A stretch of DNA of 64,000 nucleotides, taken from the NCBI RefSeq assembly GCF_003416765.1, contig NZ_QSNG01000001.1, positions 1,700,742 through 1,764,741 on the forward strand, given 5' to 3'. The first letter of the stretch is position 1. Every line of letters begins with the position of its first letter. The notes below the pieces were generated by a model. The model saw only the letters and a list, made by a program, of their open reading frames with translations. It was not told where the DNA came from and searched no databases. The position numbers were made by a program, and so were the translations under genes. The DNA is from Paratractidigestivibacter faecalis. Its GTDB lineage: Bacteria; Actinomycetota; Coriobacteriia; Coriobacteriales; Atopobiaceae. Positions 1 to 64,000 of this stretch are shown here, piece after piece.

Positions 1-1242
1 CCCCACGATCAGGACGCGGTCGGCGCTCGTGTCGCCACGCTCGAGCATCTTGCTGTCTAGGTCGCTCGAGAGGTAGATGGTGAGGAAGGCCAGCTCGTCG
101 TCGGACAGGCTGCCCATGCCGGACTCGATGGCGGCGCGGCGGCAGAACTCGAAGGACATCGGATACATCTTTCGGACGTCGTCCGTCAGGGGGTTATGCA
201 CCGGGATGCCGTACTTCTGCCGATAGAAGAGCGGCCTGATGTGATGTGAGAGCTGTTCCTTGACGAACTCCTTGTTCACAAACGTCAAGCATGCGACGCG
301 CTCGAAGTTCCCGATCAGGCTCTCTGCCAAGCTGGAGACATAGGCGTCTTCCTCGCTCTGGTGGGCGAAGTCGGCCGTCTTGATGCCGAGGAGAAGCGAG
401 GTAATGTAGAGAATCTCCTCAGAGGGCAGAGCGATGCCGACGCTCTTGAGCTTCTCAGCGCTGCACTGGACCGAGCGGTAGGAAACGGTGCCCATGAGCG
501 TGATCTGCTCGTCGCGGCCCATGACCACCGAGTTGCCGGCGAGCCCGCGAAGCCAGGACACCTGAACCATCATTCCCTCGAGGCCGTTGCTCTCCAAAAA
601 GCAGCGCGTCTTGAGGTCGCTCTCGTACTGCTTGATGAGGCTGCGACAGAGGGCGTAATAATCGATGTCGTTATTCGTCACCCTGACGAGTGCGGCTTGC
701 AGAAAGCGCTTTGCGTCATGGGCGTGCCCGGAGTCAGCGAGCTCCTTGAGGCTTGACCAGATGCGCTTGCGAATCGTTATCTCGTCGCCAAGGACTTCGT
801 AGCCGGCAGCCGCCACGCTGGAGAGTGAGAGTCCGAGCGAATCGAGGGACTCGCGGATCTCGTGGACGTCCGCAATCACGGTGTTTCGGCTGACCCCGAA
901 GGAATCCATGAGCACGCCTATGGTAACCGGCTCGGAGGAGAGCGCTATGCGTAGAAAGGCCATGCTTTGGCGCTCTGCGACGGAGAAGTACCTCTGGTCG
1001 GCAGACCCAGACAGCCTTTCGACCGAACTCCATTGAACTCCCCTAGCACGAAGGCATTGGTCCTCGACCGAGACACTGCCCAGGCCAGCGGAGGTCAGCC
1101 AGTCGTTGATGCGGGAAATGTCATAGTAGACGGTGCGTCGAGAAACCCCAAACTCCGACATGACATCCGCCAGGGGAAGCCCCTTTCCAACGGATTGGGA
1201 GAGGCTTCTGAGCAATTGAACTTGGCGACTCTTGAGTTCCAC
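1..1242 (-). CDS. PRD-domain (BglG/LicR/Mga-like) transcriptional regulator, 3' part cut by window edge
   Basis: Partial gene: 414 codons are visible from a GTG start at 1242, preceded by GAGGAGGTG, and it runs off the window. Residues 1-50 form a helix-turn-helix (SEFGVSRRTVYYDI). A second HTH follows at 105-135 (DSFGVSRNTVIADV). Two PTS-regulation-domain-like helical repeats follow at about 195-295 and 325-395. The last visible residues, DRVLIVG, look like the first strand of a PTS EIIB-like domain, so the full protein probably continues into EIIB (and EIIA) modules. Family members switch sugar or PTS genes according to phosphorylation of PRD histidines. Here only PRD2 keeps its first histidine (H333/H334). 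The usual second PRD2 histidine is Tyr390, and both PRD1 histidine positions look substituted (Q227/V228 and S282). The regulated genes would lie left of the window. Family assignment is good; the target is unknown. Confidence 0.8.
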   Translation of the reverse strand, partial: MELKSRQVQLLRSLSQSVGKGLPLADVMSEFGVSRRTVYYDISRINDWLTSAGLGSVSVEDQCLRARGVQWSSVERLSGSADQRYFSVAERQSMAFLRIALSSEPVTIGVLMDSFGVSRNTVIADVHEIRESLDSLGLSLSSVAAAGYEVLGDEITIRKRIWSSLKELADSGHAHDAKRFLQAALVRVTNNDIDYYALCRSLIKQYESDLKTRCFLESNGLEGMMVQVSWLRGLAGNSVVMGRDEQITLMGTVSYRSVQCSAEKLKSVGIALPSEEILYITSLLLGIKTADFAHQSEEDAYVSSLAESLIGNFERVACLTFVNKEFVKEQLSHHIRPLFYRQKYGIPVHNPLTDDVRKMYPMSFEFCRRAAIESGMGSLSDDELAFLTIYLSSDLDSKMLERGDTSADRVLIVG

Positions 1243-2126
1243 GCCGCACCTCCTCGCCTCACGATTGGGACTCTTCTCTTGCCTGCTTCCATTCTCCGCA
1301 GACCTCCGCTCTGGGGAATTACCAATTTGGTGCAAGAAGGAGACCGTCGGATGTGCAAATACATGTACTTACGCACATTACAGCACAGAAGGATAAGCGA
1401 CACCCGGACTCCTGCCTTGGCCTTATTTGTTTTGGCAAACGCATGTCTTGCTGTTTTTCGATTACTATTTGATGCCAAGACTTTTTCAAGCCAATCGCAA
1501 GGACCAAACAATTGCACTGGTAACCACGCCGTTTGCCGGCTAAAACCACCCGCTTGTGGTCGTTTGCACCAAGCCTGCAAATCGAGATAGGGGTACAACC
1601 CGCTTCACGGACAATCGTCTCAAACTGGGCCACGAGTGCAATTACATGCGCCAAGAGCCTTGCACTCAGCGCGCTTTCTTCGGGGGGTTGAAGGTCGAGT
1701 TCTCCCGTGGCTGCGATTGGGACGGCGTGATGGATGGCAAATTCCCCGGCACGCTCAGCTCGCGCCCAATTGGCGCCGCCAGAAGCCTAGAGACGGCTTT
1801 GAGCACGAGGTTTGGTTGATTGCGACAAAGAAACCAAGCCGAGGCCGTCCCGCGTCCCGTGGAGTCGGATTGGCGAAGCACAGCAATCTGGCATTCCCGC
1901 CCCCAGACGCTCGGCGGCGCCAGGCTGCCGTGGCGAAGCGCCACCGGAGTCGTCCGCAGGCGCCGCCGTCAGCCAGTCGACGCTGCTATCGACGCAGTCC
2001 TGCGCCTTGGCGAGGCACGCAAGGCGCCACAGGGGCGAGCCCGGTGCCACCAGCGCCCTCTTCGCCATACCATTAGGCACTGGTGCCCGAAGTGCGGCGC
2101 CGGCAGGTGATCCGGAGAAGCCCCAC
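1243..2126. other. 884-bp stretch with no recognisable gene; regulator leader plus possible decayed sequence
   Basis: No frame gives a protein I recognise. The A+T-richer part at 1310-1560 is the upstream region of the regulator at 1-1242. On the minus strand it holds ACCAAATTGGT (1320-1330), a palindrome with one central base, and an imperfect dyad at 1351-1379 with TGTGC/GCACA arms around TACATGTA; both could be operators. A weak promoter-like pair TTGAAA - 16 nt - TAGTAA lies on the minus strand near 1465-1495. The 1640-2120 part is G+C rich, with short open frames on both strands that lack a convincing ribosome-binding site. It could be the remains of a lost gene. Confidence 0.5.
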
Positions 2127-4166
2127 CTACCCCCGCACCTCGAAGGAGATGTCCCCCTGCTCCAACGTGTCGACCCTGTCGACGATCCGGCGCAGCGTCT
2201 CCATCTTCTCCGACGTCGAGCACCCGGGGTTGTACCAGATGCCGCCTCCGATCTCGAAGCCGTAGCCCAAGGGCTCGGTCGAGAAGTACCTCGACGGGAA
2301 CCTCCCTCCCGTCACCGCGGCCCTGAACGCGCGGGGGTCCTCGGCGTAGACCCGAGGCAGCAGCCAGCGCATGGCCTCCACCCACGTGCCCACGGCGGCC
2401 CGCTCGCCACGCAGGGAACACGCCGACACCTTGAGCCCGGTGAACTCGAACCCGCCGTCCAGAGCGTGGCTCTCGCGCGCGGCCTCAGCCGGCGCGTAGG
2501 TGCTCTCGGGCATCGGCCACAGCTTGAGGAACCTCGACCAGAGCCTCTCGCGCCTCTCCTCGATCTCCCGGATGCCCCACCTGTCGCAGAGGGCCACCGC
2601 GCGGCTCAGCCTGAGGCCGCTGTCCCTGAAGCCGCTCTCGCGGTCCCTCTTGTCCGCGAACGGGTTGTTCGAGTACTGGGAGTTGTAGCCGGTCAGCGTG
2701 AGGTTGCCGATGGTGTTGACGTATGCGGCGTGGACCTCGTCGTCGGCCTCTTCGCCGAGCTCGTGGCGCCACTGCGGGCTGAGGGTCTGGGGCATGATGT
2801 GCTCGACCGTCAGGGTGCCGTCCTCCAGCATCCCAACCACATTCACGCGCTCGACGCTGTCCCCGTTCTCGAGCCTGTCGTAGAGGTAGAGGCGCTTCCG
2901 GTCGATGTGGTAGAAGTCTCGCCACTCGAAGCAGCGCCTGAACTCGTCGTCCCTGGGCAGGACCCCGGCGCCCTCGCGGCGCAGCAGCGAGTACTTGAGC
3001 GCGTTGGCGTAGCCCTGGCCGTCCGCGACGCCCCTCTCCGCCTCGCGGTGCAGGGTCTCGAACACTTTGTTGAGCGCGTTGGTGGGGACCCTGCAGACCC
3101 ACCTCCTGAACAGGTACGTCTCCACGGCAAGAAGTGCCTCGACGAGCTCGCTCTCGCCTATCTCCCCACCCTCGAACGAGGCCAGGGCGCTCATCAGGAA
3201 CGGCGTCGTGACGCCCGCGTCGAGAAGCCCGAGTCGCCTCAGGACCGCGTTGGCCCTCGCAGAGGGGCACGACGCCCCCTCGGCCTGACGATAGAGCTCG
3301 GAGTACCTCAGCAGCTCGGCGAGCAAGTCCCCGGCGACGCGGTTGGCGGCGTGCCCCCTGAACTCGGGGTAGACCCGCGCGATGGCCGGGGTCCTCCCCG
3401 TGGCGCACGTGAGCCAGTCGCGGACGAAGCCGCTCACGTCGTAGCCGCAGTTGGCCTCGATGGGGTTCCAGTACTTCGTGTAGCACTCCTCCTGCTCGGC
3501 CTCGGGCAGGTCCATGAGGACGTAGTTGCAGATCTTGTCGCCCTCGGAGAGGGCCAGGCCGGTCGAGTTCAGGCTCTCGAAGATGAGCTGCGCGTCGTCG
3601 TCCGCCTCGAGCCTGATGTCGATGACGGTGAGTGCCTTGATCGCGTCGCGGAGCTCCTCGGCGGTCAGGCCCGTGGCCCCGACGCGCCCGAGCAGGTAGC
3701 GGTAGTTCTCCGTGACGTTGGACCCCTCGACGAGCTTGTCCGCGTCGCCCTCGACGACCCGCTTGAAGGCCTCCTGGTCGTCCTTGATCAGCTTGAGCTT
3801 GAGCTTCTCCACCTCGTCGAACTCGTCGATGAGTCACTCGCGGCGAATCCTGTCGGCGGTCCTCCCCGGGCTCTCCGAGGCGACGTTGCCAGCCTCGAGC
3901 TGCGCGACGAGTGCGGCCAGGAGTATGAAGACCGTCGTCACGCGCTGCTGGCCGTCTATGAGCACGCGACGGTCCATGTCGGCCTTGGACACTATGCTTC
4001 CGAAGAAGTGGGAGGCGCGCCCCTCCCTGGCGATTCCCTCGAGGTCGTCGAAGAGGCGCTCGCACTGCTCCTGCCTCCAGTCGTAGTTGCGCTGGTAGAC
4101 GGGGATGACGAACCTCGTGTCGGCACCCTGGAGCATCTTGACCAGCGGCTTTGCGTCTCCGCGCAT
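2127..4166 (-). pseudogene. GmrSD-type (DUF262 + DUF1524) restriction nuclease, interrupted by an in-frame TGA
   Basis: Reading starts at ATG 4166 (AGGAGTAGGGGGA upstream). It gives 110 residues of DUF262 N-terminus with VIPVYQRNYDW, FFGSIV and the signature DGQQRVTTVF, then meets TGA at 3834-3836. The same frame continues immediately as LIDEFDE, then GTG at 3812 and 561 more residues to TAG at 2127. The second part holds the rest of DUF262 (LIFESLNSTGLALSEGD), a DUF1524 HNH-like nuclease region (VEHIMPQTLSPQW, NTIGNLTLTGYNSQYSNNPF) and a C-terminal extension of about 110 residues. Fused GmrSD proteins are type IV restriction enzymes acting on modified phage DNA. With the stop the P-loop-like DGQQR part and the nuclease are made separately or not at all, so it is probably a recently inactivated gene. 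Reinitiation at GTG 3812 is possible but its ribosome site is poor. There is no frameshift. Confidence 0.85.
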
Positions 4167-4467
4167 CTGCTTCCCCCTACTCCTTGCCCTGGATTACCGC
4201 CAGGAGGTCGTTCTGAAGATACGACCTCATTGCCCAAGAAATCTTGCTGCGTCACGCTACGAGCCATGCGTCCGAGCAACGGCCACATCACAGTAGTTGA
4301 TGATACGACGGAGAGCGCCGGGCCTCGGGGCCCGAGGCCCGACCTCGTCGGTCGACGAAACGCTGCGTTAGTCAAGCGGGTGCGGGACCCCAGGGCACCA
4401 CGGAGACTCCTCCACAGAATCTCCCGCCGGGAAATTCCTCCCATTTCTCCACCCAAAAGGTCGAGAC
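4167..4467. other. Intergenic region with two adjacent palindromes
   Basis: This is the non-coding region between the GmrSD-type gene and the initiator-tRNA terminator. It holds GGGCCTCGGG-g-CCCGAGGCCC at 4320-4340 (10-bp perfect arms, one central base), followed by TCGTCG-gt-CGACGA at 4345-4358. Neither has a T-run, so they look more like protein-binding or recombination sites than terminators. No small ORF with a convincing ribosome site was seen. Confidence 0.5.
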
Positions 4468-4505
4468 AAAAAAAGCAGGTCAACCAAATTCCTTGGCTGA
4501 CCTGC
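4468..4505 (-). terminator. Rho-independent terminator of the initiator tRNA gene
   Basis: On the minus strand, GCAGGTCA(GCCAA) pairs with (TTGGT)TGACCTGC and is followed by seven T residues (4468-4474). It lies 9 nt after the encoded CCA of the tRNA. Confidence 0.9.
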
Positions 4506-4514
4506 GAAAGTTTA

Positions 4515-4591
<77 letters not shown>

Positions 4592-4620
4592 ATGCGGTGC
4601 ACTTCGTTGCGCAAGTAGTA

Positions 4621-4649
4621 ACTATACGCACTGCCCCTACCTTCGTCAA
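4621..4649 (-). promoter_or_regulatory. Sigma-70-type promoter of initiator tRNA
   Basis: On the minus strand the -35 is TTGACG (4644-4649), the spacer is exactly 17 bp, and the -10 is TATAGT (4621-4626). The tRNA starts about 30 nt downstream, as expected for a stable-RNA promoter. Confidence 0.85.
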
Positions 4650-4712
4650 CAATGTGAAGACAACTCCACAATTGACCTTCGCGGGGACGTATGAACGCCC
4701 AGCACCTCGCGC

Positions 4713-5882
4713 CTAGGCCTTCGCCTCCCCGGCTTCTCCCTCGTCCTCCGCCGCATCCTCCTCGGCGGCCGCTGGCGCCCACTCGCCCGCGAGGACCCGC
4801 GCCCACGTGGCAAGGATCTCCTCGCGCTGTTTGGCGGCCGCGTCGGCGTCGGTCGCCACGACCTCGACGTCGTCGTCCGCAGGCACGTCGTCCCCACCCG
4901 CGACCTGCACGTCATCGGCCACCGGCCTTGCCAGCGCGTCAGCCACAACCTGCTGGCCGTCGCGCCCGGTAAGAAACTCGACAAAGGCCGTGGCCTGCTG
5001 CTTGTTGAGGCAGCCCCCGACCGCGCCCCCGCAGGCGTCAGCCACGCCCATGGCGGACTCGGGCCAGGCAACGGCGGTCTGGCCGGTCCTTCTCGCCAGC
5101 TGACGCGCGCGCTGCTCGCTGACCAGCGCGACGTCTGCGTTCCCGTCAAGAAGCGTCTGCACCGCGGCGTCCTCGTCCGCGCAGATCACGGCCCCGGCGG
5201 CGAGAAGCTCCCGCACAAACGCCCAGGAGACGTCATCTCCCGGGGCGCCGCCGGCAGACGCGCCCGCGGCCTCGGAGAGCATGGCCACCAGGTGAAGCCA
5301 GCCGGCCTCGCAGGACGCGGGGTTGCACAGCGCCACACGCCCCGCAAGCGACGCGGCCAGAAGATCGGCATAGGCGGCCGGAGCTTCCTTCTTGCTGGCG
5401 ACAAGGCCCTCTGCCAGCGAAAACGCGCCGATTTCGCGCTGGACAGGCTCGAGTCCCGAAGACAGCCCCTCTACGCCCGCGTACCAGAGCGCCTCTCCGC
5501 CCCAAACGACGTCAGCCACCGGCTTGCCCGGCGCGTCCCCGTCGGCGAGCTGCCCCGCAAGCTCGGCCTCGCTGCCGCGCACCACGGCAACCGTCACGCC
5601 CGTGTCCTGCGAGAAGCGCGCCACCACATCGTTTACCAGCTCCTCCGGGCAGCTGGTGTAGAGCGAGAGCTTGCCGCCGAGCTTGGCGGCGCCGTTCTCG
5701 GAGGCCTCGGCCCCGGCCGAGGGCTCAACCGGCACGTCGGCCGCACCGCGGCTGCAGCGGGTCACGCCCACGGCAATGCCCGCGCCGGCCACCACCAGCG
5801 CGGCCCCACCGGCAACGAGCGTCCTTCTGGTCAGCTTGACCTCGGAGAGCCTGGGCAACCCCGACGGCTTGGGCAGGCTCAC
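4713..5882 (-). CDS. Secreted ABC-type (Fe3+/phosphonate-like) solute-binding protein, orphan
   Basis: The product is 389 aa. The GTG start at 5882 overlaps the stop of the upstream HAD gene (GTGA), implying translational coupling. The N-terminus has a basic stretch with twin arginines (TRRTLVAGG) and a hydrophobic run of about 22 residues, so it is a Tat- or Sec-exported, membrane-anchored protein without a clear lipobox. The body (LSLYTSCPEELVNDVVARFSQ, then ADVVWGG and a DVALVSEQRA-type lobe) fits the extracellular solute-binding family of AfuA/FbpA/PhnS proteins. The middle is rich in Cys (CNPASCEAG, DACGGAVGGC) and the C-terminus is Glu/Ala rich. No permease or ATPase gene is near, which is unusual; it may serve a transporter encoded elsewhere or act as a sensor. 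Ligand unknown. Confidence 0.8.
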   Translation of the reverse strand: MSLPKPSGLPRLSEVKLTRRTLVAGGAALVVAGAGIAVGVTRCSRGAADVPVEPSAGAEASENGAAKLGGKLSLYTSCPEELVNDVVARFSQDTGVTVAVVRGSEAELAGQLADGDAPGKPVADVVWGGEALWYAGVEGLSSGLEPVQREIGAFSLAEGLVASKKEAPAAYADLLAASLAGRVALCNPASCEAGWLHLVAMLSEAAGASAGGAPGDDVSWAFVRELLAAGAVICADEDAAVQTLLDGNADVALVSEQRARQLARRTGQTAVAWPESAMGVADACGGAVGGCLNKQQATAFVEFLTGRDGQQVVADALARPVADDVQVAGGDDVPADDDVEVVATDADAAAKQREEILATWARVLAGEWAPAAAEEDAAEDEGEAGEAKA

Positions 5883-6688
5883 GCGCGCTCACCCTCAAGC
5901 TCTGCCAGGATCTGGGCCATGACCTGCTGCGCGCCGTGCTCCCGGTTGCTGGGAATGACGCGCTGCGCGATTTGCTTGACGCCGTAGCGGGCGTTGTCCA
6001 TGACGTAGGGGTGGCCCACGTAGCGCAGCATGGCATAATCATTCATTGAATCGCCAAAGGCAACGACGTCCTGGCGGTCAATGCCGTAGTACCTAAGAAT
6101 GTGCTCCAGGCCCGTGGCCTTGCTCACGTGACGCGGCGTGATGTCTATCCACTGGGAGCCGCTGGGCAGGAAGGTGAAGCAGTCCGAGAGCTCGCGCTCC
6201 AGGACAAAGGCCATGTCCATGATCTGCTCGGGCTTCTCGCAGCAGATTCCAACCTTGATGATGCTCACGTCCGGCGAGGGCAGGTCGTAGACGCGCTCCG
6301 CGTCCGGCAGGTCCTTGTCCAGCTCGCGCACGTAGGCGGACTGGTCGTCCAACAGGTAGGTGTGGGCCTCGTCGTAGACGGCCATGTGCAGGCAGTCGAA
6401 CATGCTGGAGACCTGGTAGAGCCGCTGCAGCGCCGTCGTGGAGAAGACCTCGCGGTCAAGCAGCACGCCGTCCGCATAGACCTGCGTGCCCATGGAGGCC
6501 ACGAAGTCCATCTGGTCCGCCACCGGCTCGAAGAAGCGGCGCAGGGTCTTGTACCTGCGGCCGGAGCTGGCGGCGAACACCACGCCGTGCTCGCGCAGAC
6601 GCTTGACCAGGTCAAACGTCTCTGGCGGCACCTGGGAGTTCTCGTCGAGCAGGGTGCCGTCCATGTCGGTGGCAATGAGTCTGATCAC
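5879..6688 (-). CDS. HAD-superfamily Cof-type phosphatase
   Basis: The product is 269 aa from GTG at 6688, with AAGGAG upstream. HAD motif I is at the N-terminus (DMDGTLLD, nucleophile Asp8), motif II is the Ser/Gly of AASSGR, and motif IV is GDSMNDYAML near residue 214. The large C2B-type cap between motifs II and III is typical of Cof/YidA sugar-phosphate phosphatases. It is cytoplasmic. It follows a paralogous HAD gene after 6 nt and overlaps the binding-protein gene by 4 nt, so the three are cotranscribed. Substrate unknown. Confidence 0.9.
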   Translation of the reverse strand: MIRLIATDMDGTLLDENSQVPPETFDLVKRLREHGVVFAASSGRRYKTLRRFFEPVADQMDFVASMGTQVYADGVLLDREVFSTTALQRLYQVSSMFDCLHMAVYDEAHTYLLDDQSAYVRELDKDLPDAERVYDLPSPDVSIIKVGICCEKPEQIMDMAFVLERELSDCFTFLPSGSQWIDITPRHVSKATGLEHILRYYGIDRQDVVAFGDSMNDYAMLRYVGHPYVMDNARYGVKQIAQRVIPSNREHGAQQVMAQILAELEGERA

Positions 6689-6694
6689 GGGCTG

Positions 6695-7537
6695 CTACTC
6701 CTTCATGAAGTCCGGCGTGCCGCCCGTCACGGCGGCGACGGCAATCTCAAACAGCGCGTCGGCCACGCCCTCCTCGGCGCTGGCGCCCACGTGCCAGCGG
6801 GCGGCCTCGGCAACCTCGGCAATGGCGTTTGCCACGGCAACGGAGTTGGGCACGGCGCCAAAGAGCTCCAGGTCATTGGCCGCGTCTCCAAAAACCAGTA
6901 CCTCGTCCGGCGTGATGTCCAGCTCGTCTAGGAGGATAGGCAGGCTCGCGGCCTTGGACATGCCCTTGGGCATGACGTCAAACCAGTCCGGGATGGGAGA
7001 GACTATGCGCAGCTCCGGCACGGCCTCGGCTACAATCTGCTGGCAGCGGGCCATGCGCTCCGGGCCGCCCGTGCAGGCGATGGTGGCCGCCACAAACGGG
7101 ATGTCGGGCACCTCGTCCACCACGCCGCCGTTGAAGACGGTGCGGGCCTCAAAGACGGCAAGCTCGGCGCTGCTGACGCCCACGCCGTAGGCGGGGTTCA
7201 TGAGGTTGGTCTCTTCTGGGAAGCAGACCAAGAACATGCCCTTCTCGCCGCGAATTGCCTGGTCAATGCGGACGAGCTGGTCATGCGGGATGAGCGTGGT
7301 AGAGACGTAGCGCCCGTCCAGCCGCACGCGCTTGCCGTTGGAGAAGATGCCCGTCATGAAGCACTCCTCGTGCATGCGGAAGAGGCGGCTGAGCTCCACG
7401 TAGTCACGCCCCGTGGCCGGGCCAAAGCGCACGCCAGCATCAAGAACTGCATGAATTGCCTCGACGGTGCGCGGACTCACGCGCTGGCCAAGGGGTATGA
7501 GCGTGTTGTCCATATCCGACAGAACGAGCTTTATCAC
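6695..7537 (-). CDS. HAD-superfamily Cof-type phosphatase (second copy)
   Basis: The product is 280 aa from GTG at 7537 with AAAGGAG upstream. Motif I is DMDNTLIP, with Asn where most relatives have Gly. Motif II region is GPATGRD, and motif IV is FGDAANDLELF near residue 218. It is clearly diverged from the next gene, so the pair is an old duplication or two independent family members with different substrates. It belongs to the minus-strand run peptidase T / PH protein / HAD / HAD / binding protein, with an 81-nt gap before it that carries an inverted GGCGAGAAG pair. Confidence 0.9.
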   Translation of the reverse strand: MIKLVLSDMDNTLIPLGQRVSPRTVEAIHAVLDAGVRFGPATGRDYVELSRLFRMHEECFMTGIFSNGKRVRLDGRYVSTTLIPHDQLVRIDQAIRGEKGMFLVCFPEETNLMNPAYGVGVSSAELAVFEARTVFNGGVVDEVPDIPFVAATIACTGGPERMARCQQIVAEAVPELRIVSPIPDWFDVMPKGMSKAASLPILLDELDITPDEVLVFGDAANDLELFGAVPNSVAVANAIAEVAEAARWHVGASAEEGVADALFEIAVAAVTGGTPDFMKE

Positions 7538-7584
7538 GCGTGCTCCTTTCTTGATGCGGTTCCGGCGGCCCCGACGGCCGCGCT

Positions 7585-7619
7585 GGCGAGAAGCCCGCGC
7601 CGCCGTGGCCCTTCTCGCC
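7585..7619. repeat. Inverted GGCGAGAAG / CTTCTCGCC pair
   Basis: GGCGAGAAG at 7585-7593 faces CTTCTCGCC at 7611-7619, giving 9-bp perfect arms and a 17-nt G+C-rich loop. The right arm touches the stop codon of the PH-domain gene (7619-7621). There is no T-run on either strand. It is one of several inverted pairs of the same motif in this window. Confidence 0.7.
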
Positions 7620-8167
7620 TAGACCAGCGTGCCGTCCGGGCCGTACTCGATGGCGTCGAAGCGGTCCAGGTGAAGCATGATCTGCTCAATGTCCATGGCC
7701 CCGAGCAGGGTTGCCGTGTAGGCGCCGCCCACGCCCACGCGGAGGTTGCGGTAGCCCGTGCCATGGCGCACGCCTCCCCACGAGAGGCGGTCGACGTCGG
7801 AGTAGCGCACCAGCACCCGGCGCCCCACCAGCGGGGTCACCACCATGTGGTCCTCAAAGAGCGCCACCTGGTGGCGGCAGAGCGCCAGCCACGCCGCAAA
7901 GAGGCAGATGACAAAGGCGTCAAAGAAGGCCAGCACGAAGACGTAGCGCTGCCAGAAGACGCCCGTAAGGCACAGCACGCCGAGCACGACGCCCACACCA
8001 CCCATGACAACCATGGCCTTGACCAGCGAGTTTGTGAGCTCGGGGGGAACGGTGTAGGTGTCGTGGTGGCGGTGGTGGCGCTCGGCGATGAGCACCTTGG
8101 CGCCGCGCTCGACGTAGGCCGCACCCAGCGGAAGCAGGATGCCCACCATGGCCAGGGCTAGGAACAT
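7619..8167 (-). CDS. Membrane protein with three TM segments and a bacterial PH-like domain
   Basis: The product is 182 aa from ATG at 8167, with GGGGAG in the end of pepT only 7 nt upstream. Hydrophobic segments lie at about residues 1-20, 50-70 and 74-95. The His-rich loop RHHRHHD sits between TM1 and TM2. The C-terminal half (VALFEDHMVVTPLVGRRVLVRYSDVDRLSWGG) has the strand pattern of bacterial PH domains, which often sit on membrane-anchored proteins of unknown role. Function unknown. The 3-nt gap to pepT implies coexpression. Confidence 0.65.
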   Translation of the reverse strand: MFLALAMVGILLPLGAAYVERGAKVLIAERHHRHHDTYTVPPELTNSLVKAMVVMGGVGVVLGVLCLTGVFWQRYVFVLAFFDAFVICLFAAWLALCRHQVALFEDHMVVTPLVGRRVLVRYSDVDRLSWGGVRHGTGYRNLRVGVGGAYTATLLGAMDIEQIMLHLDRFDAIEYGPDGTLV

Positions 8168-8170
8168 GGG

Positions 8171-9460
8171 CTACTCCCCGTCTGCGGCGCCAGCCGTCGG
8201 GGTGGCCACGGTGCCGTCCGCGCGCACAGCGGCGAACTTGGCCACCAGACGCTCCAGCAGATCGACCGTGAGCTCAAGGCTGCGCACGGGAACGAACTCG
8301 CGCACCGAGTGGGCGTTGTAGCCGCCGGTGGCGATGTTGGGGCAGGGCAGGCCGCGGAAGGTCAGCTGCGCGCCGTCGGTGCCACCGCGGGCCGGGACGA
8401 GCACGGGCTCGATGCCCACCTCGCGGTTGGACTCCACGGCATAGTCAATAAGCAGCTGGTCAGCGGGGCCGAACTTCTCGGCCATGTTGCGGTACTGCTG
8501 GCGCACCTCGACGGTGACCGTGCCCTCGCCGTAGCGGGCGTTCTGGAAGGCGGCGATGCGGCGCAGCGTGGCCTCGCGCTCATCGAAGTCGGTGGCGTCA
8601 AAGTCGCGCAGGATGTAGCAGAGCTTGACCTCGTCCGGGGTGCCGGAGATGTCCGTGGGGTGGTAGTAGCCCTCGCGGCCCTCGGTGTGCTCCGGACGCT
8701 CGGCGGCGGGGACCATCTGCTGGAACTCGGAGGCCAGCGTGATGGCGTTGACCATAATGTTCTTGGCGCTGCCGGGGTGGACCACCACGCCCTTGAAGGT
8801 AACCGTGGCCTCGCTCGCGCTGAAGCACTCGTAGTTGAACTCGCCCAGGGTCTCGCCGTCCACGGTATAGCCCCACTTGGCGCCCAGCGCGTCAAGGTCA
8901 AGGAGCGCGGCGCCGTGGCCGATCTCCTCGTCGGGGACAAACGCCACCTTGATGGTGGGGTGGGCCAGCTCGGGGTTGGCGACCAGACGCGCCAGAAGCG
9001 CGCAGATCTCTGCCACGCCGGCCTTGTCGTCAGCCGAGAGGAGCGTCGAGCCGTCAGAGCACACGATGTCCTGGCCTTGGAACTTGGCCAGGTCGGGCAC
9101 CTGGTCCGGCGTGGTCTGGACGGGCTGGCCGTCGACGATGCCGGCCACCAGCGGGCCGCCCTCGTAGTGGACGATGTGGGGCTTGACGCCGGAGGCCGGG
9201 GCGTCCTTGGCGGTGTCGATGTGGGCGCAGAGCATGAGCGCGGGGGCGTCCTCGGCGCCCTTGGAGGCGGGCAGGGTGCCGGTCACGTAGGCATGATCAT
9301 CAACCTTCACATCAATACAGCCAATGGAACGCAGCTCTTCTCCCATGACCTCGGCCATCTTGTGCTGAGTGGGCGTAGAGGGCGTCTGCGCCTCGTTGTC
9401 CGGGTCGGACTGGGAATCTACCTGCACGTAGCGCATGAAGCGCTCGACGACGTCACTCAT
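8171..9460 (-). CDS. pepT: Peptidase T (tripeptide aminopeptidase)
   Basis: The product is 429 aa from ATG at 9460, preceded by GGAGGCACC; the open frame extends further upstream but without a start context. This M20B zinc exopeptidase removes the N-terminal residue of tripeptides in the cytoplasm. Di-zinc site candidates are His80/Asp82 (CAHIDT), Asp144-Asp145 (LSADDKAG), the catalytic Glu178-Glu179 (PDEEIGHG) and a late His (GGYNAHSVREF). The length is a little above the roughly 410 aa of E. coli PepT. It is the first gene of the run reading down to 4713. Confidence 0.93.
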   Translation of the reverse strand: MSDVVERFMRYVQVDSQSDPDNEAQTPSTPTQHKMAEVMGEELRSIGCIDVKVDDHAYVTGTLPASKGAEDAPALMLCAHIDTAKDAPASGVKPHIVHYEGGPLVAGIVDGQPVQTTPDQVPDLAKFQGQDIVCSDGSTLLSADDKAGVAEICALLARLVANPELAHPTIKVAFVPDEEIGHGAALLDLDALGAKWGYTVDGETLGEFNYECFSASEATVTFKGVVVHPGSAKNIMVNAITLASEFQQMVPAAERPEHTEGREGYYHPTDISGTPDEVKLCYILRDFDATDFDEREATLRRIAAFQNARYGEGTVTVEVRQQYRNMAEKFGPADQLLIDYAVESNREVGIEPVLVPARGGTDGAQLTFRGLPCPNIATGGYNAHSVREFVPVRSLELTVDLLERLVAKFAAVRADGTVATPTAGAADGE

Positions 9461-9601
9461 GGTGCCTCCTGGCGTTGCGCGCACGGGCGAGCGGCGCAGC
9501 CGCCGGCGCCGGGCGCTGGTCTTGTCTGGGTGAGATTCTACTCCAGGTGTGCACGGCCGCGGCAAACGGCGCGTAAGGTGAGGGCCGCAAACGGCCCTCA
9601 C

Positions 9602-9849
9602 CACGTTTTGGGTTCGCGGATTTGGCGGCGAGACAAGCAGCACTTGATGAGCAGCTCTTCTACCTGCGCTTTTGCTACGCCATTCTGGGAAGCCACCGCA
9701 ATCGCCCGGTAGACCGAACCCAAACCGGATATTGATTTGGGTTCGCCGCTCGGCCGGTCCCGAGGCGGCAAAAAGACCCGCAGGCCTCTGACCTGCGGGT
9801 CTTGTTTCTCGTCTCTGCGACGGCGCCCGAACCGCGAACCAAAAACGTG
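9602..9849. repeat. 248-bp element with 18-bp terminal inverted repeats and internal copies
   Basis: CACGTTTTGGGTTCGCGG (9602-9619) faces CCGCGAACCAAAAACGTG (9832-9849), matching at 17 of 18 positions. Inside, CGAACCCAAA (9715-9724) faces TTTGGGTTCG (9736-9745) across an 11-nt loop, so the unit TTTGGGTTCG occurs four times in alternating orientation. The malic-enzyme terminator lies within it. A short minus-strand frame crosses it without start context. The rest of the pepT upstream gap (9461-9883, 423 bp) shows no gene. It looks like a miniature inverted-repeat or REP-type element. Confidence 0.6.
9770..9803 (-). terminator. Terminator after malic enzyme
   Basis: On the minus strand, GACCCGCAGG-tcagagg-CCTGCGGGTC is followed by TTTTT (9770-9774). 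The perfect 10-bp stem lies about 80 nt after the malic-enzyme stop. Confidence 0.85.
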
Positions 9850-9883
9850 TTTTGGCCGCGTCCGAAGCCGCCTTGGGGGCGTC

Positions 9884-11062
9884 CTAGAGCCTGGCCACGC
9901 CGCTCTTGCGGGCCGCCTCGGCCACCGCCGCGGCGACGGCGGGGGCGACGCGCTGGTCAAAGGCGCCGGGGATGACGTACTCGGCGCTGCGGTGCTCGTC
10001 GTCCACCAGGCCGGCGATGGCGTAGGCGGCGGCCTCCATCATGTCGTCGTTGATGTCGGAGGCGCGCACGTCCAGGGCGCCACGGAAGATGCCCGGGAAG
10101 GCCAGGACGTTGTTGATCTGGTTGGGGAAGTCCGAGCGGCCCGTGGCGGCGACGGCAGCGCCGGCGGCGAGGGCCTCGTCGGGCATGATCTCAGGCACGG
10201 GGTTGGCGCAGGCAAAGACGATGGCGTCCTTGGCCATGGAGCGCACCATGTCCTGCGTGAGCGCGCCGGGGGCAGAAACGCCCACAAAGACGTCGGCATC
10301 CCTGACGGCGTCGGCCAGCGTGCCGGCCACGTGCTCTCGGTTGGTCCAGGAGGCAACCTCCTCCTTCACCGGGTTCAGGCCCTCGCGGCCCTCGTAGATG
10401 GCGCCCTTGCGGTCGCAGATGACGATGTCGCGGACGCCCATGCGGCGCATCAGGCGCGCGATGGAGATGCCCGCCGCGCCGGCGCCGCTGAAGACGGCCT
10501 TGACGCTGCCCAGCTCGCGGCCGGTGAGCTTGCACGCGTTGATAAGCGCGGCGCAGGTCACGACGGCGGTTCCGTGCTGGTCGTCGTGGAAGACGGGGAT
10601 GTCGCAGACCTCCTTGAGGCGGCGCTCGATCTCAAAGCAGCGCGGCGCGGAGATGTCCTCGAGGTTGACGCCGCCAAAGCTGCCGGCCAGGAGCTCCACC
10701 GTGCGGACGATCTCGTCCACGTCGTGCGAGCGGATGCACAGCGGGAAGGCGTCCACGTCGGCAAAGGTCTTGAACAGGGCGCACTTGCCCTCCATGACAG
10801 GCATGCCGGCCTCCGGGCCAATGTCTCCCAGGCCCAGGACCGCGCTGCCGTCGGTCACCACGGCCACCAGATTGCCGCGACGGGTGTAGGTGTAGGAGTC
10901 CTCGACGTCCTTCTGGATCTCAAGGCAGGGCTGAGCGACGCCGGGCGTGTACGCCACGGCCAGCTCCTCCGGCGTGCTGATGGAGGCGCGGCTCACGACC
11001 TCGATCTTGCCGTGCCACTCCTTGTGCTTGTCCAGGGCATACTGCTTGGCGTCATCGGCCAT
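9884..11062 (-). CDS. NAD(P)-dependent malic enzyme (short form)
   Basis: The product is 392 aa. ATG 11062 is chosen because AGGAGACGCC stands just before it and homology begins there. It catalyses oxidative decarboxylation of malate to pyruvate in the cytoplasm. Visible landmarks are the N-terminal Tyr-containing region [11 protein letters not shown], the metal/substrate stretch [11 protein letters not shown], and the Rossmann motif FSGAGAAGI. The length and lack of a phosphotransacetylase tail match the short bacterial form. It forms a single-gene unit with its own terminator at 9770-9803; the divergent galE starts about 230 nt away. Confidence 0.93.
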
Positions 11063-11288
11063 GGCGTCTCCTATCTGCCGGGCCGCCCGCAGGCGGCGAG
11101 CTGCACACATATGGTGTCAGTGTAGCGGGCGGGCCGTCCGGCGACGCGCACTTCTCGCCAGACGCGCAGGCAGCGGCGCAAAGTGTCGAGAAGCGCCGAC
11201 AGTGGGCCCTCAGCCCCCGCGCAAGGTCGACACATGCGGGACGTATACTAACTAGATGGCTTATCGTGCCCACAGAAAGGACTTTCCC

Positions 11289-12344
11289 ATGAGCGAGACC
11301 CTCGCCCCTCAGGATACCTGCGTGCTCGTGACCGGCGGCGCCGGCTTCATTGGCAGCCACACCTGCGTCGAGCTGCTCCAGGACGGCTACAAGGTCGTCA
11401 TCGTGGACGACCTCTCCAACGCCTCCGCCAAGGTCGAGGACCGCATCAAGACCATCGTCGGCCCCGAGGCCGCCGCAAACCTCGAGCTGGTCATCGCCGA
11501 CGTCAACGACCGTGACGCGCTGGAGAAGATCTTCTCCACGCACAAGATCGACCGCGTCATCCACTTTGCCGGCTTCAAGGCCGTGGGCGAGTCGGTCTCC
11601 AAGCCCATCGAGTACTACACCAACAACCTGGGCAACACCCTCACGCTCGTTGACGTCATGCGCAACCACGGCTGCAAGTCCATCATCTTCAGCAGCTCCG
11701 CCACCGTCTACGGAGACCCGGACTCCCTACCGCTGACCGAGGCCAGCCCCAAGAAGCCCGCCACCAACCCCTACGGCTGGACCAAGTGGATGATCGAGCA
11801 GATCTTGACCGACCTGCACACCGCCGACCCCGAGTGGAACGTCGTGCTGCTGCGCTACTTCAACCCCATCGGCGCCCACCCCTCCGGACTCATGGGCGAG
11901 GACCCCAAGGGCATCCCCAACAACCTGGTTCCCTACGTGGCTCAGACTGCCATCGGCAAGCGCGAGGCCGTCCACGTCTTTGGCAACGACTACGACACCC
12001 CCGACGGCACGGGCGTGCGCGACTACATCCACGTCTGCGACCTGGCGAGCGGCCACGCCGCCGCCCTGGCCTGGATGAACGGCCGCGAGGGCGTCGAGGT
12101 CTTCAACCTGGGCACCGGCAAGGGCACCTCGGTGCTCGAGATCATCACCGCCTTCGGCCGCGCCTGCGGCAAGGAGATCCCCTACGTCATCGATCCGCGC
12201 CGCCCCGGCGACGTCACGTCCAACTACGCCGACTGCACCAAGGCCCGCGAGCTCATGGGCTGGGAGGCCAAGTTCGACGTCGACGACATGTGCCGTGACT
12301 CCTGGAACTGGCAGTCCAAGAACCCCAACGGCTACGAGGGCTAG
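11289..12344 (+). CDS. galE: UDP-glucose 4-epimerase
   Basis: The product is 351 aa from ATG 11289, with AAAGGA upstream; a slightly longer frame from 11256 lacks a ribosome site. It interconverts UDP-glucose and UDP-galactose (Leloir pathway and glycan precursor supply). It is an extended short-chain dehydrogenase: NAD-binding GGAGFIG at 16-22, Ser of SSSATVYG near 136, and catalytic Tyr162-x3-Lys166 (YGWTK). A -10-like TATACT stands at 11244-11249 without a clear -35. The polyprenyl synthase gene follows after 8 nt, so a shared envelope-precursor operon is likely. Confidence 0.95.
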   Translation: MSETLAPQDTCVLVTGGAGFIGSHTCVELLQDGYKVVIVDDLSNASAKVEDRIKTIVGPEAAANLELVIADVNDRDALEKIFSTHKIDRVIHFAGFKAVGESVSKPIEYYTNNLGNTLTLVDVMRNHGCKSIIFSSSATVYGDPDSLPLTEASPKKPATNPYGWTKWMIEQILTDLHTADPEWNVVLLRYFNPIGAHPSGLMGEDPKGIPNNLVPYVAQTAIGKREAVHVFGNDYDTPDGTGVRDYIHVCDLASGHAAALAWMNGREGVEVFNLGTGKGTSVLEIITAFGRACGKEIPYVIDPRRPGDVTSNYADCTKARELMGWEAKFDVDDMCRDSWNWQSKNPNGYEG

Positions 12345-12352
12345 GAACCGAC

Positions 12353-13417
12353 TTGACCGCAACCGCCGACTCGGGCGCCCCCGGCGCCCTGTTTGCCGCA
12401 TACCTTGGCGAGAAGCGCCCCCAGATTGAGGCGTTTCTCGCCGAGTGCGCACCCGCCTGCGTGGCCGGCACCGCCGAGGCCACGCGCGCGGACCTCGACC
12501 GCTACCTCTACCAGCCGCTTGAGCGCTTCACCGCCTCGGGCGGCAAGCGCACGCGCCCCGCGCTGGCCCTTCTGGGCTGCGAGGCCGTGGGCGGAGACCC
12601 CGCCGCCGCGCTCTCCACGGCGGCGGCCATCGAGTACTTCCAGAGTGCCGCGCTCATCCACGACGACATTGCGGACAAGTCCGAGCTGCGCCGCGGCGAG
12701 CCCTGCACGTACGTGACCGAGGGCACCGGCGTCGCCATCAACATCGGCGACCTGGGCCTGGTCAACGTGTTGGCCCTGGTCCTGCGCGACCAGAAGCTCC
12801 CGGCCGCCACCCGTGCGGACGTTGCGGAGCGCCTGGTGCAGATGGAGGAGCGCACCCTCGAGGGCCAGGCCCTTGACCTGGGCTGGGTCCGCGACGGACG
12901 CTGGGACATCTCCGTGGAGGACTACCTCTACATGGCCAGCCACAAGACGGCCTACTACTCCGCCGCGGTGCCCCTGGTCACGGGCGCCCTCTGCGGCGGC
13001 GGCGCGCCCGACCAGCTGCGCGCCCTCGACGAGTTTGGCATGCGCGCCGGTCTGGCCTTCCAGCTGCAGGACGACCTCCTGAACCTCGTCGGAAACGCCG
13101 AGGCCCAGGGCAAGGACTTCCGCAGCGACATCACGGAGGGCAAGCGCACCCTGCTGGTGGTGTGGGCCCTGGCCCACCTGGGAGACCTCCAGAGGGACGA
13201 GCTTCTCCACATCCTGGGCCGCGAGACCACGGACGCCGCCGAGCTGGCACGCGCCGTAGAGCTCATCGACGCCTCTGGCGCCGTGGACTACGTGCGCGGC
13301 TACGCGCGCGAGCTCGTAGCCGACGCAAAGGCGCACCTTGTGGGGGCCCGTCTAGAGGAGGTCCCTCGCGACGTGCTCCTTTCTATGGCAGACTTCTTTG
13401 TGGAGCGCGCCGGCTAG
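12353..13417 (+). CDS. Polyprenyl diphosphate synthase (trans-isoprenyl family)
   Basis: The product is 354 aa with a TTG start at 12353 (CTAGGAACCGAC upstream, 8 nt after galE); no ATG or GTG lies nearby in frame before the conserved region. It condenses isopentenyl diphosphate onto allylic diphosphates. The first Asp-rich motif is IHDDIADKS, and the second is QLQDDLLN, whose last position is Asn instead of Asp. The GGKRTRP and GKRTLLVVWA stretches also match. By sequence it could make GGPP or a longer quinone or bactoprenol precursor chain; I cannot fix the chain length. The neighbours suggest envelope lipid carrier supply. Confidence 0.9.
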   Translation: MTATADSGAPGALFAAYLGEKRPQIEAFLAECAPACVAGTAEATRADLDRYLYQPLERFTASGGKRTRPALALLGCEAVGGDPAAALSTAAAIEYFQSAALIHDDIADKSELRRGEPCTYVTEGTGVAINIGDLGLVNVLALVLRDQKLPAATRADVAERLVQMEERTLEGQALDLGWVRDGRWDISVEDYLYMASHKTAYYSAAVPLVTGALCGGGAPDQLRALDEFGMRAGLAFQLQDDLLNLVGNAEAQGKDFRSDITEGKRTLLVVWALAHLGDLQRDELLHILGRETTDAAELARAVELIDASGAVDYVRGYARELVADAKAHLVGARLEEVPRDVLLSMADFFVERAG

Positions 13418-13458
13418 GCACCCGCGCCCATGCAACCCGTTACCTGAGGAGAGACCCT

Positions 13459-14388
13459 ATGGAACCAATCAAGGAAGGCGCTTCCGGCGGCGCCGTCGAG
13501 GACATTCAGGAGCGCCTCGGCTCCCTTGGTTACACGATTGATGCCACGGAGCGCGACGAGAAGACCTTCGGGCGCTCCACGGCGACCGCCGTCGCCCGCT
13601 TCAGGCTGGACCACGGCCTCACGCTGGGCGACGCAGTTGACGCCGCCACCTGGTCCGCGCTTGTCGACGAGTCCTACCAGCTGGGCGACCGCACGCTCTA
13701 CCTGCGCCTTCCCAACTTTCACGGCAGGGACGTCCGCCAGCTCCAGGAGCGCCTGAACATCCTGGGCTTCTCCTGCGGCGAGGTCGACGGCTTCTATGGC
13801 GCCCACACCGAGGCCGCCGTCAAGCTCTTCCAGGAGAGCGTGGGCACGCTGGCCGACGGCATGGCCTTCCCCGACACTTTTGACGCCATCGAGCGCCTGA
13901 AGCACGTCTGGGGCGGCAAGCCCGCAAACGGCCCGCACCCCACCGGCGACATGGGCTTTGCCCGAGCCGCCAACGTGCTGGAGACCTTCCGCATCTCCGT
14001 CACCGCGGACGACCCCATCTCCCGCAACGTGGCCGGGCGCGTCTTCAACCTCGCGCACGCCACCTCCGACGCCTGCGGCTTGGAGCTCATTGACTCCGTT
14101 GACGCCGCCGGCGCGGACACGCAGGCCATCATCCTGCTGAGTAGCGCGGAGCACCCGCTTGAGGAGGCTCCCTCCATGGGCGCCGTGGTGCTGGACGACA
14201 CCGACACCCTGCCGCGCCGCCTGCGCACGGCCCTGCAGGGCGCCCGCGAGGTGCCGCCCGTCGTGCGCATCGACCTGCCCGTGGGCAAGGACGCCGGCGA
14301 CGGCACCTTCACCATCAGTGACGCGCAGACCTTTGCCGTGCTGCTCCTGGACGCCATCTGCGCCGCGTTTGACGGGCTCACGCTATAA
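13459..14388 (+). CDS. Protein with two peptidoglycan-binding (PG_binding_1) domains
   Basis: The product is 309 aa from ATG 13459 with GAGGAGAGA upstream. Two PG_binding_1 repeats are seen at about residues 8-65 (GGAVEDIQERLGSLGYTID) and 85-145 (GRDVRQLQERLNILGFSCGEVDGFYG). The C-terminal half of about 150 residues (FNLAHATSDACGLELIDS..., VVLDDTDTLPRRLRTAL) matches nothing I recognise. No signal peptide is visible, which is odd for a wall-binding protein. It sits between the polyprenyl synthase and a kinase gene, 3 nt before the latter. Confidence 0.8.
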   Translation: MEPIKEGASGGAVEDIQERLGSLGYTIDATERDEKTFGRSTATAVARFRLDHGLTLGDAVDAATWSALVDESYQLGDRTLYLRLPNFHGRDVRQLQERLNILGFSCGEVDGFYGAHTEAAVKLFQESVGTLADGMAFPDTFDAIERLKHVWGGKPANGPHPTGDMGFARAANVLETFRISVTADDPISRNVAGRVFNLAHATSDACGLELIDSVDAAGADTQAIILLSSAEHPLEEAPSMGAVVLDDTDTLPRRLRTALQGAREVPPVVRIDLPVGKDAGDGTFTISDAQTFAVLLLDAICAAFDGLTL

Positions 14389-14391
14389 GCT

Positions 14392-15132
14392 ATGGAAGCA
14401 AAGCTTACGGTCAACGGATTTGGGTTCGTGGCCCGTTATGGGGAGAAGGACGTGGAGCGCGTTCTTCTCCCCTTGCTTATGCGGCTGACGGAGCTGCAGG
14501 CAGAGCGCGACAGACGGCTGATTGCCTTCCTTGCGGCGCCGCCCGGGGCGGGCAAGAGCACGCTTGCGGCCTTTATGGAGTGGCTCAGCCGGCGCACGCC
14601 CGAGGCGACGCCGCTGCAGGCCGTGGGCATGGACGGCTTCCACTGCCCCAACGCCTACCTGGACGCGCACTCGTTTGTTGACGAGGACGGGCGCGAGGTG
14701 GGCATGCGCAGCCGCAAGGGCGCTCCGCAGACGTTTGACGTCGAGGGGCTCCGCGCCGCGCTAGCGGACGCGCGGAGCGACGCGCCCGCTCCGTGGCCCA
14801 CCTACTCTCGCGTCATGCACGACGTCGTTCCCGCAAGCCTTCCCATTGACGAGAAGATCCTGCTGGTTGAGGGCAACTACCTGCTGCTTGACGAGGGGCG
14901 CTGGAAGGGCCTCGCCGAGCTTGCCGACTACACCGTCTTTCTGAGCGCGCCCGAGGCGCTGCTGCGGGAGCGCCTGGTTGCCCGCAAGGTGGCCGGCGGC
15001 TCCACGCCCGAGGAAGCCCGGGCCTGGTACGAGGCAAGCGACGGCCGCAACGTGGCCCGCGTCCTGGCCCACCACTCCCCCGCCGACCTTGAGCTTGCGC
15101 TGGGAGCTGACGGCAGCCTCACGGTTGCGTGA
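14392..15132 (+). CDS. P-loop kinase of the uridine kinase / FrcK-like family
   Basis: The product is 246 aa; ATG lies 3 nt after the previous stop. Walker A is AAPPGAGKST near residue 48, then VGMDGFHCPNAYL (substrate loop typical of the phosphoribulokinase/uridine kinase/pantothenate kinase clan), PTYSRVMHDVVP, and a Walker-B-like ILLVEGNYLLLDEGRW. It probably phosphorylates a nucleoside, sugar or sugar phosphate in the cytoplasm; the substrate is unknown. The stop codon lies inside the outer arm of the nested inverted repeat that follows. Confidence 0.82.
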   Translation: MEAKLTVNGFGFVARYGEKDVERVLLPLLMRLTELQAERDRRLIAFLAAPPGAGKSTLAAFMEWLSRRTPEATPLQAVGMDGFHCPNAYLDAHSFVDEDGREVGMRSRKGAPQTFDVEGLRAALADARSDAPAPWPTYSRVMHDVVPASLPIDEKILLVEGNYLLLDEGRWKGLAELADYTVFLSAPEALLRERLVARKVAGGSTPEEARAWYEASDGRNVARVLAHHSPADLELALGADGSLTVA

Positions 15133-15244
15133 CGGTTTTGGTCACGAGCCAGAAAGCACTTCTCGCCGGCACGGGCGTTTGCCCAGTTGGCGAGAAGTGC
15201 TTTCAAACAGTTGCATTTTAGACGTGACGGAAACCGTCACGCAA
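15125..15244. repeat. Nested inverted repeat between convergent genes
   Basis: Outer arms TTGCGTGACGGTTT (15125-15138) and AAACCGTCACGCAA (15231-15244) match over 14 bp. Inner arms GAAAGCACTTCTCGCC (15152-15167) and GGCGAGAAGTGCTTTC (15189-15204) match over 16 bp, with a 21-nt loop that itself contains GGGC/GCCC. The right outer arm can also fold alone (CGTGACGG-aaa-CCGTCACG). No T-run follows on either strand. Confidence 0.75.
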
Positions 15245-15246
15245 GA

Positions 15247-15276
15247 AGGACCCCGGGGCGTGGGCCTCGGGGTCCT
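15247..15276 (-). terminator. Hairpin after nfnB, probable terminator
   Basis: AGGACCCCG pairs with CGGGGTCCT. On the minus strand it is followed by TTCTTG, a weak U-tract. It lies about 33 nt after the nfnB stop. Confidence 0.5.
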
Positions 15277-15308
15277 GATGACGCGCTGCAGCTACTGGCG
15301 AGAAGACC

Positions 15309-16730
15309 TTAGATCTGGCCCTCGGCGGCAGCCTTGGTGATGCTGGCGGCGGCCTTCTTGCCGGCGCCCATGGCCAGGATGACCGTGGCGGCGCCCGTCA
15401 CGATGTCACCGCCGGCCCAGATGCGGGGATCGGTGGTCTGGCCGGTCTCCTCGTCGGCGACGATGTAGCCCCACTTGTTGAGCTCCATCTTGCCGCCGAT
15501 CTTCTTGGCGAACGGGTTGGCGTTGGTGCCGATGGCGGAGATGGCAACGTCGCAGGGAATCTCCTCGATGGCGCCCTCGATGGGCACCGGGCGACGGCGG
15601 CCGGACTCGTCGGGCTCGCCAAGCTCCATCTTCTGGACCTTGACGGCGCAGACGGTGCCGTCCTCGCCGGCCACGAACTCAAGCGGGGACACCAGAGGCA
15701 TGACCTCGACGCCCTCAGCCTTGGCGTGGTGCAGCTCGGCGCGACGGGCGGGCATCTCGTCCTCGGTGCGGCGGTAGGCGATGATGGCGCGCTCGGCACC
15801 AAGACGCTTGGCCGTGCGGACAGCGTCCATGGCCACGTTGCCGCCACCAAAGACCACGACGTTCTTGCCGTGCTTGGTGGGGGTGTCGTACTCCGGGAAG
15901 TTGTTGGCCTTCATCAGGTTCACACGAGTGAGGTACTCGTTGGCGAAGAAGACGTTGGGCAGGTTCTCGCCGGGGACGTTGAGGAACTTGGGCAGGCCAG
16001 CGCCGGTGGCAACGTAGATGGCGTCGAAGCCCTTCTCGAAGAGCTCATCGGCCGTGGTGATGTTGCCCACGACGGAGTTGTACTCAAACTTGACGCCCAG
16101 CTCCTCAAGGCCGTCAATCTCACGCTTGACGACAGCCTTGGGCAGACGGAACTCGGGGATGCCGTAGACCAGCACGCCGCCGCCAGTGAAGAAGGCCTCG
16201 AAGACGGTGACGTCAAAGCCGTTGCGGGCGAGCTCGCCGGCGCAGGTGATGCCGGACGGGCCGGAGCCAACGACGGCGACCTTCTTGCCGTTCTTGGGGG
16301 CCATCTTGGGCTTTGAGGCAAGCTCGGGCTGGTCGCCGACGAAGCGCTCCAGCTGGCCGATGGCCACGGGCTCGGACTTCTTGCCGCGGACGCACTTGCC
16401 CTCGCACTGGTTCTCCTGCGGGCAGACGCGGCCGCAGATAGCCGGCAGCATGGACTCCTCGCGGATGATGTCCAGGGCGCCGCCAAAGTCCTCCTCGCGG
16501 ATCTTCTCGATGAACTTGGGGATGTTGATGTTGACCGGGCAACCCTCGACGCAGAGCGGCTTCTTGCAGTCCATGCAGCGCTCGGCCTCGGCCAGCGCCA
16601 TCTCCTTGGTGAAGCCCTTGTCGACGGGACGGAAGTCGCAGGCGCGCTCGGCGGCCGGCTCCTCGTTGTCAGCGGTGCGCGGGGACTTCATGTCCGGAAC
16701 AAAGCGACCGTTTACCTGTACCTGTGGCAT
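15309..16730 (-). CDS. nfnB: NfnB-type large subunit: NADPH-dependent ferredoxin oxidoreductase (GltD-like)
   Basis: The product is 473 aa from ATG 16730, with GAGGAGG inside the end of nfnA. With NfnA it forms the flavin-based bifurcating transhydrogenase that couples NADH, NADPH and ferredoxin in anaerobes. Two [4Fe-4S] sites are visible: C52, C55, C60, C64 (CMDCKKPLCVEGCP) and C99, C103, C109, C113. The FAD motif VVGSGPSG and the NAD(P) motif VFGGGNVAMDAVR follow, ending with GGDIVTGAATVILAMGAGKKAA. The alternative name, glutamate synthase small-chain homologue, is less likely because the partner gene is nfnA and no gltB is present. It overlaps nfnA by 19 nt. Confidence 0.9.
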   Translation of the reverse strand: MPQVQVNGRFVPDMKSPRTADNEEPAAERACDFRPVDKGFTKEMALAEAERCMDCKKPLCVEGCPVNINIPKFIEKIREEDFGGALDIIREESMLPAICGRVCPQENQCEGKCVRGKKSEPVAIGQLERFVGDQPELASKPKMAPKNGKKVAVVGSGPSGITCAGELARNGFDVTVFEAFFTGGGVLVYGIPEFRLPKAVVKREIDGLEELGVKFEYNSVVGNITTADELFEKGFDAIYVATGAGLPKFLNVPGENLPNVFFANEYLTRVNLMKANNFPEYDTPTKHGKNVVVFGGGNVAMDAVRTAKRLGAERAIIAYRRTEDEMPARRAELHHAKAEGVEVMPLVSPLEFVAGEDGTVCAVKVQKMELGEPDESGRRRPVPIEGAIEEIPCDVAISAIGTNANPFAKKIGGKMELNKWGYIVADEETGQTTDPRIWAGGDIVTGAATVILAMGAGKKAAASITKAAAEGQI

Positions 16731-17560
16731 GCGCAGTTCGCCTCCTCATAGGCCTTGAGGGACTGGCCCTCCTCGGTGCGGTACGCGGCCTGACGCGCGC
16801 GAAGGTCGTTCCAGTCGACCTTGGTGGCGTCAAAGTCGGGGCCGTCGACGCAGGCAAACTTGGTCTTGCCGTCGACCTCGACGCGGCAGCAGCCGCACAT
16901 GCCGGTGCCGTCAACCATGATGGGGTTGAGGCTGGCGGTGATGGGCGTGTTGTACTTCTCGGCCGTCATGGCGGAGAACTTCATCATGGGGACGGGGCCA
17001 ACGCAGAAGACCTGCGTGACGGCCTTGTCCTGGAGCAGGCGCTCCAGCGGGGCGGTGACCACGCCCTTCTCGCCGTAGGAGCCGTCGTCGGTGGTGATGT
17101 GGATGTGGTCGTCGTCCAGCAGCTCGCGGAACTGGTCCTCGAGCAGCAGGAGGTCCTTGGTGCGGGCGCCCATGATGGCGTGCACCTCGTGGCCGGTCTC
17201 GACCAGGTGCTTGGCAACCGGGAAGGCAATGGCCAGGCCGACGCCGCCGCCGATGACGGCGCAGGGGCCCTCGGCCATCTCGGTGGGCATGCCCAGAGGA
17301 CCGGTGACGTCCTTGATGGAGTCTCCGGCCTCGTAGGTGGACAGCATCTCGGTGGTCTTGCCGATCACCATGAAGATGAACTCGACCCAGCCCTCCTCGG
17401 GGTTCCAGCCCGCCAGGGTGAACGGCACGCGCTCGCCCGTCTCGTTGGCGCGGACCATGAGGAACTGGCCAGCGTGAGCGTGCTTGGCCATCTCAGGCGC
17501 CTCGATGCGGAACTTGAACACCTTCTCCGAGAACTGCGTCTTTTCGAGGATCTTGTACAT
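16712..17560 (-). CDS. nfnA: NfnA-type small subunit: ferredoxin-NADP reductase family FAD/[2Fe-2S] protein
   Basis: The product is 282 aa from ATG 17560 with GGAGAGGAG upstream. The N-terminal FAD barrel has RVPFTLAGW, the nucleotide domain has VIGGGVGLA, and the C-terminal [2Fe-2S] site is D218, C222, C225, C237 (VDGTGMCGCC...FACVDG), where Asp replaces a fourth cysteine as in characterised NfnA. It binds FAD and NAD(H) and pairs with NfnB. A -10-like TACAAT lies at 17668-17673 on the minus strand. The upstream gap (17561-17755) holds nothing else I recognise. Confidence 0.9.
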   Translation of the reverse strand: MYKILEKTQFSEKVFKFRIEAPEMAKHAHAGQFLMVRANETGERVPFTLAGWNPEEGWVEFIFMVIGKTTEMLSTYEAGDSIKDVTGPLGMPTEMAEGPCAVIGGGVGLAIAFPVAKHLVETGHEVHAIMGARTKDLLLLEDQFRELLDDDHIHITTDDGSYGEKGVVTAPLERLLQDKAVTQVFCVGPVPMMKFSAMTAEKYNTPITASLNPIMVDGTGMCGCCRVEVDGKTKFACVDGPDFDATKVDWNDLRARQAAYRTEEGQSLKAYEEANCACHRYR

Positions 17561-17755
17561 TAAGCGAACTCCTCTCCTGCAATCTCTCTTTTCTTTGAAG
17601 GCCGCTTACCGAGTCCCCCACAGACTTACCCGACGGCTGTTGCCACACGGCCTTCTCCAATCTGCAATTGTACCCTCAGCGCAGCGCTGCGATGAGCACC
17701 GCCGTTCGGGGGCACCAGCTACCGCTCGCCGAAAAGGCGTGGCTACTTAAGGCGG

Positions 17756-18337
17756 CTACTTGGCGCCTTCCGTGAGGACGCGCTCCACGAGGTCGGCGGC
17801 GCGCTCCGCCGTGATGTTGAACTCGTCGAGGAAGCCGCCCTTGAGCTCGCGCAGGACATAGTCCGCCACCTGCATCTTTCCGGGCGGGCGGCCAATGCCA
17901 AACTGCACGCGGGCAAAGTCGCGGCTGCCCAGCTTGTCGGCAATGGAGCGCAGGCCGTTGTGGGCGTTGAGGCCTCCGCCCAGCTTGAGGCGCACCTCGC
18001 CCGCGGCGAGATCGACCTCGTCGTGGACCACCAGGATCTGCTGGGGCGCCACGCGGTGGGCGCGGGCCAGCTTTGAGAGCGGGCCTCCGCTGGTGTTCAT
18101 GTAGCTCATGGGCTTGGCGAGAAGCACCTCCCGCTGCTCGCCGTCGGCCCCGCGCCAGGCGAGAGACGCCACCTGGGCCCCGGCCTCGCTCTTCCAGTAG
18201 CGGACGCCGTGGCGGGCGGCCAGGACGTCGACGGTGGCGAAGCCCGCGTTGTGGCGGGTGCGCTCGTAGTCTGCGTCGGGGTTTCCCAGGCCGCAGACGA
18301 CGGCTATGGTCGCGGGCGCAGCAGACGCCTTTGCCAT
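17756..18337 (-). CDS. pth: Peptidyl-tRNA hydrolase
   Basis: The product is 193 aa. ATG 18337 is chosen for its GGGGAGAAGCGC leader and because homology starts there; the longer frame runs through repeat DNA. It releases peptides from prematurely dropped peptidyl-tRNAs. Conserved residues are visible: Asn and catalytic His of RHNAGF, Asn of MNTSG, Asp of VHDEVDL, and KLGGGLNAHNGLRS. The length is normal. It lies downstream of glmU-prs, separated by a hairpin and a large palindrome. Confidence 0.95.
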   Translation of the reverse strand: MAKASAAPATIAVVCGLGNPDADYERTRHNAGFATVDVLAARHGVRYWKSEAGAQVASLAWRGADGEQREVLLAKPMSYMNTSGGPLSKLARAHRVAPQQILVVHDEVDLAAGEVRLKLGGGLNAHNGLRSIADKLGSRDFARVQFGIGRPPGKMQVADYVLRELKGGFLDEFNITAERAADLVERVLTEGAK

Positions 18338-18360
18338 GCGCTTCTCCCCTCTTGAAGAAA

Positions 18361-18385
18361 CGGGGCCGCCACTAGGACGGCCCCG
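18361..18385 (-). terminator. Hairpin between prs and pth, possible terminator
   Basis: CGGGGCCG (18361-18368) pairs with CGGCCCCG (18378-18385). On the minus strand it is followed by TTTCTTC. It may end the glmU-prs transcript or act as a partial stop before pth. Confidence 0.5.
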
Positions 18386-18407
18386 CGGACTTGCTGGTGC
18401 GAACGAG

Positions 18408-18442
18408 AAAGTTGACAAAGGGACTGTCCCTTTGTCAACTTT
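18408..18442. repeat. 35-bp near-perfect palindrome with GGGACtGTCCC core
   Basis: AAAGTTGACAAAGGGAC (18408-18424), one central T, then GTCCCTTTGTCAACTTT (18426-18442): 17-bp perfect arms. It lies 7 bp after the prs stop. The same core recurs at 23467-23494, again at a gene 3' end. Confidence 0.85.
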
Positions 18443-18449
18443 TGGCGGG

Positions 18450-19448
18450 CTACAGGTTGAGGCCGCCACCGAAGATGTTGGAGACAGGCTCGTTCATGTA
18501 GACGCTGTAGATGGCCTCGGCGAGCTCGTTAGCGATGCTGATGGACTTGATCTTGGAGCCCCCGGCGTTGGCGACCTCGCAGGGGATGACGTCGGTGACG
18601 ACGCACTCCTCGATGGGAGCCTCCTCCAGGCGCTCGATGGCGGGGCCGGAGAAGATGCCGTGGGTGGCGCACACGTAGATGTCGCCCGCGCCCATCTCCT
18701 TGAGCTTCTTGACGGAGCCGCACAGGGTGCCGGCGGTGTCGATCATGTCATCGTTGACGATGCAGGTCTTGCCCTTGATGTCGCCGATGATGCCCATGAC
18801 CTCTGAGACGTTGTGCTTGGGGCGGCCCTTGTGGGCGATGGCAAGGTCGCAGCCCAGGTAGTCGGAGAGCTTCTTGGCGGCCTTGGCGCGGCCCATGTCC
18901 GGGGAGACCACGACGGTGTTGTCCCAGTCGAGGTCCTTGTTCTTCTTGAAGTAGTCGCCCAGCAGGAAGAGGGCGGTGAGGTGGGTCACAGGCACGTCGA
19001 AGAAGCCCTGAATCTGGCCCTGGTGCAGGTCGACGGTGATGACCTGGTCCACGCCGGCGGCCTCGAGCAGGTTGGCCACCAGACGGGCGGTGATGGGCTC
19101 GCGGGCGGCAGCCTTGCGGTCCTGGCGGGCATAGCCGTAGTGCGGGATGACCGCGATGAACTTGCTGCAGCTGGCGCGCTTGGCGGCGTCGCAGACGATG
19201 AGGGTCTCCATGAGGAGGTCGTTGACGTTGGAGCCGGCGAGAGTCTGGATGAAGTAGACGTCGTCGCCGCGGACGGACTCGGTGAAGCGGGCGTAGATCT
19301 CGCCGTTGGCGAACTTCTCGATGTTCAGGCCCTGCAGCTCAAGGTGCAGGATGTCGGCGATCTTCTCGGCCAGGGCCGGATTGCCGGTGCCCGTGTAGAG
19401 CTTGATCTCCTTGTTGACGGGCATGGGGTCACTCAGATTCTCGTACAT
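18450..19448 (-). CDS. prs: Ribose-phosphate pyrophosphokinase (PRPP synthetase)
   Basis: The product is 332 aa; ATG 19448 lies one base after the glmU stop. It makes PRPP from ribose 5-phosphate and ATP for nucleotide, His and Trp synthesis. Landmarks: FANGEIYARFTESVRGDDVYFIQ, HYGYARQDRK (ATP-binding flexible-loop region), VVVSPDMGRAKAAKKL, and the PRPP loop DDMIDTAGTL. The length is slightly above the usual 315 because of a few extra N-terminal residues; a second in-frame ATG (MPVNKEIK) at 19424 is possible. Confidence 0.95.
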   Translation of the reverse strand: MYENLSDPMPVNKEIKLYTGTGNPALAEKIADILHLELQGLNIEKFANGEIYARFTESVRGDDVYFIQTLAGSNVNDLLMETLIVCDAAKRASCSKFIAVIPHYGYARQDRKAAAREPITARLVANLLEAAGVDQVITVDLHQGQIQGFFDVPVTHLTALFLLGDYFKKNKDLDWDNTVVVSPDMGRAKAAKKLSDYLGCDLAIAHKGRPKHNVSEVMGIIGDIKGKTCIVNDDMIDTAGTLCGSVKKLKEMGAGDIYVCATHGIFSGPAIERLEEAPIEECVVTDVIPCEVANAGGSKIKSISIANELAEAIYSVYMNEPVSNIFGGGLNL

Positions 19449-19449
19449 C

Positions 19450-20844
19450 TTAGGCCTGGTCCTTCCTCAGTCGCTCGAGCCTCTTGCTGGCAAAACCTTC
19501 AACTATATGCTGCTCGCTGCGCTCGATGGCAAGGGCGTCAGCGGGAACATCGCGGGTGATGCAGGAGCTGGCGCCGGTGATGGCGCCCTCCCCAATGGTG
19601 ACGGGCGCGACCATCATGGTGTCGGAGCCAATGAAGACGTTGTCTCCGATGGTGGTGCGGCTCTTGTGGACGCCGTCGTAGTTGCACGTGATGGAGCCGC
19701 CGCCGATGTTGACGTGGTCTCCCATGGTGCAGTCGCCGATGTAGGAGAGGTGGGGCACCTTGGAGCCGCGGCCCACCACGGTGTTCTTGAGCTCGACGTG
19801 GGTGCCGATGTGGGCGCCCTCGAGCACGTGGGCGCCGCCGCGCAGGTAGGCGCGCGGGCCGCAGGTGACGCCGTCGTCGATGGTGACGTCGGTGCCGACG
19901 GTCTCCTCGAGCGTGACGTCGTTGGCAACGGCGCAGTTGGTGAGGCGTGTGTTGGGGCCGACGACGCAGCCCTCGCCCACCGACGTGCTGCCCCAGAGCA
20001 TGGTCATGGGGAGAAGCTCGGTGTCCCTGCCGACGGTGACGTCCGGGCCGACCCAGACGGTCTTGGGGTCCAGCATGGTGACGCCGGAGGCCATGAGGCC
20101 CTCGTTGATCTTGGCCTGCGCCAGGGCCGAGAGCTCGGCCAGTTGGATGCGGGAGTTCACGCCGAGGCCCTCGCGGTAGTCCTCGCAGTGCGTGATGGTG
20201 GTGGCGTAGCCGTGGCCGCGCAGAATCTCGACCATGTCGGGCAGGTAGTACTCGCTCTGGGCGTTTTGGTTGCCCACCTCGCCGATGTACTTGGCAAGAA
20301 GGGCGCCGTCAAAGGCGTAGCAGCCGGCGTTGCACTCAAGGAGGCCGGCGGCCTGCTCGGGCGTGCAGTCCTTCTGCTCGATGATGCGCGTGACGGAGCC
20401 GTCCTCGGCAAGCTCGATGCGGCCATAGCCAAACGGGTCAGGCGGCGTCATGGTGAGGATGGCAGCCGCATGCTGGCCGCCGGAGACGCTCTGGGCAAAG
20501 GCGCGGATGGTCTCGGGCTCAATGAGCGGCAGGTCGCCGTTGAGGACCACGACGGGGCCCTCGCCGATGCCAGCAGCCTCGATGGCCACGCGAGTGGCGT
20601 GGGCGGTGCCCAGGCGCTCGGCCTGCTCGACGCACTCCACGTCAGTCTCCGCGGCCAGGTGGGCGCGGACCTCCTCGGCGCCGTTGCCCACGACGACCAC
20701 GATGCGGTCCGCACCGGCGGCGCGCGCGGCACGCGTGACCCAGCTGACCAGAGGCCTGTCGAGCAACTTGTGCATTACCTTGGGGTGACGGGACTTCATA
20801 CGCGTTCCCTCGCCGGCAGCGAGGATGATCGCGGTCATTGCCAT
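19450..20844 (-). CDS. glmU: Bifunctional GlmU: GlcNAc-1-phosphate uridyltransferase / glucosamine-1-phosphate acetyltransferase
   Basis: The product is 464 aa. ATG 20844 lies 10 nt after GGAGG; an in-frame ATG at 20868 has no ribosome site and a closer ATG at 20838 is possible. It makes UDP-GlcNAc for peptidoglycan. The N-terminal pyrophosphorylase motif is LAAGEGTRMKSRHPKVMHKL, with LNGDLPLI after it. The C-terminal half is a left-handed beta-helix of hexapeptide repeats (GSKVPHLSYIGDCTMGDHVNIGGG), ending with the acetyltransferase region. It is tightly coupled to prs. Confidence 0.95.
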   Translation of the reverse strand: MAMTAIILAAGEGTRMKSRHPKVMHKLLDRPLVSWVTRAARAAGADRIVVVVGNGAEEVRAHLAAETDVECVEQAERLGTAHATRVAIEAAGIGEGPVVVLNGDLPLIEPETIRAFAQSVSGGQHAAAILTMTPPDPFGYGRIELAEDGSVTRIIEQKDCTPEQAAGLLECNAGCYAFDGALLAKYIGEVGNQNAQSEYYLPDMVEILRGHGYATTITHCEDYREGLGVNSRIQLAELSALAQAKINEGLMASGVTMLDPKTVWVGPDVTVGRDTELLPMTMLWGSTSVGEGCVVGPNTRLTNCAVANDVTLEETVGTDVTIDDGVTCGPRAYLRGGAHVLEGAHIGTHVELKNTVVGRGSKVPHLSYIGDCTMGDHVNIGGGSITCNYDGVHKSRTTIGDNVFIGSDTMMVAPVTIGEGAITGASSCITRDVPADALAIERSEQHIVEGFASKRLERLRKDQA

Positions 20845-21041
20845 GGGTTGTTGGCCTCCAATGTGCATGGTCCCAGCAAAACGTTTTCAGTCTAGCGCAA
20901 CAGGCGTCCCGAAGGCGCGAAGCGGCGGCAGCCGGTAAGCCCTGCGTAAAAACCGCAGGATTATAGGGGTGGGAGTAACGTTTTACCTCACGTACGACCA
21001 GACGCCGGGCGCGTGCGGCGCACGGCCGCGCGGCTTCTTGC

Positions 21042-21047
21042 TACAAT
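21042..21047 (+). promoter_or_regulatory. -10 element of the tRNA-Gln promoter
   Basis: TACAAT lies 13 nt before the tRNA-Gln 5' end; no good -35 is seen 17 bp upstream. A CCTGCG/CGCAGG hairpin at 20941-20959 lies further upstream. Confidence 0.5.
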
Positions 21048-21059
21048 GAGTCCTTGCCC

Positions 21060-21134
21060 AGGGGTATCGTCCAATGGTTAGGACAGTGGTTTTTGGTGCC
21101 ATCAATGTGGGTTCGAATCCTACTACCCCTGCCA
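21060..21134 (+). tRNA. tRNA-Gln (anticodon UUG)
   Basis: This is a 75-nt cloverleaf with encoded CCA. The acceptor stem is AGGGGTA/TACCCCT with discriminator G73, the D arm is GTCC/GGAC, the anticodon loop is TTTTGGT giving UUG, and the T arm is GTGGG-TTCGAAT-CCTAC. A terminator follows after 11 nt. Confidence 0.95.
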
Positions 21135-21145
21135 CTTGGTGCAGC

Positions 21146-21179
21146 AAAAGGCGAGAAGCGCGCGCTTCTCGCCTTTTTT
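21146..21179. terminator. Terminator built from an inverted GGCGAGAAG pair
   Basis: AAAAGGCGAGAAGCG and CGCTTCTCGCCTTTTTT form a 15-bp stem with a 2-nt turn and six T residues on the plus strand. It ends tRNA-Gln and, with four T residues on the other strand, may also end the minus-strand glycosyltransferase transcript (stop at 21227). Both stem halves contain the interspersed octamer. Confidence 0.9.
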
Positions 21180-21226
21180 GTTGCGCCTTGGGTGAACGGG
21201 GCAGCCCCGATTGCGTTTTGGGTTCG

Positions 21227-22219
21227 CTACTCCAGCGGGGGCATGGGCTCCCAGGCGGGATCGTGCAGAATGCGACGGCTCTCCTTGTAGCCAGCCCACA
21301 GGCGCGCCCAGCCGCTGCCCAGGTGCTCGCGGTCCACCAGCATGATGCGGATGAGCTCCTTTGAGAAGTTGGCCAGCGTGCCCACGGCATAGCCCACGGG
21401 GTTGTAGTCGCCGTACAGGCGATAATAGCGGGCCAGGTAGGCGCGGTTGCGCGTGATGTAGTAGCGTGTCATGTCCGACGTGGAGTTGAGCTGGCGGACG
21501 CGGCCGACCTCCTTGTTGGCCACCTCGCGGCGGCGCGAGAGCACGTAGTCCGGCACGTAGTAGACCTTGCCCGCCTTGCTGGCCAGGTAGCCGTAGCAGG
21601 CGTCGTCCAGGTAGATGAAGAAGCGCGGGTCGGGCAGGCCAATCTTCTTCACCAGGCCGCGGCTGAAGAAGCTGCCCTCAAAGCAGAGGGCGTTTGCCAG
21701 CTTGTAGCGCTCGCCGGGCTTCCAGCCGTCGCGCGAGAACGGGTTGTAGATGGCAAGGCCCGTCCAGAAGCGGTGCTGCCAGAAGAAGTGCCCGCCGTCG
21801 AAGTCCCGGCGCTGACCCATGATGGCATCGGCCTCCTCGGACCAGCGGGCCAGCGTGGCCAGACCGTCGGGCTCCACTGCCACATCGTCGTCCATGACCC
21901 AGAACCACTCGGCGCCCAGCTCAAAGGCACGCCCGACGCCCGCAGAGAAGCCGCCTGCGCCACCGGTGTTCTCCTCCATGGGCACGTACTCCAGCCGAGA
22001 AGTGCCCCCCTCGGCGTCCGGGTCGTCCGTCGTGGGGCCCCAGGCGGCGTCAAGCTCGGCGGCAAACGAGGCCGCCATCTGCGCCGTGCGCGGGGAGTTC
22101 TCGTTGTCCACCACCACGACGCGCCATGCGGGAACGGTTAGTTTCTTGATGGACTCGAAGAGCTGCGCCAGGAGCTCCTGGCGCTTGAAGGTCACGATGA
22201 CTATGGCAGGTCTTCTCAT
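21227..22219 (-). CDS. Family 2 glycosyltransferase (GlfT2/rhamnosyltransferase-like)
   Basis: The product is 330 aa. The N-terminal GT-A fold is IVIVTFKRQELLAQLFESI. The conserved ENTGGAGGFSAG stretch is typical of galactofuranosyl- and rhamnosyl-transferases that use UDP-Galf or dTDP-Rha. The metal site is WVMDDDVAVE. FFIYLDDACYGYLASKAG fits the acceptor region. No TM segment is visible, so it works at the inner membrane face on a wall or polysaccharide precursor. It is divergent from the next glycosyltransferase; the 130-nt gap contains TAGTATATAAGG, which can give a -10 on either strand, and one GGCGAGAA copy. Confidence 0.88.
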   Translation of the reverse strand: MRRPAIVIVTFKRQELLAQLFESIKKLTVPAWRVVVVDNENSPRTAQMAASFAAELDAAWGPTTDDPDAEGGTSRLEYVPMEENTGGAGGFSAGVGRAFELGAEWFWVMDDDVAVEPDGLATLARWSEEADAIMGQRRDFDGGHFFWQHRFWTGLAIYNPFSRDGWKPGERYKLANALCFEGSFFSRGLVKKIGLPDPRFFIYLDDACYGYLASKAGKVYYVPDYVLSRRREVANKEVGRVRQLNSTSDMTRYYITRNRAYLARYYRLYGDYNPVGYAVGTLANFSKELIRIMLVDREHLGSGWARLWAGYKESRRILHDPAWEPMPPLE

Positions 22220-22349
22220 CAGCTCTCCCAGTTGGCGTGCGTATGGCCGCGGTCGGGCAGAACGCCCCGCGCGGCTGGTCTAGTATATAAGGTTACGGCA
22301 ACACGGGCTTCTCGCCGGCCAGAGCGCGGGAGCACCCGAGGGAGGACAC

Positions 22350-23453
22350 ATGAGCACCACCAAGCCAGAGCCCGGACTCGTGAGCGTCATCGTGCCAACG
22401 TACAACGTGGCGGCCACGCTCGACCAGTGCCTGGCCAGCATAGAGGGGCAGACGCACCAGCAGGTAGAGGTCATCGTGGTAAACGACGGATCGACCGACG
22501 AGTCATCTGCCGTCGCGCACGCGCACGCCGCTCGCGACCAGCGCGTCGTTGTGGTGGACAAGCCCAACGAGGGTTACGGCGCCTCCTGCAACCGCGGCAT
22601 TGCCATGGCTCGCGGCGAGTGGGTGAGCATCGTGGAGCCGGACGACTATCTTGACCCCGGCGCGTTTGCCGGCATGATCGCCCAGGCCGCGCGCGTGGGC
22701 GGCGCAGACGTGGTCAAGTGCGCCTACTGGCGCCTCTTTGAGGGTGCGGACAGGCAGCAGACCCGCGTGACCTGCCCGTACAAGGGGCGCGTACGCCCGC
22801 CCCGCCAGCCCTTTGCCGTGGGAGAGGGCATCGAGCTCATGCTACACCACCCAGCCATCTGGGCTGCCCTGTACCGAACGGAGTTCCTGCGCGAGCGCGG
22901 CATCCGCTTCCTGGAGATTCCGGGCGCTGGCTGGGCCGACAACCCCTTCCTGGTTGAGACCCTCTGCGCCACGGACCGCATTGCCTACGTGGACGAGCCG
23001 TACTACTTCTACCGCGAGCACGACCTCAACGATGCCGAGGGCCTGGCGCGCAAAAGCCCGCTCACGCCGCTCGCGCGCTGGAACGACATGATGGACGCCG
23101 CCGACCGCCTCGGCGAGAAGGACCCGCGCGTCCGGGCGGCACTTGCCCTGCGAGGAATCAACTACGCGACCATTACCGTGAGCGCCGCGGGCATGGGTGC
23201 CCCTGGCCTGAAGGACCTGCTGCGCCGCTCCATGGAGCGGCTGGACCCCGCCGACGTCATGGGAAACCCCGCCGTCGGCCCTGCGGGAAGGCAGCTCTTT
23301 ACGCAGGTCATGGGCTTGTCCGAGCCGCAAGGCGGCAAGCTCGCGCACATGGGCTACCTGGCGCGCGAGGGCGTCTGGCGCGTCCGCCAGAACGGCCTGG
23401 GCTTCACGCTGCGCAACGCGGCGAGCCGCGTGAACAGGCTCTTCTCGCGGTAG
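22350..23453 (+). CDS. Family 2 glycosyltransferase
   Basis: The product is 367 aa from ATG 22350 with GGAGGACAC upstream. It has the GT-A core VSVIVPTYNVAATLDQCLASI, VVNDGSTDESS and NEGYGASCNRGI, with the metal-binding stretch VEPDDYLDPGAF. The C-terminal 150 residues are helical and basic at the end (NRLFSR), possibly membrane-associating. It probably acts in surface polysaccharide synthesis together with the two flanking transferases; donor and acceptor unknown. Confidence 0.9.
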   Translation: MSTTKPEPGLVSVIVPTYNVAATLDQCLASIEGQTHQQVEVIVVNDGSTDESSAVAHAHAARDQRVVVVDKPNEGYGASCNRGIAMARGEWVSIVEPDDYLDPGAFAGMIAQAARVGGADVVKCAYWRLFEGADRQQTRVTCPYKGRVRPPRQPFAVGEGIELMLHHPAIWAALYRTEFLRERGIRFLEIPGAGWADNPFLVETLCATDRIAYVDEPYYFYREHDLNDAEGLARKSPLTPLARWNDMMDAADRLGEKDPRVRAALALRGINYATITVSAAGMGAPGLKDLLRRSMERLDPADVMGNPAVGPAGRQLFTQVMGLSEPQGGKLAHMGYLAREGVWRVRQNGLGFTLRNAASRVNRLFSR

Positions 23454-23466
23454 ACGGCCCTGGGGT

Positions 23467-23494
23467 TGAGAAAAGGGACTGTCCCCTTTTCTCA
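23467..23494. repeat. Palindrome with GGGACtGTCCC core at convergent gene ends
   Basis: TGAGAAAAGGGAC - t - GTCCCCTTTTCTCA forms arms that match except for one extra C on the right side. The stop codon of the minus-strand transferase (23492-23494) is the first triplet of the right arm. The core is identical to that at 18408-18442. Confidence 0.8.
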
Positions 23495-24589
23495 CACGTA
23501 GGCGTCGGGAGAGGTGCCGGCGGGCATGCCGTGGCGCAGGAGCCCCCAGAGCTTTGCCTGGGAGTATGCCTTGCGCGCGTTGCCGTTGCGGATGGACGGC
23601 GTCATGGCGCGCGTGAAGCCGTCGCGCGGCTGGGCCACGCTGGCCGCGAGCTGCGCGTGCTCGGTGGAAATCATGCGAGAAACGCTCTCCAGGTCCTCGG
23701 CCTTGGGCGCGATGGGGCCACGGCCCGCCACGCCGTCTATGCAGGCGACGAGAATCTCCACGTAGCGGCGCTGCAGCATCTCCATGCTGGCGGCGTCGCC
23801 CTCCATGCCCCAGTGGCGCAGCAGCGCGAGCGTGGCCGCGTACTCGGTTTCGAGGCGCTGATAGGTCTGGGGGCCCGGCGCGGGAAGGCCCAGGTCTCCC
23901 ACGGAGAGGGCCACGTGGTAGCGGGTGGCGGAGACCATTCCGACGCGCTCCACGTCACGCAGGAAGCCCAGCGTGAAGCCGTGGATGGAGTCCATCTGGC
24001 CTGCGTCTGCGCCGGCGCAGGCCTTGGACGCAAACCCCACGCCGGCCGCAAGGGTCACCTGGCGGTCAAAGAGCTTTGCGCAGAGCGGCGCCATGAGGCC
24101 GCGGTCAAACAGGGACCACGCGGCGGCGCGGAAGTCGTGCTGGGTCAGGAAGACGCGGTCCTCGGACTCCGCCACAAGCGAGAGCTCGCGGGAGCCCACG
24201 GCAACGTTGACCGTAAAGCCGCCCATGACGAGCTCGAGGTCGGACTTCTGGGCAGCATCCAGGAGCTCCGCCAGAAGCGCGGGCTCGGCCCAGGCGCTCT
24301 GGCGCATCATCAGCACGTACTCTCCCCTGGCACGCGACAGCGCCAGGTCAAGCGCCGAGAAGACGCTCTTGTCCTCAACGTGCGTCACCGAGATGCGCAT
24401 GTCACGCTCTGACATGGTGTCAAGGATGCGGGCCGTGCCGTCGGTGGAGCCGGCGTCCACGGCAACGACCTCAAAGTTGGTGAACGTCTGGGCCTGCAGG
24501 CTCTCTAGCGCTCGGCGCACCGTGGGCTCTCCGTCATGAACTGCCATAAGAACGGAAACCACGGGCGATGTTGGCGAGAAACCCGTCAT
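23492..24589 (-). CDS. Family 2 glycosyltransferase-like protein lacking the DXD motif
   Basis: The product is 365 aa. The N-terminus has the GT-A pattern VVSVLMAVHDGEPTVRRALESL and VVAVDAGSTDGTARIL. Where the metal-binding DXD normally follows strand 4, the sequence reads EYVLMMRQSAWAEP (residues 90-103), with no acidic pair. Either it uses a metal-free mechanism or it is a non-catalytic partner. The C-terminal half matches nothing I recognise. It is convergent with the preceding transferase, and its stop lies in a palindrome. Confidence 0.75.
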   Translation of the reverse strand: MTGFSPTSPVVSVLMAVHDGEPTVRRALESLQAQTFTNFEVVAVDAGSTDGTARILDTMSERDMRISVTHVEDKSVFSALDLALSRARGEYVLMMRQSAWAEPALLAELLDAAQKSDLELVMGGFTVNVAVGSRELSLVAESEDRVFLTQHDFRAAAWSLFDRGLMAPLCAKLFDRQVTLAAGVGFASKACAGADAGQMDSIHGFTLGFLRDVERVGMVSATRYHVALSVGDLGLPAPGPQTYQRLETEYAATLALLRHWGMEGDAASMEMLQRRYVEILVACIDGVAGRGPIAPKAEDLESVSRMISTEHAQLAASVAQPRDGFTRAMTPSIRNGNARKAYSQAKLWGLLRHGMPAGTSPDAYV

Positions 24590-24685
24590 TGCCAGCTGCG
24601 CTCCTAACCCCTTTGCTTGAGAACCCCAAGGCGAGGCTCTTCTCGCCCAGTCATGGTAAGGGTAGCAGCAGCCTCAAAGCAGAAA

Positions 24686-24710
24686 TGCCCTCCACCAGGG
24701 GCGGAGGGCA
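24686..24710 (-). terminator. Terminator after the membrane-protein gene
   Basis: TGCCCTCC (24686-24693) pairs with GGAGGGCA (24703-24710). On the minus strand it is followed by TTTCTGC, about 60 nt after the gene stop at 24768. Confidence 0.6.
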
Positions 24711-24767
24711 AATCAAGCAGAATCAACAGAGGTGTGGAGGAGGCGTTGAGCCCGGCAGCCGCACGGC

Positions 24768-25538
24768 CTACGATGCCGCGACGATGGTCCCCAGGGTCAG
24801 GCAGAGCGCGGTCTTGTCGATGGCCTGGAGGCCTGCCTCGGCCTGGTCGGGGTCCGCCACGAGAGAGGCCTCGGTGCGCTGTATGTTGCCAAGGCCGACG
24901 CCCGAGACCGTCTCCGCAAAGGCCAAGAGTTCGGAGGCGTCCATGTCAGTGCGCATGAGGCCAAGGAGGTCGGAGGCCTCGCCCACGAGGTTGACCTTGC
25001 TCGCGCCCACGATCTGGACGGCCTTCTCGAGGACGTCCCCCGTTGCCACCACGACGTGCTTGAAGCGCACGCCGGATGCCGCCGAGAGCGGCGCCACGCA
25101 GGCGTCCGCGCCGGACTGCGCGCAGAGGTCCGCCAGCGTCGTGACCGTCTCGCCGGACGCGACCTCGGCGCTCACGGGAACGGTGGCCAGGACGGCGGTG
25201 CCCTGCGTCTTGTTGACGGTGAGGATGCGCGCGTCGGAGAGCTGCGTGCCGCCCGCGTCGGCGGCGGCCGAGGACACGGTGAGGAACAGCGTGCTCTCGA
25301 GCTCGTCGGACGAGGCCACGTAGCCATCGGCAGCGCTGGCCTTGGCCTGGGCAGAGAGCGAGTCGGTGAGGTCGTTGGCGCCGAGGCGGCTCTCGAGGGT
25401 CACGCGGTTCCACACGGCCATGACCGTCATGGCAAGGGCGACAAACACGACGACGAGCACGACGACACCTATGACATTTGTGTACGGCGTCTCGCGTGGA
25501 ACGTCACTGCGCTCAAAGCGCTCGCGCTTTCTGAACAT
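24768..25538 (-). CDS. Single-pass membrane protein of unknown function
   Basis: The product is 256 aa. A basic cytoplasmic head (MFRKRERFERSDVPRE) is followed by one strong TM segment (about residues 22-44), then an external domain of about 210 residues rich in Ala, Val, Ser and Thr. The order LTVSSAAADAGGTQLSDARILTVNKTQGTAVLATVPVSA recalls the first strands of LytR-CpsA-Psr wall-assembly domains, but the conserved Arg and Asp residues of that family are not evident, so this is only a weak suggestion. Neighbouring glycosyltransferases fit an envelope role. Confidence 0.55.
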   Translation of the reverse strand: MFRKRERFERSDVPRETPYTNVIGVVVLVVVFVALAMTVMAVWNRVTLESRLGANDLTDSLSAQAKASAADGYVASSDELESTLFLTVSSAAADAGGTQLSDARILTVNKTQGTAVLATVPVSAEVASGETVTTLADLCAQSGADACVAPLSAASGVRFKHVVVATGDVLEKAVQIVGASKVNLVGEASDLLGLMRTDMDASELLAFAETVSGVGLGNIQRTEASLVADPDQAEAGLQAIDKTALCLTLGTIVAAS

Positions 25539-25586
25539 GCGGCCTCGCCCCTCCTCCTCTTTAGTGCACGGCTGGGTGGCCGCGCG

Positions 25587-26582
25587 TTAGAACATCATAC
25601 CCGTAGCGCCCACCAGAAGGCCAACGGCCACGCCCACGGCATAGACGACGCCGGTGACCGCGGCATTCTGCCGCAGGTCGGCATTGGTGCGCCACAGGAC
25701 GAGCAGGCCGACGCCGCCGGATACCAGAAGGCCCGCAACCATTGGACCGGCCGCCAGGGTGCCGTCGAGGAAGAGCTCGGTCAGCGCCACGCTGGCACCG
25801 CAGTTGGGGATAAGCCCCACCAGGGCGGCGATGAAGGTGGCGCGCACGGGATGGTCAGCCAGCAGCTCGCCGATGGCGTCCTCGCCCACTCCCTCAATGA
25901 GCAGGCCAAAGACAAACGTGACCAGGAAGATGAAGACGGTCACCTGGACGGTGTGGACCAGGGCAGAGCGCACGATGGGCCACAGGCCGTGGCCGTGGTG
26001 GTTGTGGCCGTGGGCGCGCTCGTGGGCGTGGTGGGCGATGCCGTCGTGCTCGTCCGCGGTCGCGGCCTGGGCCTCGGACTCGGCCTCGGCAGAGCCGTTC
26101 TCGTCCTCGGCGTCCTCGCAGTGGCAGTGCGCGCGCTCGCACAGCTCGTGGATGTGCGCGTGGCCGTCGCCCGTGCGGTGAAGCATGCGCAGGGCCACGT
26201 CCACCAGCAGGCCGGCGACGATGCCCACGATGACCTTGAGCGCCAGGATGCCAAAGAGCCTGGTCGGAGACTCCTGGTGCGCAACAAAGACCGGAATCAT
26301 CTCGTCAGAGGTGGAGAGGATCACGGCGACCAAGGTGCCGGCGGTGACGACGCGGCCGGCATACAGCGTGGCCGCCATGGCAGAGAAGCCGCACTGTGGC
26401 AGGGCACCCAGGATGGAGCCCACCACGGGGCCGGCCTTGCCGGACTTCTCCACAGCGGCTCGGACGTGGTGGCTTGCGGAGTGCTCCAGGGCCTCCATGG
26501 CAAGGTAGGTCAGAAACAGGAACGGGATGAGCTTGAGCGTGTCAATGACGCTTTCTGTCAGTACGTCTACGAGAAAATCCAC
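25587..26582 (-). CDS. Putative metal exporter/permease of the ArsP_2 (manganese transporter) type
   Basis: The product is 331 aa from GTG 26582. There are about ten hydrophobic segments in two halves, each with a matching signature: GALPQCGFSAMAATLYAG and GLIPNCGASVALTELFL. The cysteine in each (PQCG, PNCG) is a candidate metal ligand. A central hydrophilic loop (about residues 138-200) is very rich in His, Cys, Glu and Asp (HCHCEDAEDE, HAHERAHGHNHHGHG), probably a metal buffer. It likely exports a heavy metal or manganese across the membrane; the substrate is not proven. Confidence 0.8.
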   Translation of the reverse strand: MDFLVDVLTESVIDTLKLIPFLFLTYLAMEALEHSASHHVRAAVEKSGKAGPVVGSILGALPQCGFSAMAATLYAGRVVTAGTLVAVILSTSDEMIPVFVAHQESPTRLFGILALKVIVGIVAGLLVDVALRMLHRTGDGHAHIHELCERAHCHCEDAEDENGSAEAESEAQAATADEHDGIAHHAHERAHGHNHHGHGLWPIVRSALVHTVQVTVFIFLVTFVFGLLIEGVGEDAIGELLADHPVRATFIAALVGLIPNCGASVALTELFLDGTLAAGPMVAGLLVSGGVGLLVLWRTNADLRQNAAVTGVVYAVGVAVGLLVGATGMMF

Positions 26583-26604
26583 AGGTAGATGCCCTTTCTG
26601 TTGG

Positions 26605-27444
26605 CTAGTTCCACGGCGCGAGCGCGCCCGCGGGGTATTCTACCCTCACAAAGGTCAGGCCTTTCGCGGGAGCGCAGGGGCCCGCGGAACGCCTGTCGCA
26701 GGCCGCAAGGACCTCAGACATCCACTCCGGGCGCCTGTGACCGCGGCCGACCTCCACCAGGCTCCCTGCAATGGTGCGGACCATGTTGTGGAGGAAGGCG
26801 TTGCCCGTGATGTCTATGGCCACGAGGTTCTCGCCCGCCTCCTCGAGGGCTCTGACGTCGAGCGCGCCCACGTAGCGGCACGTGGGCTTGCCCACGGCGC
26901 TCGTAGCCTTGCAGAAGCTCTTGAAGTCATGCTCCCCCAACAGGAGCTGGGCGCCCTCGTTCATGGCGTCCACATCAAGAGAGCCCTTGAACCACCAGGC
27001 ATGGTCCCATGCCAGTACGGGCCTCGCGTCCCCGGCGCAGATGCGATACCTGTAGCTCCTGCTCCGCGCGTCAAACCTAGCCGAGAAGGACTCTGGGGCC
27101 CTGTACAGGGCGCTCACGGAGAGGTCGTCCGGCGTGAGTGCAACGAGGCTGCGCATAAGACGGGTGCCTGGCAGGCAAAGCTCCTCCTCGCTCACCGGCA
27201 CGCTCACGTACTGTGCGATGGCATGAACCCCCGCGTCCGTGCGACCGGCACAGGTGAGCTCGCAGGGGCGCCTCAGCGTGGTCTCAAGGGCCCGCCTGAG
27301 CTCTCCTGCCACCGTGCGCTGCGTGGGCTGCTCGGCAAAGCCGCTGAAGGCCTCTCCGCGATATCCCAGCTTGATGACGATGGTTCCGCCCGCCTTGGGG
27401 CCTCCCTCGTAGAGACAGACGGGCCCGGGGCTCTGCTCGCTCAC
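26605..27444 (-). CDS. truA: tRNA pseudouridine synthase A
   Basis: The product is 279 aa. GTG 27444 is chosen because AGAGGAGGAG stands 5 nt before it; the longer frame from 27507 crosses the rplQ terminator. It makes pseudouridine at positions 38-40 of tRNA anticodon stems. The catalytic Asp70 is in CAGRTDAGVHA. YRYRI and NAFLHNMVRTIAGSLVEVGRG are conserved. It is the usual neighbour of rplQ, but a terminator separates the two. Confidence 0.95.
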   Translation of the reverse strand: MSEQSPGPVCLYEGGPKAGGTIVIKLGYRGEAFSGFAEQPTQRTVAGELRRALETTLRRPCELTCAGRTDAGVHAIAQYVSVPVSEEELCLPGTRLMRSLVALTPDDLSVSALYRAPESFSARFDARSRSYRYRICAGDARPVLAWDHAWWFKGSLDVDAMNEGAQLLLGEHDFKSFCKATSAVGKPTCRYVGALDVRALEEAGENLVAIDITGNAFLHNMVRTIAGSLVEVGRGHRRPEWMSEVLAACDRRSAGPCAPAKGLTFVRVEYPAGALAPWN

Positions 27445-27466
27445 GAAACTCCTCCTCTGGGTACAG

Positions 27467-27498
27467 AAAGGGCCCCGGCTTGTGGCCAGGGCCCTTTT
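27467..27498 (-). terminator. Terminator after rplQ
   Basis: AAAGGGCCC (27467-27475) pairs with GGGCCCTTTT (27489-27498). On the minus strand the stem ends in CCCTTTCTG, closing the alpha operon 20 nt after rplQ. Confidence 0.8.
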
Positions 27499-27517
27499 GA
27501 AGTGCATGGAGCTGATG

Positions 27518-27961
27518 CTACTCAGCGGTCTCCTCAGCCTTGGGCTCCTCGACGGGAGCCTCCTCGACCTTGGTGACCTTGGCGGCCTTGGACTGGACGG
27601 GCTCGGTGACGAGCTCCATCACGACGACCTCGGCGCAGTCGCCCTTGCGGGGACCAAGCTTCATGATGCGGGTGTAGCCGCCGTTGCGGTCAGCCCACAT
27701 GCCCTGAGCGGCCTTCTCGAAGACCTCGCGCACGACCTCCTTGTCACCGACCTTGGCGATGGCAAGACGGCGGGAGTGCAGGTCGCCCTTCTTGGCCCAC
27801 GTGATGACCTTGTCCACGTCGCCGCGGATGGCCTTGGCGCGGGAGTCAAGGGTCTTGATACGATCGTTCTGGAGCAGGGCGAGAACCAGGCTCTTCTTCA
27901 TAGCCTTGGTGTGGCTGGCGTCAGTGCCGAGCTTCATGCCCCTCTTCTTGTTGTGACGCAT
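27518..27961 (-). CDS. rplQ: Ribosomal protein L17
   Basis: The product is 147 aa and starts MRHNKKRGMKLGTDASHTKAM, the family signature. The core ends near residue 120 (VVMELVTEP) and an acidic Ala/Glu/Val tail of about 25 residues follows (VEEAPVEEPKAEETAE), common in high-G+C bacteria. It is the last gene of the infA-rplQ stretch, 28 nt after rpoA and followed by a terminator. Confidence 0.97.
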   Translation of the reverse strand: MRHNKKRGMKLGTDASHTKAMKKSLVLALLQNDRIKTLDSRAKAIRGDVDKVITWAKKGDLHSRRLAIAKVGDKEVVREVFEKAAQGMWADRNGGYTRIMKLGPRKGDCAEVVVMELVTEPVQSKAAKVTKVEEAPVEEPKAEETAE

Positions 27962-27989
27962 TCTTGCTTCTCCTTATTTCAGGCGGCAC

Positions 27990-28931
27990 CTAGGCCTTGA
28001 GGGACAGGCCCATGCTCTCGAGCTTGTCCTTGACTTCCTCGATGGACTTGACGCCGAAGTTTCTGATGTTCAGAAGGTCGTTCTCAGAGAACTCGACGAG
28101 CTGGCGGACGGAGTGGATACCGGCGCGCTTCAGGCAGTTATAGGAGCGGACGGAAAGGTCCAGGTCCTCGATCTGCTTGTCAAGCTCGACGTTTTCCTCA
28201 ACCCTGTTCTGGGCAAAGATTGAGGCGTCCTCGGGCTGCTCGTCCTCCTCGGCCAGCGTCATGAACGCCGACATGTGCTGGTTGATGATGTTGGCGGCCT
28301 CGACGACGGCATCACGCGGAGTGATGGAGCCGTTGGTCTCAACCTCAAGAACCAGACGGTCGTAGTTGGTGTGACGACCAACACGGCAGGGCTCGACGAC
28401 CTTGGCGCAGCGGCGAACGGGCGAGAAGAGAGAATCCACGTGGATGATGCCAATGGGATCGCTCTCGCGCTCGTTGTCCTCACCAGAGACGTAGCCGCGG
28501 CCAGTGCCGATGCGCATCTTCATGGTGAGGTGAGAGCCAGCGCCGAGGGTGCAGATGACCTGCTCGGGGTTGACGAGCTCGAACTCGGCCGGGACGTTGA
28601 AGTCCCCACCGGTGACGGTCATGGGACCGTCGACGGAGATAGAGGCCTCAGCCTCGTCGCCAGTGCCCATGGAGCGGAAGACAAGGCCCTTGACGTTGAG
28701 CACGATGTCGGTGATGTCCTCGTAGACGCCCTCGACAGTCGTGAACTCGTGCTGGACGCCATCAATCTGAATGGCCTCCACGGCCGCCCCCTCGAGAGAG
28801 GACAGCAGGACACGACGCAGAGAGTTGCCGAGCGTGTCACCATAGCCACGCTCAAGCGGCTCGGCGCTGACACGCGCGAGGTTCTCGCTGATCTCCTCTA
28901 CCGACACCTGGGGTCGGATGAATTCGGACAT
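27990..28931 (-). CDS. rpoA: DNA-directed RNA polymerase alpha subunit
   Basis: The product is 313 aa from ATG 28931 with GGAGG five bases upstream; an upstream TTG in frame (28943) lies in the ribosome site itself. The N-terminal domain (residues 1-230) carries the dimerisation and assembly motif GYGDTLGNSLRRVLLSSLEGAAV. An acidic linker follows, then the C-terminal domain (IEDLDLSVRSYNCLKRAGI, NFGVKSIEEVKDKL), which contacts UP elements and activators. Confidence 0.97.
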   Translation of the reverse strand: MSEFIRPQVSVEEISENLARVSAEPLERGYGDTLGNSLRRVLLSSLEGAAVEAIQIDGVQHEFTTVEGVYEDITDIVLNVKGLVFRSMGTGDEAEASISVDGPMTVTGGDFNVPAEFELVNPEQVICTLGAGSHLTMKMRIGTGRGYVSGEDNERESDPIGIIHVDSLFSPVRRCAKVVEPCRVGRHTNYDRLVLEVETNGSITPRDAVVEAANIINQHMSAFMTLAEEDEQPEDASIFAQNRVEENVELDKQIEDLDLSVRSYNCLKRAGIHSVRQLVEFSENDLLNIRNFGVKSIEEVKDKLESMGLSLKA

Positions 28932-28954
28932 TGCTACCTCCAAACGGGTCGGGC

Positions 28955-29548
28955 TTACTTGGAGTAGAGCTCGACGATCAGCTGCGCGTCGATATCAAGG
29001 TCGATCTGATCGCGCGAGGGGACCTGGAGGACGTTGCCGGAAAGCTTCTCGATGTCAACCTCGAGCCAGCTGGGAACAGCCATGTGCTCGGTGGAGATCA
29101 GGGCCTCCTTGATGGGGAGAAGGTCCTTGAACTTGGGGGCGACAGCCACGACGTCGCCAGCCTTGACCTGGTAGGAGGGGATGTCGACGCGCTTGCCGTT
29201 CACGGTGATGTGACCGTGACGGACGGTCTGGCGGGCCTCCTTGCGGGTGCGGGCGAAGCCAAGACGGAAGACAACGTTGTCAAGACGGCACTCGAGGATG
29301 CTCATCAGGTTGTCACCGGTGATGCCCGGGCGCTTCTTGGCCAGGTCGTAGTACTTGTGGAACTGGTCCTCCAGAACGCCATAGATGAACTTGGCCTTCT
29401 GCTTCTCCTTGAGCTGGACGCCGTACTCGCTCTGCTGGCGACGACGACGCTGCGGCTCGCGGTTGGAAGTCTTGTTAATGCCCATCACAACGGGGTCGAT
29501 GCCGAGCTGGCGGCACCTCTTAAGGACGGGAGTCCTATCAACAGCCAT
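28955..29548 (-). CDS. rpsD: Ribosomal protein S4
   Basis: The product is 197 aa from ATG 29548 with TAGGAGG upstream. It has the N-terminal S4 region (VLKRCRQLGID) and the S4 RNA-binding domain RLDNVVFRLGFARTRKEARQTVRHGHITVNGKRVDIPSY. It nucleates 30S assembly and in many bacteria represses its own operon. No four-cysteine zinc knuckle is seen, so it is the zinc-free form. Confidence 0.97.
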   Translation of the reverse strand: MAVDRTPVLKRCRQLGIDPVVMGINKTSNREPQRRRRQQSEYGVQLKEKQKAKFIYGVLEDQFHKYYDLAKKRPGITGDNLMSILECRLDNVVFRLGFARTRKEARQTVRHGHITVNGKRVDIPSYQVKAGDVVAVAPKFKDLLPIKEALISTEHMAVPSWLEVDIEKLSGNVLQVPSRDQIDLDIDAQLIVELYSK

Positions 29549-29566
29549 TATTAAATCCTCCTAGAG

Positions 29567-29968
29567 CTACACGCGGCGACGCTTGCTCAGACGGCAACCG
29601 TTGTGCGCGATGGGGGTCTTGTCCTGGATGCCCGAAACCTCGAGGCCGGCGGCCTGGAGGGAACGGATGGCGGTCTCGCGACCAGAGCCGGGGCCCTTCA
29701 CGAAGACGGCGACCTTGTGCAGGCCGTGCTCCATGGCAGCCTTGGCAGCGGCCTCGGCGGCCAGCTGAGCGGCGAACGGCGTGGACTTACGGGAGCCCTT
29801 GAAGCCGACGGTGCCACCGGACTGCCAGGAGATGACGTTGCCCTGGGGATCGGTGATGGAAACGATCGTGTTGTTGAACGTGCTCTTGATGTGGGCCTGA
29901 CCCACAGCGATGTTCTTACGCTCGGAACGGCGGACGCGCGTGGTGCGAGCGTTCTTCTTCTGCGCCAT
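29567..29968 (-). CDS. rpsK: Ribosomal protein S11
   Basis: The product is 133 aa. It contains [44 protein letters not shown] and the C-terminal [10 protein letters not shown]. It lies in the 30S platform next to the mRNA exit. It sits in the standard rpsM-rpsK-rpsD order, with 17-18 nt gaps. Confidence 0.97.
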
Positions 29969-29985
29969 GTTCTATATCCCCTGTC

Positions 29986-30354
29986 CTACTTCTTCTTGCC
30001 ACCGATTTGACGCTTCTTGCCCTTGCGGGTGCGAGCGTTGGTGTGCGTACGCTGGCCACGGACAGGCAGGCCCTTGCGGTGACGGAGGCCACGGTAGCAG
30101 CCGATCTCCATCAGACGGGAGACGTTCTGCCTCACCTCGCGGCGAAGATCACCCTCGGTGGTGTAGTTGGCATCGATGAAGTCACGAATCTTGGTGACCT
30201 CGTCCTCAGTCAGGTCCTTGACGCGAGTGGAAGGATCAACACCAGTCTCCGCGCAGATCTTGGTGGCGCGGGTGCGGCCGATGCCGAAAATGTAAGTGAG
30301 TCCGATCTCGACGCGCTTCTCGCGCGGCAGATCGACGCCGTTAATACGGGCCAA
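29986..30354 (-). CDS. rpsM: Ribosomal protein S13
   Basis: The product is 122 aa with a TTG start at 30354 (AGAGGAGCTCCAAG upstream). It begins [30 protein letters not shown] and ends with the basic [10 protein letters not shown] tail that contacts P-site tRNA. It is one of three core genes in this stretch that start with TTG (also infA and rpsL). Confidence 0.97.
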
Positions 30355-30369
30355 CTTGGAGCTCCTCTC

Positions 30370-30483
30370 TTAGCCCTGACGCTGCTTGTGGCGCGGGTTC
30401 TCGCAGATGACGTAAACCTTGCCGTGGCGACGAATGATCTTGCACTTGTCGCACATCTTCTTGACCGAAGGACGTACCTTCAT
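30370..30483 (-). CDS. rpmJ: Ribosomal protein L36 (zinc form)
   Basis: The product is 37 aa, reading [19 protein letters not shown] and ending PRHKQRQG. C11, C14, C27 and H32 form the zinc site, so this is the C+ paralogue. ATG 30483 has AAAGGAATGACTC upstream; TAA is at 30370-30372. It lies 15 nt before rpsM. Confidence 0.97.
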
Positions 30484-30570
30484 GAGTCATTCCTTTCGGT
30501 AGTGCTGATACGAACCTATCTCCTCGCCCAGCCGCTGGCGTGAATATCCCGGCTGACGCAGGACCGACCC

Positions 30571-30789
30571 CTACTTGTAGCGGTAAGTGATGCGGCCCCT
30601 CGTGAGGTCGTAGGGAGAAATCTCCACGACCACGCGGTCACCAGGGAGAATCCTGATGTAGTTCATGCGAATCTTGCCCGAGATGGTGCAGAGAATGGTC
30701 TTGCCGTTCTCAAGCTCCACGTTAAACATGGCGTTGGGCAGCGGCTCTACGACCTTGCCCTCAAGCTCGATTGCATCCTGCTTGCTCAA
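30571..30789 (-). CDS. infA: Translation initiation factor IF-1
   Basis: The product is 72 aa from TTG 30789, with GAGGGAGTAAC upstream. This start gives the exact family length ([26 protein letters not shown]), while the longer open frame adds 32 unrelated residues. It is a single S1-like OB fold ending [15 protein letters not shown]. It binds the 30S A site during initiation. Confidence 0.95.
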
Positions 30790-30912
30790 GTTACTCCCTC
30801 TCGACGCTGTGACAGCGACTAACAAATATATCGAATTCACAGAGAAACGTCCACGTGTATCTTGGCGTTCATAACGTCTCGACACACGTGGGCGAATCTG
30901 CTGTTGTTTGCG

Positions 30913-31701
30913 CTACTCCAGGCCGCCCTGCATCTCGCACCACGGGCCCCCGTCGTCGCACGTGAGGATGACGGGGCCGTCCTCGGTGATGGCAACGGTG
31001 TTCTCGTAGTGAGCCGCGGGAAGCATGTCATCGGTCACGACGGTCCAGCCGTTGGCAAGGACGCTGCACTCGTACGTGCCCATGGCGATCATGGGCTCGA
31101 TGGCAATGACCATGCCGGCCTGGAGCTTGACGCCGCGACCGCGCTTGCCGTAGTTGCGCACGTCGGGGTCCTCGTGCATGGCGTGGCCGACGCCGTGGCC
31201 CACGTAATCGCGGATGACGCCGTAGCCATTGGACTCGGCGAGCTCCTGGACGGCGGCGCCGATGTCGCCGAGACGGTTGCCGGGAACGGCCTGCTCGATG
31301 GCGGCCTTCAGGCAATCGCGCGTGCACTCGCAGAGGCCCTTGTACTCGTCGGAGGGGTTGCCCACGTAGAACGTCCAGGCGTTGTCGCCGACCCACCCCT
31401 TGTACGTGGCGCCCGTATCGATGGAGATGATGTCTCCATCCTTGAGGACCACCTGGGGAGAGGGGATGCCGTGGACGATCTGCTCGTTGACCGAGGCGCA
31501 GATGCTGCCGGGGAACCCGCCGTAGCCCTTGAAGGTGGGCGTGGCGCCATGGAGCCTGATGAAGTTCTCGACGAGCTGGTCGATCTCAAGCGTGGAGACG
31601 CCTGGCTTTACCGCGGCGCCCGCACGGCGCAGGGCCGCCTTGGAGATGGAGCCCGCGGCCTTCATCTCCTCGATCTCTTGCGGAGTCTTGATCTTAATCA
31701 T
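30913..31701 (-). CDS. map: Methionine aminopeptidase, type I
   Basis: The product is 262 aa; its ATG overlaps the adk stop (ATGA). It removes N-terminal Met from nascent proteins. The two-metal ligands are visible: two Asp (IISIDTGATYKGWVGDNAW), His (GHGVGHAMHEDP) and two Glu (MVIAIEPM and VAITEDGP). There is no SH3-like N-terminal extension. The 123-bp gap to infA holds no clear terminator. Confidence 0.95.
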   Translation of the reverse strand: MIKIKTPQEIEEMKAAGSISKAALRRAGAAVKPGVSTLEIDQLVENFIRLHGATPTFKGYGGFPGSICASVNEQIVHGIPSPQVVLKDGDIISIDTGATYKGWVGDNAWTFYVGNPSDEYKGLCECTRDCLKAAIEQAVPGNRLGDIGAAVQELAESNGYGVIRDYVGHGVGHAMHEDPDVRNYGKRGRGVKLQAGMVIAIEPMIAMGTYECSVLANGWTVVTDDMLPAAHYENTVAITEDGPVILTCDDGGPWCEMQGGLE

Positions 31702-32324
31702 AGGGCGAGAAGAGCCTTGACGTCGGCATAGACCTCGTCGACGGGACGGTCTCCGTTGACCTCCTTGAGGATGGAGTGACCCTTGTAGTACTCGACCAGC
31801 GGAGCGGTCTGGTTCTCGTAGACGTCCAGGCGGTGCCTGATGGTCTCGGGCTTGTCGTCATCGCGCTGGTACATCTCGCCGTTGCAGCGGGGGCAGACGT
31901 CGACGCCGGCCGGAGCGGTGTAGCCGCAGGACTTGCAGGTGCGGCGGGAGCTCAGGCGGGCAACCACGGACTCGGAGGGGACGGCGACCAGAAGGGCGGC
32001 GTCGAGGTTGCGGCCCATGGCGGCCAGCTCGGAGTCAAGGGTCACGGCCTGGGCGGTGTTGCGCGGGAAGCCGTCAAGAATGAAGCCGTTCTGGGCGTCG
32101 TCAGCCTCGAGGCGTTCCTTGACCAGGTCAATGACCAGGGCGTCCGGGACGAGCTTGCCGGCGTCCATGTAGCCCTTGGCCTCCACGCCGAGCTTGGTGC
32201 CGGCCTTGACAGCGGCACGGAGAAGATCGCCGGTGGAGATGTGCGCGAAGCCGAACTCGGCAACGAGCTTCTGAGCCTGAGTACCCTTGCCAGCGCCCGG
32301 AGCGCCGAGAAGAACGATGTTCAC
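31698..32324 (-). CDS. adk: Adenylate kinase (zinc-lid form)
   Basis: The product is 208 aa. The P-loop GAPGAGKGT is at 7-15, and the NMP-binding FILDGFPRN is near 81. The lid contains C130, C133, C144 and C147 (CKSCG...CPRCN), the zinc-binding lid of many Gram-positive enzymes. It interconverts ATP, AMP and ADP. A terminator-like hairpin separates it from secY, yet map is translationally coupled to it. Confidence 0.96.
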   Translation of the reverse strand: MNIVLLGAPGAGKGTQAQKLVAEFGFAHISTGDLLRAAVKAGTKLGVEAKGYMDAGKLVPDALVIDLVKERLEADDAQNGFILDGFPRNTAQAVTLDSELAAMGRNLDAALLVAVPSESVVARLSSRRTCKSCGYTAPAGVDVCPRCNGEMYQRDDDKPETIRHRLDVYENQTAPLVEYYKGHSILKEVNGDRPVDEVYADVKALLAL

Positions 32325-32347
32325 GTTGCTTCAGCCCTTTCGAAAGC

Positions 32348-32381
32348 AAAAAGAGGGCAGGCAGATTGCCTGCCTGCCCTC
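32348..32381 (-). terminator. Terminator between secY and adk
   Basis: On the minus strand, GAGGGCAGGCAG - gcaat - CTGCCTGCCCTC is followed by TTTTT. The 12-bp perfect stem starts 10 nt after the secY stop and ends 24 nt before the adk start, so it divides or attenuates the spc operon here. Confidence 0.85.
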
Positions 32382-32390
32382 GCAGCGAAC

Positions 32391-33668
32391 CTACTTGAAG
32401 AACCCGTCGTAGTTATGCATCTTGAGCTGGCTCTCTAGCGAGGAGAGCGTGTCCATTGCAACGCCGACCATGATGAGGACGGACGTTCCGCCGAACGCCT
32501 GGATCAAGGAGTTGCCCGTGAACCAGAAGATGATGGTAGGAACGACGGCCAGGAGTGACATGAACAGGGCGCCGGGCAGCGTCACGTGGTCGATGCAGTC
32601 CTTGATGTAATCCGCCGTGGCGGCACCCGGACGAACGCCCGGAATGAAGCCGCCCTGCTTGCGCAGCTGGTCGGCGGTCTCCGTGGGATTGAAGACCATC
32701 GAGGAGTAGAAGTACGCAAAGGCCACGATCAGGAGCACGGAGAGGACCCAGTTGAGCCAACCCGTGGAGAGCGCGCTTGCAACCGCCTGGACCCAACCGA
32801 CGGTCGGGAAGAAGACGGCGAGCTGCGCCGGAAGATACAGCACCGCGGAGGCGAAGATGATGGGCACGACGCCAGCGGTGTTGACCTTGATCGGCAGGTA
32901 GGTGGACTGGCCACCCATCATCCTGCGTCCGACGACGCGCTTGGCGTACTGGACGGGGATGCGCCTCTGGCCACGCTCCACGTAGACGATCACGGGGATG
33001 ATGGCGACGATCACGAGGAGCGTGATCACGGTGAGGACGACGTTGCCGGTAGTGGTGACAGACGAGATGAGCGAGGTGGGCAGGCCGGACATGATGTTCG
33101 CAAAGATGATGAGCGACATGCCGTTGCCGATACCGCGCTGGGTGATGACTTCGCCGAGCCACATAATGATGATTGCGCCAACGAGCAACGTAAACACCAC
33201 AATGACGTTCTCGAGCGCCACGGGGATGCCCATGTTGGCGAAGCTCACGCCGTAGCTGCCAAATAGGAACAGGTAACCGACGGCGTTGAGAAGAGCGAGG
33301 CCGATCGTGAGGTAGCGCGTGTACTGCGTGATCTTGCGCTGACCGGCCTCGCCCTCCTTAGCAAGCTCGCCGAGGCCCGGGATGACCGCCTGCATCAGCT
33401 GCAGAATGATCTGCGCGGTGATGTAGGGCATGATGCCCAGGCTGAACACGGACATGCGGGAAAGGGCGCCACCTGAGAACAGGTTGAGCACAGCCATCGC
33501 GCCGTTGGAGGACAGGCCGGCCTGATAGGCGCCGAGCATGTCCTGGAACGGCACACCCGGAACGGGAAGGTAGGCTCCAAAGCGATACAGCAGAAGGATG
33601 CCGCACGTGAGGAGGAGCTTCTTCCTCAGCTCCGGAACGCGAAACGCGTTGGCAAGTCCCTTTAGCAC
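32391..33668 (-). CDS. secY: Protein translocase subunit SecY
   Basis: The product is 425 aa with a GTG start at 33668 that overlaps the rplO stop by 7 nt. There are ten hydrophobic segments, with conserved VPGVPFQDM after TM1, the plug/TM2 region [23 protein letters not shown], the cytoplasmic loop [27 protein letters not shown], and the C-terminal [22 protein letters not shown]. It forms the Sec channel with SecE (63269-63631). Confidence 0.97.
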
Positions 33669-34111
33669 TCCGTCTCGACCTTTCCTCCGGCCGCCTCGAT
33701 CTTGGCCTTGGCGGAAGCGGAGACCTTGTCAACGCTGACGGTCAGCTTCTTGGTGATCTCACCGTTGCCGAGGACCTTGACGGGGATGAACGGCTTCTTG
33801 ATGACGCCCTTGGCGCAAAGGGTCTCGCCGTTGACGGTCTCGCCATCAGCGTAGATCTCCTCGAGGCGAGAGACGTTCACGGGAGCGTACTCCACGCGGT
33901 TGTGGTTGATGAAGCCGGGGAGCTTGGGCAGACGCATGGCGAGCGGCTGCTGGCCGCCCTCGAAGCCGGCGCCCTTGCCGCCACCAGAGCGGGAGAGCTG
34001 GCCCTTGGTGCCGCGGCCGGCGGTGGTGCCGTGACCAGAAGAGTTGCCGCGACCGATGCGCTTGCGGTTCTTGCGCGAGCCCTCAGCGGGACGCAGATCG
34101 TTGAGCTGCAT
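33662..34111 (-). CDS. rplO: Ribosomal protein L15
   Basis: The product is 149 aa. The N-terminal Gly-rich basic arm is [53 protein letters not shown], and the globular C-terminal part ends [13 protein letters not shown]. It lies 12 nt after rpmD and overlaps secY. Confidence 0.97.
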
Positions 34112-34123
34112 AGTGAGTGACTC

Positions 34124-34309
34124 CTAGTTCTCTACAACATCGACAAGGTGCTTGACCTTGAAGATCATTCCACGGATGCTCGGGTTGTCCGGCTGCTCGA
34201 CGGTGTCGCCGATCTTGCGCAGACCGAGAGCCTTGCAGGTGGCCGTCTGGTCCTTCTTGACGGAGGCGACGGCGCTGCGGACGAGCGTGATCTTGAGGGA
34301 CTGAGCCAT
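34124..34309 (-). CDS. rpmD: Ribosomal protein L30
   Basis: The product is 61 aa: [53 protein letters not shown]. This is the short bacterial form, present in the usual rpsE-rpmD-rplO order with 2-nt and 12-nt spacings. Confidence 0.97.
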
Positions 34310-34311
34310 CT

Positions 34312-34833
34312 CTAGTTCTCCTTCCCGACGAACATCTCGGCGACGGTCAGGCCACGGCGCTCAGCGGTCTGGGCGGGCGTGGAGAGAGCCTTGAGGCCCT
34401 CGGCAGCAGCCTTGATGCTGTTGAGAGCATTGTCCGTGCCCATGGACTTGGACAGGACGTTGGTGATGCCGGCAAGCTCGAAGAGCGGACGCACAGGGCC
34501 GCCAGCGATGACGCCGGTACCAGGGACGGCGGGCTTGATCAGGACGCGGCCGGCGCCAAAGTGGCCCTCGACCTCGTGAGGAATGGTGCCCTCGCCCGTG
34601 ACCTCGACGTGGAACATGTTCTTCTTGGCGTCCTCGACGCCCTTCTGGATGGCCAGGGGCACCTCAGCGGACTTGCCCATGCCAAGACCAACGTTGCCCT
34701 TGCCGTCACCGACGACAACGAGGGCGAGAAGGGACATGCGACGGCCGCCCTTGACGGTCTTGGAGACGCGGTGGATGTAGACGACGCGCTCCTGAAGATC
34801 CGTGTCCTGCTGGCGCTTACGATCTCGTGCCAT
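34312..34833 (-). CDS. rpsE: Ribosomal protein S5
   Basis: The product is 173 aa. The N-terminal double-stranded-RNA-binding fold has the loop [34 protein letters not shown], which includes the spectinomycin-site loop; nothing there looks like a known resistance change. The C-terminal domain is [36 protein letters not shown]. Confidence 0.97.
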
Positions 34834-34842
34834 TGAATCCTC

Positions 34843-35211
34843 CTAGAACTTCAGGCCCGCGTTGCGGGCACCGTCTGCCAGAGCCTGGACGCGACCGTGA
34901 TAGAGACGGCCACCGCGGTCAAAGCGGACCGTGGTGACGCCCTTCTCGACGGCGCGCTTGCCGACGAGCTCGCCGACGAAGGCAGCAGCCTCCTTGTTGG
35001 AGCCCAGCTTGCCGGTGGCACGGAACTCGGGATCGAGGGTAGAGGCCGCGCAGATGGTCTTGCCATCGACGTCGTCGATGACCTGAGCATAAATGTGGGC
35101 GTTGGTGCGGTGGACGGCCAGACGCGGACGATCGGCGGTGCCGGTCACCTTGCCGCGGACACGGCGCTTGCGGCGCTCGAGACCCGCCTTCTTAGCCTGA
35201 AACTTGTTCAT
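34843..35211 (-). CDS. rplR: Ribosomal protein L18
   Basis: The product is 122 aa: [39 protein letters not shown] and [36 protein letters not shown]. It binds 5S rRNA. It lies 9 nt before rpsE and 59 nt after rplF. Confidence 0.97.
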
Positions 35212-35270
35212 GCTTACTCCTTAGACGTGCCATCACCTAACGGGGTGATGGTCTTCTGCTATGGCCTAGA

Positions 35271-35807
35271 CTACTTGGCAGCCTTGCCGAGCTTACGACG
35301 GATGTGCTCACCCTCGTAGTGGATGCCCTTGCCCTTGTAGGGCTCGGGCGGGCGCTTCATGCGAATCTCGGCGGCAACCTGGCCGACCTGCTCCTTGGAG
35401 ATGCCCTTGACCGTGATGTGGGTGTTGTCAGGCACGAGGAACTCGATGTTCTCGGGGGCCTTGTAGATCACGGGGTGAGAGTAGCCGAGGGAGAGGTCCA
35501 GGTCCTTACCCTTGAGGGCAACACGGTAGCCGACGCCGGTGAGCTCGAGCTTCTTCTCGAAGCCCTCGGAGACGCCCAGAACCATGTTGTGAAGAAGGGT
35601 GCGGGACAGGCCCTGCTGAGCGTTGGACTCGGTGGACTCGTCAACGCGGATGACGTTGATCTCCTCGCCCTCCTGCTCGAACTTGATGAGCTCGGAGAAG
35701 GAGCGGGTCAGCTCGCCCATGGAGCCCTTGACGGTAACGGTGGTGCCCTCGATCTCGACAGTCACTCCTGCCGGAATCTGGACAGGCTTCTTACCAATAC
35801 GAGACAC
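35271..35807 (-). CDS. rplF: Ribosomal protein L6
   Basis: The product is 178 aa from GTG 35807 (AAAGGAGACTACC upstream). It begins SRIGKKPVQIPAGVTVEIEG and ends with the conserved RMKRPPEPYKGKGIHYEGEHIRRKLGKA. It sits near the factor-binding centre of the 50S subunit. Confidence 0.97.
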   Translation of the reverse strand: MSRIGKKPVQIPAGVTVEIEGTTVTVKGSMGELTRSFSELIKFEQEGEEINVIRVDESTESNAQQGLSRTLLHNMVLGVSEGFEKKLELTGVGYRVALKGKDLDLSLGYSHPVIYKAPENIEFLVPDNTHITVKGISKEQVGQVAAEIRMKRPPEPYKGKGIHYEGEHIRRKLGKAAK

Positions 35808-35835
35808 GGTAGTCTCCTTTCATTCCTGCCGAGAA

Positions 35836-36234
35836 TTACCAGACGTAGGCGATGACCTCGCCGCCGATGCCCTGCTTGCGAGCATCGCGGTCGCACATCA
35901 TGCCCTTGGAGGTGGAGATGACGGCGGTGCCGAGACCACCGAGGACGCGCGGAAGCTTGTCGGCGGTGGAGTAGATGCGAAGACCAGGCTTGGAGATGCG
36001 GCGGATGCCACGGATGACCTTGGCGTGGCGCTCGCCGTACTTCAGCGTGATGTGGAGGGTCTTCTGGGGGGTCGTATCCTCGACCTCGTAGCCAGCGATG
36101 TAGCCCTCCTCGCAGATGACGCGGGCAACCTCGACCAGAACCTTGGTGGAGGGCATGGAGACCTCAGCCTTGTTGGCGGAGTTCGCGTTGCGAATGCGCG
36201 TCAGCATGTCAGAAATGGGATCGGTAATCTTCAT
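35836..36234 (-). CDS. rpsH: Ribosomal protein S8
   Basis: The product is 132 aa: ITDPISDMLTRIRNANSANKAEVSMPSTKVLVEVARVI, with the C-terminal GGLGTAVISTSKGMMCDRDARKQGIGGEVIAYVW. It binds helix 21 of 16S rRNA; in enterobacteria it is the spc operon repressor, though whether that holds here is unknown. Confidence 0.97.
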   Translation of the reverse strand: MKITDPISDMLTRIRNANSANKAEVSMPSTKVLVEVARVICEEGYIAGYEVEDTTPQKTLHITLKYGERHAKVIRGIRRISKPGLRIYSTADKLPRVLGGLGTAVISTSKGMMCDRDARKQGIGGEVIAYVW

Positions 36235-36322
36235 TGATCCTTCTCCTTCGTTAATGATGAACCTGCGTGTCCGGTTCGCTCACGCCCGTGGCGCAAGCGC
36301 CTGGACGCCAGAGCCCTGCGTC

Positions 36323-36508
36323 CTACCAGCTAGCCTTGCGGACGCCAGGAAGCTCGCCCTTGCTCGCAAGCTCGCGGAAGCACACACGGCAGAGGCCGAA
36401 CTTGCGATACACGGAGTGGGGACGCCCACAGCGCTGGCAACGGTTCTGCTTGCGCGTAGAGTACTTCGGCTCACGCGACGCCTTGACGATCATCGATGTC
36501 TTAGCCAC
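36323..36508 (-). CDS. rpsN: Ribosomal protein S14, type Z (zinc form)
   Basis: The product is 61 aa from GTG 36508 with AAGGAGG upstream. It contains [25 protein letters not shown], i.e. two CxxC pairs that bind zinc, and ends [11 protein letters not shown]. It is the short Z-type form found in the spc operon of Gram-positives. The 88-nt gap to rpsH is larger than usual and has only a small GGCG/CGCC-type stem. Confidence 0.97.
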
Positions 36509-36572
36509 AAATCCTCCTTCAGAGCAATCTTGGAGCCCCGGCTTTGCCGAGGCTTCCTAACAAAGTATTGGC

Positions 36573-37130
36573 CTACTCCGCCTTGAACGGGAAGTGGAAG
36601 GCGTCCAGAAGAGCCTTGCCCTCCTCGTCGGTGGCGGCGGTGGTCACGATGGTGATGTCCATACCACGGGTGTGATCGATCTTGTCGAAGTCGATCTCCG
36701 GGAAGATGAGCTGCTCAGTGACGCCCATGGAGAAGTTGCCACGGCCGTCGAAGCTCTTGGCGGAGATGCCGCGGAAGTCGCGGATGCGCGGGATGGCGAT
36801 GGCGATCAGGCGATCGAGGAACTCCCACATGCGGTCGCCACGGAGGGTGACCTTGGCGCCGATGGGCATGCCAGCGCGGAGCTTGAACGTAGCAATGGAC
36901 TTGCGGGCCTTGGTGATCAGCGGCTGCTGGCCGGTGATGGCGCGCAGGTCGGCGACGGCACCGTCGATGGCCTTGGAGTCAGTGGCGGCCTCGCCGACGC
37001 CCATGTTCACGACGATCTTCTCGATCTTCGGGATCATCATGACGTTCTTGTAGTTGAACTGCTTCTGGAGCTCGTCACGCACCGTGGCGTAATACTGCTC
37101 CTTGAGACGGGGGGTGTACTCGTCTGCCAT
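36573..37130 (-). CDS. rplE: Ribosomal protein L5
   Basis: The product is 185 aa from ATG 37130, five bases after AAGGAG; a GTG two codons upstream is less well placed. [45 protein letters not shown] and [20 protein letters not shown] are conserved. It binds 5S rRNA and the P-site tRNA. It is preceded by an unusual 247-nt leader with a terminator, so it probably starts its own transcript. Confidence 0.97.
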
Positions 37131-37136
37131 TTTCAC

Positions 37137-37377
37137 TCCTTCAAATCATGGGGACTTAGTACGGGGCGTCCGAGCCTCGCACCTCCTGCGGCTGGCAACC
37201 TCAGGAGCCATTCTGTACGCCGTCGAGACAGAGCTATCCCGCCTAGAGACGCAAGGAAACATAATATGCTTTTCTGGGCCAAAAGGAAATGACGAGAAAC
37301 GCGTCACTCTTCCTGCACAAACAAAGGCCCTCCCCCGCTTGGCGGAGAAGGGCCTTGGCTTGGCTTTGGGGCCGCTC
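37137..37377 (-). promoter_or_regulatory. Operon break between rplX and rplE: terminator plus possible promoter/leader
   Basis: Downstream of rplX, AAGGCCCT (37324-37331) and AGGGCCTT (37349-37356) form the base of a hairpin whose interior is also largely complementary, followed on the minus strand by TGTTTG. Below it lies a -10-like TATTAT (37261-37266) with a weak -35 (TTTCCT, 17-bp spacing), then a 120-nt leader to the rplE ribosome site. In most bacteria rplX and rplE are a few bases apart. Confidence 0.55.
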
Positions 37378-37704
37378 TTAGAACTCGGCGCCGCACTTCT
37401 TGCAGACGCGGATGGCGGTCTTCTTGCCGTTGAGCTCGCCGGACTTGTGGCCGACGCGGGTCGGCTTGCCGCAGCTCGGGCAGATGAGCATCACGTTGGA
37501 GGCGTCGATGGCGGCCTCCTTCTCGATGATGCCGCCCTGCTGGTTCTGGGCGTTGGGCTTGGTGGCCTTCTTGACCACGGCGACGCCCTCGCAGACGACC
37601 TTGCCCTCGGCGGGCTTGGCGCGCAGGACGACGGACTCCTTGCCCTTGTCCTTGCCGGAGAGGACGACGACCTTATCGCCCTTCTTAACGTTCATCTTAG
37701 GCAT
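37378..37704 (-). CDS. rplX: Ribosomal protein L24
   Basis: The product is 108 aa. The KOW motif KKGDKVVVLSGKDKGKESVVLRA is at the N-terminus. The C-terminal half has two CxxC pairs (LICPSCGKPTRVGHK...VCKKCGAEF) that may bind zinc, as in many Gram-positive L24 proteins. It is an assembly initiator for 50S. ATG 37704 has AGGGAGG upstream. Confidence 0.97.
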   Translation of the reverse strand: MPKMNVKKGDKVVVLSGKDKGKESVVLRAKPAEGKVVCEGVAVVKKATKPNAQNQQGGIIEKEAAIDASNVMLICPSCGKPTRVGHKSGELNGKKTAIRVCKKCGAEF

Positions 37705-37717
37705 TGGGTAATCCTCC

Positions 37718-38086
37718 CTAGAGCGTCTCAGGCGCGAGCGAGACGATCTTCATGTACTTGTGATCGCGAAGCTCGCGGGCGACGGGCCCAAAGATACGGG
37801 TGCCCTTGGGCTCGCCCTCCTTGTCAACCAGGACGCAGGCGTTCTGGTCGAACTTGATGTAGCTGCCGTCCTTGCGACGGGTCTCCTTGACGGTACGCAC
37901 GATGACGCAGCGAACGATGTCGCCCTTCTTCACCGAGCCACCGGGCGTGGCCTCCTGAACGGCGCCGATGATGACGTCGGCGATGCCGGCGTAACGACGC
38001 TTGGAGCCACCAAGGACCTTGATGCACTTCACGCGACGCGCGCCAGAGTTGTCGGCGACGGTGAGCATGCTCTCCATCTGAATCAT
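37718..38086 (-). CDS. rplN: Ribosomal protein L14
   Basis: The product is 122 aa: [48 protein letters not shown], ending with [18 protein letters not shown]. It contacts 16S rRNA helix 14 across the subunit interface. It lies 13 nt before rplX. Confidence 0.97.
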
Positions 38087-38170
38087 GTTGGTGTTCCTCC
38101 GAACCTATGCCCTCCCCAGAGGTGCGCCCACACGAGCGGCGCACATGGGGTGGTTTGGGTTTTCAAATAC

Positions 38171-38437
38171 TTACTTGGCGCGCTCGACGATCTCCACGAC
38201 ACGCCAACGCTTGGTCTTGGACAGCGGGCGGGTCTCCATGACGGTGACGGTGTCGCCAAGGCCACACTCGTTCTTCTCGTCGTGGCAGTGGAGCTTCTTG
38301 GAGATGGTCATCATCTTGCCGTACTTGGGGTGGTGCTTGCGGTAGTCGATCTTGACCGTGATGCTCTTGTCGCCGGAGATGGAGACAACGACACCGGTGC
38401 GGACCTTACGCGCGTTCCTGCTAGTGGTCTCTGCCAT
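38171..38437 (-). CDS. rpsQ: Ribosomal protein S17
   Basis: The product is 88 aa. The OB fold reads [76 protein letters not shown]. It lies 17 nt after rpmC and 84 nt before rplN. Confidence 0.97.
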
Positions 38438-38454
38438 AACTACACTCCTGCGAT

Positions 38455-38670
38455 CTACTGAGCGTCAGCGGAGTTCTCCGCTGCGATCTGGCGGGCACGC
38501 TGCTCGGTGAGGAGACGAGCGATGTCCTTCTTGACGTTCTTGACACGAGCCGTGTTGTCGAGCTGGCTCGTGGCCATCTGGAAGCGAAGGTTGAAGAGCT
38601 CGGCGCGGCCCTCCTCGACCTTCTTGGCGAGCTCCTCGTCGGTGAGCTCCTGGATGTCCTTGTACTTCAT
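38455..38670 (-). CDS. rpmC: Ribosomal protein L29
   Basis: The product is 71 aa from ATG 38670, which overlaps the rplP stop by one base (TAATG). It reads [60 protein letters not shown]. It lies at the nascent-chain exit and is a docking site for SRP and trigger factor. Confidence 0.97.
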
Positions 38671-39100
38671 TAGGCTTCCTCCCCGTCCTGCTGCACGGTG
38701 CGGGTGACGATCTTGGTCTTGATGGGCAGCTTGTGCTGGGCCAGACGCAGGGCCTCGCGAGCCACGGCATCCTCGACGCCGTCGATCTCGAACATGATGC
38801 GGCCCGGCTTGACGACGGCCACCCACTCCTCGGGGTTGCCCTTACCGGAACCCATGCGGGTCTCAGCCGGCTTCTTGGTGATGGGCTTGTCCGGGAAGAT
38901 GGTGATCCAGACCTTGCCGCCACGCTTCATCTGGCGGGTCATGGCGATACGGCAGGCCTCGATCTGGCGGTTGGTGATCCAGTGAGCCTCGAGGGCCTGG
39001 ATGCCATAGGAGCCAAAGTGCAGCTCGGTGTTGCCCTTGGCGTGACCCTTCATGGAGCCACGCTGCACCTTGCGGTGACGGATGCGCTTAGGAGCGAGCA

Positions 39101-39101
<1 letters not shown>
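38670..39101 (-). CDS. rplP: Ribosomal protein L16
   Basis: The product is 143 aa: [56 protein letters not shown], with the Arg-Met-Gly-Ser-Gly-Lys-Gly stretch near the peptidyl-transferase centre. Its ATG overlaps the rpsC stop by one base, and its stop overlaps rpmC by one base. Confidence 0.97.
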
Positions 39102-39811
<710 letters not shown>

Positions 39812-39818
39812 GCTTTCC

Positions 39819-40178
39819 CTACGCCTCCTTTCGGGGAGCGACGACGATGGTGATGTGGCTCATGCGCTTGTTGATGCGGGAAGCGGAGCCCTTGGCGCGA
39901 GGACGGATGCGCTTGAGCGTGGGGCCCTCGTCGACGTAGGCGAGCTTGACGTAGAGGTCGTCGGCGCGCATACCGTTGTTGTTGACGGCGTTGGCGACGG
40001 CGGAACGCAGGACCTTTGAGATGTCCTCGGAGACCGCGCGGGTGTTGAACTGCAGGACCTCGAGCGCCTTGGCGACGGGAAGGTTGCGGATGAGACCCAC
40101 GACGGCACGGGCCTTGCGGGGAGCGACGCGAACGTACTTGGCGGTCGCGCGGACCTCGTTGGTGGTGTTGTTAGCCAT
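39819..40178 (-). CDS. rplV: Ribosomal protein L22
   Basis: The product is 119 aa: [37 protein letters not shown] and [25 protein letters not shown]. The beta-hairpin that lines the exit tunnel and the macrolide site is intact. It lies 7 nt before rpsC. Confidence 0.97.
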
Positions 40179-40194
40179 TTAGTTACCTAACCCC

Positions 40195-40455
40195 CTAGTT
40201 GGCCTTGTGACCACGGAAGGTGCGGGTCGGGGCGAACTCGCCCAGCTTGTGACCGACCATGGACTCGGTGACGTACACGGGCACGTGCTTGCGGCCGTCG
40301 TGGACAGCGATCGTGTGGCCGACCATCTCGGGGTAGATGGTGGAAGCGCGCGACCAGGTCTTGATGACGTCCTTGGTGCCGGCCTCGTTCTGAGCGGTGA
40401 CACGCGCGAGGAGGCGAGTCTCCACGAACGGGCCCTTCTTGAGACTTCTGCTCAT
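40195..40455 (-). CDS. rpsS: Ribosomal protein S19
   Basis: The product is 86 aa: [69 protein letters not shown]. It sits in the head of 30S near S13. Standard rplB-rpsS-rplV order. Confidence 0.97.
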
Positions 40456-40482
40456 TCTTTCTATCTCCTACTACTCGTGTGA

Positions 40483-41319
<837 letters not shown>

Positions 41320-41420
41320 TGAAACTTTCCCTTCTTCTTCCGATGGCCGGTCACTCAGGGATTGGCGACCGACGCCGGATTACCACGGTACTGCGCGTAT
41401 CCATCATGCGCGGCATAAGA

Positions 41421-41446
41421 GCCCGGCCCCCTGCTGGGGGCGCGGG
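41421..41446 (-). other. G+C-rich stem-loop between rplW and rplB
   Basis: GCCCGGCCCCC (41421-41431) pairs with GGGGGCGCGGGC (41435-41446), with one bulged base. There is no real U-tract on the minus strand, so it is more likely a processing or pausing stem than a terminator. Confidence 0.4.
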
Positions 41447-41455
41447 CGTAAAACC

Positions 41456-41761
41456 CTACTGCTCGGCGGGAGCCTGCTGGGTGGCGAAGATCTCGATCTG
41501 CTCACCCTCGGCGAGGGTGACGACGGCCTTCTTCCAGGAGCGGGTCATACCGGACTGGTAGCGGACGCGCTTCTCCTTGCCACGGACGTTCATGGTGTTG
41601 ACCTTGACGACGTGGACGTTGAAGAGCTTCTCCACAGCCTGACGAATCTCCTGCTTGGGAGCGTCCTTGGCCACCTCGAAGGTGTACTTGCCCTGCTCCA
41701 TGAGGTCGTAGGAACGCTCAGAGATGATCGGGCGGATGATGACGTTGTAGAGGGAGTTCAT
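41456..41761 (-). CDS. rplW: Ribosomal protein L23
   Basis: The product is 101 aa: NVIIRPIISERSYDLMEQGKYTFEVAKDAPKQEIRQAVEKLFNVHVVKVNTMNVRGK. It lies at the tunnel exit and binds SRP and trigger factor. It starts directly after the rplD stop with no gap. Confidence 0.97.
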   Translation of the reverse strand: MNSLYNVIIRPIISERSYDLMEQGKYTFEVAKDAPKQEIRQAVEKLFNVHVVKVNTMNVRGKEKRVRYQSGMTRSWKKAVVTLAEGEQIEIFATQQAPAEQ

Positions 41762-42388
41762 TTAAGCGAGCACCTCCTCGAGCTTCTTGCAGACATCGGT
41801 GGTCATGACGAGGGCACCGTTGTCGATGAGGTAGCGGGTGTTGGCCTCGGAAACGCCGATGATGGTGACCTTCTCGATGTTGCGGAAGGAGAGGTAGGCG
41901 TTAACGGCCTCGTCGTCGACGACGACGGTGACGCGCTTGCCGGCAACGCCGAGGGCGTTGAGGACGGCGACGGCCTGCTTGGTGCTGGGCTTCTCGAAGT
42001 CAAGGGAGTCGACGAGGACGAGCTCGCCGTCGGCAACCTTGCCGGAGAGAACGCCGCGCATGGCGACCTTGACCATCTTGTGGTTGACGCGCTTGGCGTG
42101 GGAGTGCGGGGTGGGTCCGAAGATCACGCCGCCGCCGGTCCACTGACCAGCGCGGATGGAACCCTGACGAGCACGGCCGGTGCCCTTCTGACGGTAGGGC
42201 TTGGCGCCGCCGCCAGAGACGTCGTGACGGTTCTTGGTGGAGTGGGTACCCTGACGCTTGCAGGCGTCCTGGCAAACCACGACCTGGTGGATGCAGGAGA
42301 TGTTCGGCTCGATGCCGAAGACGCTGTCGGCGAGCTCGGTCTCGGCAACCTGAGCCCCCTCAACGTTCTTGATGGCGTACTTGGACAT
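41762..42388 (-). CDS. rplD: Ribosomal protein L4
   Basis: The product is 208 aa: the loop HSTKNRHDVSGGGAKPYRQKGTGRARQGSIRAGQWTGGGVIFGPTPHSH lines the exit tunnel, and the C-terminal part is a Rossmann-like fold (LVLVDSLDFEKPSTKQAVAVLNALG). In enterobacteria L4 represses the S10 operon through its leader; here the leader would be upstream of rplC. Confidence 0.97.
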   Translation of the reverse strand: MSKYAIKNVEGAQVAETELADSVFGIEPNISCIHQVVVCQDACKRQGTHSTKNRHDVSGGGAKPYRQKGTGRARQGSIRAGQWTGGGVIFGPTPHSHAKRVNHKMVKVAMRGVLSGKVADGELVLVDSLDFEKPSTKQAVAVLNALGVAGKRVTVVVDDEAVNAYLSFRNIEKVTIIGVSEANTRYLIDNGALVMTTDVCKKLEEVLA

Positions 42389-42431
42389 TCTGTCCTCCTT
42401 GTTAGCCTAAGAGTTTGACTTCTTGGGGCCC

Positions 42432-43052
42432 TTAGGCCATGCGGACCTGGACGAGACCGTTCTTGCCGCCGGGGACAGCGCCCTTGACGAGCATGAGGTT
42501 CTGCTCGGCGTCAACGCGGACGAGCTTGAGGTTCTTGACCGTGACGCGCGCGTCGCCCATGTGGCCGTACATGTGCAGGCCCTTGCGGACGCGGGCGGGG
42601 TAGGCGCACTGGCCGATGGAACCAGGCTTGCGCTGGTTGCGGCAGCCGTGGGTCATGGGGCCACGGGAGAAGTTCCAGCGCTTGACGGTGCCCTGGAAGC
42701 CCTTGCCCTTGGAGGTGCCGATGACGTCGACGGACTTGACGTCAGCGAAGTCAGCGACGGTCACGACGTCGCCGGTGTGGTGCTCCTCGCCGTTCTCGAC
42801 GCGGACCTCGCGCAGGAAGCGCATCGGCTCGACGCCGGCCTTGGCGAAGTGACCAGCCATGGGCTTGTTGACGTGCTTGGCGGAGATGTCTCCGAAGCCG
42901 ATCTGGACGGCGTCGTAGCCGTCGGTCGCCTTCGTCTTGACCTGCGAGACGGTGCAGGGGCCAGCCTGGATGACGGTGACGGGCACGACGTTGTCGTTCT
43001 CGTCCCAAACCTGCGTCATTCCGAGCTTGCGGCCAAGGATGGTGCTGACCAT
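42432..43052 (-). CDS. rplC: Ribosomal protein L3
   Basis: The product is 206 aa. ATG 43052 is chosen because homology starts MVSTILGRKLGMTQVWDENDNVVPVTVI and GGAAAG-like GGAAAGAGC precedes it. GKGFQGTVKRWNFSRGPMTHG and PGSIGQ are conserved. It is the first gene of the long S10-spc run here, because rpsJ upstream is separated by a phosphatase gene and a terminator. A strong promoter lies at 43181-43209, giving a leader of about 120 nt with a GGGGCA/TGCCCC hairpin. Confidence 0.97.
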   Translation of the reverse strand: MVSTILGRKLGMTQVWDENDNVVPVTVIQAGPCTVSQVKTKATDGYDAVQIGFGDISAKHVNKPMAGHFAKAGVEPMRFLREVRVENGEEHHTGDVVTVADFADVKSVDVIGTSKGKGFQGTVKRWNFSRGPMTHGCRNQRKPGSIGQCAYPARVRKGLHMYGHMGDARVTVKNLKLVRVDAEQNLMLVKGAVPGGKNGLVQVRMA

Positions 43053-43180
43053 GCTCTTTCCTAACCCTCGGTGGTCATGGGACCATGTGGGGCACCCTTT
43101 GCCCCAACCCCAGCGGACCACATCCGATACATGCCGTCGCTCTGGTGACACATAAATGTCCCCAGTTAGGCAGCCTGTCT

Positions 43181-43209
43181 ATATTACACACAGCAAGGCC
43201 GCTTCACAA
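43181..43209 (-). promoter_or_regulatory. Promoter of the rplC-started ribosomal operon
   Basis: On the minus strand, TTGTGA (43204-43209), a 17-bp spacer, and TAATAT (43181-43186). Transcription would start near 43174 and leave a leader of about 120 nt before rplC. Confidence 0.8.
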
Positions 43210-43291
43210 TCTCTTCGCAGAAGTTTTTGAGCCGTCTACCTGCGGCGAGATAGTCCCCCGACCCGGGCGTATCTATAGAGTCGCACGGGCA

Positions 43292-43921
43292 TCAGGCGCA
43301 GGGGTCGACGATGTCCCTCACAAAGAACTCACCATGGGCTTCGTCGAAGTCGCAGACCATGATCGCGCAGTTGGGAAGAACCTTGGGCACGTCCTTCTCG
43401 GCAGTGAGGACGGCGGCGAGGAACTGCTTTGAGGCGGAGCCGTGGGAGACGGCCAGGGCACAGGTGACGTCCGCGGGGGCTAGAAGGACTCGCAGCGCCG
43501 CAAGAACGCGGGCGCGCAGGGCAGAATTGTCCTCTCCCCCGCAGGCCACGAGGGCGTCTCCGGGGTCCCAGACGTTGGCGGGGACGTCTGACTGCGGGCC
43601 GCGCTCGTAGGAGCCGTAGTCACGCTCCATGAGGCCTGGCGTGACCTGGGGCACAACGGCCTGATCCATGAGGCCGCGCTCGGTGAGGACGCTCATGAGC
43701 AAACCCGTGGTCGCAAAGGCCCGCCCCAAAGGAGAAGTTCCCACGGCGTCGGGACGCACCTCATGGTTGGCCAGCCAGGAGCCCGCCGCAAGCGCCTGCG
43801 TGCGGCCCAGCTCCGTCAGCGGCGAGTCGCACCGCCCCTGCACGAGCTTTGCCAGGTTGAACTCCGTCTGCCCGTGCCTCACCAAATACAAGCGCTTCAA
43901 ATTGGCCTCCCCATCCGCCAT
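43292..43921 (-). CDS. Histidine phosphatase family protein (phosphoglycerate mutase-like)
   Basis: The product is 209 aa from ATG 43921. The RHG catalytic motif is LYLVRHGQTEFNLAKLVQGRCDSPLTELG, the acid/base Glu region is GLMERDYGSYERG, and the second His is AVSHGSASKQF. It is probably a cytoplasmic phosphatase on a small phosphorylated substrate; the family covers CobC, GpmB and others, and the substrate cannot be told. It sits between rpsJ and rplC, where the S10 operon is normally continuous. Upstream lies a large inverted repeat; a GGCGAGAAG copy stands just before the ATG and may double as a ribosome site. Confidence 0.88.
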   Translation of the reverse strand: MADGEANLKRLYLVRHGQTEFNLAKLVQGRCDSPLTELGRTQALAAGSWLANHEVRPDAVGTSPLGRAFATTGLLMSVLTERGLMDQAVVPQVTPGLMERDYGSYERGPQSDVPANVWDPGDALVACGGEDNSALRARVLAALRVLLAPADVTCALAVSHGSASKQFLAAVLTAEKDVPKVLPNCAIMVCDFDEAHGEFFVRDIVDPCA

Positions 43922-43925
43922 GAAC

Positions 43926-44040
43926 TTCTCGCCATTCTACGCCGCGTTCCAAAGACCGCCGTTTGCATGTGGATCTGGACGCTAAGTCGGCGCTGAGCGA
44001 CCACTTTCGCATGCAAACGGCGAAGGCACTGCGGCGAGAA
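43926..44040. repeat. Nested inverted repeat upstream of the histidine phosphatase
   Basis: Outer arms TTCTCGCC (43926-43933) and GGCGAGAA (44033-44040) enclose perfect 13-bp inner arms CGCCGTTTGCATG (43957-43969) and CATGCAAACGGCG (44010-44022), with a 40-nt loop. A -10-like TAGAAT (43934-43939, minus strand) lies inside. The architecture parallels 15125-15244. Confidence 0.7.
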
Positions 44041-44044
44041 ACGC

Positions 44045-44080
44045 AAAGCGCCCCCGGGAGCGAGTGCTCTCGGGGGCGCT
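44045..44080 (-). terminator. Terminator after rpsJ
   Basis: AAGCGCCCCCG pairs with CGGGGGCGCTT around a loop that also pairs partly (GAG/CTC). On the minus strand it runs into CTTTGCGTTTC. It lies 23 nt after the rpsJ stop and ends the str-type operon. Confidence 0.8.
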
Positions 44081-44102
44081 TGTCAGCTCGAAAGGCTAGA
44101 GC

Positions 44103-44411
44103 TTAGAGCTTGATCTCGATGTCCACGCCAGCGGGGAGGTCGAGACGCATGAGGGAATCGACGGTGCTGGAAGAGGGGTCGAGAATGTCGATGAGGCGCT
44201 TGTGGGTGCGCATCTCGAACTCGTCGCGGGAGTCCTTGTCCTTGTGCGGCGAGCGGATGACGCAGTACAGGTTGCGCTCGGTCGGCAGGGGGATGGGGCC
44301 GGACACGCGGGCGCCGGTCTTCTGGGCGGTGTCCACGATGAGCTTGGCGGACTGATCAACGACCTCGTGGTCGTAGCCCTTGAGGCGAATCCTGATCTTC
44401 TGGCTTGACAC
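44103..44411 (-). CDS. rpsJ: Ribosomal protein S10 (NusE)
   Basis: The product is 102 aa from GTG 44411 with GGAGGTACCAAA upstream: [72 protein letters not shown]. It also acts as NusE in antitermination. Here it ends the rpsL-rpsG-fusA operon, with no tuf before it, rather than heading the S10 operon. Confidence 0.97.
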
Positions 44412-44447
44412 TTTGGTACCTCCGTAATGAGCTAAGGCTCGGGTCGT

Positions 44448-46541
44448 TTAGTTGGTGCCGCCGTTCTTGGCGACGATCTCGTCACGAACAGACTTGGGGA
44501 CGGGCTCGTAGCAGTCGAACTGCATGGTGTAGCTCGCGCGACCCTGGGTCTGGGAGCGGAGGTCGGTGGCGTATCCGAACATCTCGCCCAGAGGCACCTT
44601 GGCGGTGATGACCTTGGTGCCGTGACGATCCTCCATGCCCTCGATCTTGCCGCGGCGGGAGGTCAGGTTGCCCATGACGTCGCCCATGTACTGCTCGGGG
44701 GTCTCAACCTCGACCTTCTCGACGGGCTCGAGCAGGACGGGGTCAGACTTCTTGAGGGCGTCCTTGATGGCCATGGAACCGGCGATCTTGAAGGCGGCCT
44801 CGGAGGAGTCGACCTCGTGGTAGGAACCGTCGATCAGCTTGACCTTGACGTCGACGACCGGGTAGCCGGCGATGACGCCGTTCTCCAGCGCCTCCTGGAT
44901 GCCCTTGTCGATGGAGGGGATGTACTCCTTCGGGACGACGCCACCGACGATGGCGTTCTCGAACTCGTAGCCCTTGCCCTCCTCGTTCGGCTCGATGTCG
45001 ATGACGGCGTGACCGTACTGACCGCGGCCGCCGGACTGGCGGACGAACTTGCCCTCGGCCTTCTGGACGGCGTGACCGCAGGTCTCGCGGTAGGCAACCT
45101 GGGGCTTGCCCACGTTGCAGTCAACCTTGAACTCGCGACGCAGACGGTCGACGATGATCTCGAGGTGCAGCTCGCCCATGCCGGCGATGATGGTCTGGCC
45201 GGTCTCGTGGTCGGTGTGGACCTGGAAGGTCGGGTCCTCCTCGGCGAGCTTGGCCAGGCCAACGGACATCTTGTCCTGCTCGGCCTTGGTCTTGGGCTCG
45301 ACGGCGACGTCGATGACGGGGTCGGCGAACTGGATGGACTCGAGGATGATCGGGTTCTTCTCGTCGCAGAGGGTGTCACCGGTGGTGGTGTTCTTCATGC
45401 CGACGCAGGCGACGATGTCACCGGCGGAGCACTCCTCACGGTCAACGCGCTCGTTGGCGTTCATCTCGAGGATGCGGCCCAGACGCTCGCGGTTGTCCTT
45501 GACGGAGTTGTAGACGTAGGAACCGGCCTCGGCCTGACCAGAGTAGACGCGAATGTAGGTGAGCTTGCCCACGTACGGGTCGGTCATGATCTTGAAGGCC
45601 AGAGCGGAGAAGGGCTCCTTGATGTCGGCGTGACGGACAGCCTCCTCGCCCCTGGGCGTGGTGCCGTCGATCTCCTTGACGTCAAGCGGGCTCGGCAGGT
45701 AGTCAACAACGGCGTCGAGAAGCTCCTGGATGCCCTTGTTCTTGTAGGCGGAGCCGACGAAGACGGGGTTGATGCCGCCGTCGATGACGCCAGCGCGGAT
45801 GGCAGCCTTGAGCTTGTCCACGGGGACCTCGGCGTCCTCCAGGACGGCCTCCATGATCTCGTCGTCGTAGTTGGCGGCGGCGTCGAGCAGCTCCTCGCGC
45901 TTCTCGGCGGCGAGGTCAACGAACTCCTCGGGGATGGTCTCCATGGGCTCCGGGTAGATCATGCCCTTGGAGTCCTCCTTGAAGTCCCAGGCGGTCATGG
46001 TGACCAGGTCGATGAGGCCCCAGAAGTTGGCCTCGGCGCCCATCGGGATCTGCGCGGCGACAGCCGGAGCGTGCAGGCGCTCCTTCATGGTGTCGATGGC
46101 GTGGAAGAAGTCGGAGCCGATGCGGTCGAACTTGTTGATGAAGGCAATGCGAGGCACGTTGTACTTGGTGGCCTGACGCCAAACGGTCTCGGACTGCGGC
46201 TGGACGCCGGCGACGGCGTCGAAGACGGCAACGGCACCGTCGAGGACGCGCAGGCAGCGCTCGACCTCGGCCGTGAAGTCAACGTGGCCCGGGGTGTCGA
46301 TGATCTGGATGACGTGGTCCTTCCAGAAGCACGTGGTGGCAGCGGAGGTAATGGTAACGCCGCGCTCCTGCTCCTGAACCATCCAGTCCATGGTGGCAGC
46401 GCCATCGTGGACCTCACCGATCTTGTGGGTCTTGCCGGTGTAGTAAAGGATGCGCTCGGTAGTGGTCGTCTTACCGGCATCGATGTGAGCCATGATGCCG
46501 ATGTTGCGAAGGTCTTCGAGCTTGTACTTAGCCTTAGCCAT
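44448..46541 (-). CDS. fusA: Elongation factor G
   Basis: The product is 697 aa. G1 is [15 protein letters not shown], the G2/switch I region is [13 protein letters not shown]3 is DTPGHVDFT and G4 is NKFDR. Domain IV has [20 protein letters not shown]. It catalyses translocation. No frame break or obvious insertion is seen; its length is normal. Confidence 0.98.
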
Positions 46542-46567
46542 GTGTAGCTTCTCCTCGGGTCAGCGAA

Positions 46568-47041
46568 CTAGAAGCGGTAGTGAGAGAACGCGCGGTTGGC
46601 CTCAGCCATCTTGAAGAGGTCCTCACGCTTCTTGACGGAGGCACCCACGCCGTTGGAGGCGTCGATGATCTCGTTGGCAAGGCGCTCGGCCATGGTCTTC
46701 TCCTTGCGGGCGCGGGAGAAGTTGACCATCCAGCGGATGGCAAGGGTGGTGGCACGACGGGAGTTGACCTCCATGGGCACCTGGTAGGTGGCGCCACCGA
46801 CGCGCTTGGGCTTGACCTCGAGGGTCGGACGGATGTTGTCCATGGCCTTCTTGAAGACGGCCAGGGGATCGTCGCCGGCCTTCTCCTTGACGATGTCGAA
46901 GGCACCGTAGACGATGCGCTCGGCGGTAGCCTTCTTGCCGTCCAGCAGGACCTTGTTGATCAGCTGGGTAACAAGACGGTTGTTGTACACGGCGTCAGGC
47001 TGAACCTCACGACGGGTCTTTGCAGATGCACGACGCGGCAT
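46568..47041 (-). CDS. rpsG: Ribosomal protein S7
   Basis: The product is 157 aa: [69 protein letters not shown], ending [11 protein letters not shown]. It binds the 3' domain of 16S rRNA. It lies 26 nt before fusA. Confidence 0.98.
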
Positions 47042-47086
47042 TTGTTTCTCCTAAGATCTAAAAAGCGAGTGTGGCGGTTGGCTTGA

Positions 47087-47458
47087 CTACTTGGCGCGCT
47101 TGGTGCCGTAGCGAGAACGGGCCTTCTGGCGGTTCTGGACGGCGGCGCAGTCGTAGGCGCCACGGACGATCTTGTAGCGGACACCCGGGAGGTCACGGAC
47201 GCGGCCGCCACGGATCAGGACGATGGAGTGCTCCTGGAGGTTGTGGCCCTCGCCGGGGATGTAAGCGGTGACCTCGATGCCGTTGACGAGACGGACACGG
47301 GCGACCTTACGAAGAGCCGAGTTCGGCTTCTTGGGCGTGGTGGTGAAGACGCGGGTGCAGACGCCGCGCTTCTGGGGGTTGTGCTGCAGGGCTGCGTTCT
47401 TGGACTTGGACTTGACGCTCGTGCGTCCCTTGCGAACCAGCTGGTTGATAGTAGGCAA
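47087..47458 (-). CDS. rpsL: Ribosomal protein S12 (with natural Arg88)
   Basis: The product is 123 aa with a TTG start at 47458 and AAGGAGAGAGC upstream. The decoding-centre loops read [22 protein letters not shown] (Lys43 kept) and [17 protein letters not shown], where residue 88 is Arg (codon CGT at 47195-47197) in place of the usual Lys. K88R is a known streptomycin-resistance change in other bacteria. It heads the str operon from the promoter at 47549-47577. Confidence 0.97.
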
Positions 47459-47548
47459 AGCTCTCTCCTTCTATACCTATCGACGTGCTTCTTTGTTGTG
47501 TATTCAAGGGCTGCGCAGCACCGCTGCCCCGGATTGACGCGACGATGA

Positions 47549-47577
47549 ACATTACGCCGCACTTTTCCTGATGTCAA
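47549..47577 (-). promoter_or_regulatory. Promoter of the rpsL-rpsG-fusA-rpsJ operon
   Basis: On the minus strand, TTGACA (47572-47577, full consensus), a 17-bp spacer, and TAATGT (47549-47554). The leader of about 85 nt contains a GGGC/GCCC stem (GGGCAGCGGTGCTGCGCAGCCC without its loop fully paired). Confidence 0.85.
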
Positions 47578-47652
47578 AACGCCACGGAGCCGGGCGTATC
47601 CATTCTCCACGCCGCACACACAGATGGGCGCCCCCGCATCAGGCGAGAGGGG

Positions 47653-47997
47653 CTACTTGGCCTCAATCTCCTCGAGCTCGACCTCGTTTCCGCGCAGAAG
47701 GACGGTGTCGGCGCTGCCGCAGTGGGGGCAGACCTTTCCGTGGGCCACGGTGCCGTAGGTTTTTCCGCAGGCGTTGCAGACCGTGACCGCGTCTATGCGG
47801 CGAACGTCCAGGACCGAGCCCTGGAGAAGGTCGCTCTTCTGGACGGCCCACTTCCAACAGTCCTGCAGGTAGTCCGGCAGGACGCCGGAGACCTCGCCCA
47901 GGGCAAGGCCCACACGGGCCACGGAGGTGAGGGAGTTCTTCTCCCCCACCTCCTCGACCATCTTGATGACGTGGAAGACTATGCCAAGCTCGTGCAT
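47653..47997 (-). CDS. hypA: Hydrogenase/urease nickel incorporation protein HypA
   Basis: The product is 114 aa. His2 and Glu3 of MHELGIV form the nickel site, and zinc is held by C74, C77, C90 and C93 (VCNACGKTYG...VCPHCGS). It delivers nickel to the large subunit of [NiFe] hydrogenases (or urease) together with HypB. It lies 3 nt after the large flavoprotein gene and shares its transcript with hypB. Confidence 0.93.
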   Translation of the reverse strand: MHELGIVFHVIKMVEEVGEKNSLTSVARVGLALGEVSGVLPDYLQDCWKWAVQKSDLLQGSVLDVRRIDAVTVCNACGKTYGTVAHGKVCPHCGSADTVLLRGNEVELEEIEAK

Positions 47998-48000
47998 TGG

Positions 48001-50907
48001 CTACTGGGCCTTCTTCTTGCCCTTGAGCAGGAGCTTGATGCCGCGCTTGGCCGCGTGGGGCAGGATGGCCTTCATCTTGTCCTCGGAGCGGACCATGGTG
48101 GAGCAGGCGGGGTTGTCTCGCCTGAGGTGGATGGCGTCGAACTCGCAGCGCGTGGTGCACAGGCCGCAGCCAATGCAGCGGTTGGCGTCCACGATGGAGG
48201 CGCCGCAGCCCAGGCAGCGGGCCGTCTCCTTCTTGACCTGCTCCTCCGTGAAGGTGTGGCGCACGTCGGTCCAGTCGTGCAGGACGGACGTCACGTGGTC
48301 GCAGGCGGGCACCTGGCGGCCGCAGTGGTCGTAGCCGTTGGGGTCGACCAGGATGTCGGACTTGTCCAGCTCCACGTAGTGCAGCTGGTTTCTGCCGATG
48401 GTGAGCGAGGAGCCCTTCTGCGCATAGCGGTGCAGGGACTCGGCTGCCTCGTGGCCGGCGGCGATGGCGTCGATCACAAAGCGCGGGCCCGTATAGGCGT
48501 CGCCACCCACAAAGACGTCGGGCTGCGCCGTCTGGTAGGTCTTGGCGTCCGCCACGGCGGTGTTGCCGCGGCCCAGCTCCACCGCGGAGCCGGCGAGAAG
48601 GTCTCCCCACTCTATGGACTGGCCGATGGAGAGCACCACGTTGGTGCAGGGCACGAAGACGGTGTCGCTCTCGTCGTAGGTGGGGGCAAAGCGGTGGTCG
48701 TAGTCAAAGACGCTGGTGCAGCGCTTGAAGGTGACGCCGCTCACGTGGCCGGACTCGTCCACCTGGATGGAGGCGGGGCCCCAGCCGCAGTTGACGTGGA
48801 CGCCGTCCTCCTCGGCCTCAGAGACCTCCTCGGGCAGTGCCGGCATCTCGTCGCGGGCCTCCAGGCAGAACATGGAGACGTCGTCGGAGCCGCAGCGCAC
48901 CGAGACACGCGCGGCGTCGATGGCGACGTTGCCGCCGCCGATGACAACCGTGGCGCCCTTGACCTCGTGGTTGGGGTCGTCAAGCGCGCAGCGCAGGAAG
49001 TCCACGGCCGTGGAGACGCCCTCGGCGTCCTCGCCGTCAACGCCCGCTCGACGGCCGCCCTGGGCGCCAATGGCCAGGTAGAAGGCGCAGAAGCCCTGCT
49101 TGCGCAGCTCGTCCAGGGTGACGTCCTTGCCCACCTCGACGCCGCAGCGGATCTCGACGCCCATCTCGCGCAGGACGTCGATCTCGGCGGCCACGACCTG
49201 CTTGGAGAGCTTGTAGGACGGGATGCCGTAGGTCATCATGCCGCCTGGCAGCGGGTTCTTCTCGAAGACGACGGGGTCATAGCCCTTGTCGGCCAGGTAG
49301 TAGGCGCAGGACAGGCCGGCCGGGCCGGCGCCGGCGATGGCGATCTTCTCCTTGCGGCGGCCGCGCATGGAGGCGATGGTGGGCTCGGGCACGTAGCGGG
49401 TCTCGGCGTCCAGGTCCTTCTCGGCGATGAACTTCTTGACCTCGTCGATGGCCACGGCCTCGTCGATGGTGCCACGGGTGCAGGCGGCCTCGCAGCGGCG
49501 GTTGCAGACGCGGCCGCAGACTGCCGGGAACGGGTTCTTGCGCTTGATGATGCCAAGGGCCTCCTTGTAGCGCCCCTGGGCGGCCATGCGCAGGTAGCCT
49601 TGGACGGGCACGTGGGCCGGGCAGGCCACCTTGCAGGGGGCGGTGCCGGTCTCGTGGCACTCGATGCGGTTGTCGTTCTTGTAGTTCCAGTTCCAGTCGT
49701 CCTCGCCCCAGTGCTTGTCGTCGGGCAGGGGCTGGACGGGGTAGCTGACCTTGCCGTCCTTCTTGCAGAGCTTCTGGCCGAGCTTGGGAGCGCCCGCCGG
49801 GCAGACCTCCACGCAGGCGCCGCAGGCCACGCACTTGGCCTCGTCGACGTGGGCCACGTAGGCCGAGCGGCTCATGTTGGGCGTGTTGAAGAGCTGCGAG
49901 GTCCTGAGGGCGTGGCAGACGTTGACCTGGCAGTTGCAGATGGCAAAGATCTTGTCCTCGCCGTCGATGTTGGTGATCTGGTGCACGAAGCCGTTCTTCT
50001 CGGCACGCAGGAGCGTCTCTATGACCTGGTCATAGGTGATGAAGTGGCCCTTGCCGGTCTCCACCAGGTAGTCGGCCATGTCACCGATGCCAATGCACCA
50101 GTCCTGCGGGTCGTCCGGGCTGCCCACGTTGCGGGTGCGCTCGCCCAGGCGGCAGGAGCAGGAGCCGGCCGCGTAGTGGTCGTACTTCTTGAGCCAGTGC
50201 GAGATGTGCTCGATGTCCACGGACTGGTTCTCGTGCTCGATGGCCTTCTCGACGGGGATGACGTGCATGCCGATGCCGGCGCCTCCGGGCGGGACCATCT
50301 TGGTTACCTTGGTGAGCGGCAGGTAGGCCATGCGCTCGAAGAAGGTGCCGATCTCGGGGTGCTCCTCGAGCTGCTTCTGGTTCATGAGCGTGAACTCGGC
50401 GGAGCCCGGAACGAACATGGGCAGCACGTACTGCTTGTCGTGCTGCGGGTTCTCCCAGTTGTACTCGATGATGCCCTTGACGGAGAGCGCGTCGAGAAGC
50501 TCCTGCACGTGCTCGGCGGGCTTGCCGCTGGCGGAGACCACCTGCGCAAGCGTCATGGGCACGCGCACCTTCATGCAGCTGGTGAGCTGGGCCTCCTCCT
50601 CGGTCATGACGGAGGCGAGTCCCCAGTAGTCGGGGTCGGTGACCTTGGTCTTGTTGCCAATGCGGTCAGAGATCTTCTGCGCCTCGGAGAGCACGGTGGG
50701 CTTGAGCGGCTCTGACGCGGCGGGGCCGGGCTGGTCCGGGTCGGTGGGCACCCACTGCGTGAAGGTGTCGTTCTCCGAGAAGTACTCGTCGGCGATGATG
50801 CGGTGGGGCTCGCCGGCCGGGTTGGTGGTCGGGATGACGTTTCTGGCTGCGATCTCCTCGTCGGTGAGCGTGCCCCGCATGGGGTTCTCCTCCATGTTTG
50901 CGGACAT
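48001..50907 (-). CDS. Large multi-cluster Fe-S flavoprotein (GltD-like core with N- and C-terminal ferredoxin modules)
   Basis: The product is 968 aa from ATG 50907 (AAGGAGAGGAC upstream). An unrecognised N-terminal module of about 345 residues contains Cys groups C250/C252, C271 and C324/C326/C331. A 4Fe-4S ferredoxin motif follows (C359, C362, C365, C369), then a GltD-type domain (further cysteines C425, C464, C468, C472, C476), FAD motif IAGAGPAGLSCAYYL near 524 and NAD(P) motif VIGGGNVAIDAARV near 670. The last 80 residues add two more cysteine groups (CLGCG...CIGCGLCTTRC). It should move electrons between NAD(P)H and ferredoxin or a partner enzyme. Lying between hypB and hypA, it may serve a nickel hydrogenase; that is inference. 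Confidence 0.82.
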   Translation of the reverse strand: MSANMEENPMRGTLTDEEIAARNVIPTTNPAGEPHRIIADEYFSENDTFTQWVPTDPDQPGPAASEPLKPTVLSEAQKISDRIGNKTKVTDPDYWGLASVMTEEEAQLTSCMKVRVPMTLAQVVSASGKPAEHVQELLDALSVKGIIEYNWENPQHDKQYVLPMFVPGSAEFTLMNQKQLEEHPEIGTFFERMAYLPLTKVTKMVPPGGAGIGMHVIPVEKAIEHENQSVDIEHISHWLKKYDHYAAGSCSCRLGERTRNVGSPDDPQDWCIGIGDMADYLVETGKGHFITYDQVIETLLRAEKNGFVHQITNIDGEDKIFAICNCQVNVCHALRTSQLFNTPNMSRSAYVAHVDEAKCVACGACVEVCPAGAPKLGQKLCKKDGKVSYPVQPLPDDKHWGEDDWNWNYKNDNRIECHETGTAPCKVACPAHVPVQGYLRMAAQGRYKEALGIIKRKNPFPAVCGRVCNRRCEAACTRGTIDEAVAIDEVKKFIAEKDLDAETRYVPEPTIASMRGRRKEKIAIAGAGPAGLSCAYYLADKGYDPVVFEKNPLPGGMMTYGIPSYKLSKQVVAAEIDVLREMGVEIRCGVEVGKDVTLDELRKQGFCAFYLAIGAQGGRRAGVDGEDAEGVSTAVDFLRCALDDPNHEVKGATVVIGGGNVAIDAARVSVRCGSDDVSMFCLEARDEMPALPEEVSEAEEDGVHVNCGWGPASIQVDESGHVSGVTFKRCTSVFDYDHRFAPTYDESDTVFVPCTNVVLSIGQSIEWGDLLAGSAVELGRGNTAVADAKTYQTAQPDVFVGGDAYTGPRFVIDAIAAGHEAAESLHRYAQKGSSLTIGRNQLHYVELDKSDILVDPNGYDHCGRQVPACDHVTSVLHDWTDVRHTFTEEQVKKETARCLGCGASIVDANRCIGCGLCTTRCEFDAIHLRRDNPACSTMVRSEDKMKAILPHAAKRGIKLLLKGKKKAQ

Positions 50908-50979
50908 GTCCTCTCCTTCTTCGTAGGGCCGGCGCGACCCCTCAGACGCGACGGCGGCTCTCAAGCTGCTGATGGGGAG

Positions 50980-51651
50980 CTACGCGGTCTTCCAGGCACT
51001 CACCTGGTCGCGAAGCCACTGGTACCACTCGTCCATGCCCTCGCCCGTCTTGGCGCAGATGGGGATGACGCGCGCGTTGGGGTTGCGCATGGCCACGTTG
51101 GCACGGCACTTGTCGAGGTCAAAGTCAAAGTAGGGCGCGACGTCCATCTTGTTGACCAGGACGACGTCGACCACCTGGAACATGAGCGGATACTTGAGCG
51201 GCTTGTCGTCTCCCTCGGGCACGGAGAGGATGCAGACGTTCTTGCAGGCACCCGTGTCAAACTCCGCCGGGCACACCAGGTTGCCCACGTTCTCCAGGAA
51301 GACGAGGTCCGCGTCCTCGGCGGCAAGGCCCGCAAGGCCCTGCGCGCACATGCCGGCGTCAAGGTGGCACATGCCGCCCGTGTGGAGCTGAATGGTCTTG
51401 GCGCCCAGCTTGGCGATGGTGGCGGCGTCCACGTCAGAATCGATGTCGGCCTCCATGACGGCCAGGGCGAGCTCGTCTCCCAGGGCCTCGATGGTGCGGC
51501 TGAGCGTGGTGGTCTTGCCGGAGCCCGGGGAGCTCATGAGGTTGAGCAGGAACTGGCCGCGCTCCTTGAGGCTGGCGCGCAGGGCGTCGGCCTCCCGATC
51601 GTTGTCGGCAAAGACCGACTCCTTGATCTCGAGGATCTTGTACTCGTCCAT
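50980..51651 (-). CDS. hypB: Hydrogenase nickel incorporation GTPase HypB
   Basis: The product is 223 aa from ATG 51651. The P-loop SSPGSGKTTT is near 41-49, the G-domain metal site is C95-H96 (GGMCHLDAGM) with C127 (ENVGNLVCPAEFD), and the base-recognition motif is NKMD. It lacks the N-terminal CxxCGC nickel site and a His-rich stretch, so it has only the G-domain metal site. It is the first gene of the three-gene unit; a -10-like TATACT lies at 51690-51695 on the minus strand. Confidence 0.93.
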   Translation of the reverse strand: MDEYKILEIKESVFADNDREADALRASLKERGQFLLNLMSSPGSGKTTTLSRTIEALGDELALAVMEADIDSDVDAATIAKLGAKTIQLHTGGMCHLDAGMCAQGLAGLAAEDADLVFLENVGNLVCPAEFDTGACKNVCILSVPEGDDKPLKYPLMFQVVDVVLVNKMDVAPYFDFDLDKCRANVAMRNPNARVIPICAKTGEGMDEWYQWLRDQVSAWKTA

Positions 51652-51703
51652 GTGGCTACCGCCTGACGTCGATTTTTGACTGGGTTTCAAGTATATAGGC
51701 GCA

Positions 51704-51750
51704 CGCCCTTCTCGCATACGCAAACGCGCGCTGCTTTGGCGAGAAGGGCG
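51704..51750. repeat. Inverted repeat with the GCGAGAAG motif upstream of hypB
   Basis: CGCCCTTCTCGC (51704-51715) faces GCGAGAAGGGCG (51739-51750): 12-bp perfect arms and a 23-nt loop that contains CATACGCAAACGCG. It lies just upstream of the hypB -10-like box and could be an operator or an uptake-motif pair. Confidence 0.65.
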
Positions 51751-51792
51751 CAGGTGGCGGGGTGGGCGGCACCCAGGCGACCCGAGCGGCGC

Positions 51793-51825
51793 AAAAAAAG
51801 GGCGGCCCCGGATGGAGCCGCCCCT
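51793..51825 (-). terminator. Terminator after rpoC
   Basis: On the minus strand, AAGGGGCGGC - tccatccggg - GCCGCCC is followed by seven T residues (51793-51799). It lies about 30 nt after the rpoC stop. Confidence 0.9.
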
Positions 51826-51854
51826 TGCGGTGCTATGCGTCTGGCGAGAAGCGC

Positions 51855-56291
<4,437 letters not shown>

Positions 56292-56296
56292 AGTCG

Positions 56297-59812
<3,516 letters not shown>

Positions 59813-59864
59813 CAGGCTGTTCCTCCTTCAAAAGGGTGGAATGCGGCAATTGTCGCAACGTAAT

Positions 59865-59893
59865 AATTTAGCTGAGGTCAACCCATGCGTCAA
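59865..59893 (-). promoter_or_regulatory. Promoter of rpoBC
   Basis: On the minus strand, TTGACG (59888-59893), a 17-bp spacer, and TAAATT (59865-59870). A second TTGACC lies inside the spacer. The start site would lie about 45 nt before rpoB. The rest of the 304-bp gap (59813-60116) has no gene. Confidence 0.75.
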
Positions 59894-60045
59894 TGAACAG
59901 TCTTGACTTCTGAGAATCCTTGGGCTAGATATCTTGGTCCACCTATATCTACCTGCGCAAACGCTAGGCAGAAACGCTCAAAATTGTGTAGTAATGATGG
60001 GCAGGCAGAATGCCGCAGAGTTGCCACGCCAGACCAAACGGCAAC

Positions 60046-60077
60046 AAAAAAGGAGCCAGGCCATGCGGCCTGACTCC
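60046..60077 (-). terminator. Terminator after rplL
   Basis: On the minus strand, GGAGtCAGGCC - gcat - GGCCTGGCTCC is followed by six T residues. It separates rplJL from rpoBC and, with the promoter downstream, lets the two be set independently, though read-through is usual in other bacteria. Confidence 0.88.
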
Positions 60078-60116
60078 CTGGCTTGGCTTATGCCGAAGCT
60101 GCGCTTAAGGAATAAC

Positions 60117-60491
60117 TTAGGCGAGCTTGACGGTGGCGCCGGCCTCCTCGAGCTGCTTCTTGGCGGCCTCGGCGTCCTCCTTCTTGGCACCCTCGAGGAC
60201 GGCCTTGGGGGCGTTCTCGACGACCTCCTTGGCCTCCTTGAGGCCGAGGTTGGTCAGAGAGCGGACGACCTTGATGACGGCGATCTTGTTGTCGCCGAAA
60301 GCCTCGAGCACGACGTCGAAGTTGGTCTTCTCCTCCTCGGCGGGAGCGGCAGCAGCGGGAGCAGCGGCCACGGCCACGGGGGCAGCAGCGGAGACGCCGA
60401 AGACGTCCTCCAGCTCGTGAACGAGCTCAGAAAGCTCGAGGGCGGGCATCTCCTTGAGGGCCTCGATGATCTCATCCTTGGTGACAGCCAT
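60117..60491 (-). CDS. rplL: Ribosomal protein L7/L12
   Basis: The product is 124 aa. The N-terminal dimerisation helix pair is followed by an Ala/Pro hinge ([17 protein letters not shown]) and the factor-binding C-terminal domain ([57 protein letters not shown]). It forms the stalk with L10 and recruits translation GTPases. Confidence 0.98.
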
Positions 60492-60572
60492 GTCAATTCT
60501 CCTTTTATAGGGGACGCAGCTTGTTGCGTCCCGACAATGTGGTGTGGTGCGGGTTTGGAAGCAGCGTAGGAA

Positions 60573-61094
60573 CTACGCAGCGTCCTTCTCGTCGGCGACG
60601 GCCTTGAGGGCGGTAACGAGACCGCGGGCAGGACCGGCGCAGACCTGGGCGATGCCAGAGAGCGGGCTGGCCATGACGTAGACCAGCTGAGCCATGAGCT
60701 CCTCGCGGGAAGCCAGATCGGCGTAGGCCTTGGCCTCGTCGGCGGAGAGAGCCTTGCCATCAGCGATGCCGCCGATGAAGCTCATCTTCTTAAGCTTCTC
60801 GGACTGCTCCTTGATGACCTTGGCAGCGTCCACAGGATCCTTCTCGTAGAACACGTAGGCGCAGGGGCCGGCGAGGAGCTCCTCGATGTCGGGCTGGCCA
60901 GCGTTCTTGAGAGCGATCTTGACGATGTTGTTCTTGTAAACCTTCATCTCGGCGCCGACCTCGCGCAGGGCGCGGCGGAGCTGCTGAGTCTCCTTAACGG
61001 AGAGGCCCAGGTAGTCGATGACGAAGACGCCCTTGGAGGCCTCGATGGAACCGGCGACCTTCTCGAGCATGTTGACGTTTGCAGTGCAGGGCAT
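60573..61094 (-). CDS. rplJ: Ribosomal protein L10
   Basis: The product is 173 aa from ATG 61094 with GGAGGTGTAATTC upstream: KVAGSIEASKGVFVIDYLGLSVKETQQLRRALREVGAEMKVYKNNIVKIAL. The C-terminal helix (VMASPLSGIAQVCAGPARGLVTALKAVADEK) is the L12 docking region, short enough for four L12 copies. Expression is probably controlled through the leader at 61153-61313, which binds the L10-L12 complex in other bacteria. Confidence 0.97.
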   Translation of the reverse strand: MPCTANVNMLEKVAGSIEASKGVFVIDYLGLSVKETQQLRRALREVGAEMKVYKNNIVKIALKNAGQPDIEELLAGPCAYVFYEKDPVDAAKVIKEQSEKLKKMSFIGGIADGKALSADEAKAYADLASREELMAQLVYVMASPLSGIAQVCAGPARGLVTALKAVADEKDAA

Positions 61095-61152
61095 GAATTA
61101 CACCTCCTTGAATGCGGACAGGCACGTTCCGCCATCACGGCGGGCCTTCCAC

Positions 61153-61313
61153 AAAAGAAGACCCCGCTCAGGCTTTGCCAAAGCGGGGTCCTCAAGGATG
61201 CGAATCTCTGAGACCACCTCGGCTGGCGGATTACTCCTTTGAGTCCTTGCGGACACCGGCTGTCTTTGGCAGCGGACGTGCAACGAACAATTCTGCAAGA
61301 CGCAGTACTTGCG
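61153..61313 (-). ncRNA. L10 leader: autoregulatory mRNA element with attenuator
   Basis: The minus-strand leader of rplJ contains the L10-leader signature: GACAGCCGGTG, then CGCAAGG, TAATCCGCC and AGCCGAGGT (within about 61207-61275), the arrangement of the kink-turn-containing L10(L12)4 site. It is followed by GACCCCGCT...AGCGGGGTC and TTCTTTT (61153-61190), an intrinsic terminator 60 nt before rplJ. This fits transcription attenuation when L10-L12 is in excess. Confidence 0.8.
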
Positions 61314-61319
61314 TCAGTC

Positions 61320-61348
61320 ATAGTGACATCAGCAAGCAGCTGCGTCAA
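61320..61348 (-). promoter_or_regulatory. Promoter of rplJL
   Basis: On the minus strand, TTGACG (61343-61348), a 17-bp spacer, and CACTAT (61320-61325). It places the start just before the L10 leader element. The -10 is a weak match, as for many regulated ribosomal promoters. Confidence 0.6.
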
Positions 61349-61384
61349 GAGAACAACAAAATGAGCAAATCAGGCGAGAAGATC

Positions 61385-62089
61385 TTAGGCCATGAAGTCG
61401 CGGGTGATGGCGGTGTCGACCTTGATGCCAGGGCCCATCGTGGTGGAGACGGCGATGGACTTGACGTACTTGCCCTTGGCAGAGGACGGCTTCACGCGCA
61501 GGAGCTCGGTGTAGAGAGCACCGTAGTTCTCGACGAGCTTCTCGGTGTCGAAGGAAGCCTTGCCCATGGGGACGTGGCAGATGCCGTAGCGGTCAGCACG
61601 GTACTCGACGCGGCCGGCCTTGAGCTCGGCGACCATCTTGGCGACGTCCATGGTGACGGTGCCCAGCTTGGGGTTGGGCATGAGGCCACGGGGGCCGAGG
61701 ATCTTGCCGAGGCGGCCGACCTTGCCCATCATGTTCGGGGTGGCGATGGCGGCGTCGAACTCGATGTTGCCAGCGGCGATCTGGGCGATGAGGTCGTCAG
61801 AGCCGACGATGTCAGCACCGGCCTCCTCGGCCTCGGTAGCCTTGGCGCCCTCGGCGAAGACGGCAACGCGGACGGTCTTGCCGGTGCCGTGGGGCAGGGA
61901 GATGGAGCCGCGGATGTTCTGGTCGGCCTTGCGGGTGTCAACGCCCAGGCGGACGGCGACCTCGACGGTCTCGTCGAACTTGGCGGAAGACAGCTCCTTG
62001 GCGAGCTCCATGGCCTCCTTGGGGGTGTAGAGCTTGGTGGAGTCGACCTTCTCGGCGGCGCCCTTGTAGTTCTTTCCGTGCTTAGCCAT
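61385..62089 (-). CDS. rplA: Ribosomal protein L1
   Basis: The product is 234 aa from ATG 62089 (GAGGTAACACA upstream), giving [66 protein letters not shown] and the central [26 protein letters not shown] are conserved. It is the mobile stalk next to the E site and commonly represses rplKA through their mRNA. A GGCGAGAA copy lies 4 nt past the stop. Confidence 0.97.
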
Positions 62090-62163
62090 TGTGTTACCTC
62101 CTGTGGTCAACGGGCGGCTGCGCCCTCCCACATCTTTGACGGATACCCGTCACTATCAGAGAG

Positions 62164-62183
62164 GCGCCCCCGGCCGGGGGCGC
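62164..62183 (-). repeat. Perfect 20-bp palindrome between rplK and rplA
   Basis: GCGCCCCCGGCCGGGGGCGC. There is no U-tract on either strand (CTCTCTG follows on the minus strand). It may slow or process the rplK-rplA transcript. Confidence 0.6.
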
Positions 62184-62199
62184 TTGAAACCAAAAGGTG

Positions 62200-62625
62200 C
62201 TACTCGGCGATGGTGACGCCCATGGAGCGAGCGGTGCCGGCAACGATCTTCTTGGCGGCCTCAATGTCGTTGGCGTTGAGGTCGGGCATCTTGATCTCGG
62301 CGATCTTGGTGAGCTGCTCCTGGGAGAGCTGGCCGACCTTGTCGCGCTGGGGGACGCCGGAGCCGCTCTTGAGGCCGAGCTCCTTCTTGATCAGCTGGGC
62401 CGCGGGAGGGGTCTTGCAGATGAAGTCGAAGGTGCGGTCCTCGTAGACGGTGATCTCGACGGGGATGATGTCGCCCTGCTTGTCAGACGTAGCAGCGTTG
62501 AACGCCTGGCAGAACTGCATGATGTTGACCTGGGCAGCACCGAGGGCGGGGCCGACGGGAGGAGCGGGGTTGGCGGCGCCAGCCGGAATCTGGAGCTTGA
62601 TGAAAGCGGTAACCTTCTTGGCCAT
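62200..62625 (-). CDS. rplK: Ribosomal protein L11
   Basis: The product is 141 aa from ATG 62625 with TTGGAGGTAGAA upstream: [44 protein letters not shown] and the C-terminal RNA-binding domain ending [10 protein letters not shown]. It forms the GTPase-associated centre and is the thiostrepton site; Pro residues of the N-terminal domain are intact. Confidence 0.98.
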
Positions 62626-62714
62626 TTCTACCTCCAAAAGGGGTTGAACGAAATCTTTCTATCTACGCGCCGGACCCGAGAAGCCTCCTTGCGGAGCAGG
62701 CCGACGAAGAACAA

Positions 62715-63266
62715 CTAGCCGATGACGCTGACCTGGTCGGCCGTGAGCTCGACCGGGGTCTCGCGACCAAAGATGGTGAGCATGACCTTGATCTTGCCGG
62801 ACTCGGCGTTGACCTCGGACACGACGCCGTCGAAGTCGGCAAGGGGACCAGAGAGGACCTTGATGGACTGGCCGGCCTCGATGTTGGAGGCGGTGCGCTT
62901 GGGGGCGGCTGCGGCAGCGGCCGCGCGGTTGCCGCCACGACGGATCATCTTTTCGAACTCGTCACGACGGAGCGGAGAGGGCTTGCCGTCAAGACCGACG
63001 AAGCCAGTCACGCCCGGCGTGTTGCGCACGACGGCCCAGGTGTTGTCATCCATCTCCATGCGAACCAGGACGTAGCTCGGGAAGACCTTGTTCTCCTTGG
63101 TCTCCCTCTTGCCTCCGTCCTTGAGCTCGGTGACCTGCTCGGTCGGAATCTGGATGTCAACGACCTTGTCCTCAAGGCCGTAGATCTCAATGCGGTGCTC
63201 GAGGTCGGTCTTGACCTTGTTCTCGTAGCCGGAGTAGGTGTGAACGACATACCAGCGCTTAGCCAT
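62715..63266 (-). CDS. nusG: Transcription termination/antitermination factor NusG
   Basis: The product is 183 aa. The NGN domain is KRWYVVHTYSGYENKVKTDLEHRIEIYGLEDKVVDIQIPTE, then GFVGLDGKPSPLRRDEFEKMIRRG. An Ala-rich linker (NRAAAAAAAPKRTA) follows, then the KOW domain GQSIKVLSGPLADFDGVVSEVNAESGKIKVMLTIFGRETPVELTADQV. It links RNA polymerase to Rho and S10. Confidence 0.97.
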   Translation of the reverse strand: MAKRWYVVHTYSGYENKVKTDLEHRIEIYGLEDKVVDIQIPTEQVTELKDGGKRETKENKVFPSYVLVRMEMDDNTWAVVRNTPGVTGFVGLDGKPSPLRRDEFEKMIRRGGNRAAAAAAAPKRTASNIEAGQSIKVLSGPLADFDGVVSEVNAESGKIKVMLTIFGRETPVELTADQVSVIG

Positions 63267-63268
63267 GA

Positions 63269-63631
63269 CTACCCCCTCAGACCGGTAAAGCCAGCGATAA
63301 GAGCGACGATGCCCGTGTCAACAAGCCAGATGACGACGCCAAAGACGACGAGCATGGCGATGATGGCCACGGTGTAGGTCTTGAGCTCGTCCTTGGAGGG
63401 CCACACGACCTTGTGCATCTCGGTGCGGACATCGCCAAACCAGTTGGCAATGCGGCGGAAGAAGCCCGGCTTCTTGTCGGACTTCTTGGAGGCCTTGGCC
63501 TTGCTCTCAGCCTTGGCCTGGGAGGCGTTGGAAGAGGAAGCAGGCTGTGCGGCCAGCTGAGCCTCGCGCTTGGCGCGCTCCTCGGCGCGGGCCTTGCGCG
63601 CGCTCCTCTTGTTGCGGTCCTTGTTGGCCAT
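63269..63631 (-). CDS. secE: Protein translocase subunit SecE
   Basis: The product is 120 aa. A charged, Ala/Lys/Ser-rich cytoplasmic N-terminus of about 55 residues is followed by the amphipathic helix GFFRRIANWFGDVRTEMHKVVWPSKDEL and a single TM segment. This is the one-TM form, with a long N-terminal extension compared with 60-aa Gram-positive SecE. The stop is 2 nt before nusG. Confidence 0.95.
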   Translation of the reverse strand: MANKDRNKRSARKARAEERAKREAQLAAQPASSSNASQAKAESKAKASKKSDKKPGFFRRIANWFGDVRTEMHKVVWPSKDELKTYTVAIIAMLVVFGVVIWLVDTGIVALIAGFTGLRG

Positions 63632-63699
63632 TCGGTCTCCCTAAAAACTTGACTTACATAGAAACCGGCTAACCCCGAAGGGAAAGCCGGTGAAAAATC

Positions 63700-63775
63700 T
63701 GGCAGGCCAGGAAGGACTCGAACCCTCAACAAACGGTTTTGGAGACCGCCGCTCTACCATTGGAGCTACTGGCCT
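63700..63775 (-). tRNA. tRNA-Trp (anticodon CCA)
   Basis: This is a 76-nt cloverleaf with encoded CCA: AGGCCAG acceptor, D loop CAATGGTA, anticodon loop CTCCAAA, T arm GAGGG-TTCGAGT-CCTTC, CTGGCCT acceptor, discriminator G73. It sits between rpmG and secE, its common place in actinobacteria, and is probably processed from their mRNA. An ACCGGCT/AGCCGGT hairpin (about 63663-63692) follows it. Confidence 0.96.
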
Positions 63776-63795
63776 GTAAATAACCCGGCTAGTTT

Positions 63796-63945
63796 CTAGC
63801 GGGTCTCACGGTGCAGCGTGTGCTTGCGGCACCAGGGGCAGTACTTCTTCAACTCCATACGATCGGGGTTGTTGGACTTGTTCTTATTAGTGGTGTAGTT
63901 GCGGCGCTTGCACTCAGTGCACGCAAGAGTAACCAGTGTACGCAT
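63796..63945 (-). CDS. rpmG: Ribosomal protein L33 (zinc form)
   Basis: The product is 49 aa from ATG 63945 with AGGAGG upstream: [19 protein letters not shown], ending [20 protein letters not shown]9, C12, C36 and C39 make two CxxC zinc pairs (C+ form). It heads the rpmG / tRNA-Trp / secE / nusG order. The 55 bases before it to the window end show only a small CCGAA/TTCGG stem. Confidence 0.96.
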
Positions 63946-64000
63946 GAATCCTCCTGAAAGAACCTTGCCAACCCCGAATCGTCTTTCGGAGTGACGCGGT

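Follow-up and report, generated by a model that had tools for sequence, protein, structure and literature searches.

A nested palindrome between two convergent genes

The stretch of DNA analysed here (the window) comprises 64,000 nucleotides of the Paratractidigestivibacter faecalis genome, and the question raised by the locus under study is what kind of element the nested palindrome between two of its genes represents. The first-pass annotation described two perfect arm pairs on one axis at 15125-15244, the outer pair beginning in the stop region of a kinase gene and the inner pair bearing the motif GGCGAGAAG; it held that the structure was not a simple terminator and suggested a cruciform, an uptake-signal pair or a small mobile element. 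The coordinates given for the arms proved correct, and so did the placing of the stop codon and of the motif (Table 1). The outermost 14 nt of the outer arms are perfectly complementary (TTGCGTGACGGTTT and AAACCGTCACGCAA, 15125-15138 and 15231-15244), and the pairing extends to 22 nt at 91% complementarity, each outer arm being nearly palindromic on its own (CGTGACGGTTTTGGTCACG, CGTGACGGAAACCGTCACG). The inner arms are complementary at 16/16 positions with 21 nt between them, and the outer and inner pairs have a common axis. The structure is far above chance: folded as single-stranded DNA, 15118-15251 reached -46.9 kcal/mol against a mean of -20.1 for 200 shuffles (z = -9.96, none as low), and 364 kb of this genome contained 29 perfect inverted repeats (arms of at least 14 nt, loops of at most 100 nt), compared with 1, 1 and 0 in three Markov resamplings. 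The 16-mer of the inner arm has two exact matches in the genome, both at the window element, and the window copy, when read through, contains neither a GTAG nor a CTAC tag.

Table 1. Features at the window locus and arm types found around the core
Feature	Position	Strand	Remarks
Whole nested palindromic element, arm type W	15125-15244	+	
Left outer arm, TTGCGTGACGGTTTTGGTCACG	15125-15146	+	Itself near-palindromic; holds kinase stop TGA (15130-15132)
Right outer arm, CGTGACGGAAACCGTCACGCAA	15223-15244	+	
Left inner arm, GAAAGCACTTCTCGCC	15152-15167	+	
Right inner arm, GGCGAGAAGTGCTTTC	15189-15204	+	Carries the over-represented motif GGCGAGAAG
Conserved core, GCGTTTGCCCAGTTGGCGAG	15175-15194	+	On the palindrome axis
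Apical mini-hairpin, GGGC-GTTT-GCCC	15173-15184	+	From the single-stranded DNA fold
Upstream gene, uridine-kinase-like (PF00485)	14392-15132	+	Last codons and stop within left outer arm
Convergent gene, glutamate synthase small-subunit-like oxidoreductase (Fer4_20, Pyr_redox_2)	15309-16730	-	
Separate GC-rich hairpin outside the element	15247-15276	-	Arms of 13 nt at 92%
Second element of the same design, arm type F	9604-9745	+	TTTTGGGTTCG at 9607, inverted at 9715
Arm type W	Window copy and one other, about C1:121597-121720		Other copy in reverse orientation
Arm type A, GCGTACATTTTGACAA			
Arm type D, CTACGTTTGCGTTTT			
Arm type E, CTATGTTTGGCTCTTG			
Arm type F, TTTTGGGTTCG			
Tractidigestivibacter palindrome arms, GTTCTTTAGCGG			

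The kinase gene and the oxidoreductase gene both run into the element region, in agreement with the convergent arrangement noted earlier. At the element itself no GC-rich hairpin followed by a T-run was found, and a promoter and terminator scan of the window locus returned nothing except a 5-pair stem at shuffle level (1 match against a shuffle mean of 0.4); this result, together with a core that is kept across genera (see below), upholds the view that the palindrome is not a simple terminator. At gathering scores, Rfam detected tRNAs alone in the window, and the element locus gave two sub-threshold chance matches. The hairpin at 15247-15276 is probably the terminator of the minus-strand oxidoreductase gene. 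The kinase gene is present in 38 of 140 genomes of the family. Among 30 kinase loci, for which the strand was assigned from the longest frame, incorrectly in some cases, the convergent neighbour downstream was seen at the window's own locus only, and no empty site orthologous to the window copy was found.

A dispersed element family with a common core and variable arms

The window palindrome is one copy of a dispersed family of DNA elements. When at most one mismatch is allowed, 26 of 140 genomes from the same bacterial family, belonging to 7 of 35 genera, contain the core GCGTTTGCCCAGTTGGCGAG; the reversed control gave 0. Exact matches were obtained in 11 stretches of a genome contig collection, all titled Olsenella, Tractidigestivibacter, Jeddahella or Atopobiaceae (we take the first three to be members of the last), and in viral contigs there were none. 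In a set of 81 core sites from this and related genomes, from which duplicates with identical central sequence were removed and in which a few sites are counted twice, 64 were flanked by outer arms unmatched by any of 60 shuffles, and the core lay on the axis wherever the arms were close to it. A looser 14-mer, TTTGCCCAGTTGGC, was found at 19 places in this genome (control 0); 11 of these have arms that none of 100 shuffles equalled, and several of the remaining 8 look like coding coincidences. Of 20 copies picked with no requirement for the core, most retain it, some with GGTCGCGAG replacing GTTGGCGAG.

Around this core, at least five arm types (W, A, D, E and F) are present in this genome. 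Arm type F contains the top over-represented 10-mer of a 364-kb sample (20 occurrences against 0.17 expected), and close to the centre of the window's F element the minus strand reads GCGCAGGTAG, which is core-like. In Tractidigestivibacter- and Olsenella-type genomes, a single arm type gave at least 7-53 matches per genome with one 821-base query, a count to which flanks and the two palindrome strands contribute; 32 copies align gaplessly to an 81-nt consensus. Element length is about 80-140 bp, and the half-sites are in most cases separated by 70-110 nt; the elements are intergenic, scattered and found in all gene orientations, 12 of the 81 sites being convergent by a rough gene call.

Sites with and without an element could be compared between relatives by means of joined-flank queries, which revealed both states among Tractidigestivibacter-type genomes, a site being filled in some species and empty in others. 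The site L146 is empty in two genomes, the sites L151, L149 and L115 each have relatives with an empty site, and L152 probably has empty relatives as well. Element boundaries vary between sites, and a 6-bp direct repeat was seen at one of them; no consistent target-site duplication was clear at the empty sites compared. The small mobile element comes closest among the earlier guesses, as it fits a dispersed family with filled and empty sites in relatives. The link to nuclease-like genes described below was not foreseen.

It is also possible to ask whether the arms act as DNA or as RNA. Among 53 distinct copies of the 81-nt class (class B), the conserved arm columns held 14 G-U against 10 A-C pairs, and at one arm position each arm has G or T irrespective of the other. 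Since there is no clear G-U excess and G and T vary in this manner, the arms have the appearance of inverted half-sites for a DNA-recognising factor, and not that of an RNA stem maintained by selection. A cruciform remains a possible shape for the palindrome, but it offers no explanation of the element.

Several further repeats were observed. A perfect palindrome with 17-nt arms, AAAGTTGACAAAGGGAC-T-GTCCCTTTGTCAACTTT, lies at 18408-18442 of the window; three other sites of the 364-kb sample hold close copies of it, and it forms a separate dispersed repeat. Another, with perfect 16-nt arms (AAAAGGCGAGAAGCGC/GCGCTTCTCGCCTTTT), is located at 21146-21177, right after a tRNA, and a lone F-type motif is found at 21217. 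Elsewhere in this genome (L184, 10146-10247) there is a palindrome with perfect 44-nt arms, a 14-nt loop and no core. One locus (L098, 1360-1640) has three tandem cores at 125-nt spacing beside a gene of the family described below, with arms GGTTAGTGCCC, and in a joined flank sequence of a Tractidigestivibacter-type genome (L148) a long palindrome, GTGTACAATTTGGAA...TTCCAAATTGTACGC, adjoins a class B element.

Palindromes at genes for nuclease-like proteins

Genes of one protein family are associated with such palindromes, and the arms match between the two sides of a gene and according to protein relatedness. Two D elements (C1:534852-534977 and 536286-536408) bracket a gene of 389 aa (C1:535092-536258), a homolog in another genome adjoins another core element (L111), a distant homolog in this genome sits between F palindromes, and in Olsenella sp. 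SIG37 (L088) a homolog at 2213-3313 (-) is enclosed by two core elements whose arms are TTTTCGGACACAACC. A profile made from the first three of these genes gave matches for 132 of 140 genomes of the bacterial family; the highest number in a single genome was 23, and the present genome has 10.

A gene was regarded as bordered when perfect arms of at least 12 nt, 60-115 nt apart, were present within 350 bp of it. In set 1 (50 genes), which includes the genes that gave rise to the idea and for which the rule was fixed after a first look at 30 of the loci, a palindrome was found at 22/48 left and 23/49 right flanks (45/97 in total), as compared with 5/1940 in shuffles and 1/57 at control kinase flanks. 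Of the 47 genes with both flanks available, 31 had a palindrome within 350 bp and 16 had none. Close to the genes, 32.6 kb contained 50 palindromes, and at a distance from them 141.5 kb contained 10, a count that omits the genes in the 20-kb stretches of the window's own genome (L171-L174); duplicates with identical central sequence were removed from set 1. Set 2 consisted of 20 genes taken in list order, one per genome, and chosen before inspection; here 11/39 flanks and 10/19 genes were bordered (9/19 were not), against 1/800 in shuffles, and three of the 20 genes have one common arm type, so that they are not fully independent. Within the set 2 loci, all 13 palindromes lay in the 14 kb closest to the genes, and the other 68.8 kb had none. 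It should be kept in mind that the gene set contains close relatives and that the counts are in part non-independent.

For 11 genes bordered on both sides, the common-substring sum between left and right arms was 142, whereas 500 permutations gave a mean of 54 and a maximum of 104. Arms sharing at least 9 nt were seen in 8/8 gene pairs with at least 80% protein identity, in 2/6 at 60-80%, in 18/123 at 45-60%, in 3/252 at 35-45% and in 0/172 below 35%. Central stretches of the gene-bordering palindromes matched the window core at 11/15 positions or more in 16 of 45 cases (shuffles 2.1%), and others carry core variants such as CCGCAGGT, as read by eye. Since the gene family is found in 132 of 140 genomes and the window-type core in 26 of 140, the core variants must differ.

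Arms are found both beside and away from the genes. In 758.5 kb of this genome, the 15-mer of the D arm occurs 8 times (4 copies adjoin its gene, and the other 4 belong to two elements at further sites), and the F motif TTTGGGTTCG occurs 26 times, 7 beside its gene and 19 elsewhere. No gene of the family lies within the window, and none with W arms was seen among the four family genes located in those 758.5 kb of the 2.1-Mb genome. Likewise, the search for a cognate gene of class B, which has a high copy number in Tractidigestivibacter, gave none, and this class is linked to the others by core and design only. At one locus (L174, 14265-16598) two near-identical tRNA-like stretches apparently enclose the D-type gene together with both of its elements (similar frames only). 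The apparent partnership of gene and palindrome is not described in the open papers searched.

The protein family

In an alignment of 38 members, S243-P244, E246, N270, D291 and R321 are invariant and E302, H309 and D318 are conserved in at least 90%, the conserved C-terminal residues thus following the order SPxE, N, D, E, H, D, R; by analogy, the acidic and histidine residues among them may be catalytic. Pfam gave weak matches to MTES_1575, a Vsr-type nuclease domain and the most frequent match, in 6 of the 38 members (best 3.9e-4) and to an AbiEi_4-like N-terminus in one (E 0.029), but no Y1_Tnp, and most members are without any Pfam family. The only sensible solved relative in PDB is 3r3p, a 'Mobile intron protein' (E 0.023), which we take to be a homing endonuclease domain. 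Together, the conserved residues and the weak profile matches point tentatively to a Vsr-type nuclease domain. PADLOC detected nothing for three members, NCBIfam gave nothing sensible, and a single-sequence fold was too poor to use (pLDDT 34). Homologs are present in Collinsella, where they are annotated as hypothetical, and none was found in phage records or viral contigs. A 1785-base Collinsella 'plasmid' with a homolog was considered as an excised circle and dismissed; the same assembly labels an 899-kb record a plasmid, and no such palindrome was present.

Possible roles of the element

The reading that we favour, and which seems to us reasonably probable, is a REPtron-like system, in which a gene has cognate palindromes dispersed through the genome and the enzyme is an unrelated nuclease, with the window element as a dispersed non-coding copy. 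Each protein would recognise its own palindromes, the arms through its variable part and the core through its conserved part, and would nick or cut them, probably when they are extruded or single-stranded. Such cutting could spread or maintain non-autonomous copies in trans, as is thought for TnpA-REP on REP palindromes. The window copy may then be an outlier or a remnant of such a set; it would have inserted at the kinase gene's 3' end and would once have belonged with a gene bearing W arms. We infer recognition, cutting and mobilisation by the family proteins from the data above. Points that speak against this reading are the missing cognate genes for W arms and for class B, the genes of both sets that have no palindrome by the rule, the lack of a clear target-site duplication, the weak profile matches behind the nuclease assignment, and the many genomes in which the gene family occurs and the window-type core does not. 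The fuller proposal, for which we would claim slightly less than even chances, is that of a second, independently evolved system of this type, in which Vsr-type paralogs each read their own arms and the common core and copy or move the elements chromosome-wide, the window element being such a copy.

Among other explanations, the proteins might be DNA-binding regulators, the palindromes serving as operators both beside the regulator genes themselves and at dispersed sites of a regulon. The conservation of half-sites as sequence rather than as pairing and the AbiEi-like N-terminus found in one member would suit this, but the palindromes lie downstream of the genes as often as upstream (23/49 and 22/48), the window copy stands between convergent genes with no promoter there (12 of 81 sites are likewise convergent by a rough gene call), and the common core and the nuclease-like residues are left unexplained; we therefore consider regulation unlikely. 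Somewhat less probable still is a MITE-like relic moved by an ordinary transposase, with the nuclease genes as passengers or insertion targets. While this agrees with elements that are dispersed, intergenic and present at filled and empty sites, conservation across genera is at the centre and not at the ends, the arms vary inside one genome and track protein relatedness, target duplication is not clear, and in the set 2 loci the palindromes cluster at the family genes.

The motif in the inner arm raises the third of the earlier suggestions, namely an uptake or recombination signal that is repeated hundreds of times, often inverted in terminator stems, and of which the window palindrome would be an elaborate pair. 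In the 364-kb sample, GGCGAGAAG is about 4-fold over-represented (134 occurrences against 33 expected), and it forms 13 close inverted pairs compared with 0 for 60 permuted 9-mers. It is enriched between genes (43 are intergenic), often in terminator-like stems, and overlaps the core of the element. For GCACTTCTCGCCA there are 162 near-matches against 2 when reversed. The motif is possibly an uptake or other signal in its own right, but as an account of the palindrome this is improbable: it explains neither the fixed design and the gene link nor the outer arms and that part of the core which reads TTTGCCCAGTT. Least probable of all, and in our opinion hardly tenable, is a bidirectional terminator or RNA hairpin: its convergent position and strong fold are countered by the lack of a T-run hairpin beyond the shuffle-level stem, by the class B copies with no clear excess of G-U over A-C pairs, by the absence of an Rfam family at the locus and by elements in every gene orientation.

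Should the REPtron-like reading be true, palindromic repeats could be kept and spread by a restriction-type nuclease, beyond the HuH transposases, and the multiplication of REP-like palindromes, which is unsolved, would become testable with an enzyme of unrelated origin. Many 'hypothetical proteins' of Coriobacteriia would then gain a function, or at the least DNA substrates, and the pairs of arm and protein would form a natural set for a recognition code. Even if the idea of mobilisation is wrong, the matched link between gene and palindrome needs explaining.

Comparison with known systems

MITEs and ERIC-type intergenic palindromes are short, palindromic, dispersed and intergenic, with filled and empty sites; the present element differs from them in having a conserved centre, variable ends and a physical link to a family of nuclease-like genes. 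With uptake signals (USS/DUS) it shares an over-represented short motif that often occurs in inverted pairs, but here the motif is part of a larger fixed design. Readings as attC, RAYT/GTAG or group II elements were dropped on anatomy. With regard to the protein, the MTES_1575 REase (PMC3710099) and 3r3p show a weak profile likeness over the catalytic region; both are domains of other proteins, and dispersed palindromes are unmentioned for them in the accessible text of PMC3710099.

The closest comparison is with the REPtron, defined in PMC8266576 as TnpA-REP (RAYT, an HuH Y1 enzyme) with its cognate REP/BIME palindromes, the mechanism by which the palindromes spread being still to be solved according to the accessible part of that paper. 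As far as the system is laid out there, the likeness lies in a palindrome-bordered gene, dispersed cognate palindromes and co-variation of enzyme and palindrome (PMC8266576). Bordered genes were found here in 31/47 and 10/19 cases, but not for the window copy, and dispersed cognate palindromes are provided in this genome by arm types D and F. The differences, again with respect to the accessible part of PMC8266576, are that the REPtron enzyme is of the HuH/Y1 type, whereas profile searches do not identify the present family as HuH and show a likeness to Vsr-type nucleases; that REPs are hairpins of 20-40 nt with a GTAG tag, whereas the present elements are about 80-140 bp with a central core; and that several paralogs occur per genome, unlike in the REPtron. 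Because the enzyme differs and the elements are larger and have a core, the system is not a REPtron by membership, but it may work like one: enzyme and element are unrelated to the REP pair, and at the level of concept the arrangement is REPtron-like.
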